Positions 1 through 64,000 of a stretch of 64,000 nucleotides of DNA are shown piece by piece. Made by a program: the position numbers and the translations under genes. Source of the DNA: an uncultured Pseudorhodobacter sp. (GTDB lineage: Bacteria > Pseudomonadota > Alphaproteobacteria > Rhodobacterales > Rhodobacteraceae); contig CAJXWJ010000004.1 of assembly GCA_913062925.1 (NCBI GenBank), positions 1 through 64,000 of the forward strand, written 5' to 3'. A model generated the notes under the pieces. It was not told where the DNA came from, did no database searches, and saw nothing but the letters and a program-made list of their open reading frames with translations. Within the stretch, counting starts at the first letter, position 1. Each line of letters starts with the position of its first letter.

Positions 1-2
1 GC

Positions 3-752
<750 letters not shown>

Positions 753-763
753 GGGGGCGTCAG

Positions 764-1516
764 TTGCTGGCATATCAACGCAAAGGCCAAGGCCCGACAT
801 TGGTTTTGGTGCATGGCTATCTGGCCGGCAGCGCGATTTGGGCGGCCCAGATTGAGGCCTTCAGCCGCGATTATGATGTGATCTGCCCCGATCTTGCAGG
901 CTTTGGCGCCAGCGCCGATCTGACCGCCCCCGACAGCATTCAGGGCCATGCGCAGCTGGTGCTGGATCTGCTTGATCACCTGCAAATCGACCAGTTTGAT
1001 CTGCTGGGGCATTCGATGGGCGGGATGATTGTGCAGTCCATGGCCGTGATGGCGCCCGCGCGTCTGCGCAGTCTGATCCTTTACGGCACCGGCCCGCAGG
1101 GGGTTCTACCCGGCCGGTTCGAGACCATCGCGCAATCGCGTGCAAGGATCACCGAGCAAGGTCTGGCAACCACCGCCCGACGCATTGCCGCGACTTGGTT
1201 CTTAGAGGGCGAGAAAGCCGCAGGCTTTGCCCTTTGCGACAGGCTTGGCCAACAGGCATGCCTGCAAGCAGCTTTGGCCAGCTTGACAGCTTGGGAAGGC
1301 TGGGATGGCCGCAGCAGCCTTGCCGATATCACTGCGCGGACGCTGGTTTTATGGGGCAGCCAAGATCGCTCTTATGATTGGTCGCAACCCGAAGCACTTT
1401 GGCGCGGCATCGCAGACGCCGACCTAGCGGTGGTGCCAAATTGCGCCCATAACGTGCATCTAGAAAAGCCGAAACTTTTCAACACCTTGCTGGCCGATTT
1501 TTTACGCGGCACATGA
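764..1516 (+). CDS. Alpha/beta-fold hydrolase
   Basis: LVLVHGYLAGSAIW, nucleophile elbow GHSMGG, terminal catalytic His region NCAHNVHLEKP. Confidence 0.85.
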   Translation: MLAYQRKGQGPTLVLVHGYLAGSAIWAAQIEAFSRDYDVICPDLAGFGASADLTAPDSIQGHAQLVLDLLDHLQIDQFDLLGHSMGGMIVQSMAVMAPARLRSLILYGTGPQGVLPGRFETIAQSRARITEQGLATTARRIAATWFLEGEKAAGFALCDRLGQQACLQAALASLTAWEGWDGRSSLADITARTLVLWGSQDRSYDWSQPEALWRGIADADLAVVPNCAHNVHLEKPKLFNTLLADFLRGT

Positions 1517-1755
1517 TGGCTAGGCCCTAAGATCTGCCCCGCAGGCTTTGTGCGGTTTGCAATGCCCCGCTTGCCACTTTACCGTGGCTGAACCTTGCCA
1601 GCACGACAACCGCAGACAGGCGCGCCAGAGCCTCTGAAAAACCTACCTCTGCCGCGTGAATATGCAGTGTCCCCCTTGATCCATGTCAAAATTCCGACGA
1701 TCCTGCCTGCCTTATGCGGGCGATTGATGGGCGGTGTATCCCAGAGGAGATGACG

Positions 1756-2463
1756 ATGACGACCGAAGAATTGCGGGCAATCGCCAAACGAGAGATGCCG
1801 CAGATCAAAGTTGAAACTGTGGCGGGCAGCTATCGTTGGAACGTGATTGACAGCCTTCCCGGCAATCGACACATCGGCATCGAACTTGGCGTTGCGGGTG
1901 GCTCGTTTTCGGCGCGCATGATGCGTTCTGGCAAGTTCAAACGCTTTTACGGCGTCGATATTTACGGCGATGGACATACCGTTGTTGAATATAAAAAGGC
2001 CCTGCGCAGCGTCGGCCTTAACCGCAACTTTCACCTTTTGCGGATGACGTTCGATCAAGCGCTGGATCTATTTCCCGATCAGTTTTTCGATTTCATCTAT
2101 GCAGACGGCTATGCCCACACCGGCGAAGAAGGCGGTCAAACCTTGCTGAATTGGTACGCTAAATTAAAGCCGGGTGGCGTGATGGCGGGGGACGACTACG
2201 ATCCAGAGGCTTGGCCCTTGGTTGTTTGGGCCGTTCACAACTTGGCAGATCAGCTTGGCGTCGATCTGAAAATCACGGATTTAACGGTGGATGAGACTTA
2301 CAACCGCTATCGCTCTTGGTATTTTACCAAGCCCGAAGGCCCAGAGCCCGAACTGCGGCCAAGCCCTTTGCTTGTCCAGTTTGGAAACCAAGAAAAAGCT
2401 GCACGCGCAGAAAAGAACAAGGAAAAAATCGCGGCCAAGCGCGCGCGACATGGATCGTCTTGA
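1756..2463 (+). CDS. Class I SAM-dependent methyltransferase (Methyltransf_24-like)
   Basis: IGIELGVAGGSFS, FYGVDIYGD, DFIYADGYAHTGEEGGQTLLNWYAKLKPGGVMAGDDY; AGAGGAG Shine-Dalgarno upstream of the start. Confidence 0.75.
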   Translation: MTTEELRAIAKREMPQIKVETVAGSYRWNVIDSLPGNRHIGIELGVAGGSFSARMMRSGKFKRFYGVDIYGDGHTVVEYKKALRSVGLNRNFHLLRMTFDQALDLFPDQFFDFIYADGYAHTGEEGGQTLLNWYAKLKPGGVMAGDDYDPEAWPLVVWAVHNLADQLGVDLKITDLTVDETYNRYRSWYFTKPEGPEPELRPSPLLVQFGNQEKAARAEKNKEKIAAKRARHGSS

Positions 2464-2703
2464 ATGAGCCGCTTCGGGGTCTTAGGGCCCTCTCGTTGCC
2501 AGAGATTAATGCGCCCATCCCCCTTCAAATCAATCTTTTCTGGAAACCCCCTCATACCGTCAGATGCTTCGCTGCTTGATGGTCCGGTATGCTCGGAGTT
2601 CTGTGTGAAATTTGTAAAGGATTTGCACACAGGCAAAACGGCGAAAAAACTGCGCTTTCTGGAAAACGTGTATCTTTAAGATATTGATTTTATTTAGTAA
2701 TTT

Positions 2704-2780
2704 TGGTGACTCCGGCGGGATTCGAACCTGCAACCTGTCCCTTAGGAGGGGACTGCTCTATCCAGTTGAGCCACGGAGCC
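2704..2780 (-). tRNA. tRNA-Arg (anticodon CCU)
   Basis: Reverse complement GGCTCCGTGGCTCAACTGGATAGAGCAGTCCCCTCCTAAGGGACAGGTTGCAGGTTCGAATCCCGCCGGAGTCACCA folds as a cloverleaf; anticodon loop CTCCTAA; 3' CCA encoded. Confidence 0.95.
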
Positions 2781-2944
2781 ACTCTGCTCTATTTGCGGAA
2801 AAAACCGCAAAGATGCAACAGGCTGTTGAGGTGATTTTGGAAAGGTAAGGGGGAGTGAATTTTTGGCCCACCACTCCCCCTAAGGTCCGTCGCGTCTGGG
2901 TTGAGAGCTTGCAGGACGCGCAGGATATCGTCGGCCTTAAGACC

Positions 2945-2956
2945 GTTACCGCTAAC
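2945..2956. promoter_or_regulatory. Putative LacI-family operator O1 (GTTACCGCTAAC)
   Basis: Near-palindromic 12-mer, one mismatch from GTTAGCGCTAAC, upstream of a LacI-family gene. Confidence 0.55.
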
Positions 2957-2989
2957 ATAGCTGATATTGTAGGCTTGGACAAGCGCTCT

Positions 2990-3001
2990 TTTAGCGGTAA
3001 C
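2990..3001. promoter_or_regulatory. Putative LacI-family operator O2 (TTTAGCGGTAAC)
   Basis: Inverted copy of O1 (11-bp exact inverted repeat with 2945-2955), centre 45 bp from O1, about 40 bp upstream of the lacI-family start. Confidence 0.55.
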
Positions 3002-3036
3002 ACTAGCGCACGCCAGAACAGATAGGCCCAGACAAC

Positions 3037-4068
3037 GTGAGCATCCCACCGATTTCCGATCCCCGCCGCACCTTGACCCTTCGCGATGTCTCCGAGGCCT
3101 CGGGGGTCAGCGAAATGACTGTCAGCCGCGTGCTGCGCAACCGCGGCGATGTCTCGGAAAGCACCCGCGAACGTGTGTTGGAAGCGGCGCGGCGGCTGGG
3201 CTATGTGCCCAACAAAATCGCAGGAGCGCTGGCCAGTCAGCGGGTAAATCTTGTGGCGGTGATCATCCCCTCGATGTCGAATATGGTCTTTCCCGAGGTG
3301 ATGACCGGCATTTCGGACACGCTGGAAGATACTGGCCTGCAACCCGTTGTCGGCATTACCAATTACTCGCCAGACCGCGAAGAATCCGTGCTTTACGAGA
3401 TGCTGTCCTGGCGGCCATCGGGCGTGATTATCGCGGGGCTGGAACATACCGAAGCCGCACGCGCGATGATGGCGCAGGCCGGCATTCCGATTGTCGAGAT
3501 CATGGATATCGACGGCACGCCCGTAGATTCCGCCGTTGGCATTTCGCATCGCCGCGCGGGCCGCAAAATGGCCGAAGCGATTATCGCCGCGGGCTATCGC
3601 AACATCGCCTTCCTTGGCACGATGATGCCCTATGATCACCGCGCTCGCAAACGGCTGGAGGGCTTTGAAGAGGCTTTGGCAAAGGCCGGTCTGACGTTGG
3701 TCGATCGCGAGTTTTACTCGGGCGGCTCGGCTCTGCTGAAAGGGCGCGAGATGACCGAAGCGGTGCTAACCCGCAGCCCACAGGTGGATTTTTTGTATTA
3801 TTCCAATGATATGATTGGCGCTGGTGGACTTTTGTACTGCCTGCATAAGGGCATTGATGTGCCCGGCCAAATCGGTCTTGCGGGGTTCAACGGCGTCGAA
3901 TTGCTGGATGGTTTGCCGCGCAAACTGGCCACGATGGATGCCTGTCGCCACGAAATAGGCCGCCGTGCCGCAGCCATCATTGCAGGCAAGGCACAAGGCG
4001 AGGTGATCGGCGGCGAGGTTGTCGAGCTGTCACCAACCTTGCAGCGCGGCGATACCATTCGCAACTAA
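3037..4068 (+). CDS. LacI-family transcriptional regulator, GntR (gluconate)-like
   Basis: LTLRDVSEASGVSEMTVSRVLRNRGDVSESTRERVLEAARRLGYVPN HTH plus periplasmic-binding-like domain (AVIIPSMSNMVFPEVMTGI...ESMLSW-like). Confidence 0.9.
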   Translation: MSIPPISDPRRTLTLRDVSEASGVSEMTVSRVLRNRGDVSESTRERVLEAARRLGYVPNKIAGALASQRVNLVAVIIPSMSNMVFPEVMTGISDTLEDTGLQPVVGITNYSPDREESVLYEMLSWRPSGVIIAGLEHTEAARAMMAQAGIPIVEIMDIDGTPVDSAVGISHRRAGRKMAEAIIAAGYRNIAFLGTMMPYDHRARKRLEGFEEALAKAGLTLVDREFYSGGSALLKGREMTEAVLTRSPQVDFLYYSNDMIGAGGLLYCLHKGIDVPGQIGLAGFNGVELLDGLPRKLATMDACRHEIGRRAAAIIAGKAQGEVIGGEVVELSPTLQRGDTIRN

Positions 4069-4124
4069 CTGCCTTTGACCAAACTCGTTTTCCCGTGGCG
4101 TTTTACCAGTAGATCGGATCTTTC

Positions 4125-4889
4125 ATGAAAAAACCGAGCAGCAAAACCCGCTCTCGCATCGCCCCGCATGTGCAGAAATGGATCAGCGATCCCGCCAGCT
4201 TTGCACTGCCCGAAGGCGTGGAAACGCGTCAGGTCAGCCTCCCCGATCACGAGGTGATCTTTGCCTTTTCCAACCCCGAGGACCGTATCCAGCGCAAGCA
4301 TCGCCGTGGCAAATATTACGAGCCAGACGAGCTTGAGGCGATCCGCGCCTATCTGAAACCAGGTGATGTGTTTTGCGATTTGGGCACCAATATTGGCAAT
4401 CACACGCTGTTTGCCTTGCTGAGTCTGGGGGCATCGAAATCCATTGTCGTAGAGCCAAATGTCGCAGCCTACGCGCTTTTGGTGGCCAATCTTGTGCTAA
4501 ACGGCCTGCTTGACCGCGTTGACACCCAGCATCTTGGGCTTGGGGTCGGGCGTAAGGCCTCGGGCGGCTTTGGCATGTCCGTGCCAGAAAAGAACCTTGG
4601 CGCAGGCACGCTTAAGGCCGGAACCGGCGATATCGAGATCAAGACCGGCGACGCACTGCTGGCAGATCAGCAGGTCGATTTTATCAAGATCGACGTCGAA
4701 GGCATGGAGATTGATGTCATTGAGGGCCTGCGCCAAACCATCGCCCGCTGCAAACCGCGGATCTTCGTTGAAATCGACCGAGAGAATAATACCGAATTTT
4801 GCGCGCTGATGGCCGAGCTTGGCTATGTTGAGGCGCTAGAGGTGCGCAAGCTCCGCTTTAACCGAAACGCGATTTTTGTGCCAGCATGA
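4125..4889 (+). CDS. FkbM-family methyltransferase
   Basis: GDVFCDLGTNIGNHTLFALLSLGASKSIVVEPN...VDFIKIDVEGMEIDVIEGL. Confidence 0.88.
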   Translation: MKKPSSKTRSRIAPHVQKWISDPASFALPEGVETRQVSLPDHEVIFAFSNPEDRIQRKHRRGKYYEPDELEAIRAYLKPGDVFCDLGTNIGNHTLFALLSLGASKSIVVEPNVAAYALLVANLVLNGLLDRVDTQHLGLGVGRKASGGFGMSVPEKNLGAGTLKAGTGDIEIKTGDALLADQQVDFIKIDVEGMEIDVIEGLRQTIARCKPRIFVEIDRENNTEFCALMAELGYVEALEVRKLRFNRNAIFVPA

Positions 4890-4965
4890 CCGCGGCGGCG
4901 CCGCAAGACTGATCCAAAGACGGGCGCCCTGCGTAGAGTTTGTAGGTGTTTAAAGGAGATGTTCA

Positions 4966-5508
4966 ATGGTCGTTTCGCGCCGCATGATGGTTATGTCCCT
5001 GCTGACTGCCCCCGCCGCTTTGGGGGTCTTGCCGGCTCTGGCCGCCAGCTCTGCCCCAGGCTTCAGCTTTGAGTCGATCGACGGCGGCAGCTATGACACC
5101 GCGCAATGGCGCGGCAAGCCGGTACTGGTGGTCAATACGGCCTCGATGTGTGGCTACACGCCGCAATATGCCGATTTGCAAGCGCTGTCCGATCTGCTGG
5201 GCGCGCGGGCGGTGGTGCTTGCGGTTCCGTCGAACGACTTCAACCAAGAGCTTGCCAGCGAGGCTGAGGTGAAGAACTTTTGCGCGCTGAACTATGATCT
5301 GACTTTGCCAATGACCACGATCACCCATGTTGCCAAGGGCGATGTTCATCCGTTTTACGCTTGGGCAAAGGCGCAGAGCGGGTTCAAGCCCGGCTGGAAC
5401 TTTAACAAGGTCTTGTTGGATAAAGACGGCAATATCGTCAAATCTTGGGGATCAAACGCCAAGCCGATGGGTCCTGTAAAAGAGGCGATGGAGGCCTTGC
5501 TGGGCTAA
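4966..5508 (+). CDS. Glutathione peroxidase family protein with N-terminal signal peptide
   Basis: GKPVLVVNTASMCGYTPQYADLQAL, PSNDFNQE, WNFNKVLLDKDG; hydrophobic leader MMVMSLLTAPAALGVLPALA. Confidence 0.88.
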   Translation: MVVSRRMMVMSLLTAPAALGVLPALAASSAPGFSFESIDGGSYDTAQWRGKPVLVVNTASMCGYTPQYADLQALSDLLGARAVVLAVPSNDFNQELASEAEVKNFCALNYDLTLPMTTITHVAKGDVHPFYAWAKAQSGFKPGWNFNKVLLDKDGNIVKSWGSNAKPMGPVKEAMEALLG

Positions 5509-5514
5509 GGCCGC

Positions 5515-7578
<2,064 letters not shown>

Positions 7579-7583
7579 TCACC

Positions 7584-7955
7584 CTACTGCGCTGTCTCTA
7601 CGCAATGCCGCCGGAAGGCCCGCTTAAGCATATCAAGTTCGGCCCGCAGCAGATCGACCTCTGCCCGCAGATCGTCTTCCATGGCAACACCCGTAATCAC
7701 CGAGAAATGCTGTAACTTTTCGCCGGTCGCAAGATTGCGGATCAAAAAGGTCTGCACCCCCTCTGATAAAACCTCGATCGGGATCGGCACCCGCACCAGC
7801 CAATCGCCCTCACGCTCGGGCACGCGGGTCACGCTTAGTCCGGCCACGACCTGCTCTAGATGCACCACCTCCAACTCAGGTTCGGCGGCGATGCCGGTCA
7901 GCACCCCCTCCCAAATGCCCGAGCGGATCCTTGTCTTTGTCAGTTTAGCGTCCAT
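7584..7955 (-). CDS. Conserved hypothetical protein
   Basis: 123-aa uninterrupted ORF between same-strand genes, no antisense competitor with recognisable domains. Confidence 0.6.
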   Translation of the reverse strand: MDAKLTKTRIRSGIWEGVLTGIAAEPELEVVHLEQVVAGLSVTRVPEREGDWLVRVPIPIEVLSEGVQTFLIRNLATGEKLQHFSVITGVAMEDDLRAEVDLLRAELDMLKRAFRRHCVETAQ

Positions 7956-7965
7956 TCTGCGGCCT

Positions 7966-8760
7966 TTACAGTTCTGCGCGGGGGCGGCGGCTAAGGGTGA
8001 TATCCCGCAAGATGATTTGATTCATCTCGGGGCCTTCGAAGATCAGATCAACCCATAGCCGTTCGACCCGACGCTCATTTATCTTTGAATAGGCAAGATC
8101 AAATTCGACCATCACCTCTTCCTCATTCAGGGGCAGTTCGCGCACGATCTGTTCGACATTGGGACCGTGCTTGATGTTCAATCTGGCGAAAATCTCCAGC
8201 GGTTTTTCCATCTCGACGATCACATCCATGCGAATGACATGCTTTTGCTTTAGGCCGCGCGCCGCATCTTCTGGCAGGTCAACGACCAGCGACAGAAACG
8301 AGCCGTCAAAGCGGAAAACGTCCATCCGAAAGCCAAAGGGCGCAATATCCGAAGCCCGCGAGTTGCGGATCTGGCGCACGGTCAGTTCAGAGCGGCGGCA
8401 ATCGTGAAACAGCGTCGCGCCGTCAAAAATCTCGGACTTACCAGAGACGCTGGCAAAGCCTGGAATGGGCAGCGGGCCCTTCCAAAGATCAGGCCGCCAG
8501 GTCCAATCGGTGCCAGGGGGTTTGCGGATGATGTTCGAACCGATGACCGGCAACGCAAGCCGATGGTCGGCGGCATGGATCACCCGATCCAGATTGCGCC
8601 GAAGCGCGCGTGCCCGGCCGCGCAAGCCGCGCAAAGCATCCAGATCAGCCGTCTCTGCCTGATCGCCCGCAAAGCTCCAGTGCCGCAACACCCGCCGATG
8701 CAGATAGCTGTCGACAAACCTTGTCAAAATGCGCCGCATGAACCCTCTACTTTTTACCAC
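7966..8760 (-). CDS. Conserved hypothetical protein (resembles the Rhodobacterales DUF6478 group)
   Basis: 264-aa ORF; tandem with the preceding gene; family assignment from memory only. Confidence 0.6.
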   Translation of the reverse strand: MVKSRGFMRRILTRFVDSYLHRRVLRHWSFAGDQAETADLDALRGLRGRARALRRNLDRVIHAADHRLALPVIGSNIIRKPPGTDWTWRPDLWKGPLPIPGFASVSGKSEIFDGATLFHDCRRSELTVRQIRNSRASDIAPFGFRMDVFRFDGSFLSLVVDLPEDAARGLKQKHVIRMDVIVEMEKPLEIFARLNIKHGPNVEQIVRELPLNEEEVMVEFDLAYSKINERRVERLWVDLIFEGPEMNQIILRDITLSRRPRAEL

Positions 8761-8888
8761 GGCTTCAAGGCCAAGCCTGACACCGAAACCGAATCTTTTA
8801 TCGCTGCTAAAATGTTAATACTCCATCCATAAGACAAGCCGACAAAGGGCGTCCCTAAAATCTTTCTGCGCCATGTGGCGCGGGCGGT

Positions 8889-9488
8889 CTATCGGTTGGC
8901 CTTTTGCAAGGCGCTGTAGCTGGCTTCTAACAACGCGCGGCCATCCTCGGGCAGCAGCGGATGTTCGACTGTGCCGGTGGCCGATAACGTCACCAAACGG
9001 CCCGATATGGCCGAAATTGCCCGCCAATAGCTGCCGATGGCGGCATCATTCAGATAAAGCCACAGCACAGACTCGCTGCCAGAGGCAGAAATCAGCGTCA
9101 CATCTTCAGCCTTTGCACTGCGACTTAGGGTGGCACGACCCTCTTCAGATTGGAAAAACGCCGCGAGGGCGACACCGCCCGCCGTCATCACCCCGCCCGA
9201 GGCTTCGACGCCGATCGAAATCGTCACCAAAGCCGCCGCGACCTTTGATCGTGCCGAGCATCGCCCCAGAAAAACCACCGCTGTTTGCGCAGAGCCGGCC
9301 GCTGACTGCGGCTCGATACAATAGCCACGCGGCGCGACAACGCGAATGGCACCATCCAAAACCACCGTCTCGGCGCGACCGGACAGCATCGAAAGGCTTG
9401 GCAGACCAGACAGGCCAGAGCCCAGCTGACAGGCTGCCAAACTCAGGCACAGGCCAATCCCTGCTAATCTAACAAAAACGATACGCAT
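8889..9488 (-). CDS. Putative lipoprotein
   Basis: MRIVFVRLAGIGLCLSLAACQLGSG with lipobox LAAC. Confidence 0.65.
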   Translation of the reverse strand: MRIVFVRLAGIGLCLSLAACQLGSGLSGLPSLSMLSGRAETVVLDGAIRVVAPRGYCIEPQSAAGSAQTAVVFLGRCSARSKVAAALVTISIGVEASGGVMTAGGVALAAFFQSEEGRATLSRSAKAEDVTLISASGSESVLWLYLNDAAIGSYWRAISAISGRLVTLSATGTVEHPLLPEDGRALLEASYSALQKANR

Positions 9489-9604
9489 AAATACTCGTCA
9501 CAACTGCCCTACCCAAAGGGATAGTCTCCTCGTGGCTTTGCGACAAGGCGGATTGCCAAATTCGGTAAGATCAGGACAGAGTTGTTGCAGAAAAGGGAGC
9601 GAAG

Positions 9605-10501
9605 ATGTCAGACAGTTTTGCCACATATGTTTCAGGTCAGGCCGATCTTTACGCCGCTTTGCGTCAGGTTGCGGCGCAAGGGGCAGAGCTGCCAGCAGTG
9701 ATGCAGGCGCTTTGCGCTGGCGATAGTGTGGCGCAACAGACTGCAAAGCGGTTGCAGGCCGTAGACCAAGGCTTGCTCAGGGCTGTGATGCGGCGGGGGC
9801 GGGGGCTGGACGCGACCCAAGCAGAAGCCGCGGTGCGCGCCTATTTGTCCAAGATCTCACCCGCGCTGTTGTTTGCACCCGATCTGGCTAAAGCCAAGAC
9901 CACCGCCCTGCTAACCGAGGGCCAGCGCCCAGATATGCCCGCTTTTTCTGACCCCAGCTTTGATGCTTGGTTTGCGGCGCAAAAGGTCGATTACGGCCTT
10001 GGCGCTTATGGCGAAAAGCGCAGCGTCTATCAAACCGCGCAGTTCGCCGATGCTGCCAGCCCAGAACGCCGCACGGTTCACACCGGTATTGATATTTTTG
10101 CCCCCGTGATGACGCCGGTTTTTGCGCCTTTGGCCGGTGTGGTCAAATATCTTACCTATAACGCCGATCCTTTGGATTATGGCCACACCCTGATCTTGGA
10201 ACATGCGGCCGAGGGGGTTAGCTTTTACAGTCTTTACGGCCATCTGGCACATAGCCTGCCACAGCTGCTTGCAGTGGGCGATCCGGTGCAGCCTGGCCAG
10301 CATATCGCCGATCTGGGCGATTGGCATGAAAATGGCGGTTGGGCCGCGCATCTGCACTTTCAAATTATGACCGATATGTTGGATCAAACCGGCGGCAATT
10401 TCTATGGTGTCGGCCATGAAAGCCTGTGGGATGTCTGGAGCGGGATCTGCATCGACCCCAATCTGGTGCTGCGCATCCCCGCCGAAAGGTTCGCGCTGTA
10501 A
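9605..10501 (+). CDS. M23-like peptidoglycan DD-metallopeptidase-family protein without signal peptide
   Basis: HTGIDIFAPVMTPVFAPLAGVVK...HTLILEH...LYGHLAHSLPQL...HLHFQIMTDM; LytM/M23 motifs HxxxD and HxH present. Confidence 0.8.
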   Translation: MSDSFATYVSGQADLYAALRQVAAQGAELPAVMQALCAGDSVAQQTAKRLQAVDQGLLRAVMRRGRGLDATQAEAAVRAYLSKISPALLFAPDLAKAKTTALLTEGQRPDMPAFSDPSFDAWFAAQKVDYGLGAYGEKRSVYQTAQFADAASPERRTVHTGIDIFAPVMTPVFAPLAGVVKYLTYNADPLDYGHTLILEHAAEGVSFYSLYGHLAHSLPQLLAVGDPVQPGQHIADLGDWHENGGWAAHLHFQIMTDMLDQTGGNFYGVGHESLWDVWSGICIDPNLVLRIPAERFAL

Positions 10502-10634
10502 TCCCAGCCGAGTGTTGCCCTGCCTTCAACGATCCTCGCTAAAACCTTTGATAGAACGCAAGCTCGCCGCGTTCTTGCCCGATTTGCGGATCAATAAGGT
10601 CGCATCTGCCCACTCTATTCGCTTGGGGAAAACA

Positions 10635-11540
10635 ATGGATCGACTGACTGAAATGGAAGCCTTTGCGATGGTCGTAGACCAAGGCGGCTTTACCGATGCG
10701 GCAAAAAAGATGGGGATTTCGAAATCTGCGGTCTCAAAGCATGTCTCGGCGCTCGAGGCACGGCTTGGTGCGCGGCTTTTGAACCGTACGACGCGGCGCG
10801 TCAGCCCAACCGAGATTGGTCTGGCCTATTACGACCGGGCCCGCCGCGTGCTGAATGATGCCGGAGAGGCAGATGCCTTGGTCACATCCATGCAATCTGC
10901 GCCTTCGGGCCTGCTGCGCATTTCAGTGGCAACTGATTTTGGCGTGAACCTGCTCTCGCCGATCTTGGGCGACTTTCTGTTGGAATACCCCGATATCACC
11001 GTCAACATGGTGCTGAACAACCGTTTTGTCGAATTGATCAGCGAAGGCTTTGATATGGCCATTCGTGTCGGTGAATTGGAAGACAGCACCCTGCGCGCCC
11101 GAAAGCTGACCGATACCACCAGACGGATGATCGCCTCGCCTGGGTATTTCCAAAAGCACGGCCGTCCGCTGAAAATCGACGATCTAAACGACCATAAGCT
11201 GCTGCATTATTCCAATCAGGCCAATGGCAATGTTTGGAAAGTTACCGCGCCTTCCGGCGAAAAGCGGCAGGTGCGCACGGCGGGCTGGCTGACAGTTAAT
11301 GATGGTCAAAGCCTGCTGAACGCCGCAGTTTCGGGGCTTGGCATCGCCTATTTGCCCTCTTTCCTTTATGCCGATGCGATGAAGCGCGGCGAGGTGGAAG
11401 ACGCGATCCCAAATCTGCCGGTGGAAACGCTGGGCATCTATGCCGTCTACCCGCCAGGCCGGTTTACCCAGCCAAAAGTGCGCGCTTTCATCGACTTTCT
11501 TTCGCGCCGCTATACCGACAAAGGCCCGGATCAGTGGTAA
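10635..11540 (+). CDS. LysR-family transcriptional regulator
   Basis: MDRLTEMEAFAMVVDQGGFTDAAKKMGISKSAVSKHVSALEARLGARLLNRTTRRVSPTEIG N-terminal wHTH. Confidence 0.92.
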   Translation: MDRLTEMEAFAMVVDQGGFTDAAKKMGISKSAVSKHVSALEARLGARLLNRTTRRVSPTEIGLAYYDRARRVLNDAGEADALVTSMQSAPSGLLRISVATDFGVNLLSPILGDFLLEYPDITVNMVLNNRFVELISEGFDMAIRVGELEDSTLRARKLTDTTRRMIASPGYFQKHGRPLKIDDLNDHKLLHYSNQANGNVWKVTAPSGEKRQVRTAGWLTVNDGQSLLNAAVSGLGIAYLPSFLYADAMKRGEVEDAIPNLPVETLGIYAVYPPGRFTQPKVRAFIDFLSRRYTDKGPDQW

Positions 11541-11603
11541 AGACTGGCCAAAGCGACGACACCTGTTGCTTTGGCTTTCGCGACCATTCTGGCTGGCGGC
11601 GGG

Positions 11604-12257
11604 TTAATGTACCAAGCCCAAATGCCGCGCCTCGATAATCGCCTGTCGCCGGTTCGAGGTGCCCAGCTTTTTATAAATATTGCGCAAATGAACCGGCACG
11701 GTTTTTTCGGATATTCCCAATTCAAGACTAACGTCTTTGGTTGAAAGCCCTTTCGACAAAAGGCCAATCACTTCGCATTCCCGCTTTGTCAGATTAAGCT
11801 CTGACTGCCGCTCGCGGGACTTTGTGTCGAAATGCGGTGAAACGGTAATACGTTTCAGCAAATGCAGCGCAACAGTCGGACTAAGCGGCGCACCGCGATT
11901 TAACACTTCAGAGATCGCAGATTTCACGCCAAAAGTGGCATCGCCCTTCAACAAATAGCCGCTGGCCCCTGCTTTGATACATTCGACCACGGTTTCTGGA
12001 TCTGACTTATCCGAAATCGCAATAACGGCTGTTTTCGGATGAAGTTTGCCGATCAAGCGGATGACTTCCAGCATGCAGTCATCCGAGAAATCTAGATCAA
12101 CCAACAGAACATCGTAAAAGAATTGCAGCATAGCTTGTTGAAAATCTGGGCTGGATTTAAAGACCGATGTTTCCGCCACATAATCCCATTTCGACAAAAC
12201 ACCCGAAAAGCGATCCGAAAGGAAGGTTTTGTCTTCCAAGATTGCAACGTTGATCAT
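11604..12257 (-). CDS. LuxR/NarL-type response regulator (REC + HTH)
   Basis: MINVAILEDKTF...DVLLVDLDFSDD...AISDK...GYLLKGD receiver motifs; LTKRECEVIGLLSKGLSTKDVSLELGISEKTVPVHLRNIYKKLG HTH. Confidence 0.88.
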   Translation of the reverse strand: MINVAILEDKTFLSDRFSGVLSKWDYVAETSVFKSSPDFQQAMLQFFYDVLLVDLDFSDDCMLEVIRLIGKLHPKTAVIAISDKSDPETVVECIKAGASGYLLKGDATFGVKSAISEVLNRGAPLSPTVALHLLKRITVSPHFDTKSRERQSELNLTKRECEVIGLLSKGLSTKDVSLELGISEKTVPVHLRNIYKKLGTSNRRQAIIEARHLGLVH

Positions 12258-12710
12258 TCCAGCCTCCCAGCTCTTGTATTTATCGGCCTCATTCAAAGAA
12301 ACTGACAAAATACCCGAAATGCTTTGGCAGAAAATCACCGTACTAAGCGTTGGACTATAAGCACCGCAGACACAAAAGGAATAGTAAATACAACCCTAAG
12401 GATTATTAAGTACTTTAGGTTGATATTGATGGAAATACAGACAATATCCCGCCTTCATTCCCTTATGTCATTAATAACGTAGGTATTTGTAGGGTCAATA
12501 GCCTGCACACAAAGACAGGTCTGAAACCCCCAAAGAGAATTTTGCTATATTTTTGGATAGTCAGCCCAAAAGCCAGCGCAACGGCCAGATCAAGCTTTTA
12601 TGGGGCCGATAGGTCAGGTGGCGAGGAGAGTGGGGCGCAATCGTTGCGCACGGCGGCAACTCTGCCGCTTCCGCGCGATCAGCAGACCTGCACCACAGCA
12701 GGTCGGCAGG

Positions 12711-12742
12711 CAAAAAAAAGAGCGGGCACAAGGCCCGCTCTT
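12711..12742 (-). terminator. Rho-independent terminator of the porin gene
   Basis: Stem GAGCGGGC/GCCCGCTC followed on the minus strand by a run of T (CAAAAAAAAG on +). Confidence 0.85.
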
Positions 12743-12764
12743 CCTTCGTTATAATCCGTTAGGA

Positions 12765-13589
12765 TTAGAACGACATGTTCAGGCCGAGGTCGAACGAAGC
12801 CTTGGAGCCTTCGGTCTTCGCAACACCACCGCGAACGGTTGCGCCGCCGCCGAGGTCATAGGAAGCGCCCAAGCCGTACGAACCGACTTTGGTGAACGAC
12901 GAGGTGTAGAAAGCGGTCATAGCAACCGACGACATCGAGTAGTCAGCCGACAGAGCATAAGCGTTGTTTGCTGCGGTGCTGAGGTCAGCAACTTTAGCTT
13001 TGACGGTCACGCCCGACATGGAAGCCGAACCCAAAACCGAAGTCTGGGTAGCAACGCCGGAGTCTTCGTAGCCAAGTGCTACCGAGTAAGCGTCGGTCGA
13101 GTACTGAACAGCAACCGACATCTCTTGCTTAGCAGTCGAAGTCTGACCAAGGCCCAGACCGAAAGTCAAAGCGCCTGCCGAGTAGGTGTACAGAGCAGCG
13201 GTTTTGGTGTTGCCCAGGTAACCGATTTCGTTGTTCGAACCCAGACCAGTGAAGCCAACGCCCGAAACCTGACCAACGATTGCGTCAGCAGCGCCGGAAA
13301 CGTCGCCCATTGCGAGCTTGCCGAATGCGCCGGAGATGAACACGGTCGAGTCGCCGTTTGCGGTGTTGCCAACGCCCGACTGGTCGTTACGAACCGAAGC
13401 GCCGAAGGTCAGACCGTTGTCCGACTCGCCCGAAGCTGCGAAACCGATACGAACGCGCGAAGTGAAAGCTGCGTCAGCGCCAGCCATCGAAACAACGCCC
13501 ATACGGACCGAAGCAGTGGTTTTCACTTCAGCAGCGGCGTAGCCGGTGGTTGCTGCGAGAACGGTGGTAGCAAGAAGAATCTTTTTCAT
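12765..13589 (-). CDS. Rhodobacter-type outer-membrane porin
   Basis: MKKILLATTVLAATTGYAAAEVKTTASVRMGV signal peptide, Gly/Ser-rich beta-barrel sequence, C-terminal FDLGLNMSF. Confidence 0.88.
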   Translation of the reverse strand: MKKILLATTVLAATTGYAAAEVKTTASVRMGVVSMAGADAAFTSRVRIGFAASGESDNGLTFGASVRNDQSGVGNTANGDSTVFISGAFGKLAMGDVSGAADAIVGQVSGVGFTGLGSNNEIGYLGNTKTAALYTYSAGALTFGLGLGQTSTAKQEMSVAVQYSTDAYSVALGYEDSGVATQTSVLGSASMSGVTVKAKVADLSTAANNAYALSADYSMSSVAMTAFYTSSFTKVGSYGLGASYDLGGGATVRGGVAKTEGSKASFDLGLNMSF

Positions 13590-13873
13590 AGGTTTCCCTC
13601 GTTTGTCTAAAGGTGCGGCCCAGTCCAGATCAATCCGAATTGGGTATGCCGCTATTTCACCCCTGCGGCCCTTGATTGCAACTTCAACACGCAGCTTGGG
13701 GCGAAACGTGGCGGCATTGGTGCAGTCTTGCCACAGTCGGCTTTTGGCGATTTTCGGCGAAAACCCCAAGATTGGCGTGTGATCGCGGGGCGCAGGGCGG
13801 CGCAAGGCCTGAAAACCCTTGGCAGTGCCATCCCCCTCGGCTAGACAGGATTTGTGCGACTTTGGGGGACTTG

Positions 13874-14419
13874 ATGCGGTATAATCGCCTTTACACGACT
13901 ATAGTAGCCTCGACGTTGATGGTCAGCCTAGGCGCCTGCGGGGGTGGATTATCCAGCGCAGGCAGCGGGTTGTTCAGCCGAAAAGCCCCGACATCCAGCA
14001 GCCTTGAGACCCGCGAGGCCAATCGCGCCCAGACTGCTGCGGTGAATAAGGCCACGGGCGAAGTCACCACGCAGTCGTCGTTCTTTGACTTGTTTCGCAA
14101 GTCGGACAACCCGAATTCGACGGTAAACGTCAATAAATACATCTGGAGCGCGGCGCTTGAGGTGCTGAACTTCCTTCCTGTCGAATCGGTTGACCCCTTT
14201 AGCGGTGTGATCGTGACGGGCTTCGGCACGCCTCCGGGTGGGGGTAAGGCTTACCGCGCGACGATTCTGGTGAACGATCCGGCGCTCGATGCGCGGTCTT
14301 TGACCGTGTCGATGCAAACGCGCGGCGGTGGTGCGGTGGCGCCAGAAACCCTGAAAGCGGTCGAAGACGCGATTCTGACCCGGGCGCGGCAGTTGCGAAT
14401 TCAGGATTCCAAGCTGTAA
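13874..14419 (+). CDS. DUF3576-like lipoprotein
   Basis: [10 protein letters not shown] lipobox; [37 protein letters not shown]. Confidence 0.75.
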
Positions 14420-14492
14420 TCCACCAGCGACACTAGACCTTTGCAGGCTTGGCGGTGTATTTGCGCCAAGCAATTGCTTTATGAGGCCTGTC

Positions 14493-17025
<2,533 letters not shown>

Positions 17026-17039
<14 letters not shown>

Positions 17040-17514
17040 CCGCCGTCTGGTTTTGGCTTTGCCGCTGGCTGTTATGGCCTGCGGCTTTACGCCCGCCTAT
17101 GGGCCAAAGGGCCCAGCGGCGGGCCTGCAAGGCAGCGTGTCGGTGCATTCTCCGGCTGATAAGAACAGCTTTGATCTGGTCGAACGGCTGGAAGAACGGC
17201 TGGGCCGGCCGCGCGCTGTGGCCTATGATATGACCTATTCTATCGCCACCTCGGCGGTGGGGGTGGGGGTAACGCCCGACAATGCGATCACCCGTTATAA
17301 TCTGAATGGCAGCATTGATTGGTCGCTGACCGCGCGGGCCTCGGGGGCAAGGATCACCGGCGGGCAGGTGCACAGCTTTACCTCTTATTCTGCCACCGGC
17401 TCGACCATCGCAGGCATCGCCGCCCAAGAAGATGCCGCGCGTCGGCTGATGCGACTGCTGGCCGATCAGATTGTCGAACGGATGCTGGCCACCTCGGGCA
17501 CTTGGGCGCAATGA
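17026..17514 (+). CDS. lptE: LPS-assembly lipoprotein LptE
   Basis: [21 protein letters not shown] lipobox; located between leuS and holA, a typical order. Confidence 0.88.
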
Positions 17515-18524
17515 AACTCGCCGGAGCCGAGGCCAGCCGCTATTGCGCCAAACCCGATCCTGCCCGCGCCGGCCTGCTGATTTTCGGCGCCGATACCATG
17601 CGCGTGGCCCTCAAACGCCAAGAGGCCATCGCCGCTCTGATTGGCCCGCAGGGTGAAGGCGAAATGCGCCTGACCCGCATTCAAGCCTCTGATCTGCGCA
17701 AGGATCCCTCGCTTTTGGCCGATGCCACCCGCGCCGTGGGCTTTTTCCCCGGCCCGCGCGTGGCCTTTGTCGAAGACGCCACCGACGGGCTGACCGCCAC
17801 CATCGCCGAAGCCTTGCAAGGCTGGCAAAAGGGCGATGCGCAGATCGTTGTTGCTGCTGGCAATCTGACCGGCAAATCCACGCTGAAAACCCTGTTCGAA
17901 AAGCACCTGAACGCCGTCTGCATCGGCCTTTACGACGACCCGCCAACCCGCGATGAGATCGAGGCCGAACTTGCCAAAGCCGGCCTTACCCAGATCTCGG
18001 CCGAAGCGATGACCGATCTGACCACCCTTGCCCGTGCGCTTGACCCCGGTGATTTTCGCCAAACCTTGGAAAAGATCGCGCTCTATAAATATCGCGACCC
18101 AAATCCGCTGACACCACAAGAAATCCACGACCTTGCCCCCGCAACCATCGAGGCCGAAGTCGATGATCTTCTGGCCGCCGTCGCCGATCAAAACGCAAAG
18201 GCCATCGGCCCCCTGATGCGCCGCCTCGAAGGCCAGGGCGTCGCCCCTGTCACCCTCTGCATTGGCGCGCTGCGGCATTTTCGCGCCCTGCATGTCGCCG
18301 TCACCGATCCGGGCGGCATCTCTGCCGGCCTGATGAAAGCCCGTGTCTTTGGCCCCCGCCGCGATGCCATGCAACGCCAAGCCGGCAATTGGGGCATGCA
18401 TAAACTCGAATCCGCGCTCAGCCTGCTGATTGAAACCGATATGACCCTGCGCTCTGCCTCCCGCGCGCCGACAATGGCGGTGATGGAACGCAGCCTGCTC
18501 CGCCTTGCCATGATGAAACGGTGA
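17511..18524 (+). CDS. holA: DNA polymerase III subunit delta
   Basis: LLIFGADTMRVALKRQEAIAALIGPQGEGEMRLTRI...AGNLTGKSTLKTLFE; downstream of lptE. Confidence 0.92.
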   Translation: MKLAGAEASRYCAKPDPARAGLLIFGADTMRVALKRQEAIAALIGPQGEGEMRLTRIQASDLRKDPSLLADATRAVGFFPGPRVAFVEDATDGLTATIAEALQGWQKGDAQIVVAAGNLTGKSTLKTLFEKHLNAVCIGLYDDPPTRDEIEAELAKAGLTQISAEAMTDLTTLARALDPGDFRQTLEKIALYKYRDPNPLTPQEIHDLAPATIEAEVDDLLAAVADQNAKAIGPLMRRLEGQGVAPVTLCIGALRHFRALHVAVTDPGGISAGLMKARVFGPRRDAMQRQAGNWGMHKLESALSLLIETDMTLRSASRAPTMAVMERSLLRLAMMKR

Positions 18525-18529
18525 TCCCG

Positions 18530-19114
18530 ATGTATACGCTTGTTGGCTCCGCCAAAAACCGCTCCGCCCGCCCGCTTTGGCTGCTCGAGGAAATCGGCCT
18601 GCCCTTCAGCCATATCCCCGCCAATGCAGGCTCACCCGAAGCCCGCGCCCATAGCCCAAACGGCAAACTGCCGGTGCTGATCACCGAAGGCCAAACCATC
18701 AGCGATTCCACCGCGATCATGACCTATCTGGCCGACAAACACGGCTGCTGCACCGCCCCCGCAGGCAGCCTCGCCCGCGCCGCCCAAGACAGCATGACGC
18801 AGTTCCTGCTCGATGAATTCGACGCCCTGTTGTGGACCGCCGCGCGCCACAGCTTCGTGCTGCCCGAAGAACACCGCCTGCCCGCGATCAAAGACAGCCT
18901 GCGCTGGGAATATGGCCGCAGCCTCACGCGCCTGGCCGACCGGCTGCAAGGCCCTTTCCTGATGGGCGCAGACTTCACCCTGCCCGACATCATCGCCACC
19001 CATTGCCTCGGCTGGGGCGCGATGATCCACTTCGGCACTCCCGAAGGCGCACTGGCCCAATACTTTGCCGCCCAACGCGCCCGCCCCGCCTTTATTCGCG
19101 CCATGGCCCGCTAG
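18530..19114 (+). CDS. Glutathione S-transferase family protein
   Basis: MYTLVGSAKNRSARPLWLLEEIGLPF...NGKLPVLITEGQTISDSTAIMTYLADK. Confidence 0.9.
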   Translation: MYTLVGSAKNRSARPLWLLEEIGLPFSHIPANAGSPEARAHSPNGKLPVLITEGQTISDSTAIMTYLADKHGCCTAPAGSLARAAQDSMTQFLLDEFDALLWTAARHSFVLPEEHRLPAIKDSLRWEYGRSLTRLADRLQGPFLMGADFTLPDIIATHCLGWGAMIHFGTPEGALAQYFAAQRARPAFIRAMAR

Positions 19115-19140
19115 GCTTTCATCTTGGCCTAAATATCCCA

Positions 19141-19200
19141 CGGGGGAGGCTGCAAGGCCGCAGGTCTTGCAGACTGGGGGTGTGAAACCCCCAATTCCCC
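19141..19200. repeat. Two adjacent hairpins, REP-like intergenic element
   Basis: CTGCAAG-N9-CTTGCAG (19150-19172) followed by GGGGG-TGTGAAA-CCCCC (19176-19192), preceded by AAATATCCCACGGGGGAGGC. Confidence 0.45.
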
Positions 19201-19219
19201 CCCAACCCCCGGACACACC

Positions 19220-19552
19220 ATGACCCAAACACCGCTGCAAGCCTTCCTCGCCCCACTCGCGAAACTGGCGCTGAAACACCCCGAGATCGAAGCCGAGGTG
19301 ATCTGGGCCAAAGATGGCCTCTGGCAGGCCCAGGACGACGAGGCCGAATTCCTTGATGGCGAAGAGGTGCCCTATTACGCCGAAGGCCTGCTGCTCGAAG
19401 GTTTTCATCTGCACTATCAGATCCTGGCCGAGGCCGATGCGCCCAAGCTGCCCGTCCATATCCGGCTGTTCTTTTGGCAAAACACCGCTCCCGCGCTGCC
19501 GCGCCCCGAAGCCGATCTGGCGCTTCTAGCCTCGGGTATTTGGCCTGCCTAG
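19220..19552 (+). CDS. Hypothetical protein
   Basis: 110-aa ORF MTQTPLQAFLAPLAKLALKHPEIEAEVIWAKDGLW...; convergent with the ClC gene. Confidence 0.6.
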   Translation: MTQTPLQAFLAPLAKLALKHPEIEAEVIWAKDGLWQAQDDEAEFLDGEEVPYYAEGLLLEGFHLHYQILAEADAPKLPVHIRLFFWQNTAPALPRPEADLALLASGIWPA

Positions 19553-20952
19553 ACGCCTTTCGGCGGTTCTGGGTTGGCAGGAACGGGGTTGGTAGCAATG
19601 GGGCTGGCCTGATCCGCGACAGGCTGTTCCGAGCGAATTTTGCGAATGATATCAGCCGCCCAAATCCGCGACAGCGCATGATACAAAGGCTCGGGCGCGA
19701 TCAGCCGCGAGGTGCCATAGCCGATCATCGCCGCCGCCATCACCGGCACCACATTCTCGTGGTTGCCGGTCATCTCGACAATAATCACAAAAGCCGTCAT
19801 CGGCGCTTGCACCACACCGGCGAAATAGCCCGACATCCCCAGCACCGCCGCCAGCCCCGCACTCGACCCCATCAGCGCCCCGATCACTGACCCAAGCCCA
19901 GCGCCAACCGCAAGCGAAGGCGCGAACAACCCCCCCGGGATCCCCGAGACGGTCGAGGCCAGCGTCACCACGAATTTCCCGATGAAAAAGAACCAAGGCA
20001 GCGATTCCCCTTCCACCGCGCCGCGCGCCTGCACATAGCTGGTGCCAAAGGTCATGCCGCCCGTCGCAATGCCAACAATCGCGATCAACAGCCCAGCCGC
20101 CGCCGCCACAGCCGCAACTTTGCCAATCTTTTCCAACTTGACCCGCCGCAGCCAGCGCACGACCAACAGCGTCAGCTTGCTGAACAGCGCTCCGCAAATG
20201 CCACCCGCAACGCCGCAAGCAACCACCAAGCCCCAGTCCGAAGGGAAATGCGCAATCTCGCGGGTGATGCCAAAATAGGTATAAGACCCCGTCAGCCCCA
20301 AAGAGGCCACACCGGCAATAATCACCGCCGAAAGCACCACGCCATTGGTGCGCGCATTATAGCTGCGCCCCATCTCTTCAATCGCAAAAACAATCCCCGC
20401 CAAGGGCGTGTTAAACGCCGCCGCAATTCCCGCCGCCGACCCCGCAAGGATCAGCCCCTTGGCATGGGCCATGCCGCCAAGGCGTGCCGACAACAGCATC
20501 AGCGAGGCGCCGACCTGCACCGTCGGCCCCTCGCGGCCAATCGAGGCCCCCGAAGCCAGCCCGACAATCGTCAGCACAATCTTGCCCAGCACCAGCCGCA
20601 TCGACAAAAGATAGCTGCGCTCGTGGTCGTTGCGCAGATGCCGCGCCGCAATCGCTTGCGGAATCCCCGAGCCCTGCGATCCTGGAAAATAGCGATCCGC
20701 CGTCAGCGCGCAAATCACCATGCCAACAGGCGTAATCACCAAGGGCAACCACATGTTCCAACCATGTCCGCCGGTGACTGCAAAGAACAAACCCTGTGCT
20801 TCATCCGCCATCACCGCAAAGCCGGCCGAGATCACGCCGGTCATCAAAGCGCCCGCCCAGAACACCAAACGCGACTTCCACAGCCGCGACGAGGTTATCA
20901 GCGCCGATGATCGCCGCATCATGCCCCTGCGAAATGCTCTGTGCGCCCTCAT
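19549..20952 (-). CDS. ClC-family chloride channel/antiporter
   Basis: GSGIPQAI, GREGPTVQVGASL (gating Glu retained), GIPGGLFAPSLAVGAGLGS. Confidence 0.92.
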   Translation of the reverse strand: MRAHRAFRRGMMRRSSALITSSRLWKSRLVFWAGALMTGVISAGFAVMADEAQGLFFAVTGGHGWNMWLPLVITPVGMVICALTADRYFPGSQGSGIPQAIAARHLRNDHERSYLLSMRLVLGKIVLTIVGLASGASIGREGPTVQVGASLMLLSARLGGMAHAKGLILAGSAAGIAAAFNTPLAGIVFAIEEMGRSYNARTNGVVLSAVIIAGVASLGLTGSYTYFGITREIAHFPSDWGLVVACGVAGGICGALFSKLTLLVVRWLRRVKLEKIGKVAAVAAAAGLLIAIVGIATGGMTFGTSYVQARGAVEGESLPWFFFIGKFVVTLASTVSGIPGGLFAPSLAVGAGLGSVIGALMGSSAGLAAVLGMSGYFAGVVQAPMTAFVIIVEMTGNHENVVPVMAAAMIGYGTSRLIAPEPLYHALSRIWAADIIRKIRSEQPVADQASPIATNPVPANPEPPKGV

Positions 20953-21535
20953 GCTTGGCCCTCCTGCTCTGCCTTGGGCATGCTACGCAAGTCCACAGGT
21001 CGCAACCCCAGATGCGGCGTTTTATGGGTATTTCGACGACATTAGCGTGGAAATCCTGAAAGAAAGCCTTGCTTTCACGCTCTTGGCCTTGCCAGATAGG
21101 CAGATGAGCCAGACCTATGCCGCCCTCAACCTTGCCTGTGCAGCCCTTGGAACGCGCCTGTTTACGGTGACGGTGCAAGACTTGACACAAGACGTCGCGC
21201 GCCGCGCCTTTAGCTCGCATCCGGTCGAATATCCGGTGTCGGGAACCAAACCGCTGACCCGCGACGGCTGGTATGACCATTGCATCACGGGCCAACAAAC
21301 CTTTGTCGCCAATACCACGCCCGAATTCGCCCGCTATTTCTTTGACCATGCGCTGATCACATCGCTTGGGCTTGGCTCTTGCATCAATATTCCGGTAGTG
21401 CAGGACGGCACGGTGCTGGGCACGGTCAATCTTTTGGCCGAAGAACAGCACTTTACCCCAGACCGGCTTGCCGCCTATCACGCCTTGACGCACAGCCATC
21501 ACGCGGCGCTGGTGGCAGCGATGCTGGAGGGCTAA
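20921..21535 (+). CDS. GAF-domain-containing protein (start uncertain)
   Basis: Central RAFSSHPVEYPVSGTKPLTRDGW...LGSCINIPVVQDGTVLGTVNLLAEEQHFTPDRL; upstream part of the ORF overlaps the ClC gene. Confidence 0.7.
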   Translation: MPLRNALCALMLGPPALPWACYASPQVATPDAAFYGYFDDISVEILKESLAFTLLALPDRQMSQTYAALNLACAALGTRLFTVTVQDLTQDVARRAFSSHPVEYPVSGTKPLTRDGWYDHCITGQQTFVANTTPEFARYFFDHALITSLGLGSCINIPVVQDGTVLGTVNLLAEEQHFTPDRLAAYHALTHSHHAALVAAMLEG

Positions 21536-21954
21536 AGCCGCAGCGCCATATCGCGATGCGCGATGCCGGCATCGTCATAAATCGGGCCAAAGGCTTGAAA
21601 CCCCAGTGTCTGATAAAACCCAAGCGCATGGGTCTGCGCGCCAAGCCTGACCTCGACCACGCCCTCAATCTGCGCAAACCGCGCCACAGCCGCGCGGATC
21701 AGCGCCGCGCCAATGCCTTGGCCCCGCGCCGCGCGCAGCACGCAAACCCGCCCGATCTTGCCATAGCCATCACCCAGCAACAGCCGCGCCGAGCCTGTGG
21801 CTTGACCCTCGACCCTGGCCAGCAGATGGATCGCATCCTCGTCGCACTCGTCAATCTCATCCGCCTCGGACACGCCTTGTTCTTCGATAAACACCACGCG
21901 GCGCAGCGCGCGGCAGGTGGCAATATCGCGGGTTTCTTCAATCAGCAGCGTCAC
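21532..21954 (-). CDS. GNAT-family N-acetyltransferase (ElaA-like)
   Basis: [27 protein letters not shown]...[22 protein letters not shown]...[16 protein letters not shown]. Confidence 0.85.
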
Positions 21955-23096
21955 GCGAAATAATCCCGCAGCACCCGCGTATAGATCGCCTTCAGCGCGT
22001 GAATCTGCGCCACTTCGACCCGCTCGTCGACCTGATGCATGGTCTTGCCGACCAAGCCAAATTCAACCACCGGACAGTGATCTTTGACAAAGCGCGCATC
22101 CGAGGTGCCGCCGCTGGTCGAATAGCTTGGCACAACGCCGGTTTCCGCCTGCACCGCGCGCGCCACCAGATCCGAAAACGCCCCCGGCGGCGTCAAAAAG
22201 CTTTCGCCCGAGATTTTCACCCGCATCTCGATCAGCACTCCGGTTTCGGCCTGCACTGCTGCGGCGTGATCGCGCAGCCAGTCGGTCAGCGAGGCCCCGG
22301 AATGCGCATCATTAAAGCGGATATTGACTGTCGCACGCCCCTTGGCAGGGATCACATTGGTCGCCAGATTGCCGCAATCAATCGTGGTGATCGCCAGCGT
22401 GGAAGCATCGAAATGCGCGGTGCCCGCGTCCAGCGGCGCCTGTTCTAGCCGCGCCATCAGCTTGACCAAGGCGCTCATCGGGTTCTTGGCGCGGTGCGGA
22501 TAGGCGGAATGGCCCTGCACCCCCTCGGCGGTGAAATAGCAGGTCATGCTGCCGCGCCGACCGATCTTCATCATCTCGCCCATCACATTCGGGCAGGTGG
22601 GTTCGCCCACCAGACAATGCGTCATGCGCTCGCCATTGGCAGCCATCCAGTCCAGCAGGGCAACGGTGCCGTCTTCGGCCACATCTTCCTCGTCGCCCGT
22701 GATCGCCAGCACCACCGCGCCATCGGGCGGGGTGTCGCGCACGAAATCCACCGCCGCCGCCGCAAAGGCTGCAACGCCCGATTTCATATCGGTCGCGCCG
22801 CGGCCATACATCCAGCCATCGACAATCGCAGCGCCAAAGGGGTCTTGGGTCCAAGCCGCCACATCGCCCACCGGCACAACATCGGTGTGGCCGTTAAAGC
22901 CAAAGGACTTATTCGCCCCCCGCGCGCCCCAGCGGGCATAAAGGTTGCAAATCCCGCCACGATCCACCCGCGTGCAGGCAAATCCCGCTTCTGACAACAA
23001 TGACTCGAGCCGCACCAGCGCGCCACCTTCGGCAGGGGTCACTGAATTGCAGCGGATCAGATCGGCGGTCAAAGCAACGGGATCGATGGTCATCAT
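21951..23096 (-). CDS. dapE: Succinyl-diaminopimelate desuccinylase
   Basis: [53 protein letters not shown]. Confidence 0.95.
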
Positions 23097-23397
23097 GCAG
23101 GCCTTTCAGGCGGTTTCGGCTTTGAAATAGCCAGTCGCGGCCCAGCTTGCAACGTTTCTGCTGGCCAAACCCGCAGGGCGGGCGCTGCGCCAAAGCCACC
23201 CGCCGGTAGGTTGCCACGCATTTAGCTAAAATTGTGACTAGCCTAAAGGTTAATTTTGCTTCATACTTTTGGATAATTATAAGTCCTGAGGCAGGGCAAA
23301 CGCTGGGCCAACGCGCCCGAACCGAGCAGTTTTCGACAGTCGCAGCATGCGATCAACGGCGTTTTGTGCTGTCTCCAAGACATTTGGAGGCGGAAAA

Positions 23398-24462
23398 GTG
23401 GCGACAGGCGCCGAGTCAACCTATCCCTCAGACGCCTCTGGCGCGCTGAAACCAAAGCAAGCAGCTTGTGCAAAGGCAGGCTGGCTGGCTTTGTCGGATA
23501 AGGGCATTCTGGACAACAGCCGCCTGAGCGACATCCTGCATCGCGGCCAATTCGTGATCGAAATGACAATGCCGTTGCTAGAGTGGGTTGTCCTGCTGGA
23601 GCATCACTCGAATGTCGGCTGGCCGCGCACCTTTACCTTGATGTTTGACCCCCAGATTGGCTTTGTCATCGCACATCGACAGGGCGAACGGCTGGTGCGG
23701 CATCTGCTGCCCGGCCCGCTGCCTTCGGGGGTAGGCCCTGGTCGACTCACCTTTGACTTTGACGCGCCTGCGCGCCGGTGGAGCCTGCGGTTTGAATATC
23801 TTTTGGGTGAAGAGCCGCAGCAGATCAGCAGTCGCGGCCTTGATCCGCTGCCGCTTTTGATCGGCGATATCGCAGCACTTTGCACCACGCCACGCGCAAG
23901 CAGCCCAACGCTTTGGTTCGGCGCAAGCTTTGGCAAAACCCTGCCGACCTCGGCGCCTTGGATCGGCCTGCGTACCGAGGTTGAAACCAGCCTTGGCCCG
24001 ATTGCTGCGGGCAACCTGCGGCCGGGGGATGTTATCATGACGCTGGATCAAGGGCCGCAACCGTTACTGGCATGTCAGCCACTATCACTGCCGGCGCGTG
24101 GCAGCTTTGCGCCCGTACTGCTGCGCGCGCCCTATTTCGGCCAGCGCCAAGATATTCTGGTCTCAGCTGATCAGCTGATCGCGATTGGCGGGTTGGAAAC
24201 CGAATATCTTTTTGATCAAGACAGCGTCTTGGCACCTGCCGCAACTTTGGTTGACGGGCGCATGGCCCTATCAGACGACCGCCGCGCGGTGACAGGGGCG
24301 GTGGCGCTAAAACTGCCGACACCAGCCTTGATTATGACCGACGGCTGCGTGCTGGCGCTGGGGCATGACCCCGCGCGCGATTTGCCGCTGCGGGCGCTGA
24401 AATCCTATGAGGTGCTTACGCTGATGTCGCTGTTGGGCCGGAGTGCGCGCTATGCAGCCTAA
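23398..24462 (+). CDS. Hint_2-type Hint-domain protein with an unassigned N-terminal domain
   Basis: TEVETSLGPIAAGNLRPGDVIMTLDQGPQPLLACQPL...DILVSADQLIAIGG...ATLVDGR; GTG start with TTGGAGG upstream. Confidence 0.7.
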   Translation: MATGAESTYPSDASGALKPKQAACAKAGWLALSDKGILDNSRLSDILHRGQFVIEMTMPLLEWVVLLEHHSNVGWPRTFTLMFDPQIGFVIAHRQGERLVRHLLPGPLPSGVGPGRLTFDFDAPARRWSLRFEYLLGEEPQQISSRGLDPLPLLIGDIAALCTTPRASSPTLWFGASFGKTLPTSAPWIGLRTEVETSLGPIAAGNLRPGDVIMTLDQGPQPLLACQPLSLPARGSFAPVLLRAPYFGQRQDILVSADQLIAIGGLETEYLFDQDSVLAPAATLVDGRMALSDDRRAVTGAVALKLPTPALIMTDGCVLALGHDPARDLPLRALKSYEVLTLMSLLGRSARYAA

Positions 24463-24782
24463 TCGAAATAGGGCGTCATCTGCGCAACAACCACTGAATT
24501 CTCGGCCAAAGCCCGCTCCATCAGCGCGCGCTCTTCGGGATCAATCTCGTCGCCTGACTCAAGCCTTTCGTCCAAAGTGCCATAGCCCGAGACATCCAAA
24601 GGCGCCAAATCCGCCTGTTTTAGAATCGCAACGGTCTCTCGCACCGCTTCGGCCTCGTCTACTCCGCTGGCATAGCACATCAGCGCGGCGCCCGTTGATT
24701 TGTCGGGCAGGCCATCCCCAGGTTTGCGGCCAACCTCGACCACCAATGTATAAACCTGCTGTTTGCTCTCTGTCTGTGCCAT
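24459..24782 (-). CDS. Conserved hypothetical protein
   Basis: MAQTESKQQVYTLVVEVGRKPGDGLPDKSTGAALMCYASGVDEAEAVRETVAILKQADLAPLDVSGYGT; acidic small protein. Confidence 0.65.
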   Translation of the reverse strand: MAQTESKQQVYTLVVEVGRKPGDGLPDKSTGAALMCYASGVDEAEAVRETVAILKQADLAPLDVSGYGTLDERLESGDEIDPEERALMERALAENSVVVAQMTPYFD

Positions 24783-25019
24783 CCTGCCGCCCCTTATCTT
24801 TGCCGCGCAGACCTTGCGCGGATCGCACGCCAATGCAAGCTGCATTGGCCAAAACGCCTTGGCAAAACCTGCTGGGCTTGCTGAAAAAACCTAAAACTTT
24901 ACCCCCTAAGTTTATCTTAACTAACCTAAAGCATACAGATTCCAACCCAATGCCACAGCGCGATTGGCCTTATTTTGTGCTTTATTCCAATAATAATCAG
25001 TGTTTCGTAAGAGGTTGCT

Positions 25020-25658
25020 ATGTCCGCTATTTTCTCGCCATTGTTTGATGACGCTACGCTTGCATTGGGCCAGTCTTTTACGATCACTTCGGGGATCGCT
25101 GCTGGAACCACTTTGCTCACCCAATCCGGAATTGTCCCTGTTGAAAGCATCGCTGTCGGCGATAAAGTCATCACGCGTGACCGTGGGCTTCAGCCGGTGC
25201 GCTGGGTTGGCGCATGGCAGTTCTTCAACCAAGCAGATGCCGCAGCCGTCCACTTTGCCGCAGGCGCGATGGGCAACCACGAGGCGATTACCCTTGCACC
25301 ACAAACCCGCGTGTTGATCCGCAGCGCCATGGTCAAGGCGCTGTATCGCGAGTCGGAAGTTTTTGCTCTGGCAGGTGATCTGGTCAATGGCACCACGATT
25401 TGCAGCGTGCAGGACTTTGCGCCGATCACCATGGTGCAAATGCTGTTCGATCATCACGAGATTTTGCGCGCCAATGAGATGGAGGTCGAAAGCCTACATC
25501 CAGACCGCGCCTTTGCACATCAGCTTGACGAAGACACCAAATCTGAAATCGACCGGATTTTGCCGAAAACCTCGGCCACCGCGCGGCAAAGCCTTGGGCA
25601 GACCGAACGCACCTGCCTGCAACGCGCCCAGTCGCGGATGTTCTGCGCCTCGCGCTGA
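25020..25658 (+). CDS. Hint_2-type Hint-domain protein
   Basis: SGIAAGTTLLTQSGIVPVESIAVGDKVITRDRGLQPVRWVG...ITLAPQTRVLIRS...GDLVNGTTI...MLFDHHEILRANEMEVESLHPD. Confidence 0.8.
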   Translation: MSAIFSPLFDDATLALGQSFTITSGIAAGTTLLTQSGIVPVESIAVGDKVITRDRGLQPVRWVGAWQFFNQADAAAVHFAAGAMGNHEAITLAPQTRVLIRSAMVKALYRESEVFALAGDLVNGTTICSVQDFAPITMVQMLFDHHEILRANEMEVESLHPDRAFAHQLDEDTKSEIDRILPKTSATARQSLGQTERTCLQRAQSRMFCASR

Positions 25659-25674
25659 ACCCCGCAGCAGATTA

Positions 25675-25706
25675 AAAAAGGCCGCCAAGACTTTGGCGGC
25701 CTTTTG
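25675..25706. terminator. Bidirectional rho-independent terminator
   Basis: AAAAAGGCCGCCAAGACTTTGGCGGCCTTTTG between convergent genes. Confidence 0.85.
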
Positions 25707-25723
25707 CCTATCTGGGCTGCGGC

Positions 25724-26548
25724 CTAGTCGCGCAGCAGCTCGTTGATGCTGGTTTTGCTGCGGGTTTGCGCATCGACCTTTTTCACGATCACCGCGCAAT
25801 AAAGGTTCACGCCGTTCTTGCTGGGCATCGAGCCTGCAACCACAACCGAACCGGCGGGCACTTCGCCATACATCACAGCCCCGGTATCGCGATCAACGAT
25901 CTTGGTCGACTGGCCGATAAACACGCCCATGCCCAGAACCGAGCCTTCGCGGATGATGCAGCCTTCAACCACTTCGGACCGCGCGCCGATAAAGCAGTTG
26001 TCTTCGATGATCGTCGGCCCCGCCTGCATCGGCTCTAGCACGCCGCCAATGCCCACACCGCCCGACAGATGCACGTTCTTGCCGATCTGCGCGCAAGACC
26101 CAACCGTGGCCCAGCCATCCACCATCGAACCTTCGCCAACATAGGCGCCGATATTGACGAAAGACGGCATCAGCACCACGCCCTTGGCGATATAGGCAGA
26201 GCGGCGCACGATCGACCCCGGCACGGCGCGAAAGCCAGCGGCGCGCCAATCGGCCTCGGTCCAGCCCTGAAACTTGGACGGAACCTTGTCCCACCAATTG
26301 GTGCCGCCATTGCTGCCCGAGATTTCATACATATCGGTCAGGCGGAACGACAACAGCACCGCCTTTTTCGCCCATTGATTGACATGCCAATCCGCGCCGC
26401 GCTTTTCCGCCACCCGCAGGCTGCCGGAATCAAGTGCGGTCAGGGTCGCCTCGATGGCGTCGCGGGCCTCGCCTTTGGTGGTCACAGAGATGCTGTCACG
26501 CGCCTCCCAAGCGGCTTCAATCGCGGTTTCAAGTGCTGCGTTCGACAT
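25724..26548 (-). CDS. dapD: 2,3,4,5-tetrahydropyridine-2,6-dicarboxylate N-succinyltransferase
   Basis: [21 protein letters not shown]; hexapeptide repeats [51 protein letters not shown]. Confidence 0.96.
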
Positions 26549-26676
26549 CTGAAATCTCCTGTTTTGCTGCAAGCCCTATAGCTGCGCCAAAGCCGTCGCG
26601 CAACATGTCAGCACCTATCCAAGCGCCGCCAAACCCGTTAGGCCTTGGGTCCTGCGTAACTTCAAAAGGTGAACCC

Positions 26677-27510
26677 GTGTCCAAGCCAGCCAAACCCGCC
26701 GATAGCCGCTTGCATCCATTCCGCGATTCCGCGCAGGATATGGCGGCGACGCATCGGCTGCCCGACACGCCGCAGACCCGCGCACCCGCCTATCGCTTGG
26801 CCTTTAACGACGCCGATTTCATGACCCGCGAAGAGCTGCGGCCGGTGCGGTTGCAACTTGAACTGCTGAAACCCGACTTGATGCTGGACGAGATGGGCAT
26901 CCGCTCGACCGTGGTGCTGTTTGGCGGCGCGCGCATTCCCGCCCCCGAAGCACAGGCGCAGGCCAAGACCCCGGCTTTGGCCGCGCTCTCGAAATACTAT
27001 GCCGAGGCCCGCCGCTTTGCCCGCATCATCACCGAACGCAGCCTGCTGTCAGATTGCCACGAGAACGTGATCTGCACCGGCGGCGGCCCCGGTGTGATGG
27101 AGGCCGGAAACCGTGGTGCGGCCGATGCGGGCGGCAAGTCGATTGGCCTGAACATCGTGCTGCCGCATGAACAGGCCCCGAACGCCTATGTCACGCCCGA
27201 GCTGTCGTTCAACTTTCACTACTTCGCCATTCGCAAAATGCATTTCCTGATGCGCGCCAAGGCGGTTTGCGTGTTCCCCGGCGGCTTTGGCACTTTGGAC
27301 GAGATGTTTGAAAGCCTGACGCTGATTCAGACCGGGCGGATGAAGCCTATTCCCTTTCTGCTGTTTGGTCGCGCCTTTTGGGAAAAGCTGATTGATTGGC
27401 AGATGCTGGCCGAGGCAGGCACCATCAACGCCGAAGACCTGCGGCTGTTTCAATTTGTCGAAACCGCCGAAGAGGCGCTTGCGGCGATGGACGGCTGGGC
27501 CGCGCGCTAA
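26677..27510 (+). CDS. LOG-family (lysine decarboxylase-like, TIGR00730-type) protein
   Basis: VVLFGGARIPAPE, CTGGGPGVMEAGNRGAADAGGKSIGLNIVLPHEQ, FPGGFGTLDEMFESLTLIQTG. Confidence 0.9.
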   Translation: MSKPAKPADSRLHPFRDSAQDMAATHRLPDTPQTRAPAYRLAFNDADFMTREELRPVRLQLELLKPDLMLDEMGIRSTVVLFGGARIPAPEAQAQAKTPALAALSKYYAEARRFARIITERSLLSDCHENVICTGGGPGVMEAGNRGAADAGGKSIGLNIVLPHEQAPNAYVTPELSFNFHYFAIRKMHFLMRAKAVCVFPGGFGTLDEMFESLTLIQTGRMKPIPFLLFGRAFWEKLIDWQMLAEAGTINAEDLRLFQFVETAEEALAAMDGWAAR

Positions 27511-27815
27511 AACCGCTCGGCGCGCAGCACCTGCGCATCGGTGACAGAGACCACGCCGATGTGACGCTCGACCACGGCAAAGGCGGCCTGAAGCAGGCCG
27601 TCAAGCGCCTCTGGCCGGATCAGGCAGATCACGGCGACCATGCCGGCGCGGCCCAACTGGCCTTCGCGGCTCCATTGCCCCGAACGCCCCGATCCGCCCA
27701 GCACCGGCAGCACGGTAAAGCCTGTCACGCCTGCGGTGATCAAGGCATCTGTCAGGCGCGATTCCATCGGGGCTTCGATGATGATCTCGACCCGCTTTGC
27801 GGCATGGGTTTGCAT
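27507..27815 (-). CDS. PII-like nitrogen-regulatory-fold protein (SbtB-like)
   Basis: AAKRVEIIIEAPMESRLTDALITAGVTGFTVLPVLGGSGRSGQW...MVAVICLIRPEALDGLLQAAFAVVERHIGVVSVTDAQVLR; next to an SbtA-like gene. Confidence 0.8.
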   Translation of the reverse strand: MQTHAAKRVEIIIEAPMESRLTDALITAGVTGFTVLPVLGGSGRSGQWSREGQLGRAGMVAVICLIRPEALDGLLQAAFAVVERHIGVVSVTDAQVLRAERF

Positions 27816-27816
27816 G

Positions 27817-28794
27817 TTAACCTCCGGTCACAGCTTGGGCCACGGCGATGTAAGTCGGAATGCCGAGGGTCAGGTTAAAAGGAAAGGTCACGCCCAGCGA
27901 CAGCGTCAGCGACAACGCGGGGTTGGCCTCGGGCAGCGCCACGCGCATCGCCGCGGGCACTGCGATATAGCTGGCCGAAGCCGCAAGCACCATCAACAGC
28001 GCCAAACCGCCGGTCGACAGCCCCAGCGCCAGCCCGACGCCACAGCCGAATGCGGCGCCAATCACCGGCATGATCACGCCAAAGGCGACAGCGCCAACCG
28101 ACAAGACCCCCTTGGCCCCGCGCAAACCGCGCCCCGCCACAAGCCCCATATCCAGCAAAAACAGGCACAGCACGCCTTGAAACGGCGAGACGATAAAGCT
28201 TTCGATCTTGGCCATGCCGCCCTCGCCCGTGGTCAGCCCGATGGCAAAAGCCCCGACCAGCAGCACAATCGAGCCGTTCAGCAAAATCTCGTGCCACAGC
28301 TTGGCATCCATCCGCGCGCCAGACCCCGAGCGCGCCACCAGCCACAGCGCCGAGACAATCGCTGGTGCCTCCATCGCGGCGGCAACCGCCACCATATAGC
28401 CCTCATAGGCGATGCCCTGCCCGGTCAAAACCGAGGTTGCCGTCACAAAGGTCACAATCGAGATCGAGCCGTAATGCGCCGCCACCGCCGCCGCATCCAG
28501 GGCCGACAGCCGCGTGATCGTGCGCAGCAGCGCATAGGCCACCAGCGGCAGGCCAAACGACAGCACCACACCGCCGATCAAGGTTGCAAACAAATGCCCG
28601 TCAAAGCCATGCGCGGCCACGGCGACCCCACCTTTGAAACCGATGGCAAACAGCAGATACAGCGACATCGCCTTTGCCGCCGCCTCTGGCACCGAAAGAT
28701 CAGATCGCGCCAGCGCCGCCGCAAGGCCCAGCGCAAAGCACAAGATCATTGGGGTCAGCAGGTTTTGCCCTGCCAAGGTCAACATCTGGGTCAT
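27817..28794 (-). CDS. Sodium-dependent bicarbonate transporter family protein (SbtA / DUF897-like)
   Basis: LLTPMILCFALGLAAALARSDLSVPEAAAKAMSLYLLFAIGFKGG...AAHYGSISIVTFVTATSVL...multiple TM helices. Confidence 0.88.
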   Translation of the reverse strand: MTQMLTLAGQNLLTPMILCFALGLAAALARSDLSVPEAAAKAMSLYLLFAIGFKGGVAVAAHGFDGHLFATLIGGVVLSFGLPLVAYALLRTITRLSALDAAAVAAHYGSISIVTFVTATSVLTGQGIAYEGYMVAVAAAMEAPAIVSALWLVARSGSGARMDAKLWHEILLNGSIVLLVGAFAIGLTTGEGGMAKIESFIVSPFQGVLCLFLLDMGLVAGRGLRGAKGVLSVGAVAFGVIMPVIGAAFGCGVGLALGLSTGGLALLMVLAASASYIAVPAAMRVALPEANPALSLTLSLGVTFPFNLTLGIPTYIAVAQAVTGG

Positions 28795-28822
28795 TCAAGC
28801 CTCTGATAAAAGGGAAACGCGC

Positions 28823-29476
28823 TTAAACGCCGACAAAGCCTTCGCGGGCGGGGTCGTATTGCTCCAGCTCGCCCTCGCCGGTATTGGTCCAAAGCCCGTG
28901 CAGCGTCAGGCGGTCATCTTCGACAGCTGCCTTCACAAAGGGGAAGGTCATCAGGTTTTCCAGACTGACCAGCACGGCTTGTTTCTCCAAGGCGGGCAGA
29001 ATTTCGCCCGCAGGCATGCCCTCTACGCGCTGATAGCCCGGCCGCAGAATATCCATCCAGCGGCCGACAAAGCTTGATTTTTCCAGCAGTTCAGGCGCAT
29101 CGCCGCAGCACATGTCATGGCACCCTTTGACGCCGCCGCAGTTGGAATGGCCCAGCACGACAATATGCGCCACCCCCAGCGAGGTGACAGCATATTCCAC
29201 CGCCGCCGAAGTGCCGTGGTATTCGCCATCCGGGTTATAGGGCGGCACCAGATTGGCAACGTTACGGTGAATAAAGAACTCGCCCTCATCCGCGCCAAAG
29301 ATCGAGGTCACATGCACACGGCTGTCACAGCAGGAAATCACCATAGCGCGCGGATGCTGGCCGCTGCTGGCCAGACGACGATACCAGGATTTGTTTTCCA
29401 GATAGGTCGTGGCTTTCCAGCCTTGAAACCTTTGGATCAAATAAGCGGGTAAGGGGCGCGCATGGATCATGATCAT
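28823..29476 (-). CDS. Beta-class carbonic anhydrase
   Basis: AMVISCCDSRVHVTSIFGADEGEFFIHRNVANLVPP...VLGHSNCGGVKG. Confidence 0.95.
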   Translation of the reverse strand: MIMIHARPLPAYLIQRFQGWKATTYLENKSWYRRLASSGQHPRAMVISCCDSRVHVTSIFGADEGEFFIHRNVANLVPPYNPDGEYHGTSAAVEYAVTSLGVAHIVVLGHSNCGGVKGCHDMCCGDAPELLEKSSFVGRWMDILRPGYQRVEGMPAGEILPALEKQAVLVSLENLMTFPFVKAAVEDDRLTLHGLWTNTGEGELEQYDPAREGFVGV

Positions 29477-29609
29477 TATCCTGATTTGAAAAGCGTCCCC
29501 CCAATTATGCTGCAATCGCAGAAAATTCGAGAGGTTAATTTCAGCCAAGGCAACCTTTTCTTCAGCACGACATGGCATCTTCAGCTTGGGTGAGACGAAA
29601 GGGTGTGTA

Positions 29610-29993
29610 ATGACGAATATTGTGACGCTGCGGCCCAAAGAACGGGTGCAGCAAAATGTGGAACCTATTGCAACGATCTACCGCAATCTGGGCACCAGTT
29701 CAGCCGAAGGTGTGGTCACCCGCGCCTTGGGCGAATTGGCGCTGGCGATGTCGGGGCTGGCCGAACAGGTGCGCAGCCATCAGATGAGCGATCTGGCGCA
29801 GCAGTTCCGCCGCTTGGGGCGGATGGCGGAAAACCTTGGCATGGTGTCTTTGGCAACAGTGGCAAGTGATCTGACGATCTGCCTGCACCGCAGCGACGCC
29901 ACCGCCTTTGCTGCGGTCTGGGCACGGCTGTTGCGGATTGCCGAATGCTCACTGGCCTGCGAAACCGATCTTATGGATAAGACGCTGCTCTAA
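29610..29993 (+). CDS. Conserved hypothetical protein
   Basis: MTNIVTLRPKERVQQNVEPIATIYRNLGTSSAEGVVTRALGELALAMSGLAEQVRSHQMSDLAQQFRRLGRMAENLGMVSLA; helical, Hpt-like length. Confidence 0.65.
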   Translation: MTNIVTLRPKERVQQNVEPIATIYRNLGTSSAEGVVTRALGELALAMSGLAEQVRSHQMSDLAQQFRRLGRMAENLGMVSLATVASDLTICLHRSDATAFAAVWARLLRIAECSLACETDLMDKTLL

Positions 29994-30055
29994 GGCAGGC
30001 TCTTGCAGCGCGGCTCAGAAACGCTAGGCTTTGGGCAGTTCTTGAAGGATGCCGC

Positions 30056-31438
30056 ATGCAACCGCTTTTTGCTGACCCGACCGCGCCAAGCCTGCCGTTA
30101 CAAATTGTGCCAAGCGACGGTTTGGCAGAATTTTTGGCCAACCAACCCGCGCCGATCCGCGCTTGGCTGGAACAGTCGCGGTTTAAGGCGGCTTTGGGTG
30201 ATGTTCGGCTGATCCCCGGGGCAGATGGGGTGGCAGGGGCGGTGGTGGGCTTTGGCACCGCACAAGCCCGCGCGCGGCTGCGCTTTGGTCTGGCCAAAGC
30301 GGTGGCCAGCCTGCCCTTAGGCGCTTGGCGAATCGAGGGCGATTTGACCCCCGCCCAGCGCGACGAGGCCGCCTTGGGCTGGCTGTTGGCGCAGTACCGC
30401 TTTGGCCGCTATCGCAGCACCGCCCCCGAACCGATGCCACAGCTGATCGCACCTGCCGGCTGCGATCTGGCCGCCTTGCAAGCCATGGCAGCGGGCGAGT
30501 TTCTGACCCGCGATCTGATCAACACCCCCGCCGCCGACATGGGGCCAGACGAGCTTGCAACCGCGATGGCCGATTTGGCGCAGCGATTTGGCGCAAGCTT
30601 TACCGCCATCACAGGCGAGGCTTTGCGAGAGCAGAACTTCCCGATGATCCACGCGGTCGGTCGCGCCTCGCCGTGCGCGCCGCGCCTGTTGGACCTGCGC
30701 TGGGGCAGCGCTGGGCCGCAGCTGACCTTGGTTGGCAAGGGGGTCTGCTTTGACACTGGCGGGCTGAACATCAAGCCTTCGGCGGGCATGGCGCTGATGA
30801 AGAAAGACATGGGCGGCGCGGCGACGGTCTTGGGTCTTGCGCAGATGATCATGCAGCTTGGCCTGCCGCTGCGGCTGCGGGTGATCGTGGCGGCGGTAGA
30901 AAATGTCATCTCGGGCAATGCGCTGAAACCAAAAGACATTCTAACCTCGCGCAAGGGGCTGACGGTCGAGGTGAACGACACCGACGCCGAAGGCCGCTTG
31001 GTCTTGGCCGATGCGCTGGCCTTGGCCACCGAAGAGCCTTGCGATGTGCTGATCTCGATGGCGACGCTGACGGGGGCGGCACGGGTCGCCGTGGGGCCAG
31101 ACCTTGCGCCCTATTACACCGATGACAGCGCGATGGTGCAGGCGCTTGAGGCCGGCGCGGTTGCGGGCTTTGATCCGGTGTGGCGGCTGCCGTTTCACAC
31201 CCCCTATGAGGCTGTGATCGAACCCGGCATTGCCGATCTGGACAATGCGCCGGGCTATGGCTTTGCGGGGTCGGTGACGGCGGCGCTGTTCCTGCGCCGC
31301 TTCGCCGATCATCCGCGCTATATGCATTTCGACATCTACGGCCATATGCCCACCGATGCCCCCGCACGGCCCAAGGGCGGCGCAGGCCAAGGCGCGCGGG
31401 CGCTGCTGGGCGCACTTCCCGCGATGTTGGGGCTGTGA
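30056..31438 (+). CDS. Leucyl aminopeptidase family protein (M17)
   Basis: VGKGVCFDTGGLNIKPSAGMALMKKDMGGAA...NDTDAEGRLVLADAL. Confidence 0.95.
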   Translation: MQPLFADPTAPSLPLQIVPSDGLAEFLANQPAPIRAWLEQSRFKAALGDVRLIPGADGVAGAVVGFGTAQARARLRFGLAKAVASLPLGAWRIEGDLTPAQRDEAALGWLLAQYRFGRYRSTAPEPMPQLIAPAGCDLAALQAMAAGEFLTRDLINTPAADMGPDELATAMADLAQRFGASFTAITGEALREQNFPMIHAVGRASPCAPRLLDLRWGSAGPQLTLVGKGVCFDTGGLNIKPSAGMALMKKDMGGAATVLGLAQMIMQLGLPLRLRVIVAAVENVISGNALKPKDILTSRKGLTVEVNDTDAEGRLVLADALALATEEPCDVLISMATLTGAARVAVGPDLAPYYTDDSAMVQALEAGAVAGFDPVWRLPFHTPYEAVIEPGIADLDNAPGYGFAGSVTAALFLRRFADHPRYMHFDIYGHMPTDAPARPKGGAGQGARALLGALPAMLGL

Positions 31439-32268
31439 TGGACCGCCGCCTGACGCCCTTTAGCGGCCGCATCGCGCATATCTCGCTGCAAGGCCAGATC
31501 GCGGCCGAAGGCTTTACCGCAGGGCAATTGCGCCAGATCACCTTGCCCTTGGTCGATCTGCTGCAAAGCCCAAATGGCCCGCGCGACCGCCAGCTTTGGC
31601 AGGGCGAGGGCTTTACCGTGATTGATCAGCGCGACGGCCATGCCTTTGGCTTTGCGCAAAAAGACGGCTATTGCGGCTGGCTGCCAATCGCGGCCTTGGG
31701 CGACAGCGCGCCGACGCATTGGCTGGCCGCCCCCGCCAGCCATCTTTACCCCGAACCACGGGTGCAAGCGCGCGAGATCACCAGCCTGCCAATGGGCGCG
31801 CAGCTGCAAGTGCTGGGGCAGAGCGGCAGCTTTGCGCAGACACCGCAGGGGTTTATCCCCGCCTGCCACCTGCTGCCCTTGGGGCACTATCTGCCCGATC
31901 CGGTCGCCGTGGCCGAAAGCCTGCTGGGCAGCCCCTATCTTTGGGGCGGCAATTCGCGAGCGGGGATTGATTGTTCGGGGCTTGTGCAACTGGCGCTGGT
32001 GGCTTGCGGTCTGCCTTCGGCTCCAGATGCCGATTTGCAGCAAAGCCTTGGCCAGCCGCTGACCGAAGACGCGGCCTTGCAGCGCGGCGATCTGCTGTTC
32101 TGGAAAGGTCATGTCGCGATGGTCGTTGATGCGGCGCGGCTGATCCATGCCAATGGGCACACCATGTCGGTGGCCTATGAAGACACCGCCGCCTGCATCG
32201 CGCGGATTTTGGCGGCGGAAGGCAAGCCCGTCAGCCATCGCCGCAGGATTACTCTACGGCGCGAATAA
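31438..32268 (+). CDS. NlpC/P60 family peptidase
   Basis: YLWGGNSRAGIDCSGLVQLAL...GDLLFWKGHVAMVVD...HANGH catalytic Cys/His pattern; translationally adjacent to M17. Confidence 0.92.
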   Translation: MDRRLTPFSGRIAHISLQGQIAAEGFTAGQLRQITLPLVDLLQSPNGPRDRQLWQGEGFTVIDQRDGHAFGFAQKDGYCGWLPIAALGDSAPTHWLAAPASHLYPEPRVQAREITSLPMGAQLQVLGQSGSFAQTPQGFIPACHLLPLGHYLPDPVAVAESLLGSPYLWGGNSRAGIDCSGLVQLALVACGLPSAPDADLQQSLGQPLTEDAALQRGDLLFWKGHVAMVVDAARLIHANGHTMSVAYEDTAACIARILAAEGKPVSHRRRITLRRE

Positions 32269-32596
32269 GCTTTTTCTCAAGCACCCGCAGCACTTGGCCC
32301 AGATCATTGCCGCGCCGCAGGATATAGCCGTCCATGCCGACCACAGAATAAAGCCCCTGCTTGTCACGCAGCTTGGGGCGCTTTTCGATGCGGTAGAGCG
32401 GCGATTCCGCAAAGCGGCGAAACACCGAAAACACCGCCGCCTCGCGCAGAAATGAGATGCCATAGTCGCGCCATTCGCCAGCCGAGACGAACTGCCCGTA
32501 AAGCCGTGTCAACGCGCCAAGCTCTTTGCGATCAAAGGTAACCTGCTCTTGCGGGCTTTCAGGCGATGGGAAAGGGGTTGGCGTTTGTAACGTCAT
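32249..32596 (-). CDS. DUF2794-like protein
   Basis: VTFDRKELGALTRLYGQFVSAGEWRDYGISFLREAAVFSVFRRFAESPLYRIEKRPKLRDKQGLYSVVG. Confidence 0.82.
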   Translation of the reverse strand: MTLQTPTPFPSPESPQEQVTFDRKELGALTRLYGQFVSAGEWRDYGISFLREAAVFSVFRRFAESPLYRIEKRPKLRDKQGLYSVVGMDGYILRRGNDLGQVLRVLEKKLIRAVE

Positions 32597-32717
32597 GGTA
32601 AAAGTCTACGCTGGCTTTGCAAAAAATCAAGCACCGCAGTTTTGCCGCAATAAGACCCTTTTAAAACCACCGGAACTTCAAAAACCCGCCGCCATTCGCC
32701 GGCATAAAGACCTCAGT

Positions 32718-32782
32718 TACAGGTTAACGACCCCGACGGCAGCGACAAAGCCCCCACCGAGTCCTTGCTGTCGGGCCCTGTA
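32718..32782. ncRNA. Candidate structured RNA element (stem-loop), strand unresolved
   Basis: TACAGG (32718-32723) pairs CCTGTA (32777-32782); CCCGACGGCA (32732-32741) pairs TGCTGTCGGG (32766-32775) with one G-U; C-rich loop. Confidence 0.35.
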
Positions 32783-32791
32783 TAAATCAAA

Positions 32792-32820
32792 GGCCCCCGC
32801 CCACACAGGCGGGGGTTTCT
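32792..32820. terminator. Rho-independent terminator-like hairpin
   Basis: CCCCCGCC-CACACA-GGCGGGGG followed by TTTCTTG on +, and CCTTTGATTTAT on -. Confidence 0.7.
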
Positions 32821-32833
32821 TGATTGGCAGGGC

Positions 32834-33826
32834 CTAGCAGAACCCCTCTGCCAAGCGCAATTCGCCCACGGAAAAGCCACGGCAATTGATCTGCGGCGCG
32901 GGCAATCGCTTTTGTGCCATCGGATGAGCGGCATCCAAAGCACCCAGCTTGGCCAGCAGACTGACCAAAACCGCCTCGGAGGCGCGGCCGTTGCCGTCTT
33001 CGATCTTCAGCGCGATGCCCAGTTTTTGTTCGGGCAACATGGCGACAAACACCGCCTCGGCTCCGGTTTTGATCGAAACCTTGCCACCCATCGCCCGCAT
33101 CAGCTCGGTGCAGGCCCGGCCCTCGCCTGCGACCAGATCAGGATGCGCCGCCATCGCGTCGCGCAGCCGTGCCATCGCGCGCTGACGGCTGTTGCCACCC
33201 TCGCGCGCAGCAGCAAAAGCGCCCATCGCGCGGGCAAGCCCCGCCACCGACATCGCAAAGTTTGGCGCCGAACAACCGTCAATGCCGTAGCCTGCCACGC
33301 TCTCGCCGGTCACTTCTTCGGTCGCGGCGCGAATGGCGCGCTGCAAGGGGTGGTCAATCTCGGTATATTCCGAACCGCCCTTCAGATGTTTATTCGCGGT
33401 CAAAAAGCCCGAATGCTTGCCCGAGCAGTTGTTGTGCAACTGGCAGGGCGCATCATTGGCGCGGATCAGACGGTCGCGCTCGGTGCGGTCATAGGGTTCA
33501 TGCGAGCCACAGCGCAGATCGGCCTCGCCCAGCCCCAGATCCGCCAGCCAGCGCCCCGCCATATCGACATGCAGATGCGCGCCCTGATGGCTGGCGCAAG
33601 ACAGCGCGATATGCGCATCGCTTAGACCCGCCGCATCGGCAGCCCCGCTTTCCAGCAGCGGCAGCGCTTGGATCATTTTGCAGGACGATCGCGGGAAGAT
33701 CACGCGCTCTGGATCACCCCAGGATTGCACGATCTGCCCCGCTTCGTCGCAAATCACCACATGCCCGCGATGGGTGCTTTCCAGCAGCCCCCCGCGCCAA
33801 AGTTGCACCAATTCTGCCGCCGCCAT
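32834..33826 (-). CDS. Asparaginase (L-asparaginase II-like)
   Basis: ELVQLWRGGLLESTHRGHVVICDEAGQIVQSWGDPERVIFPRSSCKMIQALPLLESGAADA...CSGKHSGFL...GYGIDGCSAPNFAMS. Confidence 0.92.
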   Translation of the reverse strand: MAAAELVQLWRGGLLESTHRGHVVICDEAGQIVQSWGDPERVIFPRSSCKMIQALPLLESGAADAAGLSDAHIALSCASHQGAHLHVDMAGRWLADLGLGEADLRCGSHEPYDRTERDRLIRANDAPCQLHNNCSGKHSGFLTANKHLKGGSEYTEIDHPLQRAIRAATEEVTGESVAGYGIDGCSAPNFAMSVAGLARAMGAFAAAREGGNSRQRAMARLRDAMAAHPDLVAGEGRACTELMRAMGGKVSIKTGAEAVFVAMLPEQKLGIALKIEDGNGRASEAVLVSLLAKLGALDAAHPMAQKRLPAPQINCRGFSVGELRLAEGFC

Positions 33827-34005
33827 GGTCATCTCCCTCACTTATGCGCGATTTTCTGCCCGTTTCGGCCCTGTAGGGCTTTCGCGGATCGTCATTTTCC
33901 GGTTATGCATGGCATATCGAGTGTAAGAGGTTCGCGCTATATCAAAAACCGCAACAAGCGGCGATGGCACGGGCACAGGCAACACGGCTTGGAGGCTGTA
34001 ACGAC

Positions 34006-34536
34006 ATGGCAAACTGGATGACACGCGTAGCGTCAGCTGCGATGATCTCCGTGATCGGAATGGGTGTAGGTTCGGCAGGCTTGGCACAAGACTCCACCAA
34101 CCGCGTCGCGACGATGACGGATTGGAGCGTTTTCGCCGAAAAAGACCCGAAAGAATGCTGGGGCGTCTCCAGCCCCAAAGAAACCCTAAACACCAAAGAC
34201 GGCCAGCCAGTTTCGGTGCGCCGCGGCGACATCTTGCTGTTTGTGACCTTTCGGCAGGGCAGCGCTGGCGAGATTTCGTTTTCGGGCGGATATCCCTTTG
34301 CGGGCGGCTCGACGGTTAATCTGAAAGTCGACGGCGCGGGCTATGAGCTGTTTACCGATGGTGAATGGGCTTGGTCGGGCAGTGCGGCAGATGATGCGGC
34401 GATCCTGACCTCGTTGAAAAAGGGCGCAACAGCGGTGCTGACCGCGCGTTCGGCAAAGGGCACCCAGACCCAAGACACCTTTAGCCTGCGCGGCTTTACC
34501 GCCGCGATGGAAGAAGCCGCCAAACAGTGCGGCTAA
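34006..34536 (+). CDS. Invasion-associated locus B (IalB)-like protein
   Basis: Signal peptide, DWSVFAEKDPKECWGVSSPKET...FVTFRQG...SFSGGYPF, C-terminal Cys (AAKQCG). Confidence 0.8.
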   Translation: MANWMTRVASAAMISVIGMGVGSAGLAQDSTNRVATMTDWSVFAEKDPKECWGVSSPKETLNTKDGQPVSVRRGDILLFVTFRQGSAGEISFSGGYPFAGGSTVNLKVDGAGYELFTDGEWAWSGSAADDAAILTSLKKGATAVLTARSAKGTQTQDTFSLRGFTAAMEEAAKQCG

Positions 34537-34556
34537 CCCCGCTAAAGCCCAGATTT

Positions 34557-34588
34557 GAAACGCCCCGCGCATGGCTCGGGGCGTTTTG
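34557..34588 (+). terminator. Rho-independent terminator
   Basis: AAACGCCCCGCGCATGGCTCGGGGCGTTTT. Confidence 0.8.
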
Positions 34589-34654
34589 CATTCCGACAGT
34601 TCCGTTTTGCTGCCGAATCCCTTATAGCAACGCTTCCAGCCATAGGATTCTGCC

Positions 34655-35821
34655 ATGACCGCGCCCATCACCCAAGACGTTCTGACCATTCCGCGCAAGC
34701 TGCCCGAGGGCGGCAAGCCAAATCTGGTCGGCATGACCCGCGACCAGATGCGCGCCGCGCTGATCGAGGCTGGCACGGCAGAAAAGCAAGCCAAGATGCG
34801 CGTTGGTCAGGTCTGGCAGTGGGTCTATCACTGGGGCGTGCGCGATTTTGAGGCGATGACCAACCTTGCCAAAGACTATCGCGCGCTTTTGGCCCAGCAT
34901 TTCGTGCTGGAAGTGCCCGAGGTGGTGACCAAGCAAGTTTCCACCGATGGCACCCGCAAATATCTGGTGCGCATCGCCGGCGGCCACGAGGTCGAGGTGG
35001 TCTATATCCCCGAAACCGATCGCGGCACGCTGTGTATCTCGAGCCAAGTCGGCTGCACGCTGACCTGTTCGTTCTGCCATACCGGCACGCAAAAACTGGT
35101 GCGCAACCTGACGGCGGCGGAAATCGTTGGCCAAGTCATGCTGGCGCGCGATGATCTGAACGAATGGCCGGTGCAAGGCGCGCCGAAGAACGAGACGCGG
35201 CTTGTCAGCAATATCGTGCTGATGGGCATGGGCGAGCCTTTGTATAACTTTGAAAACGTGCGCGACGCGATGAAGGTGGTGATGGACGGCGAAGGCATCG
35301 CGCTTGGCCGCCGCCGCATCACCCTGTCGACCAGCGGCGTTGTGCCAGAAATCGCCCGCACCGCCGAAGAAATCGGCTGCCTGCTGGCGGTATCTTTCCA
35401 CGCCACCACCGACGAGGTGCGCGATCAATTGGTGCCGATCAACAAAAAGTGGAACATCGCCACCCTGCTTGAAGCGCTGAAAGCCTATCCGGGGCTGACC
35501 AATTCTGAACGCATCACCTTTGAATATGTGATGCTGGATCATGTCAACGACAGCAAAGAAGACGCTTACCGCTTGGTGGAACTGCTGCGCGGCATCCCCG
35601 CCAAGGTCAACCTGATCCCCTTTAACGAATGGCCCGGCGCGCCCTATAAACGCTCGTCTGGCAACCGGATCCATGCTTTTGCCGACATCATTTATCAGGC
35701 CGGTTACTCCAGCCCGATCCGCACGCCGCGCGGCGAAGACATCATGGCGGCCTGTGGCCAGCTGAAATCGGCCACCGAAAAGCAGCGGAAATCTGCGACA
35801 AAAACGACAGTTCAGGGCTAA
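34655..35821 (+). CDS. rlmN: 23S rRNA (adenine2503-C2)-methyltransferase
   Basis: [24 protein letters not shown] radical-SAM motif; [27 protein letters not shown]. Confidence 0.97.
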
Positions 35822-36012
35822 ATCACCTAGGGGTTGTGGGCTGGCGGTCATCCTGCTCTTTTTGTGGTATTTAGCAGGGCGGCATAAAACGAAAAGCTGG
35901 CGTCATGGGCTTCAATTCGTTAAGCAGTTGTCAAACTGGGTGTGCAACACAGAACGAACCCAGACGGAACCAGACAACCGGCGCTTTGCCGGCTAGAGGA
36001 TAGGGCAGTAAG

Positions 36013-37041
36013 ATGGCGGCTTCGGACGATACGCAAAAGCGTTCTGCGAAAGAGTGGGTCTTGGTTCTGGCGAAGTATCGCGAGCCTTCGACCAGCCGCA
36101 GCATTTTTGAACTTGTGGCCACTTTGGTGCCTTTTGTCCTGCTTTGGGGTCTGGCTTGGGCGTCTTTGTCGGTCAGCTACTGGCTTGCTTTTGCGATTGC
36201 GGCGCTGAACGGGCTGTTTCTGGTGCGGATCTTTGTCATCCAGCATGATTGCGGCCATGCGTCTTATTTCAGCAGCCGCAAGGCTCAGGATTGGGTCGGC
36301 CGCTGTTTGGGCGTGCTGACGCTGACCCCCTATGATGTCTGGCGCCGCACCCATTCGATTCACCATTCGCACCACGGCAACCTTGATCAGCGCGGCATTG
36401 GCGATGTGCTGACCCTGACGGTCGAAGAATACCGCGCCCGCAGCCGCTTTGGCCGCTTTATGTATCGGCTTTATCGGCATCCGCTGGTGCTGTTTGTGCT
36501 GGGGCCAAGCTATCTGTTCATCTTGCAAAACCGCTTGCCGCTGGGGCTGATGAAATCGGGCTGGCGCTATTGGACAAGTGCGATGGGCACCAATGCGATG
36601 ATCGCGATCATTCTGGGGCTGATCATCTATCTGGGTGGCTTTATGCCGGTGCTGCTGATCTATCTGCCCACCTCGGTGATTGCGGGTACGGTTGGGGTTT
36701 GGCTGTTCTATGTGCAGCACCAGTTTGAAGAAACCCATTGGGCCAAGACCGAAGACTGGCAGCTGCATGAAGCAGCGCTTGAGGGGTCTTCGCACTACAT
36801 CCTGCCGCAGCCGCTGCGGTGGCTGAGCGCGAATATCGGCATTCACCATGTGCATCACCTGTACAGCCGCATCCCGTTTTACCGCCTGCCCGAAGTGCTG
36901 CGCGACAATGCCGCCTTGGCCGAGGCGCAGCGCCTGACGGTCTGGGAAAGCTTTAAGTCGGTGAACCTGCATCTGTGGGACGAAAAGCTGCAAAAGCTGC
37001 TGTCGTTCCGCGAGGCGAAAAAGCTTTACGATCTGGCCTAA
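36013..37041 (+). CDS. Fatty acid desaturase
   Basis: His boxes HDCGH, HSHHGN, HHVHH; hydrophobic spans. Confidence 0.92.
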   Translation: MAASDDTQKRSAKEWVLVLAKYREPSTSRSIFELVATLVPFVLLWGLAWASLSVSYWLAFAIAALNGLFLVRIFVIQHDCGHASYFSSRKAQDWVGRCLGVLTLTPYDVWRRTHSIHHSHHGNLDQRGIGDVLTLTVEEYRARSRFGRFMYRLYRHPLVLFVLGPSYLFILQNRLPLGLMKSGWRYWTSAMGTNAMIAIILGLIIYLGGFMPVLLIYLPTSVIAGTVGVWLFYVQHQFEETHWAKTEDWQLHEAALEGSSHYILPQPLRWLSANIGIHHVHHLYSRIPFYRLPEVLRDNAALAEAQRLTVWESFKSVNLHLWDEKLQKLLSFREAKKLYDLA

Positions 37042-37083
37042 GCCGCGCTTGGCGGCGGGGGTTGCTGCTGCTAGCCTTTGGCG

Positions 37084-38280
37084 ATGCTGCTGACCAATGC
37101 CCTTGCCCGCAGGCTGTTCCTGCACCGCCATCTGTTGGCAGAGCCTCCGCTTGGCGCGGGCTCTGGTCAGGCGCTGGCCGATCTGATCTCGCAGCTGGGC
37201 TTTGTGCAGGTTGACAGCATCAACACCCTGGCCCGCGCGCATCACATGATCTTGTTCAGCCGGCGGCAGACTTACCGGCCCGAGGCGTTAAAGCCGCTGC
37301 TGGAAGACCAGCGCCAGCTGTGGGAGCATTGGACGCATGACGCCTCGATCATCCCGATAGCGCTGCATCCGCTGTGGCAGCACCGCTTTGCCCGCGATGC
37401 CGAACGGCTGCGCGGCTCTTGGAAGGCTTGGTTCCGCGACGGCTATGAGGCGCAGTTCGACACGATCCTAGATCGGATTGCCCGCGATGGTCCGGTAACC
37501 TCGACCGATGTTGGTCAAGGCGAGGCGCGCGGCAAAGGCGGCTGGTGGGATTGGCACCCCAGCAAAACCGCGCTGGAATGGCTGTGGCGCACTGGGCAAT
37601 TGGCGATCACCCGGCGCGACGGCTTCCAGAAGGTCTATGATCTGACCGAAAGGGTGATCCCGCAGGCGCATCGCTTGGACAGCCCCGACGAAGCCGCCAT
37701 GGTCGATTGGGCCTGTTGCTCGGCGCTGGATCATCTGGGATTTGCCGATGCGAAAGAGCTGCGCGGCTATTGGCACTGCCTGCGGCCTGACGAGGTGAAG
37801 ACTTGGCTGAAATCCGCCCTTGCGCGCGGCGAGATCACCGAGATCGAGGTCGAAGGCGCAGATCTGTCGCGCAAACGCAGCTATGCGCGCCCCGATGTGC
37901 TGGCCGATGCCAGCCTTGCCCCCGAGCCAAGCCCGCGTCTACGGCTGCTTTCGCCCTTTGATCCAGCCCTGCGCGACCGCGATCGGGCCGAGTTTCTGTT
38001 CGGCTTTCACTACCGCATCGAGGTTTTCGTGCCAGAGCCAAAGCGGATCTACGGCTATTATGTCTTTCCCATTCTGGAAGCCGACAGGCTGGTTGGCCGC
38101 ATCGACGTCAAGGCGTTTCGGGCTGAAAACACCCTGCGGATCAAGGCGCTTTGGCCCGAGCGCGGCGTGAAATTTGGCGCAGGCCGGCTGCGGAAACTTG
38201 AAGCCGAGCTGCAACGCTGGGCGGCGTTTTCGGGCTGTGATCGGGTCGACTATCAGCCGGGTTGGCTGCGCGAGGGCTAG
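37084..38280 (+). CDS. Winged-helix YcaQ-like DNA glycosylase family protein
   Basis: LGFVQVDSINTLARAHHMILFSRRQTYRPEALKPLLEDQRQLWEHWTHDASIIPI...FGFHYRIEVFVPEPKRIYGYYVFPILEADRLVGRIDVKA. Confidence 0.85.
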   Translation: MLLTNALARRLFLHRHLLAEPPLGAGSGQALADLISQLGFVQVDSINTLARAHHMILFSRRQTYRPEALKPLLEDQRQLWEHWTHDASIIPIALHPLWQHRFARDAERLRGSWKAWFRDGYEAQFDTILDRIARDGPVTSTDVGQGEARGKGGWWDWHPSKTALEWLWRTGQLAITRRDGFQKVYDLTERVIPQAHRLDSPDEAAMVDWACCSALDHLGFADAKELRGYWHCLRPDEVKTWLKSALARGEITEIEVEGADLSRKRSYARPDVLADASLAPEPSPRLRLLSPFDPALRDRDRAEFLFGFHYRIEVFVPEPKRIYGYYVFPILEADRLVGRIDVKAFRAENTLRIKALWPERGVKFGAGRLRKLEAELQRWAAFSGCDRVDYQPGWLREG

Positions 38281-38305
38281 GCCCGCGCAGCCCGGACTTG
38301 CAGAC

Positions 38306-39919
38306 CTATTGCAAAACCTTGCCCTCGGGCCATGTCAGCTTTTGTGACAGGGTGATCTGCTGTCTCACACCAGCAGCCAAGTCAAACTGCCACGACAGAA
38401 TGCCACGCTGGCCGTCAAAATCGGTCTCGCTTGGGGCAGGGTCGGCGGTAAAGCTGATCTTCAGATCCTCTTGTTCGGAATAGGGAATTTGGTCCAACAC
38501 CCGCAGCGACCAAGCCTCAGCCGTCAGGTTTTCCACCGTCAGCACTGCGGTTTCTTCTTGCTGCGTCGAGGTCGAAATAAAGCCGCGATCCCCCGTGCTG
38601 CGCTCTGGCATCGAGCGTTTCAGCCGCAGCCCTTCAATCGCGCCAAAGCCGATCTCGGCCTTGGCCCCCGCGGCCAGACCGGCAAATTGCACCGACCCCA
38701 CCAGCGCGCTGTCGCGATAAAGCGAGGCTGTGCCGGGCAGCAATATCTCGGGGCTGTCGTTGGTCAATGTCGCCAGCAAAAACGCGCTGCGGTCGCGCGA
38801 CGGCACGGCGCGCGCCTCGATGTCAGGCGTCATCGTCAGGCTGTCCAAGGCAAGGCGCAGGTTTTCAACGCCCGAGGCCACTGCAACCGCGCTGGGGTAA
38901 TGATAGACCACGGTTTCGCCCTGAAGCATCGGCACAGCGGTCAGCGTCATGCCAACCTGCTTTGCCATCGGGGCGGCATCGGCAACCATGGCTTCGCTGC
39001 GGGTCGCATAAACCGGCGGCGCGTCGGTTGCAGGATCAAACACCTGTCGCAAATCGGGCCAAAGCGTCGAGGGGTCCGACTGCGCCGAGGGCTGCGCGGT
39101 GGACAGGGTCAGATCAACGCCCGCCCAATCTTCGCCGGAATATTGGCTGACCAATACGCCGCGATCTATTCGCAGGCTTGCCGCTTTGCGGTCCAGCGTC
39201 ATGTCATAGACCGGCGACCAAGTGGCGTTTTGGATGAAATGGCTGACGGTCAGATGCGCCTCGCCCGCCGCAGGCGCGTCGATGGCGACCGAAAGCGCGG
39301 TGTAATCGCTGTCACGCTGTGACAGCGCTGCACGGGCTGCGATTGCGGCGTCTAGCAGCTGTTGCGCGGCCTCTGCTGCGGTTTGTGCGGGCGGCAGATC
39401 GGCGGCGGCGGCAAGGGCCGCTTGCCGCGCGGCAAGGGTCTGCGCGCCCACACTCTGCGTCAGCGCGGTCAGGCTTTCGACCGTCAGCGCAGCGCCTTCG
39501 GGCCGCAGGGCTGCAAGAAAGGCCAGCTGTGCTTGCGCGGCCTCGACACGGGCGTCGATGGCGGCAACGGCGGCTTGCGCGTCGCGCAGCGCTGCCTTTG
39601 CCGCCGTCACATCGGCTGTGGCGGCCAAAAGCGCTGGCGTCTTTGCATCTGATCGCGGCGGCAGACGGTCGGTTCGCAGCGCAAAGGCCCCCAGCGCCAG
39701 ATCGGGCGAGGTCAGCCGGATCAGGTTAGGCTCGGTGCCCGCGGGCAGATCGGTGATCAAAAGATCATGCGTCCCCGCCGGAGCGTTAAAGCTGACCACG
39801 CGCGTCACCTGCGCGCCTTGGGGGTAAAGCGTGACAGCCGTGATCTGGCTTTTGGCAAGGATGGTATCGGCCAAAGCGGGGCAGGGCAGTAAAAGCGCAA
39901 GCGTCACAATGCGGTGCAT
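38306..39919 (-). CDS. Mucoidy inhibitor MuiA / DUF4139-family protein
   Basis: Signal peptide; AVTLYPQGAQVTRVVSFNAPAGTHDLLITDLP; C-terminal VENLTAEAWSLRVLDQIPYSEQEDLKI. Confidence 0.85.
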   Translation of the reverse strand: MHRIVTLALLLPCPALADTILAKSQITAVTLYPQGAQVTRVVSFNAPAGTHDLLITDLPAGTEPNLIRLTSPDLALGAFALRTDRLPPRSDAKTPALLAATADVTAAKAALRDAQAAVAAIDARVEAAQAQLAFLAALRPEGAALTVESLTALTQSVGAQTLAARQAALAAAADLPPAQTAAEAAQQLLDAAIAARAALSQRDSDYTALSVAIDAPAAGEAHLTVSHFIQNATWSPVYDMTLDRKAASLRIDRGVLVSQYSGEDWAGVDLTLSTAQPSAQSDPSTLWPDLRQVFDPATDAPPVYATRSEAMVADAAPMAKQVGMTLTAVPMLQGETVVYHYPSAVAVASGVENLRLALDSLTMTPDIEARAVPSRDRSAFLLATLTNDSPEILLPGTASLYRDSALVGSVQFAGLAAGAKAEIGFGAIEGLRLKRSMPERSTGDRGFISTSTQQEETAVLTVENLTAEAWSLRVLDQIPYSEQEDLKISFTADPAPSETDFDGQRGILSWQFDLAAGVRQQITLSQKLTWPEGKVLQ

Positions 39920-40036
39920 AAAAGCCTCCTGACTATACCGCAAACCTAGTTGCGCCCTGGGGCCTTTGACAAGCAATCTGCGGGCTTGCAGGCGAAGAAG
40001 CGCGCGGCCTAAGCTGCCGCGAAAAGGAAGACCGAC

Positions 40037-41371
40037 ATGAACAGCCCGACACCTTCGAATTTGAAATCGACCGCAGCCCTGCCCAAGGTGGTGCGCGCAA
40101 AGGGCAGCTATCTTTGGGATGCCGAGGGGCGGCAGTATATTGACGGCTCGGGCGGGCCAGCGGTCTATTGTCTGGGCCATGCCAATGAAGAGGTCAACGC
40201 GGCGGTCATGGCGCAGATGGGCGCGATTGCGCATGGCTATCGCTATAACTTCACCACCGATGCGCTAGAGGAATTGACCGAGATCATCCGCAGCCATTGT
40301 GGCGGCACGCTGCGCGAGATGGTCTATGTCACCGGAGGCTCAGAGGCAGTGGAAAGCTGTCTGAAGATCGCCTTGCAGTATCAAACCGCGATTGGGCAGA
40401 AATCGCGGCGCAGGTTCATCTCGCGGCAGCGGTCTTGGCATGGCAACACGCTGGGCGCGCTGGGGGTTTCGGGCTTTGAAGAGCGCACCCGCGCCTATGA
40501 GGGGGCCTTTATCCCCTCGATCAAACTCTCGCCCGCCAATGACTATCGCCCGATTGCAGGCCGAGGCACATTGGCCGAACGCGGCGCAGCCGAGCTTGAG
40601 GCCGCCATTCTTGCCGCGGGGGCCGAGACGATTGCCGCCTTTATCTTTGAACCCGTGGTCGGGGCCGCTGGGGGCTGTGTGCCTGCACCAGAAGGCTACG
40701 CGGCGCTGGTGCGCGCGGTCTGCGACCGCCACGGCGTCTTGATGATTGCAGACGAGGTGATGTGTGGCGCGGGCCGCACCGGCCCGTGGCGGGCGCTGGC
40801 GCATGATGGCGTTGAACCCGATCTGATGTCGGTCGCCAAGGGTCTGGCTGCGGGCTATATGCCGCTGGGGGCCGCGATTTGCACCACCAAGGTGTGGCAG
40901 GCCATTCGCGCCGTCGATGGCGCCTTTGGCACCGGACACACCTTTACCGGCCATACCGCAGCCTGTGCGGCAGGCGTCGCCGTGCAGCGGATCGTCGCGC
41001 GTGAAGGGCTTTTGGCGCGGGTCACGGCACAGGGGCCGCAGCTGATGGCCGATTGGGCCACCGCTTTGGCGGGGGTCGAGGCGGTGGGCGATATTCGCGG
41101 CCGTGGCCATTTCATCGCCGCCGAACTGGTCGCCGACCCTGTCACCAAGACCCCTTTCCCCGCCGAGCGCAAGCTGTTCATGAAGGTGCGCGCGCAGGCG
41201 ATGGCAAATGGGCTGATCTGCTATCCGGTGGGCGGCAATGTCGATGGCAGCAACGGCGATATCGTGATCCTTGCCCCGCCCTATAATGCCACCCAGGCCG
41301 AGCTGGACGAGATCATCGACAAGGCCGCAACCTCGATCAAACAGGTGCTGCGGGCCGAAGGTTTGGCATAA
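40037..41371 (+). CDS. Class III PLP-dependent aminotransferase
   Basis: YVTGGSEAVESCLKIALQYQ, FEPVVGAAGGCVPAPEGY, LMIADEVMCGAGRTG, SVAKGLAAGYMPLGA (Schiff-base Lys). Confidence 0.93.
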   Translation: MNSPTPSNLKSTAALPKVVRAKGSYLWDAEGRQYIDGSGGPAVYCLGHANEEVNAAVMAQMGAIAHGYRYNFTTDALEELTEIIRSHCGGTLREMVYVTGGSEAVESCLKIALQYQTAIGQKSRRRFISRQRSWHGNTLGALGVSGFEERTRAYEGAFIPSIKLSPANDYRPIAGRGTLAERGAAELEAAILAAGAETIAAFIFEPVVGAAGGCVPAPEGYAALVRAVCDRHGVLMIADEVMCGAGRTGPWRALAHDGVEPDLMSVAKGLAAGYMPLGAAICTTKVWQAIRAVDGAFGTGHTFTGHTAACAAGVAVQRIVAREGLLARVTAQGPQLMADWATALAGVEAVGDIRGRGHFIAAELVADPVTKTPFPAERKLFMKVRAQAMANGLICYPVGGNVDGSNGDIVILAPPYNATQAELDEIIDKAATSIKQVLRAEGLA

Positions 41372-41454
41372 GGAAAAGGGGCACAGGGAACGGAATCTTT
41401 AGGAATCAGCGCTAAAGCTTTGCAAAAGCCAGACTGGAATTGCAAAGGAATGCG

Positions 41455-42687
41455 ATGCGCCTGACCCAGCCCGCCCTCTGCCCCGATCCGCCGCAGTGGC
41501 GCGATAATATTCCCACCTCGATGGGTTATGCCGAGATTGTGCATCGCGCCTATGCGGGCGAAAACCTGACGCAGCTGACCGCCGATTTGGTGTCGCAGGT
41601 CACTGGCCCCGTGGTGGATGCGGGCGCGCTACTTGATCTTTCGACCGTATTGCATCTGCAAGGCGGTGCGCTGGCGGCCGAGGGGGCGGTGATGCAGGCC
41701 CATGCTTTGCAGATCAGCCGCAGCTTTCAGATCCTGCATGGCAGCGGTCTGGGGCCGCGGATTCTGGCCTTTGTTACTGCGGGCGACTTCATGGCCAATA
41801 CGCCGTTGGATTTTCTGCTGCGCGGGTCAGATGCAGTGCTGATCTTGCACTTTGTCGATGCCAATCTTTTTGCGTTGCATGATCTTCCGCCTCATGACCT
41901 GGCCTTTGTCGCCATTGGTGAAAGCCCCGAAAACGCGATGATTTTGCAGAAACTGGGCCAGCTGTTAAAGAATTGGGGCGGCCCAATTTTCAACAGCGCA
42001 ACCGAGGTGATTGCCAGCCTAAGCCGCGATTCTGTCAGCGCGGTTCTGGCGGCAGAAGCTTCGATCTATGCACCGCCAACGCTGCGGATGTCGCAGCGTG
42101 ATCTGGTGGCGCAGGTGATGGGCGAAGACCGCGCGGCTTTGAAGTTTCCACTGCTGCTGCGCCCGATTGGCAGCCATGCAGGCGCAGGTCTGTGCAAGAT
42201 CGACACCCTTAGCGCTTTGGCGGCGTGGCTACGCCACTCTGACGATGCCGAAGTCTATCTCGCCCCCTTTGTCGATTATCGCGGTGCGGATGGATTTTAC
42301 AGCAAGGCGCGCGTGGTACAGGTTTGCGGCAAACCTTTTGCAAGCCATCTGGCGCGGTCGCAAAACTGGATGGTGCATTACCTGAACGCCGATATGGCGG
42401 CAAATCCAGACCGCCGATCGGCAGAGGCCGATTGGATGGCGCATTTCGACCAAGACTTTGCCCAGCGCCACGCAGAGGCCTTTGCTGCGCTGCACCGGAT
42501 CTTTGGCCTTGATTATTTCGGCATTGATTGCGCCGAACTGCCCGATGGCAGGCTTTTGATTTTCGAGGTGGATGTAGCGATGATCGTGCACGACATGGAT
42601 GACGAAACCGTCTTCCCCTATAAAAAACCCGCGATGCAAAAGCTGTTTGCGGGGTTTCTACAAGCGGTCACCGCGGCCTGCCGCTAA
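41455..42687 (+). CDS. ATP-grasp (RimK-like)-containing protein with large N-terminal extension
   Basis: FPLLLRPIGSHAGAGLCKID; VYLAPFVDYRGADGFYSKARVVQVCGKPFASHL; FGLDYFGIDCAELPDGRLLIFEVDVAMIVHDMD. Confidence 0.65.
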   Translation: MRLTQPALCPDPPQWRDNIPTSMGYAEIVHRAYAGENLTQLTADLVSQVTGPVVDAGALLDLSTVLHLQGGALAAEGAVMQAHALQISRSFQILHGSGLGPRILAFVTAGDFMANTPLDFLLRGSDAVLILHFVDANLFALHDLPPHDLAFVAIGESPENAMILQKLGQLLKNWGGPIFNSATEVIASLSRDSVSAVLAAEASIYAPPTLRMSQRDLVAQVMGEDRAALKFPLLLRPIGSHAGAGLCKIDTLSALAAWLRHSDDAEVYLAPFVDYRGADGFYSKARVVQVCGKPFASHLARSQNWMVHYLNADMAANPDRRSAEADWMAHFDQDFAQRHAEAFAALHRIFGLDYFGIDCAELPDGRLLIFEVDVAMIVHDMDDETVFPYKKPAMQKLFAGFLQAVTAACR

Positions 42688-42688
42688 G

Positions 42689-42720
42689 AAAAAACCCCGC
42701 CGGCTCAGGCGGGGTTTTTG
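42689..42720. terminator. Bidirectional rho-independent terminator
   Basis: AAAAAACCCCGCCGGCTCAGGCGGGGTTTTTG between convergent genes. Confidence 0.88.
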
Positions 42721-42725
42721 ACAGT

Positions 42726-43748
42726 TCAGCCTTTTTTCAGGCAGCGCTGGCCCAGCACTTCGGCGATTTGCACCGCGTTCAGCGCAGCGCCCTTGCGCAG
42801 GTTGTCCGAGACGCACCACAGGTTGATGCCGTTATCAATCGTGCTGTCCTGACGGATGCGGCTGATATAGGTGGCATAATCGCCAACGCATTCGATCGGC
42901 GTGATGTAGCCGCCGTTTTCGCGCTTATCGATCACCATGATGCCGGGGGCTTCGCGCAGAATGTCGCGGGCCTCGTGTTCATCAAGGAACTCTTCAAACT
43001 CGATATTGATCGATTCCGAATGGCCGACAAACACCGGAACCCGCACGCAGGTCGCAGTGATCTTGATCGACTTGTCCAAGATCTTTTTGGTCTCGGCGAC
43101 CATCTTCCATTCTTCTTTGGTCGAACCATCGTCCAAGAACACATCGATATGCGGAATCACGTTGAAGGCGATTTGCTTGGTGAACTTGACCGGTGGCTTG
43201 CTGTCGGTCGGGTTGTAGATCGACTTGGTCTGATCCCAAAGCTCGTCGATCCCCTCTTTGCCAGCGCCCGAAACCGACTGATAGGTCGAGACGACAACGC
43301 GCTTGATGCGGGCGCGGTCATGCAGCGGCTTCAGCGCCACAACCATCTGCGCGGTCGAGCAGTTGGGGTTGGCGATGATCATTTTCTTGGTATAGCCGTA
43401 GATCGCATCGGCATTCACCTCTGGCACGATCAAAGGCACATCGGCGTCATAGCGGTAAAGCGACGAGTTATCGATGACAACGCAGCCCGCAGCCGCAGCC
43501 TTGGGGGCGTAAATCTTGGTGGCATCCGACCCCACGGCGAACAAAGCAATGTCCCAGCCGGTGAAATCAAAGGTGTCAAGATCCTTGGTCTTCAAGGTCT
43601 TATCGCCAAAGCTGATCTCAGTGCCCAGCGATTTTCGTGACGCCAAAGCGACGATTTCATCAACTGGGAACTCGCGCTCGGCGAGGATATTCAGCATTTC
43701 GCGGCCCACGTTACCCGTGGCACCCGCGACGACGACCTTATAGCCCAT
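42726..43748 (-). CDS. asd: Aspartate-semialdehyde dehydrogenase
   Basis: MGYKVVVAGATGNVGREMLNILAEREFPV...IIANPNCSTAQMVVALKPLHD...VSTYQSVSGAGKEGIDEL. Confidence 0.96.
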   Translation of the reverse strand: MGYKVVVAGATGNVGREMLNILAEREFPVDEIVALASRKSLGTEISFGDKTLKTKDLDTFDFTGWDIALFAVGSDATKIYAPKAAAAGCVVIDNSSLYRYDADVPLIVPEVNADAIYGYTKKMIIANPNCSTAQMVVALKPLHDRARIKRVVVSTYQSVSGAGKEGIDELWDQTKSIYNPTDSKPPVKFTKQIAFNVIPHIDVFLDDGSTKEEWKMVAETKKILDKSIKITATCVRVPVFVGHSESINIEFEEFLDEHEARDILREAPGIMVIDKRENGGYITPIECVGDYATYISRIRQDSTIDNGINLWCVSDNLRKGAALNAVQIAEVLGQRCLKKG

Positions 43749-43847
43749 CGGGGTTCTCCTATAATTGTCTTTGACCATCAAAGACGAGGCGCTGTTAGCG
43801 CAAGGCGCAGCCCGTGGAAAGCGGATTCGGCGCGCCACCGCCCGCAA

Positions 43848-45008
43848 TCAGTCGGTGCGATCCTTTGACCACAGATAGGCGGTCAGACCCAAAGCAACAA
43901 GGCCCGCATAGGCCAGCATGATGCCGATATAGGGCACATTCGGCGGCGCAGGGGTCAGGGCGGCGTGCAGATGCCCGGTCGCATATTGCATCACCCCCGT
44001 GGTGCCGATGCCAAACAGGTTAATCAGCGTCACGCCCCGCCCGGTCAGATGCGCCGGTAAAAACGCCCGCCCATGCGCCATGACCATCGGAAACGAGGCG
44101 CCAAACAGCCCAATCGCGGGCAAAAGCAGCAAAGGCTGGGTTTCAGGAAAGGCGGCAATGGTCAGCAAACAGGCCAAGACAATGGCATTTCCACCAAAAA
44201 TCAGCCCCTTACGGGTGCCAAAGATCCGCTCAAGCGGGCCATAGGCGAAATTGCCCGCAACCATCGCCAAGCCCATCACCAAAGTCACCCGCCCAATCTC
44301 TGCGCGATCTGCGTCGAAGACATCGCTCAGATAGGGCCCCGCCCAAAGCCCGCGCAGACCCGCAGCCGGCGCATAGCAAGCCGCCATCATCAGAAAAATC
44401 GGCCAAAGTGCTGGCGTCCGCAACAGATCAAACACCGAACCTTTGTGCCCGGTTTGGCTGCGCGCGGGGTCGCGCACAAAAATCAGCACGGCAAGGGCGG
44501 TCAGCAGGGTCAGCGCCGCCAAGACCCAGATCGTGCCGCGCCAGCCCAACAGATCGACCGCCGCCGACAAAGGCAACGAGGCCGCGATATTGCCCAGCGA
44601 GCCGATGCCAATCACCATCCCCGCCAAAGTGCCAAAAGCGCTTGGCGGGTAAAGCCGCGCAAACAGGAAATAGGCCGCCATCAGCACTGGCGCACAGCCC
44701 GCCCCGATCAGCACCATCGCATAGACAATCGCATTGGGCCCGGTGGCCGAGGCAAAAATCGCCGCCCCCACCGCCCCCACTGCCAAAAGGCCCGAGGTGG
44801 TAAGCCTTGGCCCAATCCGGTCCAGCGCGGCCCCCACCGGCAGCTGCATCAGCGCAAAGGCCAAAAACCAATAGCCCGAAGCCGTCGCCAAAATCTCGGG
44901 CGTCGCCCCCAGATCGCTGGCCAAAACCGGGCTGAGCACCGCCAAAAAGGCGCGGTAGAATTGGCTTAAGACATAGCCTGCGATCAGGGCAATCAATCCG
45001 GCCTTCAT
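43848..45008 (-). CDS. MFS transporter
   Basis: MKAGLIALIAGYVLSQFYRAFLAVLSPVLASDLGATPEILATASGYWFLAFALMQLPVGAALDRIGPR; 12-TM-like. Confidence 0.88.
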   Translation of the reverse strand: MKAGLIALIAGYVLSQFYRAFLAVLSPVLASDLGATPEILATASGYWFLAFALMQLPVGAALDRIGPRLTTSGLLAVGAVGAAIFASATGPNAIVYAMVLIGAGCAPVLMAAYFLFARLYPPSAFGTLAGMVIGIGSLGNIAASLPLSAAVDLLGWRGTIWVLAALTLLTALAVLIFVRDPARSQTGHKGSVFDLLRTPALWPIFLMMAACYAPAAGLRGLWAGPYLSDVFDADRAEIGRVTLVMGLAMVAGNFAYGPLERIFGTRKGLIFGGNAIVLACLLTIAAFPETQPLLLLPAIGLFGASFPMVMAHGRAFLPAHLTGRGVTLINLFGIGTTGVMQYATGHLHAALTPAPPNVPYIGIMLAYAGLVALGLTAYLWSKDRTD

Positions 45009-46249
45009 GCGGCTTGCCCCATCAACGGCTTTTCGCGGATCGGCAGATGCACCAGCGCCGAAAACGCACCAACGCCAACGCCGATCCACCAGACCGTGGT
45101 ATAGCCGCCGGTCAGATCATAAAGCTTACCCCCCAGCCAAACCCCGAAAAAGCTGCCGATCTGGTGGCTTAGAAACACAAAGCCGTAAAGCGTGCCCATA
45201 TAGCGCAGCCCGTAGATATGCGCGACCAGACCCGAGGTCAGCGGCACCGTCGCCAGCCACAAAGCCCCCATGCTCAGCGAAAACGCCAGCACGGTAAAGG
45301 GCGTCATCGGCAGCAGAATAAAGGTGGCGGCAATCACCGTGCGCGCAGCGTAAATCCCCGCCAGCAGGTATTTCTTGGAATAGCGCTTGCCCAGCCAGCC
45401 CGCGTAAATGCTGCCGCCGATATTGGCCAAACCAATCACCGAAATCGCAATCGCCCCCAGCGCCGAGGTCGAGGTGATGCCAATCCCCGCAAGCAAGCCA
45501 TTGGCCGAAATCGGGCCGCATTTTTCCGTCACAAAGGCAGGAAAATGCGCGGTCAGAAACGCAAGCTGATAGCCGCAAGAGAAAAAGCCCAGAAAAATCA
45601 TCGTGTAAGACGGGTCTTTAAAGGCGCGCTTCAGCACGGTGCCCAGCGATTCCTCAAGCTCTTGCTTGCTGGCCACGCTTGGGCTGCGCAGAAACGGCAG
45701 GGCGGCAAGGGCGGCAATAATCACCACCGCAAAGATCAAAAAGGTGGTTTGCCACGGGTAAACCGCCAGCAGCCCCTCGGCCACAGGCGCGCCGAACACT
45801 TGGCCCGCAGAGCCCGCCGCCGTGGCAATGCCCAGCGCAAGGCTGCGGTTCTCGGCACTGGCCGCACGCCCGACGATGGCCAGAATAACCCCAAAGCCGG
45901 TGCCCGCGATGCCAAAGCCAACCAAGATTTCCAACAGCTGCATCTGCGCCGGCGTATGGGCAAAGGCCGTCAGCGCCAGACCAGAGGCATACAAAAACGC
46001 CCCCGCAACAATCGCGCGGCGGTCCCCCATCCGCTCGGCAATCGCGCCAAAAATCGGCTGGCCAAAGCCCCAAGCAAGGTTCTGAATGGCAATCGCAAGC
46101 GAGAAATCCGAGCGGGCCCAGTTAAACTCGGTCGCAATCGGGATCTGAAACACGCCAAAGCTTGCACGAATGGCAAAGTTGAACATCAAGATCACACAGC
46201 CGGCGATCAAAACCGGGGTGAAAATCGCGACTTTTTGGGTGGATGTCAT
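45005..46249 (-). CDS. MFS transporter (monocarboxylate/oxalate-formate antiporter-like)
   Basis: NFAIRASFGVFQIPIATEFNWARSDFSLAIAIQNLAWGFGQPIFGAIAERMGDRRAIVAGAFLYASGLAL. Confidence 0.88.
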   Translation of the reverse strand: MTSTQKVAIFTPVLIAGCVILMFNFAIRASFGVFQIPIATEFNWARSDFSLAIAIQNLAWGFGQPIFGAIAERMGDRRAIVAGAFLYASGLALTAFAHTPAQMQLLEILVGFGIAGTGFGVILAIVGRAASAENRSLALGIATAAGSAGQVFGAPVAEGLLAVYPWQTTFLIFAVVIIAALAALPFLRSPSVASKQELEESLGTVLKRAFKDPSYTMIFLGFFSCGYQLAFLTAHFPAFVTEKCGPISANGLLAGIGITSTSALGAIAISVIGLANIGGSIYAGWLGKRYSKKYLLAGIYAARTVIAATFILLPMTPFTVLAFSLSMGALWLATVPLTSGLVAHIYGLRYMGTLYGFVFLSHQIGSFFGVWLGGKLYDLTGGYTTVWWIGVGVGAFSALVHLPIREKPLMGQAA

Positions 46250-46387
46250 GGCAAGCTCCTGCAACGCGACAGGGTTAGCGGAAGCCTTGACCCGCACAAA
46301 GCGCTAAATTGTGTCTGTTACAAACGAAGCCCCTTTGCAGCGCGCCCAAAGCGCTTTAAATTCGCGAAAACAGCTAGGGAGCAGGCG

Positions 46388-47989
46388 ATGACAGAATGGT
46401 GGCGCGGGTCGGTGACCTATCAGATTTATCCCCGCTCGTTTCAGGATGACAACGGCGATGGCGTCGGCGATTTGGCGGGCATCACCCGCAGGCTTGACCA
46501 TATCGCGGCCTTGGGCTGCGATGCGATTTGGCTTTCGCCGTTCTTTACCTCGCCGATGTTGGATATGGGCTATGATGTTGCCGATTACACCGATGTCGAT
46601 CCGGTCTTTGGCACTTTGGCCGATTTCGACGCGCTGATCGCCCGCGCGCATGGCTTGGGGCTGAAGGTGATCATTGATCAGGTGATGAACCATTCGTCCG
46701 ACAAGCACCCCTTCTTTGAACAAAGCCGCAAAGATCGCAGCAACGACAAGGCCGATTGGTATATCTGGGCCGATCCGCGCCATGACGGCACGCCGCCCAA
46801 CAACTGGCTGTCGATCTTTGGCGGCCCGGCTTGGCAATGGGATGCGCGGCGCAAGCAATATTACATGCACAGCTTTTTAGCCCAGCAGCCCGAGTTCAAC
46901 TTTCGCAATCCGGCGGTGCTTGACTATATGGAAAGCGTGCTGCGGTTTTGGTTGGATCGCGGCGTCGATGGCTTTCGCTTTGATACCGTGAACTTTTTCT
47001 ACAAAGACGGCATGCTGCGTGACGATCCCGCCGATTTCCGCAACAAATCCGAAGCCCCCGGCAACCCCTACGAAATGCAGTATCACCTGTTTTCCAAGAA
47101 CCAACCCGAGAACCTGCTGTGGCTGGAACGCATCCGCGCCGTGCTTGACAGCTATGACGATCGCACCTCGGTGGGCGAGGTCGGGGAATCGCATCACGGC
47201 ATTCAGATCATGGGGCAATATACCGCGCCGGGGCGGCTGCATCAGTGCTATTCCTTCGAGATGTTTGGCAGCGACTATTCGGCAGGGCTGTTCCGCCGCA
47301 AGATCGAAGAGTTCTTCACCGGCGCGCCGAATGGCTGGCCGATGTGGGCGTTTTCAAACCATGATGTGGTGCGGCAAACCTCGCGTTGGACGAAATATGG
47401 TATCAGCCAAGACGCTTTGGCAGCCCAAGCCGGGGCCTTGCTGCTGTCGTTCCAAGGCTCGATCTGCCTTTGGCAGGGCGAGGAATTGGGCCAGACCGAC
47501 ACCGTTTTGACGCTGGACGAGCTGACCGATCCGCAGGGCATCACCTTTTGGCCCGAACCCATCGGCCGCGACAACACCCGCACGCCGATGGTTTGGGACG
47601 GCTCGGCGCAGGGCGGATTTACCAGCGGCACGCCTTGGCTGCCGGTGAAAGCGCCACAGCTTGCGCGCAATGTCGCGGCGCAGGCGGGCGTTGCGGGCTC
47701 AGTGCTGGAAAGCTATCGCGCGATGCTGGCGTTTCGGCGGCAAACCGAAGCGCTACGCCTTGGCGCGACGCGGTTTTTTGATCTGCCCGAACCGATCTTG
47801 GCCTTTGCGCGCGGCGAAGATCTGCTTTGCGTCTTTAACCTTTCGCCCACTGCGCTGGAGATCAACGCTTTGGGGTTGGGCGCAGCCATTGGCCCCGCAG
47901 CGGGGGTGGTGCATTCGGACGGCAAGCTCCAGCTTGGCCCGAATGCCTATGGTTTCTTCACCGGCGCAAGCAGCGCTGTCTTAGGGTAG
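46388..47989 (+). CDS. Alpha-glucosidase (GH13)
   Basis: WWRGSVTYQIYPRSFQDDNGDGVGDLAGITRRLDHIAALGCDAIWLSPFFTSPM; GVDGFRFDTVNFF; FSNHDVVR. Confidence 0.94.
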   Translation: MTEWWRGSVTYQIYPRSFQDDNGDGVGDLAGITRRLDHIAALGCDAIWLSPFFTSPMLDMGYDVADYTDVDPVFGTLADFDALIARAHGLGLKVIIDQVMNHSSDKHPFFEQSRKDRSNDKADWYIWADPRHDGTPPNNWLSIFGGPAWQWDARRKQYYMHSFLAQQPEFNFRNPAVLDYMESVLRFWLDRGVDGFRFDTVNFFYKDGMLRDDPADFRNKSEAPGNPYEMQYHLFSKNQPENLLWLERIRAVLDSYDDRTSVGEVGESHHGIQIMGQYTAPGRLHQCYSFEMFGSDYSAGLFRRKIEEFFTGAPNGWPMWAFSNHDVVRQTSRWTKYGISQDALAAQAGALLLSFQGSICLWQGEELGQTDTVLTLDELTDPQGITFWPEPIGRDNTRTPMVWDGSAQGGFTSGTPWLPVKAPQLARNVAAQAGVAGSVLESYRAMLAFRRQTEALRLGATRFFDLPEPILAFARGEDLLCVFNLSPTALEINALGLGAAIGPAAGVVHSDGKLQLGPNAYGFFTGASSAVLG

Positions 47990-49885
47990 CTTTTGCCAAA
48001 GAACGCCGGCGGCAGGAATGATCTTGCCGCCCCACTCGACCTCTACCGCATTGTAATTGAACAAGAACTGATGCGTTTCGGTATCGCGGCGGCGCAGCCC
48101 CTCGGGCAGAGGATCGGTTTCGATGCCCGCCTTATGACACAGCTGCTGCAAGATCCGCGACAGCGCGGCCTCATCCGGCCAACCGGCCAAATACTGCAAT
48201 CCCCGCGCCGCAATCAGCGCCGGCCAGCCATCGGTTGTGGTTTCCAGTACCTGCGCCGAGGTCTCGATCTTTTCGCGCCAATGCAGGAAATTGCCGCCAA
48301 GGGTTAACGGCACCGGCACATCCGGCGGCAGGCTTTCCACCCGCGCCACGGTCGCCTTCAGATTCGGCAGATTGGGCGGCAGCGGCAAAGGAATCGCGAA
48401 ATCTGCGGTCTTGGAATTGCTGCGCGGGCCGATCAGGCTTTGGCCCTGATGCACCGCCAAAGCCGCAAGCAAGGGTTGCGACATCGTCGCGACCCCCGGA
48501 GCCAGCACAATCGGATAGGCCGACAGATCGGCGGTATCGGGCGGCAAAATATCAACATTCAACCCCAGCCTGCGCAAACCCCGATAGGTTTCAAACACTT
48601 GGCGGAAATAGCTGTAATCGCGGCCCTGCGGCTGCGTCTCCCAAGCCCAGGCCGAGGCATAGTCAAACACCAGCCCCACTTGGGCGCGGGCGGTGCCAAC
48701 GTCGGGCATCTGCGCCAGTTCTTGGGCGACCTGCCCGGCCTCGTGATAGGCGGGGGCGGCGACGGAATCGGGGCGCAACATGCCCGCGTGCATCTGTTCT
48801 TGCGCAAAGGGCGCTTGACGCCAGCGGAAATAGCACACCGCCTCGGCACCATGGGCAAAGGCCTCCCAAGCCCAAAGCCGCGCCATGCCGGGCAAGGGGT
48901 CGGGGTTCCACGGCGCCCAGTTCACGGGGCCCGGCTGCTGCTCCATCACCCACCAGCGGCCACGGCCAACGGCGCGATAAAGGTCGTGGTGAAAGGCCTG
49001 AAAATCAGGATCGCCTTGGCGCACAAAGCGGTGCTTATGCGCGGGCGTCGCGGCCAGCCTGTCGGACAAAAACCCCAGCGGATAGGCATCCCAAGCGGCA
49101 ATATCCAGATCGGCGCCCACATCAAAATGATCGAAATCGGTGATCTGGCCCATGTAGTTATGGCTGATCGGCGCCGTGCTATGTTTGCGCAAAATCTCGA
49201 CCTGCAAGCGGTTAAAGCTTACGACCTCATCGCTGGCAAAGCGGCGATGCGCCATGACATGCGCGGGGTTTGCTTCGGTCACGGTCAGGTTTGGCAGCGC
49301 AATCTCGTCAAAGCTGGCATAATCCATCGACCAGAACACATTGCCCCAAGCACGATTAAGCGCCTGAGGCGATTGATATTTCTGCGCGCACCAGTCGCGA
49401 AAGGCCTGCGTGGCCGCCTGCGAATACGACAGCACCGTGTCATGGCAGGCATATTCGTTATCGGTCTGCCACGCCGCAACATGGCGGTTCTTGCCATAGC
49501 GTTCCGCCATCGCGGTGACGATGCGCGCGCATTCAGCACGATAGGGGCGGTGGCTAAAGCAATAGTGCCGGCGCGAGCCAAAGCCGCGCGGCTTGCCGTC
49601 ACGGTCCAGCGCGATCATATCGGGATATTTGTTCAGCATCCAACGCGGCGGCGTCGCGGTCGGCGTGCCCAGCACAACCTTCAGCCCCGCAGCCCCCAGC
49701 GTTTCAATCGCGCGGTCCAGCCAGCCCCAATCATAGCTTGCCTCGACAGGCTCCATCAGCCCCCAGGCAAATTCACCGATCCGCACCCAAGTCAGCCCAA
49801 GTGCCGCCATCCGCGCGGCATCTTCGGCCCATTGTGCTTCGGGCCAATGTTCGGGGTAATAGCAGACGCCAAGGCTTCGTTTCAT
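47981..49885 (-). CDS. Beta-galactosidase (GH42)
   Basis: GVCYYPEHWPEAQWAEDAARMAALGLTWVRIGEFAWGLMEP; AAWQTDNEYACHDT; VMEQQPGPVNWAPWN. Confidence 0.95.
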   Translation of the reverse strand: MKRSLGVCYYPEHWPEAQWAEDAARMAALGLTWVRIGEFAWGLMEPVEASYDWGWLDRAIETLGAAGLKVVLGTPTATPPRWMLNKYPDMIALDRDGKPRGFGSRRHYCFSHRPYRAECARIVTAMAERYGKNRHVAAWQTDNEYACHDTVLSYSQAATQAFRDWCAQKYQSPQALNRAWGNVFWSMDYASFDEIALPNLTVTEANPAHVMAHRRFASDEVVSFNRLQVEILRKHSTAPISHNYMGQITDFDHFDVGADLDIAAWDAYPLGFLSDRLAATPAHKHRFVRQGDPDFQAFHHDLYRAVGRGRWWVMEQQPGPVNWAPWNPDPLPGMARLWAWEAFAHGAEAVCYFRWRQAPFAQEQMHAGMLRPDSVAAPAYHEAGQVAQELAQMPDVGTARAQVGLVFDYASAWAWETQPQGRDYSYFRQVFETYRGLRRLGLNVDILPPDTADLSAYPIVLAPGVATMSQPLLAALAVHQGQSLIGPRSNSKTADFAIPLPLPPNLPNLKATVARVESLPPDVPVPLTLGGNFLHWREKIETSAQVLETTTDGWPALIAARGLQYLAGWPDEAALSRILQQLCHKAGIETDPLPEGLRRRDTETHQFLFNYNAVEVEWGGKIIPAAGVLWQKLP

Positions 49886-50724
49886 AATATGACCTGATGT
49901 TCGGTTTGACCTAAAGTTATGCTATCACTGCAAAAAACTTTGCCCGCGTCGGGATGCGCGGCAAGCTGATCTGGCGACATGCCTTGGCGCGCGGTGGTGC
50001 AAAACAACCGCTCGCCTGCAAAAGCGGGGCAAGAGCTGTGCGGCGCGCCGATCGCAACCGCGCGCAAAAAGCGGCCATCGGGGCCATAGGCCGCCACCCG
50101 CCCCGCGCCCCATTGCGCCAGCCACAATACCCCCGCCGCATCGACAACCGCGCCGTCCGGATGCAGCCCCTCGGCGCGAAGATCCAAAAACACCTTTGGC
50201 GCGGCACTGGGCCAGCCATTGGCATCCAGCGCGACCTTCATCACACAAGAGGTCACCGTATCGCAGAAATGCGCAAAATCGCCCTGCGGTGGAAAGCAGA
50301 TCGCATTTGGAATCGTCAGATCGGCATAAATCTGGCGGACCTCGCCGCGATAATAGCGGTAGATCGCGCCCTGCCCCGGCTGGGCTTGCTTGCCCATGGT
50401 GCCAAACCAAAACCCACCCAAAGGATCGGCGCGACCATCGTTTGACCTTGTGTCTGGGCGGTCAGCCTCGACCGCGCGATAGGGTGTCAGCACGCCGGTT
50501 TCGATATCAAACAGCGACAGCCCGTCTTCGCCCGCGATCAGCAAGCGGTCATGGTCGATCCAGCCTGCGGCCGAAACCATCTGGGCAAAGCCCCAGTCAC
50601 GCGGGCCGTTTGCATCAACCGACAGCAGCTTGCGGTTCAGAATATCAAACCAAAACAACTGCTTGCGCAGGGGATGCCACAAAGGGCCTTCGCCCAGATC
50701 ACAGGGGCGGGCATCAAAGATCAT
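49882..50724 (-). CDS. SMP-30/gluconolactonase/LRE family protein
   Basis: [24 protein letters not shown]...[20 protein letters not shown]...[12 protein letters not shown]. Confidence 0.92.
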
Positions 50725-51323
50725 AGCGCTGCATCATAGGCTGCGACGATTGTGCGGGCGCGGGCGGCAACCTCGGCTGCACTCAGGCCGGGGGTGTAAA
50801 GCGCGGTGCCAATGCCAAAGCCGGTGGCGCCTGCCTTGATCCATTCGGCAAAGTTGCTGGCCCCGGCACCGCCGACGGCAAAAACCTCGCAGGTTTTTGG
50901 CAGCACGGCGCGGATCGCCTTGACGCCCTCGGGGCCGATCAGCGTGGCGGGAAAAATTTTCAGCCCATCCGCGCCCGCTTGCAGGGCCGCGAAACATTCG
51001 GTTGGCGTCATCACCCCCGGCCAGCTTTGCAGGCCCGCGGCCTTGGTGGCGGCAATAACCGCGGGGTCGCAATTGGGCGAGACGATCAGCTTGCCGCCGG
51101 CAGTGGCGACATCAGCGACGTTTTGCAGCGTCAGCACCGTGCCCGCCCCGATCAGCGCGTGGCCGCCAAAGGCCTGCGCCATGGCGGCAATCGTCACCAA
51201 AGGTTCGGGCGAGTTCAGCGGCACCTCGATGCGGTCGATGCCCGCATCAATCAGGGCCTCGCAAATCGGCAGGGCTTCGGCTGTGGTGATACCGCGAAGA
51301 ATGGCAATCAAAGGGCGGGACAT
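50721..51323 (-). CDS. dgoA: 2-dehydro-3-deoxy-6-phosphogalactonate aldolase
   Basis: [70 protein letters not shown]; adjacent to dgoK-like kinase. Confidence 0.9.
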
Positions 51324-51334
51324 GGATCAGACCT

Positions 51335-52219
51335 TTACAAAAGACCGCGCGCAAGCGCGAGGCCAGAGAGGGTGCAAGCGGTGGCGTCAAGGGTTTCAGG
51401 CTGCAAGCCTTGGGCGGCCAGCGCGCGGGCATAGGGGCTGCAAAGCTGGGGCGCGCCGATCAGCACCACCCGCTGGCCCAGCCAATAGGGTTTCGCCGCC
51501 GCAAGTTCGATGCCGATCAACAGGCCAGACAGCCGCGCAAAGGCAAGCTCTGGCGACAGGTTTTCCAGCAAAGCTTCGGCGCGCAGGCTGAACAGCCGCG
51601 CGGCAATCTTTTCGGGCCGCGACAGCGCTTGTGACAGCGCCGCGTCAAAGGCGGCATCGTCCCAGCCCTCGGCGATACCGTGGCGCAGAACCGAGTGTTG
51701 CCGCAGCAGCGCAAAGATCTCGCCGGTCATAAAGCTTTGAAAACTCACCACTTCGCCAGCCGAGACATGCACCCATTTGCTATGGGTGCCAGGCAGGCAC
51801 AGGATGCCGTCAAAATCGCGCAGCAGGGTTAGCGCCCCGGCAATCTGGGTTTCTTCGCCGCGCATCACATCGGCAGGCGCGGTTTGCTTAAGCCCCGAAA
51901 CCAGACGCACACGCAGACGCGGGTCTTGGGTTGGCACCGCGATCAACTGCCCCGCGGCCACCGGCGCGCAGGGCACCGCGCGATAGGGCGCCTCTAGCCA
52001 GCCTTGCCGCGCGCCGACCATGCCGCAGGCAATCACCGGCATCGACCCCGCGCCCAACCAAGGCGCAATCAGGCCCAGCAGCGCAGGTTCAAAATCGGCA
52101 GGGGCAAGCTGGCCCATGCCCAGCGCAGCGCTGGCCTCGGCCTGCACGCCATCAGGCCCCATCGCCCAAGCCCGCAGGTTCGAGGTGCCCCAATCAACAG
52201 CGATCCAATCCGGTTTCAT
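51335..52219 (-). CDS. dgoK: 2-dehydro-3-deoxygalactonokinase
   Basis: MKPDWIAVDWGTSNLRAWAMGPDG; ACGMVGARQGWLEAPY; DGILCLPGTHSKWVHVSAG. Confidence 0.92.
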   Translation of the reverse strand: MKPDWIAVDWGTSNLRAWAMGPDGVQAEASAALGMGQLAPADFEPALLGLIAPWLGAGSMPVIACGMVGARQGWLEAPYRAVPCAPVAAGQLIAVPTQDPRLRVRLVSGLKQTAPADVMRGEETQIAGALTLLRDFDGILCLPGTHSKWVHVSAGEVVSFQSFMTGEIFALLRQHSVLRHGIAEGWDDAAFDAALSQALSRPEKIAARLFSLRAEALLENLSPELAFARLSGLLIGIELAAAKPYWLGQRVVLIGAPQLCSPYARALAAQGLQPETLDATACTLSGLALARGLL

Positions 52220-52290
52220 CACAGTGCAGCTTCCAGCCTTATTGCCGCCCAAGGGGCCATGGTTTCGCGCGCAACGCAAGCGGATTGGCG

Positions 52291-53211
52291 CTAAACTCTG
52301 CCGCCGTCTTCGTCTGCAAACCGCTTTTCGCCGCGCGCCCGTGCCAGATCCAACTGCCGCTGACGCTCGCGAAAGCGGTCACGGTCCGATTGCGAATATT
52401 CGCCAACGCAGTGCGGACAGCAGGCGCCGCGCTCGTAAGACGGATGCTGCTTATCCGCCGCCGAGATTGGCCTGCGGCAGGCGTGGCAGCTGTCGTAATC
52501 GCCCGGCACCAGCCCGTGGCCCACCGAAACACGGCCATCAAAGACATAGCATTCGCCCTGCCATTTTGACGCCTCGGCCGGCACCTCTTCCAGATATTTC
52601 AGAATGCCGCCCTTCAGGTGGTAAACCTCGTTCACCCCCTGCCCCAACAAAAAGTTGGTGGATTTTTCGCAGCGAATGCCGCCGGTGCAAAACATCGCCA
52701 CCCGCTTGCCGCGAAAGGCCTCGCGGTTGTCTTCCCACCATTTGGGAAACTCGCGAAAGGTTCGGATGTCGGGATCAACCGCGCCTTCAAAGGTGCCGAT
52801 GCCCACCTCGTAATCGTTGCGGGTGTCGATCAAGACCACATCGGGCTGATTGATCAGATCGTTCCAATCGCTGGGCGCAACATAGGACCCCACGCGCGCG
52901 ATTGGGTCAACATTGGGCTGGCCCATGGTGACGATCTCGCGCTTAAGCTTGACCTTCATGCGGCTAAAGGGCGGCGTTTCGGCAAAGGATTCCTTATGCT
53001 CTAGCGCCGCACAGCCTGGCAGGCTGCGCAGGTGCAAAAGCACCGCGTCAACGCCGTCGCGGCTGCCCGCGATGGTGCCATTCACCCCTTCTTGCGCCAT
53101 CAAAAGCGAGCCCTTGACGCCATGCTGCGCGCAAAGCGCCATCAACGGCGGGCGCAGCGCGTCGGGGTCGTCAAAGCGGGTAAAGTGATAAAGGGCGGCA
53201 ACGATGATCAT
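52291..53211 (-). CDS. trhO: Rhodanese-related sulfurtransferase / tRNA uridine hydroxylase TrhO (YceA-like)
   Basis: LLMAQEGVNGTIAGSRDGVDAV; VLIDTRNDYEVGIGTFEGA; VAMFCTGGIRCEKSTNFLLGQG. Confidence 0.93.
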   Translation of the reverse strand: MIIVAALYHFTRFDDPDALRPPLMALCAQHGVKGSLLMAQEGVNGTIAGSRDGVDAVLLHLRSLPGCAALEHKESFAETPPFSRMKVKLKREIVTMGQPNVDPIARVGSYVAPSDWNDLINQPDVVLIDTRNDYEVGIGTFEGAVDPDIRTFREFPKWWEDNREAFRGKRVAMFCTGGIRCEKSTNFLLGQGVNEVYHLKGGILKYLEEVPAEASKWQGECYVFDGRVSVGHGLVPGDYDSCHACRRPISAADKQHPSYERGACCPHCVGEYSQSDRDRFRERQRQLDLARARGEKRFADEDGGRV

Positions 53212-53247
53212 GGCATATCTTTACTGCGCAGCAGCGCTTGGGGCAAG

Positions 53248-54246
53248 TTACGGAAGAAAGGCGGCATCTTCGGCGGCATAGTCGAAGGCGTCATAGCCAT
53301 AGGCCGCAAAGGCGGGGAAATCAATTTCCCAAGTTGCCGACCGGCTGGCAAGCCAAGCGGTATAGTCGGGCATCAGGCTTTCATAGCTTGGCCCGCCGTC
53401 CCACCCCAAGCCCCTTGCCCGCGCGGTAGACAGCCGCACCGGGTTTTCGCAGCTGAACGGGGTGTAGCCGACCTGCCACTCGGCCTCGGGCAGATCATCT
53501 GCCGAAATCAGGTCGGCTTGGTGGCCCATCGCCTCGAACACCGCATGGCCGATCTGCGCCACGGTCAGCGGTTGCGGGTCTGCCACATTGAACAGCCCGC
53601 AATGCCCGCCTTCAAAGCAAAACGCCGCCAGCGAGGCGATGCCCGCAGCCGAGCTGGTGTGAAACACATTGCGGCCCTGATCGACCAAGGGCACGCGGGC
53701 GCGGCCATCCAAGGCGCGTTTGACAAACCACCACTCGCGCGGGTGGCGCGCGCCGATGCCATAAATCGCCCCCGCCCGCAGGATCGTGGTTTTGCTTTGC
53801 AGCATCGCCAGCTCCATCGCGACCTTGCCCGAGGAATAGCCATCGCCTGCCGCCACCGTCATCTGCGCTTCAGTGATCAGCCGCGGAAAACGCGGAAATC
53901 CGGTCTCGCCCGAGGATTCAAAGCTGCGGCCCTGCGCATCTGCATAGACCGAAGCGGTCGAGATCACGCAAAACTGCCCGACATCGCTGGCGGCTTGCAG
54001 CAGATCTGCGGCCTCGCTGGCATCCATCGCCATCGGGTCAAACACCGCGTCATAGCCGCCACTGGCCTGAATGGTGGCCGCGCGCGAAGCCGCCATCGGC
54101 ACCGCGCGGGCAAGGGGTGCCAGCGCATCCGGCAAATCGCGCCCCGCACGGGTGACCGCATCCACCTGCCAGCCGCGTTCGGCCAGCAAAGGCACCAAGG
54201 CCCGCGCCATCTGCCCCGAGGCCCCAAAGACCAAAGCCTTGCTCAT
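53248..54246 (-). CDS. NAD-dependent epimerase/dehydratase (SDR) family protein
   Basis: ALVFGASGQMARALVPLLAERGWQVDAVTR; STASVYAD; YSSGKVAMELAML. Confidence 0.85.
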   Translation of the reverse strand: MSKALVFGASGQMARALVPLLAERGWQVDAVTRAGRDLPDALAPLARAVPMAASRAATIQASGGYDAVFDPMAMDASEAADLLQAASDVGQFCVISTASVYADAQGRSFESSGETGFPRFPRLITEAQMTVAAGDGYSSGKVAMELAMLQSKTTILRAGAIYGIGARHPREWWFVKRALDGRARVPLVDQGRNVFHTSSAAGIASLAAFCFEGGHCGLFNVADPQPLTVAQIGHAVFEAMGHQADLISADDLPEAEWQVGYTPFSCENPVRLSTARARGLGWDGGPSYESLMPDYTAWLASRSATWEIDFPAFAAYGYDAFDYAAEDAAFLP

Positions 54247-54318
54247 GCTTGCACTTTCCGTTGACCCGCTGCAGTGCGACCCTTACGCAATATCTGTGTA
54301 AGATTAAAGGAGATCGCC

Positions 54319-54927
54319 ATGCGCGCAGCCGATGAAGCCCTGATCGTGATCGACGTTCAGAACGATTTCTGCCCCAATGGCGCTTTGGCCGTGGCCGAGG
54401 GCGATGCGATCATCCCGCAGATCAACGCGCTGATGGCCGATTTTGCCTGCGTGGTGCTGACGCAAGACTGGCATCCGGCCGATCACAGCTCTTTTGCCGA
54501 TATGCATGCGGGGGCTGCGGCCTTTGGCCTGATCGAGATGCCCTATGGCCCACAAGTGCTTTGGCCGCGCCACTGCGTGCAGGGCAGCGCGGGCGCGGCC
54601 TTTCACCCCGATCTGCAAACTGACCCCGCGCAGCTGACCCTGCGCAAAGGCTTTCGCAGCGGGATCGACAGCTATTCGGCGTTTTTTGAAAATGACCATA
54701 AAACCCCGACCGGACTGGAAGGTTATCTGCGTGCGCGCGGCATCGCCAAGCTGACGCTGGTTGGTCTTGCCACCGATTTTTGCGTTGCCTATTCCGCGCT
54801 GGATGCCGCGGCCTTGGGCTTTGACGTCACAGTTCTGGCCAGCGCCTGCCGCGCGATTGACCTGAATGGATCTTTGGCCGCGCGCAAGCAGGCCTGTCTT
54901 GAGGCTGGGGTAAACTGGATCGAGTAA
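54319..54927 (+). CDS. pncA: Nicotinamidase
   Basis: ALIVIDVQNDFCPNGALAVAEGDAIIPQIN; TQDWHPADHSSFA; WPRHCVQGSAGAAFH; GLATDFCVAYSALDAAALG. Confidence 0.95.
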   Translation: MRAADEALIVIDVQNDFCPNGALAVAEGDAIIPQINALMADFACVVLTQDWHPADHSSFADMHAGAAAFGLIEMPYGPQVLWPRHCVQGSAGAAFHPDLQTDPAQLTLRKGFRSGIDSYSAFFENDHKTPTGLEGYLRARGIAKLTLVGLATDFCVAYSALDAAALGFDVTVLASACRAIDLNGSLAARKQACLEAGVNWIE

Positions 54928-54982
54928 GCTTTGGCAGCAAACTTACCAGTGGTTAATAAATAGCCGCTAGGCTGAGGCTTAG

Positions 54983-57235
54983 GTGACAACCCGAGCCTTA
55001 GAAAAGCGACCAGTTTTGGATATTCAACGGTTTTTAGCCCGGAACAGCCCGGATGGCCTGTTCTTGCGGTTTGTGCGCGGGCGGGTGCGCAGCTTTTGGA
55101 TGCGTCAAACCATGACGCTGATTGGCTCGGCGACGCTGGCGCTGTTGGTGTCAGGCCAAATCGGCGCCATCACCGCCGTTATCGCGCTGGCGGGCGAAAG
55201 CTTTGAAACGCTTGTGCTAAAAGCGGTTGCCACACGCTATGTGCAGGGCCCCATTCCGCAGCGCATCCGCTGGCTGGTGGCACTTACCGGCGGGGTGCAG
55301 GGGCTAACGCTGGCGGCCTGCGTTGCGATTTGTTGGAACGCGGTGCCAGAAGCCTCGGGCCGCTTTTTTGCACTGTGTTTTCTGATGTCGGCGGCGCTTA
55401 ACACCGGTTTGGTTCTCAGTTATTTCAAATTGGGCTCCTTTGTTCGACTGGCCATCTATGCGGGCACAGGTCTGCTCCTGCTGATCAGTGAGGGGTTAGA
55501 GCGCAGCACGCAGGGGCTGCGAGATGAGCTGTTTTTTGTGATCACGGCGGCAATTCTGTCCTATGCGACCACGCTTTTCATTCAATCAACCGAAAGACGT
55601 CAGGCCGAACGCAGCCGCTTTGAGTTGGCCATTCTTGAGAAAAACCAAGCCCTGCAAGAGGCACATCTGCGCGAAAAAGAGCAGGCAAAAATCGCAGAAC
55701 GGCTGGCGATGGTTGCAAAATATGCCAATGACTCCGTCATCTTTACTGCGCCAGATGGGCGTATCGAATGGGTGAATGACGCTTTCACCCGTATAACCGG
55801 CTTTCGCTTTGACGAGGCGGTTGGCCATCTGCCAAGCGAGATTTTGTACACTGAGGGCACCAGCCCAGAAGCGCTTGCCGAACTAGACCGCGGCCACCGC
55901 GAGGCGGTTCCGGTTCGGGTTGAATTGCAAAACAAAACCCGCGACGGCCGCCTGATCTGGATGGAGGTTTCGCTTAGCCCCGTACCCGGAGGCAGCGGCA
56001 CGCCAGAGGTTTTCATCACGGTTGAACGCGATATCACCGAGGCCAAGGCGCAAGCGATCGTATTGGGGCAGGCGCGGCTTGCAGCCGAGGCTGCGGCGCT
56101 GGCGAAATCACAGTTTCTGGCCGCCATCAGCCATGAAATCCGCACGCCGATGAATGGCGTCATTGGCATGGCAGACCTTTTGGCCGAGACTGACATGACC
56201 GAACAGCAACGCCACTATGTCACCACGTTAATCGATTCGGGTCATGCCTTATTAGAGATTATCAACGATGTGCTGGACTTGTCGAAATTGCAGGCGGGCA
56301 AGCTTGATCTGCTTTGTGAACCGTTTTCGGTCAATGCTTGTGTCGCGGGGGTGGTGGATCTGCTGCAACCAACCGCCAGCAAAAAGGGGCTAACCCTTTC
56401 GGCCAAGCTTGCGCCTAATCTGCGCCAATCGCTGGGAGATGCCGGGCGACTGCGACAAATTTTACTAAATTTGCTTGGAAATGCCCTGAAATTTACCGCA
56501 ACGGGTGGGGTTCATCTGCGAGTCGAGTCTCGCCAAAACGGAGATCTGGACCAGATCGCCCTCGAGGTTGCAGATACCGGTATCGGGATTCCAGCCGAAA
56601 GATTACAGCAGATTTTTGAAAGCTTTACCCAAGCCGAAATCTCGATCACCAAACGCTTTGGCGGCACGGGTCTGGGTCTGACAATCTCGCGGATTCTGGC
56701 CAATCAGATGGGTGGTGATATCACGGTGACCTCGACTCTGGGCCAAGGATCGGTGTTCACCTTGACGCTGAATTTGCCGCGCGCAGATCGGCCTATGTCG
56801 CGTCAGGTGCTGGCCCAACAGGCGCCGCCGCAAACCACGCTGCATGTGTTGGTGGCCGAGGACAATCACACCAATATGCTGATCACCCGCAAACTTCTGG
56901 AACGCAGCGTCAGCACGATTACCGAGGCGGTCAATGGGAAGCTGGCGGTTGCGGCCTATCGGGATTCGCCACCAGATCTGGTGTTGATGGACATCTCGAT
57001 GCCCGAAATGACGGGGGATATCGCCACCCGCGCCATCCGCGCCTATGAGACAGAGGCTGATTTGCCGCGCTGTCCGATCGTCGCGCTGACCGCCTATGCC
57101 GCCGCCGAGGAGGCGCGGCTGTGCCTTGAGGCTGGCATGGACGGCGTTATGACCAAACCCTTTGCGCGCGCCGACCTTTACAGCCTGCTTCAGCAAACTC
57201 AGCAACGTCGAGATGGTTTTGACCTTTACCCTTAG
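54983..57235 (+). CDS. Membrane hybrid sensor histidine kinase (TM-PAS-HisKA-HATPase-REC)
   Basis: N-terminal hydrophobic helices; PAS region VFITVERDITEAKA; SHEIRTPMNGVIGMADLL; DTGIGIPAERLQQIFESF; GGTGLGLTISR; REC LVAEDNHTN...LVLMDISMPEM...TKPF. Confidence 0.94.
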   Translation: MTTRALEKRPVLDIQRFLARNSPDGLFLRFVRGRVRSFWMRQTMTLIGSATLALLVSGQIGAITAVIALAGESFETLVLKAVATRYVQGPIPQRIRWLVALTGGVQGLTLAACVAICWNAVPEASGRFFALCFLMSAALNTGLVLSYFKLGSFVRLAIYAGTGLLLLISEGLERSTQGLRDELFFVITAAILSYATTLFIQSTERRQAERSRFELAILEKNQALQEAHLREKEQAKIAERLAMVAKYANDSVIFTAPDGRIEWVNDAFTRITGFRFDEAVGHLPSEILYTEGTSPEALAELDRGHREAVPVRVELQNKTRDGRLIWMEVSLSPVPGGSGTPEVFITVERDITEAKAQAIVLGQARLAAEAAALAKSQFLAAISHEIRTPMNGVIGMADLLAETDMTEQQRHYVTTLIDSGHALLEIINDVLDLSKLQAGKLDLLCEPFSVNACVAGVVDLLQPTASKKGLTLSAKLAPNLRQSLGDAGRLRQILLNLLGNALKFTATGGVHLRVESRQNGDLDQIALEVADTGIGIPAERLQQIFESFTQAEISITKRFGGTGLGLTISRILANQMGGDITVTSTLGQGSVFTLTLNLPRADRPMSRQVLAQQAPPQTTLHVLVAEDNHTNMLITRKLLERSVSTITEAVNGKLAVAAYRDSPPDLVLMDISMPEMTGDIATRAIRAYETEADLPRCPIVALTAYAAAEEARLCLEAGMDGVMTKPFARADLYSLLQQTQQRRDGFDLYP

Positions 57236-57269
57236 AATGCCGTAGAGAGGCTGCAAAGGGAGCATCAAA

Positions 57270-58562
57270 ATGGTCGACATCGCAACGCGCGTCTGGAACC
57301 ACAAGTGGAAGATCGACCCGATCGTCCGCTCTCTGATCGACACGGATTTCTATAAGCTGTTGATGTGTCAGTCTATTTTTCGCAACAAACCAGACACCAA
57401 CGTCACCTTTAGCCTGATCAATCGCACCAAGACGATCCGTCTGGCCGAGCTGATTGACGAAGGCGAATTGCGCGAACAATTGGATCATGTGCGGTCGCTG
57501 CGGCTGACACGCGGCGAAAGCACATGGCTGCGCGGCAATATGTTTTACGGCAAACGGCAGATGTTCCGCTCGGATTTCATGCAGTGGTTCGAAAACATGC
57601 GCCTGCCCGACTATCATCTGGAAAAGCGCGATGGCCAATACGAGCTGACCTTCGAGGGCGCATGGCACGAGGTCATGCTGTGGGAAATTCCCGCACTGGC
57701 CGTGCTGATGGAAATGCGCGGCCGCGCGGTCTTGGAACAGCAGGGCCGCTTCGAGTTGCAGGTGCTTTACGCCCGCGCGATGACGCGGTTGTGGGAAAAG
57801 GTGACGCAGTTGCGCGCCATCGATGGGCTGCGGATCGCCGATTTCGGCACCCGGCGGCGGCATTCGTTTCTGTGGCAAGATTGGGCGGTGCAGGCGATGC
57901 AAGAGGGGCTGGAGGATAAGTTCATCGGCACCTCGAACTGCCTGATCGCGATGCGGCGCGAGCTGGAGGCGATTGGCACCAATGCGCATGAATTGCCGAT
58001 GGTTTACAGTGCCTTGGCAGAGTCTGACGCCGATTTGGCCCAAGCCCCCTATCAGGTGCTGGCCGATTGGCAGGACGAACACGACGGCAATCTGCGCATC
58101 ATCCTGCCCGATACCTATGGCACCGCAGGCTTTTTGCAGCGCGCGCCCGATTGGCTGGCCGCTTGGACCGGCATTCGGGTTGACAGCGGCGACCCTGCAA
58201 CCTGCGCCGAAGCAGCCATCCGCTGGTGGCAAGACCGCGGCGAAGACCCGCGCGAAAAGCTGGTGATTTTCTCGGATGGGCTGGACGTTGATAAGATCAG
58301 CGAGCTGCACCGCCAATTTGCGGGCCGGGTGAAGGCGTCTTTTGGCTGGGGCACCATGCTGACCAATGATTTCGGCGGGTTGACCGATGGCAGCTCGCTG
58401 GCACCCTTTAGCCTTGTGTGCAAAGCGGTTTCGGCCAATGGGCGGCCCACCGTCAAACTGTCTGACAATCCGAATAAGGCGATGGGCCCCGCCGATGAAA
58501 TCGCGCGCTACAAGCGGGTTTTTGGCGTCGGCGAACAGGCCGCACAGGCGATAAAGGTTTAG
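57270..58562 (+). CDS. pncB: Nicotinate phosphoribosyltransferase
   Basis: IDTDFYKLLMCQSIFRNKPDTNVTFSLINRTK; DFGTRRRHSFLWQDWAVQAM; GIRVDSGDPATCAEAAI; FGWGTMLTNDFG. Confidence 0.96.
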   Translation: MVDIATRVWNHKWKIDPIVRSLIDTDFYKLLMCQSIFRNKPDTNVTFSLINRTKTIRLAELIDEGELREQLDHVRSLRLTRGESTWLRGNMFYGKRQMFRSDFMQWFENMRLPDYHLEKRDGQYELTFEGAWHEVMLWEIPALAVLMEMRGRAVLEQQGRFELQVLYARAMTRLWEKVTQLRAIDGLRIADFGTRRRHSFLWQDWAVQAMQEGLEDKFIGTSNCLIAMRRELEAIGTNAHELPMVYSALAESDADLAQAPYQVLADWQDEHDGNLRIILPDTYGTAGFLQRAPDWLAAWTGIRVDSGDPATCAEAAIRWWQDRGEDPREKLVIFSDGLDVDKISELHRQFAGRVKASFGWGTMLTNDFGGLTDGSSLAPFSLVCKAVSANGRPTVKLSDNPNKAMGPADEIARYKRVFGVGEQAAQAIKV

Positions 58563-59491
58563 CCAAGCAGCCTGCGCGCCAGCATCTCGGCGCGGGCAAG
58601 GTGGCTTTTGTGCACCGGATCGTCGGGCGGCAACCTTGGCGCCGCCCAACCGACCGAGGCGCAGACCCGCGCCAAAGTGAACAGATCGGCCAGCTGCGGC
58701 GTGATCGCAGGGTCTGCATAGCCCTCGATCAAGGCGGCGCGGATCTCGGGATAGGCGGGCTCGTAAAGGTTCTGACTAAGCACCGTGCCCAGATCATAGG
58801 GGCGCAGACCAAAACCGGAATCGTCAAAGTCGATCAGCGAAAGCGAACTGCCGTTCACTAAAACATTTTCGCGCAGCACATCAGCATGAATCAGGCCGCT
58901 ATTCCCCGTTGCCGCGTAGCTTTGCAGACCGCCCAGCAAAAACACGCGCGCCTCTTGCAGCAGTGCGGTTTGACGCGGGCTTGCCAAAGGATGCTCCCAA
59001 AACCGGCCCCAGAACGGCGTCTCGCCCACTAGACCCGCCACATCCCAAGCAGGGCGCTGGAAATCGGGGGGCAGCAGCAGGCTATCGGTGACGCGATGCA
59101 CCCGCGCCAACAGCTGGCCCAGATCGTGATGCCGCTGCAAAATACTGGCCAAGGGCAGATCAAAGCCCTGCCCCGCCTCGCCCAGCGCCTCGCCCTCGAC
59201 CCAAGTGATCACCGAGGCATGCCGCCCATTCGACAAGCGCTGCAAAAACTGGCCATCAAATGCGGGCAGCGCTGCCGGAACCGCAACGCCCTGCGCCGCC
59301 ATCTGGGCGCACCACCACAGCTCGGACGCAATCGCAGCGGGGTCTTGATAGCCGATCCGATGCAGACGCAAGGCCGCCCGCCCCGACGGAATCGCAATTT
59401 CAAACACCGCATTTTCGCGATTGCGCAACAGACGCAGCGGCTTGCCTTGCCACAGCGCAGCGGCTTCGCTGGCAAGAGCTGTCAGGGTCAT
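58559..59491 (-). CDS. Aminoglycoside phosphotransferase/homoserine-kinase-fold phosphotransferase
   Basis: NSGLIHADVLRENVLVNGSSLSLIDFDDSGFGLRPYDLGTVL (Brenner-type catalytic loop). Confidence 0.88.
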   Translation of the reverse strand: MTLTALASEAAALWQGKPLRLLRNRENAVFEIAIPSGRAALRLHRIGYQDPAAIASELWWCAQMAAQGVAVPAALPAFDGQFLQRLSNGRHASVITWVEGEALGEAGQGFDLPLASILQRHHDLGQLLARVHRVTDSLLLPPDFQRPAWDVAGLVGETPFWGRFWEHPLASPRQTALLQEARVFLLGGLQSYAATGNSGLIHADVLRENVLVNGSSLSLIDFDDSGFGLRPYDLGTVLSQNLYEPAYPEIRAALIEGYADPAITPQLADLFTLARVCASVGWAAPRLPPDDPVHKSHLARAEMLARRLLG

Positions 59492-59910
59492 TCTTCGTCC
59501 AAGGGTTTGCCGCGCAGGGCTTTGGTGGTGCCGCGCTGCGATTTCGCGGCCATGCGGCGCAGCTGACTGCCATAGGTGGGCTTGGTGGCAATGCGGCGTT
59601 TGGGGGCGATCAGCGCGGTGCGGATCAGCTCGACCAGCCGCTCGCGGGCGATTTCGCGGTTGCGCAACTGGCTGCGGGTCTCGTCCACTTGCAGCACAAT
59701 CGCGCCTTCCAGCGTCCAGCGCCGGCCCGCAAGTTTCTTCAGCCGCGCCTTCACCGAGGCCGCCAAACTGGGGCAACGCTCGGCCTCAAAGCGCAATTCA
59801 ACGGCCGTCGAGACCTTATTGACATTCTGCCCCCCCGGCCCAGAGGCGCGCATGAAGCTTTCCGAAAGCTCCCAATCTTGAAGGGCGATGGTGTCATTGA
59901 TCCGCAGCAT
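59488..59910 (-). CDS. arfB: Peptidyl-tRNA hydrolase/ribosome rescue factor ArfB (YaeJ)
   Basis: FMRASGPGGQNVNKVSTAVELRF (GGQ motif), basic C-terminus KRRIATKPTYGSQLRRMAAKSQRGTTKALRGK. Confidence 0.93.
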   Translation of the reverse strand: MLRINDTIALQDWELSESFMRASGPGGQNVNKVSTAVELRFEAERCPSLAASVKARLKKLAGRRWTLEGAIVLQVDETRSQLRNREIARERLVELIRTALIAPKRRIATKPTYGSQLRRMAAKSQRGTTKALRGKPLDEE

Positions 59911-59937
59911 GGCGGCAGGGTAGCGGCAGCTGCGGAA

Positions 59938-59974
59938 AAGAGAAAGGGTTGCCAGCAAGTGCGGCAACCCTTTC
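59938..59974 (-). terminator. Rho-independent terminator on the minus strand
   Basis: Minus strand AAAGGGTTGCCGCACTTGCTGGCAACCCTTTCTCTTTTCC. Confidence 0.8.
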
Positions 59975-60044
59975 CGAGATCTTAGGAGATGGGCCAGTTA
60001 GGTATCAAAGCCCAATCATTGGTGGTTTCGCTAGAAGGCTGCTT

Positions 60045-60101
60045 CTAGAAAACGCCCCCCATGACTGTCCCGACACCGCTCTCCACTATCACTCTAGACA
60101 C
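60045..60101 (-). CDS. Candidate small ORF, 18 codons (MSRVIVESGVGTVMGGVF)
   Basis: GTG start 7 nt downstream of AGGAGG within AAAGGAGGTGACCCA; in its own intergenic transcription-unit-like context. Confidence 0.4.
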   Translation of the reverse strand: MSRVIVESGVGTVMGGVF

Positions 60102-60159
60102 TGGGTCACCTCCTTTCAAAATGTTGCCGATAAGAGGATGGTGACACAGATTTTGTGTA

Positions 60160-60165
60160 TGTCAA
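60160..60165 (-). promoter_or_regulatory. Candidate -35 element (TTGACA) followed by a palindrome ACACAAAATCTGTGT (60144-60158)
   Basis: Consensus TTGACA on the minus strand immediately after the upstream gene stop; no good -10 match at ideal spacing. Confidence 0.35.
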
Positions 60166-60171
60166 AAGCTT

Positions 60172-60798
60172 TTACGCTACCCGTGCCGCATATTTCGAGA
60201 CAATTGCACGGAAAGGCATCAGCGCGATGATATCAACAGCAACTTTGACACCCCAATCGGCAAACCCCAGCGAAACCCACAGCGGCACCGCAGGGCCAAA
60301 GCCCAGCAAAGGCACGCTTTCGATCGCCCAAGAGATATCATTGCCTGGCTCGATCCAGACCAATGTCGCCGAAAACGCGATGCTGAAAAACAACAGCGTG
60401 TCGACGCTGGAGCCAAGGAAAGACCCCAAAAACGGCGCGCGCCACCAAGCAGAGCGGCGCAGGCGGTCAAACACACTGACGTCCAGCAGTTGCGCCACAA
60501 GGAAAGCCACGCCCGAACCAATCGCGACGCGCAGCGTCACCAAGGGCCCGTATTCGCCGATGATTTGCGTGCCGATCAGCGAACAAATCAGGCCAACCAC
60601 AAAGCCCGCATAGACCACCCGCCGCGCAGCTTGCACGCCGTGAAAGCGGTTGACGAGTTCCGAGACCAGAAAGGCAAAGGGATAGGTAAAGGCACCCCAG
60701 GTCAGCCATTGGCCGATTGGATATTGCACAAGGATGTTAGAGACCACCACAACGATGGCCATGGCGATAACGCCGGGCAGAAGTTTGTTCATGTTCAT
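60172..60798 (-). CDS. VUT-family / queuosine precursor transporter (YhhQ-like)
   Basis: VVVVSNILVQYPIGQWLTWGAFTYPFAFLVSELVNRFHGVQAARRVVYAGFVVGLICSL; SSVDTLLFFSIAF. Confidence 0.9.
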   Translation of the reverse strand: MNMNKLLPGVIAMAIVVVVSNILVQYPIGQWLTWGAFTYPFAFLVSELVNRFHGVQAARRVVYAGFVVGLICSLIGTQIIGEYGPLVTLRVAIGSGVAFLVAQLLDVSVFDRLRRSAWWRAPFLGSFLGSSVDTLLFFSIAFSATLVWIEPGNDISWAIESVPLLGFGPAVPLWVSLGFADWGVKVAVDIIALMPFRAIVSKYAARVA

Positions 60799-60875
60799 TC
60801 CGTTTTTTACAAGGTCGCGGAGACTTGGATGCCCCATGTCGGGACGCGGCGGCTTAGACCCTGCGCTGCGGGCTG

Positions 60876-61772
60876 TCAATCGGGCAGGCGATACTCGACC
60901 AATTGCGTGCGCAAAAAGAAGGCAAAGTTATCGTCCGACACCATGCTCGCCCGCAAATGGCCCTGCGCATCCCGCCAGATCGACAGGCCTTCAAGGTTGT
61001 CATAAAGCCCCGTCGGGGTCTCTAGCAGCGTGGTTTCCTCGGTCATCGCATCTGGCGTCACGGTAAATCGGCGCAGGCGGCTGGCAAAACCGGCAAGGCC
61101 GCGAAAATCACGCTCCAACAGATAATAGCGGCCATCAGGGCCAAAATCTGCGCCCACAGGCAGAAAGCCACCGTCACGCCGCACCGACAAAGTGCTGTCC
61201 CAGCTGCCAGCTTGAAACCGATAGACCGGAAAGGGGATGTCTGCGTTTCCACTCCGCTCAGGCAGGGTGTAAAGCGCACCATCCGGCGCAATCGCCAGCG
61301 CCTCAAGCGAAGAGTTGACCTGCAACTTGGCAAACTCGGGGGCGCGGGGCAGGTTTTTGGCGGGGCCGTCAAGGCGGGCGTAATGCGCAACCCGCGCCCC
61401 CCCCTCGAACGAGACAAACATCGACCCATCCGCTGCAAGCGCCAAACCTTCGCTATCGGTCTGAAGCGGTTTCAGCGGCCTGCCATCCTCGCCTTGCAGC
61501 AGTTGCACCGGGGCTGCGGTCATGCTGACAATCCGGCCCTCGGCATCGCGCAGGATCTTGCCTTGGGTAAAGCCGCCGCGATCTGACAGCGCGACATAGC
61601 TTGCGCCATCCTCGGACAGTTCCAGCCCAGAAAACCCACCAAAGCGCGGATCATCGGCCCGCCAGTCAAAAGCCCCCACAAACCCAAGCGGCGGCAAGGG
61701 GCTGGCGCTGCCTTGCAGGCCCGCCAAAAACACCAGCCCAAGGCCTAACGCGAGGATAGAACGGCGGCGCAT
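60876..61772 (-). CDS. Esterase-like activity of phytase family protein
   Basis: Signal peptide; [29 protein letters not shown]...[18 protein letters not shown]...[17 protein letters not shown]...[15 protein letters not shown]. Confidence 0.88.
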
Positions 61773-62632
61773 TGGGCAGGCAGGTCGGCCAAGGTGTAAT
61801 CGCGCGCGCCTTTTTTGCGGGGCACAGGTTTGGCCGAAGGCTTCGGCTTGGGCGGGTTCAGATAGGCCTCTGACACCCACCATTGCAGGGTTTCATCGCA
61901 GCCATTGCCGCCCTTGGACAATTGCGACACCGTCGGCGTTTGGGTCTGGCATTGGCTTGCGCCCGCAGGGCATTTCAGCCGCACATGAAAATGCGTGTCA
62001 TGGCCATAAATCGGCCTGATCTTTTGCAGCCAGCTTTTATCGGCCGGCTTTGCGGTCTTGCACATCGCTATCTTCACGGCTGCCGCGACAAAAATCCGCT
62101 CGATCCGTGGATCAGAGGCGGCGGCCTGCAACAAGGCCGCGTGCTGCGGCGTCCAGTTTTTCGTGACACTGCGCTGATCGGCCGAGCGTACGGGGATCGA
62201 GCTGATCTTTTCCCGCTCGGCCCGCGACAGCGTCAGGCTTGTGGGCGGCAGCATCCAGATATCGGCATCCAGCCCGATCTGATGGCTGGCATGGCCCGAG
62301 GTCATCGGCCCGCCGCGCGGCTGGCCCATATCGCCGATATAAAGCCCCTTCCAGCCGATCTGGGTGGCCTTGACCGAAAGATCCTCCAGATATTGCACCA
62401 AAACCGGCTGACCATAATTGCGATTGCGCGACAGCCGCATCGCCTGCCATGTCGGCCCGGATTCGGGCAGTTCGACATTGCCCGCAGCGCAGCCCTTGGC
62501 ATAGGTGCCAATCGGCGCAGCCTCTTGCTGGCTGGGGGCTTTCGTCGCACCAAAAAGCTTATTGGCCAGCTGCTCTGCAACACCCGGCACAGGCGCAAAC
62601 AGCGCCGCAATCATAACTATTCTGGCTATCAT
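61745..62632 (-). CDS. mepA: Penicillin-insensitive murein endopeptidase
   Basis: [46 protein letters not shown]. Confidence 0.95.
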
Positions 62633-63996
62633 GCCCGTTCACCCTTTGGATTGACCCAGAGTAACAGAATAAGTCCAATCAGAAACAAGAAGATCACCGG
62701 CGAGATGCCAATGCGCGCCGACCCGCTGGCTTGCGAGACAACCGCGATCAAAAACGGCGACATAAAGCTGGCGACCTTGCCCGAGAGCGCAAACAGACCA
62801 AAGGCCTCGGTCGCGCGGTCTGGCGTGGTGTGGCGCAGCAACATGGTGCGCGAGGCCGCCTGCAACGGCCCGCCCGCCGCACCAATCAACCCGCCGCAGA
62901 TGTAAAAGATGATATCCGGCGTCGCCGAGGCTGGATCAAGCGCAATGCCCCACAGGCTTTCGCGGGTCATGCCAACGATGATGATGCAGACAAACATCAG
63001 CACCACAATCGCCCAGCCGATCACAAAGCGCGGACCAAAGCGGTTGTCGAGCTTGCCGCCGATAAACGAAGCAACCATTGCCGTGATGCCGCCCAAAATC
63101 CCGAAGACGCCAATCTGGGTGATCGACCAATTCAGCACATTCGAGGCATAGACCCCGCCAAACCCATAAAGCGCGTTCAGCGCATCGCGGTAAAACAGCG
63201 ACGACGTCAGATAGGCGGCAAGGCTTTTGCGAAAGCGTAGGCCAGCGATTAACTCTTTCAAACTGCCCAAGGCCTTGCCGATATGCAGCCGCGTCGCGGG
63301 CATCTTTGGTTCTTTCACCCAAAGGAAAAACGGGATCATGAAAACCACATACCAAAGCGCCGTCAGCGGCCCGACAAAGCGGGTGCCCTCGCGGGCTTCG
63401 GCGTCAAAGCCAAATAGCGGGTCAATCCCCAGCAAGGTTTTGCCGGTGGCCGCATTTTCGGCAAACAGCAACAGCATCAAGATCAGCGCCAGCAGACCGC
63501 CCAAATAACCAAAGGCGAATCCAGTGCCAGAGACCGCGCCAATCTCGTCATGGTCGGTTAGGCTTGGCATCAGAGCATTGGTGAAGATCGTGGTGAACTC
63601 CATGCCGATAAAACCCAGACCAAACAGCGCCACGCCCCAAGCCAAGGTGCTGGCTTCGCCGCCGGGCACCACCCACCACAGGCCCGCCGCACCAACCACA
63701 TAGAACATCGAGAAAATCCAGATCCAGATCATCCGCCGGCCGGTACCATCGGCAACCGCCCCCAAAATTGGCGCCAAAACCGCGATCAAAATCGACGCGA
63801 TGGTCAGCCCATAGCCCCAATAGGCTTGGGCAGCGGCCTTTGCGGCTTCTTCCGCCATGCCGGTGCCCATGTAATAGCTGCGCGCCACCTCGGCGAAATA
63901 GGGGCCGAAGATAAAGGTCAAAAGCAGAGTGCTATAGGGCTGGCTGGCCCAATCGAAAAACCACCAACCCCAAATGCGTTGCCGAGCCGTTGCCAT
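62629..63996 (-). CDS. MFS transporter, UMF1/Atg22-like
   Basis: IWGWWFFDWASQPYSTLLLTFIFGPYFAEV...LIAVLAPILGAVADGTGRRMIWI. Confidence 0.9.
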   Translation of the reverse strand: MATARQRIWGWWFFDWASQPYSTLLLTFIFGPYFAEVARSYYMGTGMAEEAAKAAAQAYWGYGLTIASILIAVLAPILGAVADGTGRRMIWIWIFSMFYVVGAAGLWWVVPGGEASTLAWGVALFGLGFIGMEFTTIFTNALMPSLTDHDEIGAVSGTGFAFGYLGGLLALILMLLLFAENAATGKTLLGIDPLFGFDAEAREGTRFVGPLTALWYVVFMIPFFLWVKEPKMPATRLHIGKALGSLKELIAGLRFRKSLAAYLTSSLFYRDALNALYGFGGVYASNVLNWSITQIGVFGILGGITAMVASFIGGKLDNRFGPRFVIGWAIVVLMFVCIIIVGMTRESLWGIALDPASATPDIIFYICGGLIGAAGGPLQAASRTMLLRHTTPDRATEAFGLFALSGKVASFMSPFLIAVVSQASGSARIGISPVIFLFLIGLILLLWVNPKGERA

Positions 63997-64000
63997 TGCC

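Follow-up and report, generated by a model that had tools for sequence, protein, structure and literature searches.

The minus strand between a yhhQ-type transporter gene and arfB, in the 64,000 nucleotides analyzed here from an uncultured Pseudorhodobacter sp. (the window), carries an element that, judged by its conservation, is a real small RNA gene, widely conserved in Alphaproteobacteria beyond chance. It is a single-copy gene, most likely forming its own transcription unit. On balance, we think it probable that its product is an independent small RNA that sequesters itself, with 16S rRNA and an internal mimic of the 16S tail competing for one Shine-Dalgarno (SD) sequence. An unusually strong ribosome site combined with a built-in imitation of the 16S tail that hides it suggests a switch whose position depends on whether the ribosome arrives first.

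CC2171, which is filed as a noncoding sRNA of Caulobacter, appears to be one arm of this class-wide gene, which has a mini-ORF predicted to be translated and a near-maximal ribosome site, for which the RNA itself usually supplies an internal anti-SD. In Caulobacter, an SD is lacking from about 75% of genes (PMC4117421), and for that reason the element stands out. Should the switch prove real, it would offer a simple, testable system for the sensing of ribosome access.

Parts and distribution of the element

The first-pass annotation had described a TTGACA sequence, a palindrome, an SD, an 18-codon ORF opening with GTG, a TAG within a 7-bp hairpin, and a terminator as a compact transcription unit, and all of these parts were found in their places on the minus strand. 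The yhhQ-type gene, the 5′ neighbor (60172..60879; Pfam PF02592, Vut_1; the longest ORF, with an uncertain start), has its stop codon at 60174-60172. It is followed by TTGACA (60160..60165), a putative −35 element, and by the palindrome ACACAAAATCTGTGT (ACACA-AAATC-TGTGT; 60144..60158), which lies in the putative promoter spacer and is a possible operator. In 51 of 70 non-redundant Rhodobacteraceae loci, TTGAC occurs no more than 80 nt 5′ of the start; a pattern of the ACAC...TGTG type occurs in 33 of 70 relatives, so the palindrome belongs to only part of the family. This conservation would fit a putative promoter and a putative operator confined to some lineages.

The extended 16-nt SD GAAAGGAGGTGACCCA (60102..60117) is a complement of the 16S rRNA 3′ end, and its AAAGGAGGTG and CC are invariant in 67 relatives. 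The GTG start codon (60101-60099) opens the ORF VSRVIVESGVGTVMGGVF, which ends in TAG (60045..60101), and lies in a start-codon hairpin, CCAGTGT/ATAGTGG (60083..60104), with 97% of cells paired in 67 sequences. The stop codon lies in the hairpin CTAGAAG-CAGC-CTTCTAG (60031..60048; 7-bp stem, loop CAGC), where three of four tested pairs showed changes on both sides. The intrinsic terminator (59936..59974), a 13-bp stem followed by TCTTTT, was missed by a simple terminator scan, though its stem covaries in 10 of 10 tested pairs among the 67 relatives. SD, start, ORF, stop hairpin, and terminator are all conserved in the relatives, which bears out the compact unit; the loss of SD, start, and hairpin in alignments, named in advance as the outcome that would count against it, did not occur. 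Two further conserved parts had escaped the annotation: an anti-SD, CATCTCC, at 59991-59985 and a pre-terminator ATCTC at 59980-59976. The fold of the element is far more stable than that of dinucleotide shuffles (z −3.4 to −3.6), and ARAGORN found no tRNA in the element region. Outside the element, arfB (59488..59910, minus strand; Pfam PF00472), encoding an RF-1 domain ribosome-rescue hydrolase, has its ATG 25 nt past the T-tract.

By DNA similarity, the element was present in all 15 genomes of the genus (14 sampled congeners and the window's own) and in several further genera of Rhodobacteraceae. R1, a covariance model derived from the element, had matches in 227 of 249 genera of this family. 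The 19-nt core of SD and start, GAAAGGAGGTGAYCCARTG, occurred in 22 of 289 genomes across Alphaproteobacteria, once per genome, and most of these matches led into a short ORF with a terminator downstream; with at most one mismatch, it was found in 166 of 249 Rhodobacteraceae genomes. The reversed control gave 0 matches in both searches. Named carrier loci include Defluviimonas, Luteovulum, Gemmobacter, Bosea, Methylobacterium, Bradyrhizobium, Azospirillum, Phenylobacterium, and Brevundimonas, and many of the compared sequences are MAGs. The single match in plasmid records was to arfB. A looser pattern, AAAGGAGGTGN{0,5}TG, was dropped as uninformative since its control also matched often.

Two variations were seen among the loci. 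A sub-branch (L165, L166, L173, L185, and others) has an SD with GGTGGTCC in place of GGTGATCC; a G-U pair keeps the 16S pairing, and the variant can add one G-C pair with the internal anti-SD. Four loci (L087, L112, L121 (Azospirillum), and L029) carry the same extended SD before ORFs of 57-59 aa instead of the mini-ORF. These resemble small secreted proteins with a signal peptide and are possibly a different gene with the same SD.

RNA structure and proposed competition with 16S rRNA

RNAalifold, applied to the alignment of 67 sequences, paired the SD (GGAGGUG) with CRYCUCC, immediately 5′ of the terminator, and placed the start codon in a hairpin. In the window, this partner is the internal anti-SD CATCTCC (59985..59991, minus strand), which lies inside CTGGCCCATCTCC, is similar to the 16S tail CTGGATCACCTCC, and pairs with the SD in 97.4% of cells. 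C/U and A/G exchanges on the anti-SD side keep the pairing (97% of cells); the helix varies on one side only because the columns of the SD strand are fixed by 16S rRNA. A direct scan for covariation added a contact between the loop of the start hairpin (60094-60090) and UCUC before the terminator, in the window the strand ATCTC (59976..59980), which is the 3′ strand of this helix. Changes on both sides occurred at five of five pairs (columns 34-186, for example, are GC in 52, AU in 12, and GU in 3 of 67); the helix is paired in 78.7% of cells overall, its inner two pairs being weak. The contact could be a pseudoknot or an alternative helix. Taken over the complete proposed structure, pairing holds in 93.9% of cells, versus 44-56% when the partner is slid, and double changes occur at 20 of 33 pairs, versus a mean of 10.5 in shuffles, none of which (0/500) reached 20.

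Nearest-neighbor folding, with no pseudoknot term and no kinetics, predicted a mean pairing probability of 0.90 for SD and anti-SD and an unpaired SD fraction of 0.03 in the full-length RNA. When the RNA was grown stepwise, the SD was about 0.5 unpaired on average (0.2-0.55 in the window) and then about 0.02 once the anti-SD had been made. The start hairpin could by itself explain much of the repression. An alternative fold in which GGAG within the ORF takes the anti-SD was rejected: its inner helix fails, it is on average about 8 kcal/mol less stable, and the fold with SD and anti-SD paired beats it in 63 of 67 sequences, although a GGAG/CUCC pairing is still possible. Just 5′ of the anti-SD lies CCUAAC (59997-60002, minus strand; A1 columns 151-156), which is highly conserved in the family with no clear pairing partner and is a candidate site for pairing with a target or for binding a protein.

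The 16S rRNA 3′ end of this genome was not found in its assembly, and that of a family member, CTGGATCACCTCCTTTCT, was therefore used; GAAAGGAGGTGATCCAG is accordingly complementary to the 16S end over 17 nt without a mismatch. The SD, which the annotation had called perfect, merits the word in most relatives (AUCC, 17/17); the genus of the window (ACCC) has one mismatch. Predicted energies of the 16S duplex are −27.5 kcal/mol for the window and −32.2 kcal/mol for the consensus, versus −16 to −19 kcal/mol for the internal anti-SD, and opening the SD in the window RNA is predicted to cost 11.7 kcal/mol. The internal strand CUGGCCCAUCUCCU is similar to the 16S tail CUGGAUCACCUCCU except for a central defect, and for this reason a 30S subunit could displace it from the SD.

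From these predictions, the following course can be proposed. During RNA synthesis, the SD would be partly open, and a 30S subunit binding at this stage could translate all 18 codons, so that the anti-SD stays free. Should no subunit bind by the time the anti-SD appears, about 115 nt past the SD, the RNA would close. In the finished RNA, the anti-SD beside the terminator is predicted to sequester the SD, and the start codon lies in a hairpin whose loop has the covarying contact with the pre-terminator strand. As the 16S tail and the internal mimic compete for one sequence, the state of the RNA would report ribosome access. The output is a guess: the two states may differ in stability or in the exposure of the anti-SD to other mRNAs. 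A bolder version, which we regard as rather unlikely, is a dedicated class-wide sensor that detects free 30S subunits, or alternatively mature 16S 3′ ends, by strand exchange, in which the losing anti-SD strand would regulate other messages.

The short ORF and alternative readings

The ORF was aligned in 67 Rhodobacteraceae sequences, and stop codons were counted in a non-redundant set of 72. There were no indels in the 54 nt of the ORF columns and many past the stop, and the ORF was exactly 18 codons long in 64 of the 67. Codon 19 was a stop in 68 of 72 loci (TAG in 33, TGA in 18, and TAA in 17), and the start codon exchanged between GTG and ATG among relatives. Such exchange among stop codons is, at the level of sequence, the behavior of a selected stop. 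A comparison of the two sides of TAG, which the annotation had proposed, showed the frame kept before it and lost after it. The peptide is no more conserved than the shifted frames. With frame and stop kept while the peptide is not visibly conserved, translation, and not its product, seems to be under selection.

Several other readings were weighed. Readthrough of TAG into a product of 38 residues had been proposed from the in-frame continuation KQPSSETTNDWALIPNWPIS, which is indeed present and open in the window; we rejected it and give it almost no credence, as the frame past TAG is shifted or interrupted by stops and frameshifts even within the genus, the stop itself exchanges, and the number of open codons after it varies from 1 to 24 or more. 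It is improbable that the element acts as a small mRNA with the 18-aa peptide as its functional product. The N-terminal VSRxxLExGVGT recurs in the family and pN/pS is 0.44 in codons 2-12, but this low value falls where the RNA is paired, several conserved codons coinciding with paired positions. Over the whole ORF, pN/pS is 0.75, like the shifted frames (0.72 and 0.84), and in codons 13-18 it is 1.15, on which grounds selection on the peptide was rejected; the peptides of other orders have little sequence in common, with lengths of 14 to about 30 aa. A self-sequestered toxin message of a type I toxin-antitoxin system is more doubtful still. Its style of control would be that of the aapA3 (Helicobacter) and timP (enterobacteria) mRNAs, where intramolecular structure hides the SD of the full-length RNA and the alternatives are transient or pseudoknotted (PMC6733600, PMC11228461), and the element is likewise a short-ORF RNA with an SD computed to be sequestered at full length. 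It differs from them in having no toxin-like peptide, no known antisense RNA, and an unusually long complementarity to 16S rRNA. By inspection, the peptide is short and variable, frequently with charged residues (e.g., VSREVLERGVGTVREARI), and lacks the pattern of a membrane helix; near-universal presence in a family is atypical of toxins; and a search that was not rigorous saw no antisense partner, only one weak promoter-like match on the plus strand.

Two readings concern the RNA and its neighbor. A purely noncoding base-pairing sRNA of the CC2171 type, with an incidental ORF and an SD-like sequence that pairs elsewhere, would agree with the filing of relatives as sRNA in Rfam and with a conserved RNA structure around an unconserved peptide; nevertheless, the stop function kept at codon 19 through TAG/TGA/TAA exchange, the GTG/ATG exchange at the start, the absence of indels, and the good spacing of SD and start speak for translation, and we give this reading only a small chance. 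A translation-dependent attenuator, or leader peptide, of arfB, which would tie ribosome-rescue capacity to ribosome access, is biologically attractive. In Rhodobacteraceae, yhhQ is nearly always upstream and arfB usually directly downstream, typically about 31 nt from terminator stem to ATG. This position is not constant, however: arfB is distant or missing in several Rhodobacteraceae that keep the element (L055, L060, L067), and in other orders (where neighbors were called by a simple longest-ORF rule) different or opposite-strand genes follow it. Since elements of the same kind adjoin unrelated genes elsewhere in the class, the leader reading is weakened. The GGCAAC/GTTGCC antiterminator pairing is possible in the genus of the window and not general in the alignment. 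In many relatives, a CTANNT-like box also precedes the ATG of arfB by about 8-15 nt (in the window, region 59910-59936, minus strand), which suggests that arfB has a promoter of its own, overlapping the terminator, and a near-leaderless mRNA. In Sinorhizobium, trpL/rnTrpL is a leader-peptide attenuator whose product RNA may act in trans (PMC10117765); the element shares with it a short ORF before a terminator, but has no regulatory codon run and no constant downstream operon across the class, and SD sequestration takes the place of terminator/antiterminator switching. We judge attenuation of arfB about as improbable as a functional peptide. Among the options of the first-pass annotation (small protein, leader peptide, readthrough product, or dual-function sRNA), the last is the closest to the self-sequestering RNA that we favor.

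Some Rhizobiales-type loci (L085, L032) have DUF188 (YaiI/YqxD) after the element, and the Bosea locus (L054) has an RNase II-type exonuclease.

Relation to CC2171 and other lineages

The element matched no annotated protein gene, as the annotation had said; for RNA this did not hold, since Rfam contains a related sRNA family, CC2171 (RF01867). The element scored 27.4 bits against the full model (1-159), below the gathering score of 75. In the genome of the window, the sole match of a CC2171 search was the element (59945-60125); in another genome (G178) the CC2171 match coincided with that of R1, and the best CC2171 match in Rhodobacteraceae genomes was the element. Because of this, and because several loci of other lineages pass the CC2171 cut-off, the element and the loci of other lineages were treated as one group, with the element as its Rhodobacteraceae branch; formal membership in RF01867 fails on score.

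Both RNAs have the 5′ core GAAAGGAGGUGA(U/C)CCAGUGUCU followed by a short ORF, the CC2171 form GAAAGGAGGUGAUCCAGUGUCU differing from that of the window's genus only by U to C. Early codons of the ORF pair with a strand just before the terminator in CC2171 and may do so in a comparable way in the element. The helix is AGAG/UCUC in the element versus CAUUGUC/GACAAUG in CC2171; the former, the positional equivalent of the long CC2171 helix, shows covariation, although it is short and its sequence differs. The anti-SD lies before the terminator in the element and inside the ORF in CC2171, and the ORF has 18 codons versus mostly 20-26. Rfam describes CC2171 only as an sRNA, and a literature search outside subscription journals found no paper describing an ORF in CC2171 or the present element.

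Pairing of early ORF codons with the pre-terminator strand was seen in other lineages too. In Rhizobiales and relatives, the best partner of the SD is often within the ORF, CUGGAUNNUCGCCUC, which encodes TWxxAS, a peptide motif that recurs; RNA pairing, and not protein function, would explain recurring motifs of this kind if the switch is real. In MSSE-type ORFs (the MSS group), the partner is CAGCCUCC near the end of the ORF, and in Bradyrhizobium it is UCACCUC within the ORF. The SD is more exposed (0.37-0.40 unpaired) in lineages other than Rhodobacteraceae and Bradyrhizobium. Per sequence, the enrichment of the anti-SD over shuffles in the other lineages is modest (mean z −0.9 to −2.2); its position is largely constant inside each lineage group.
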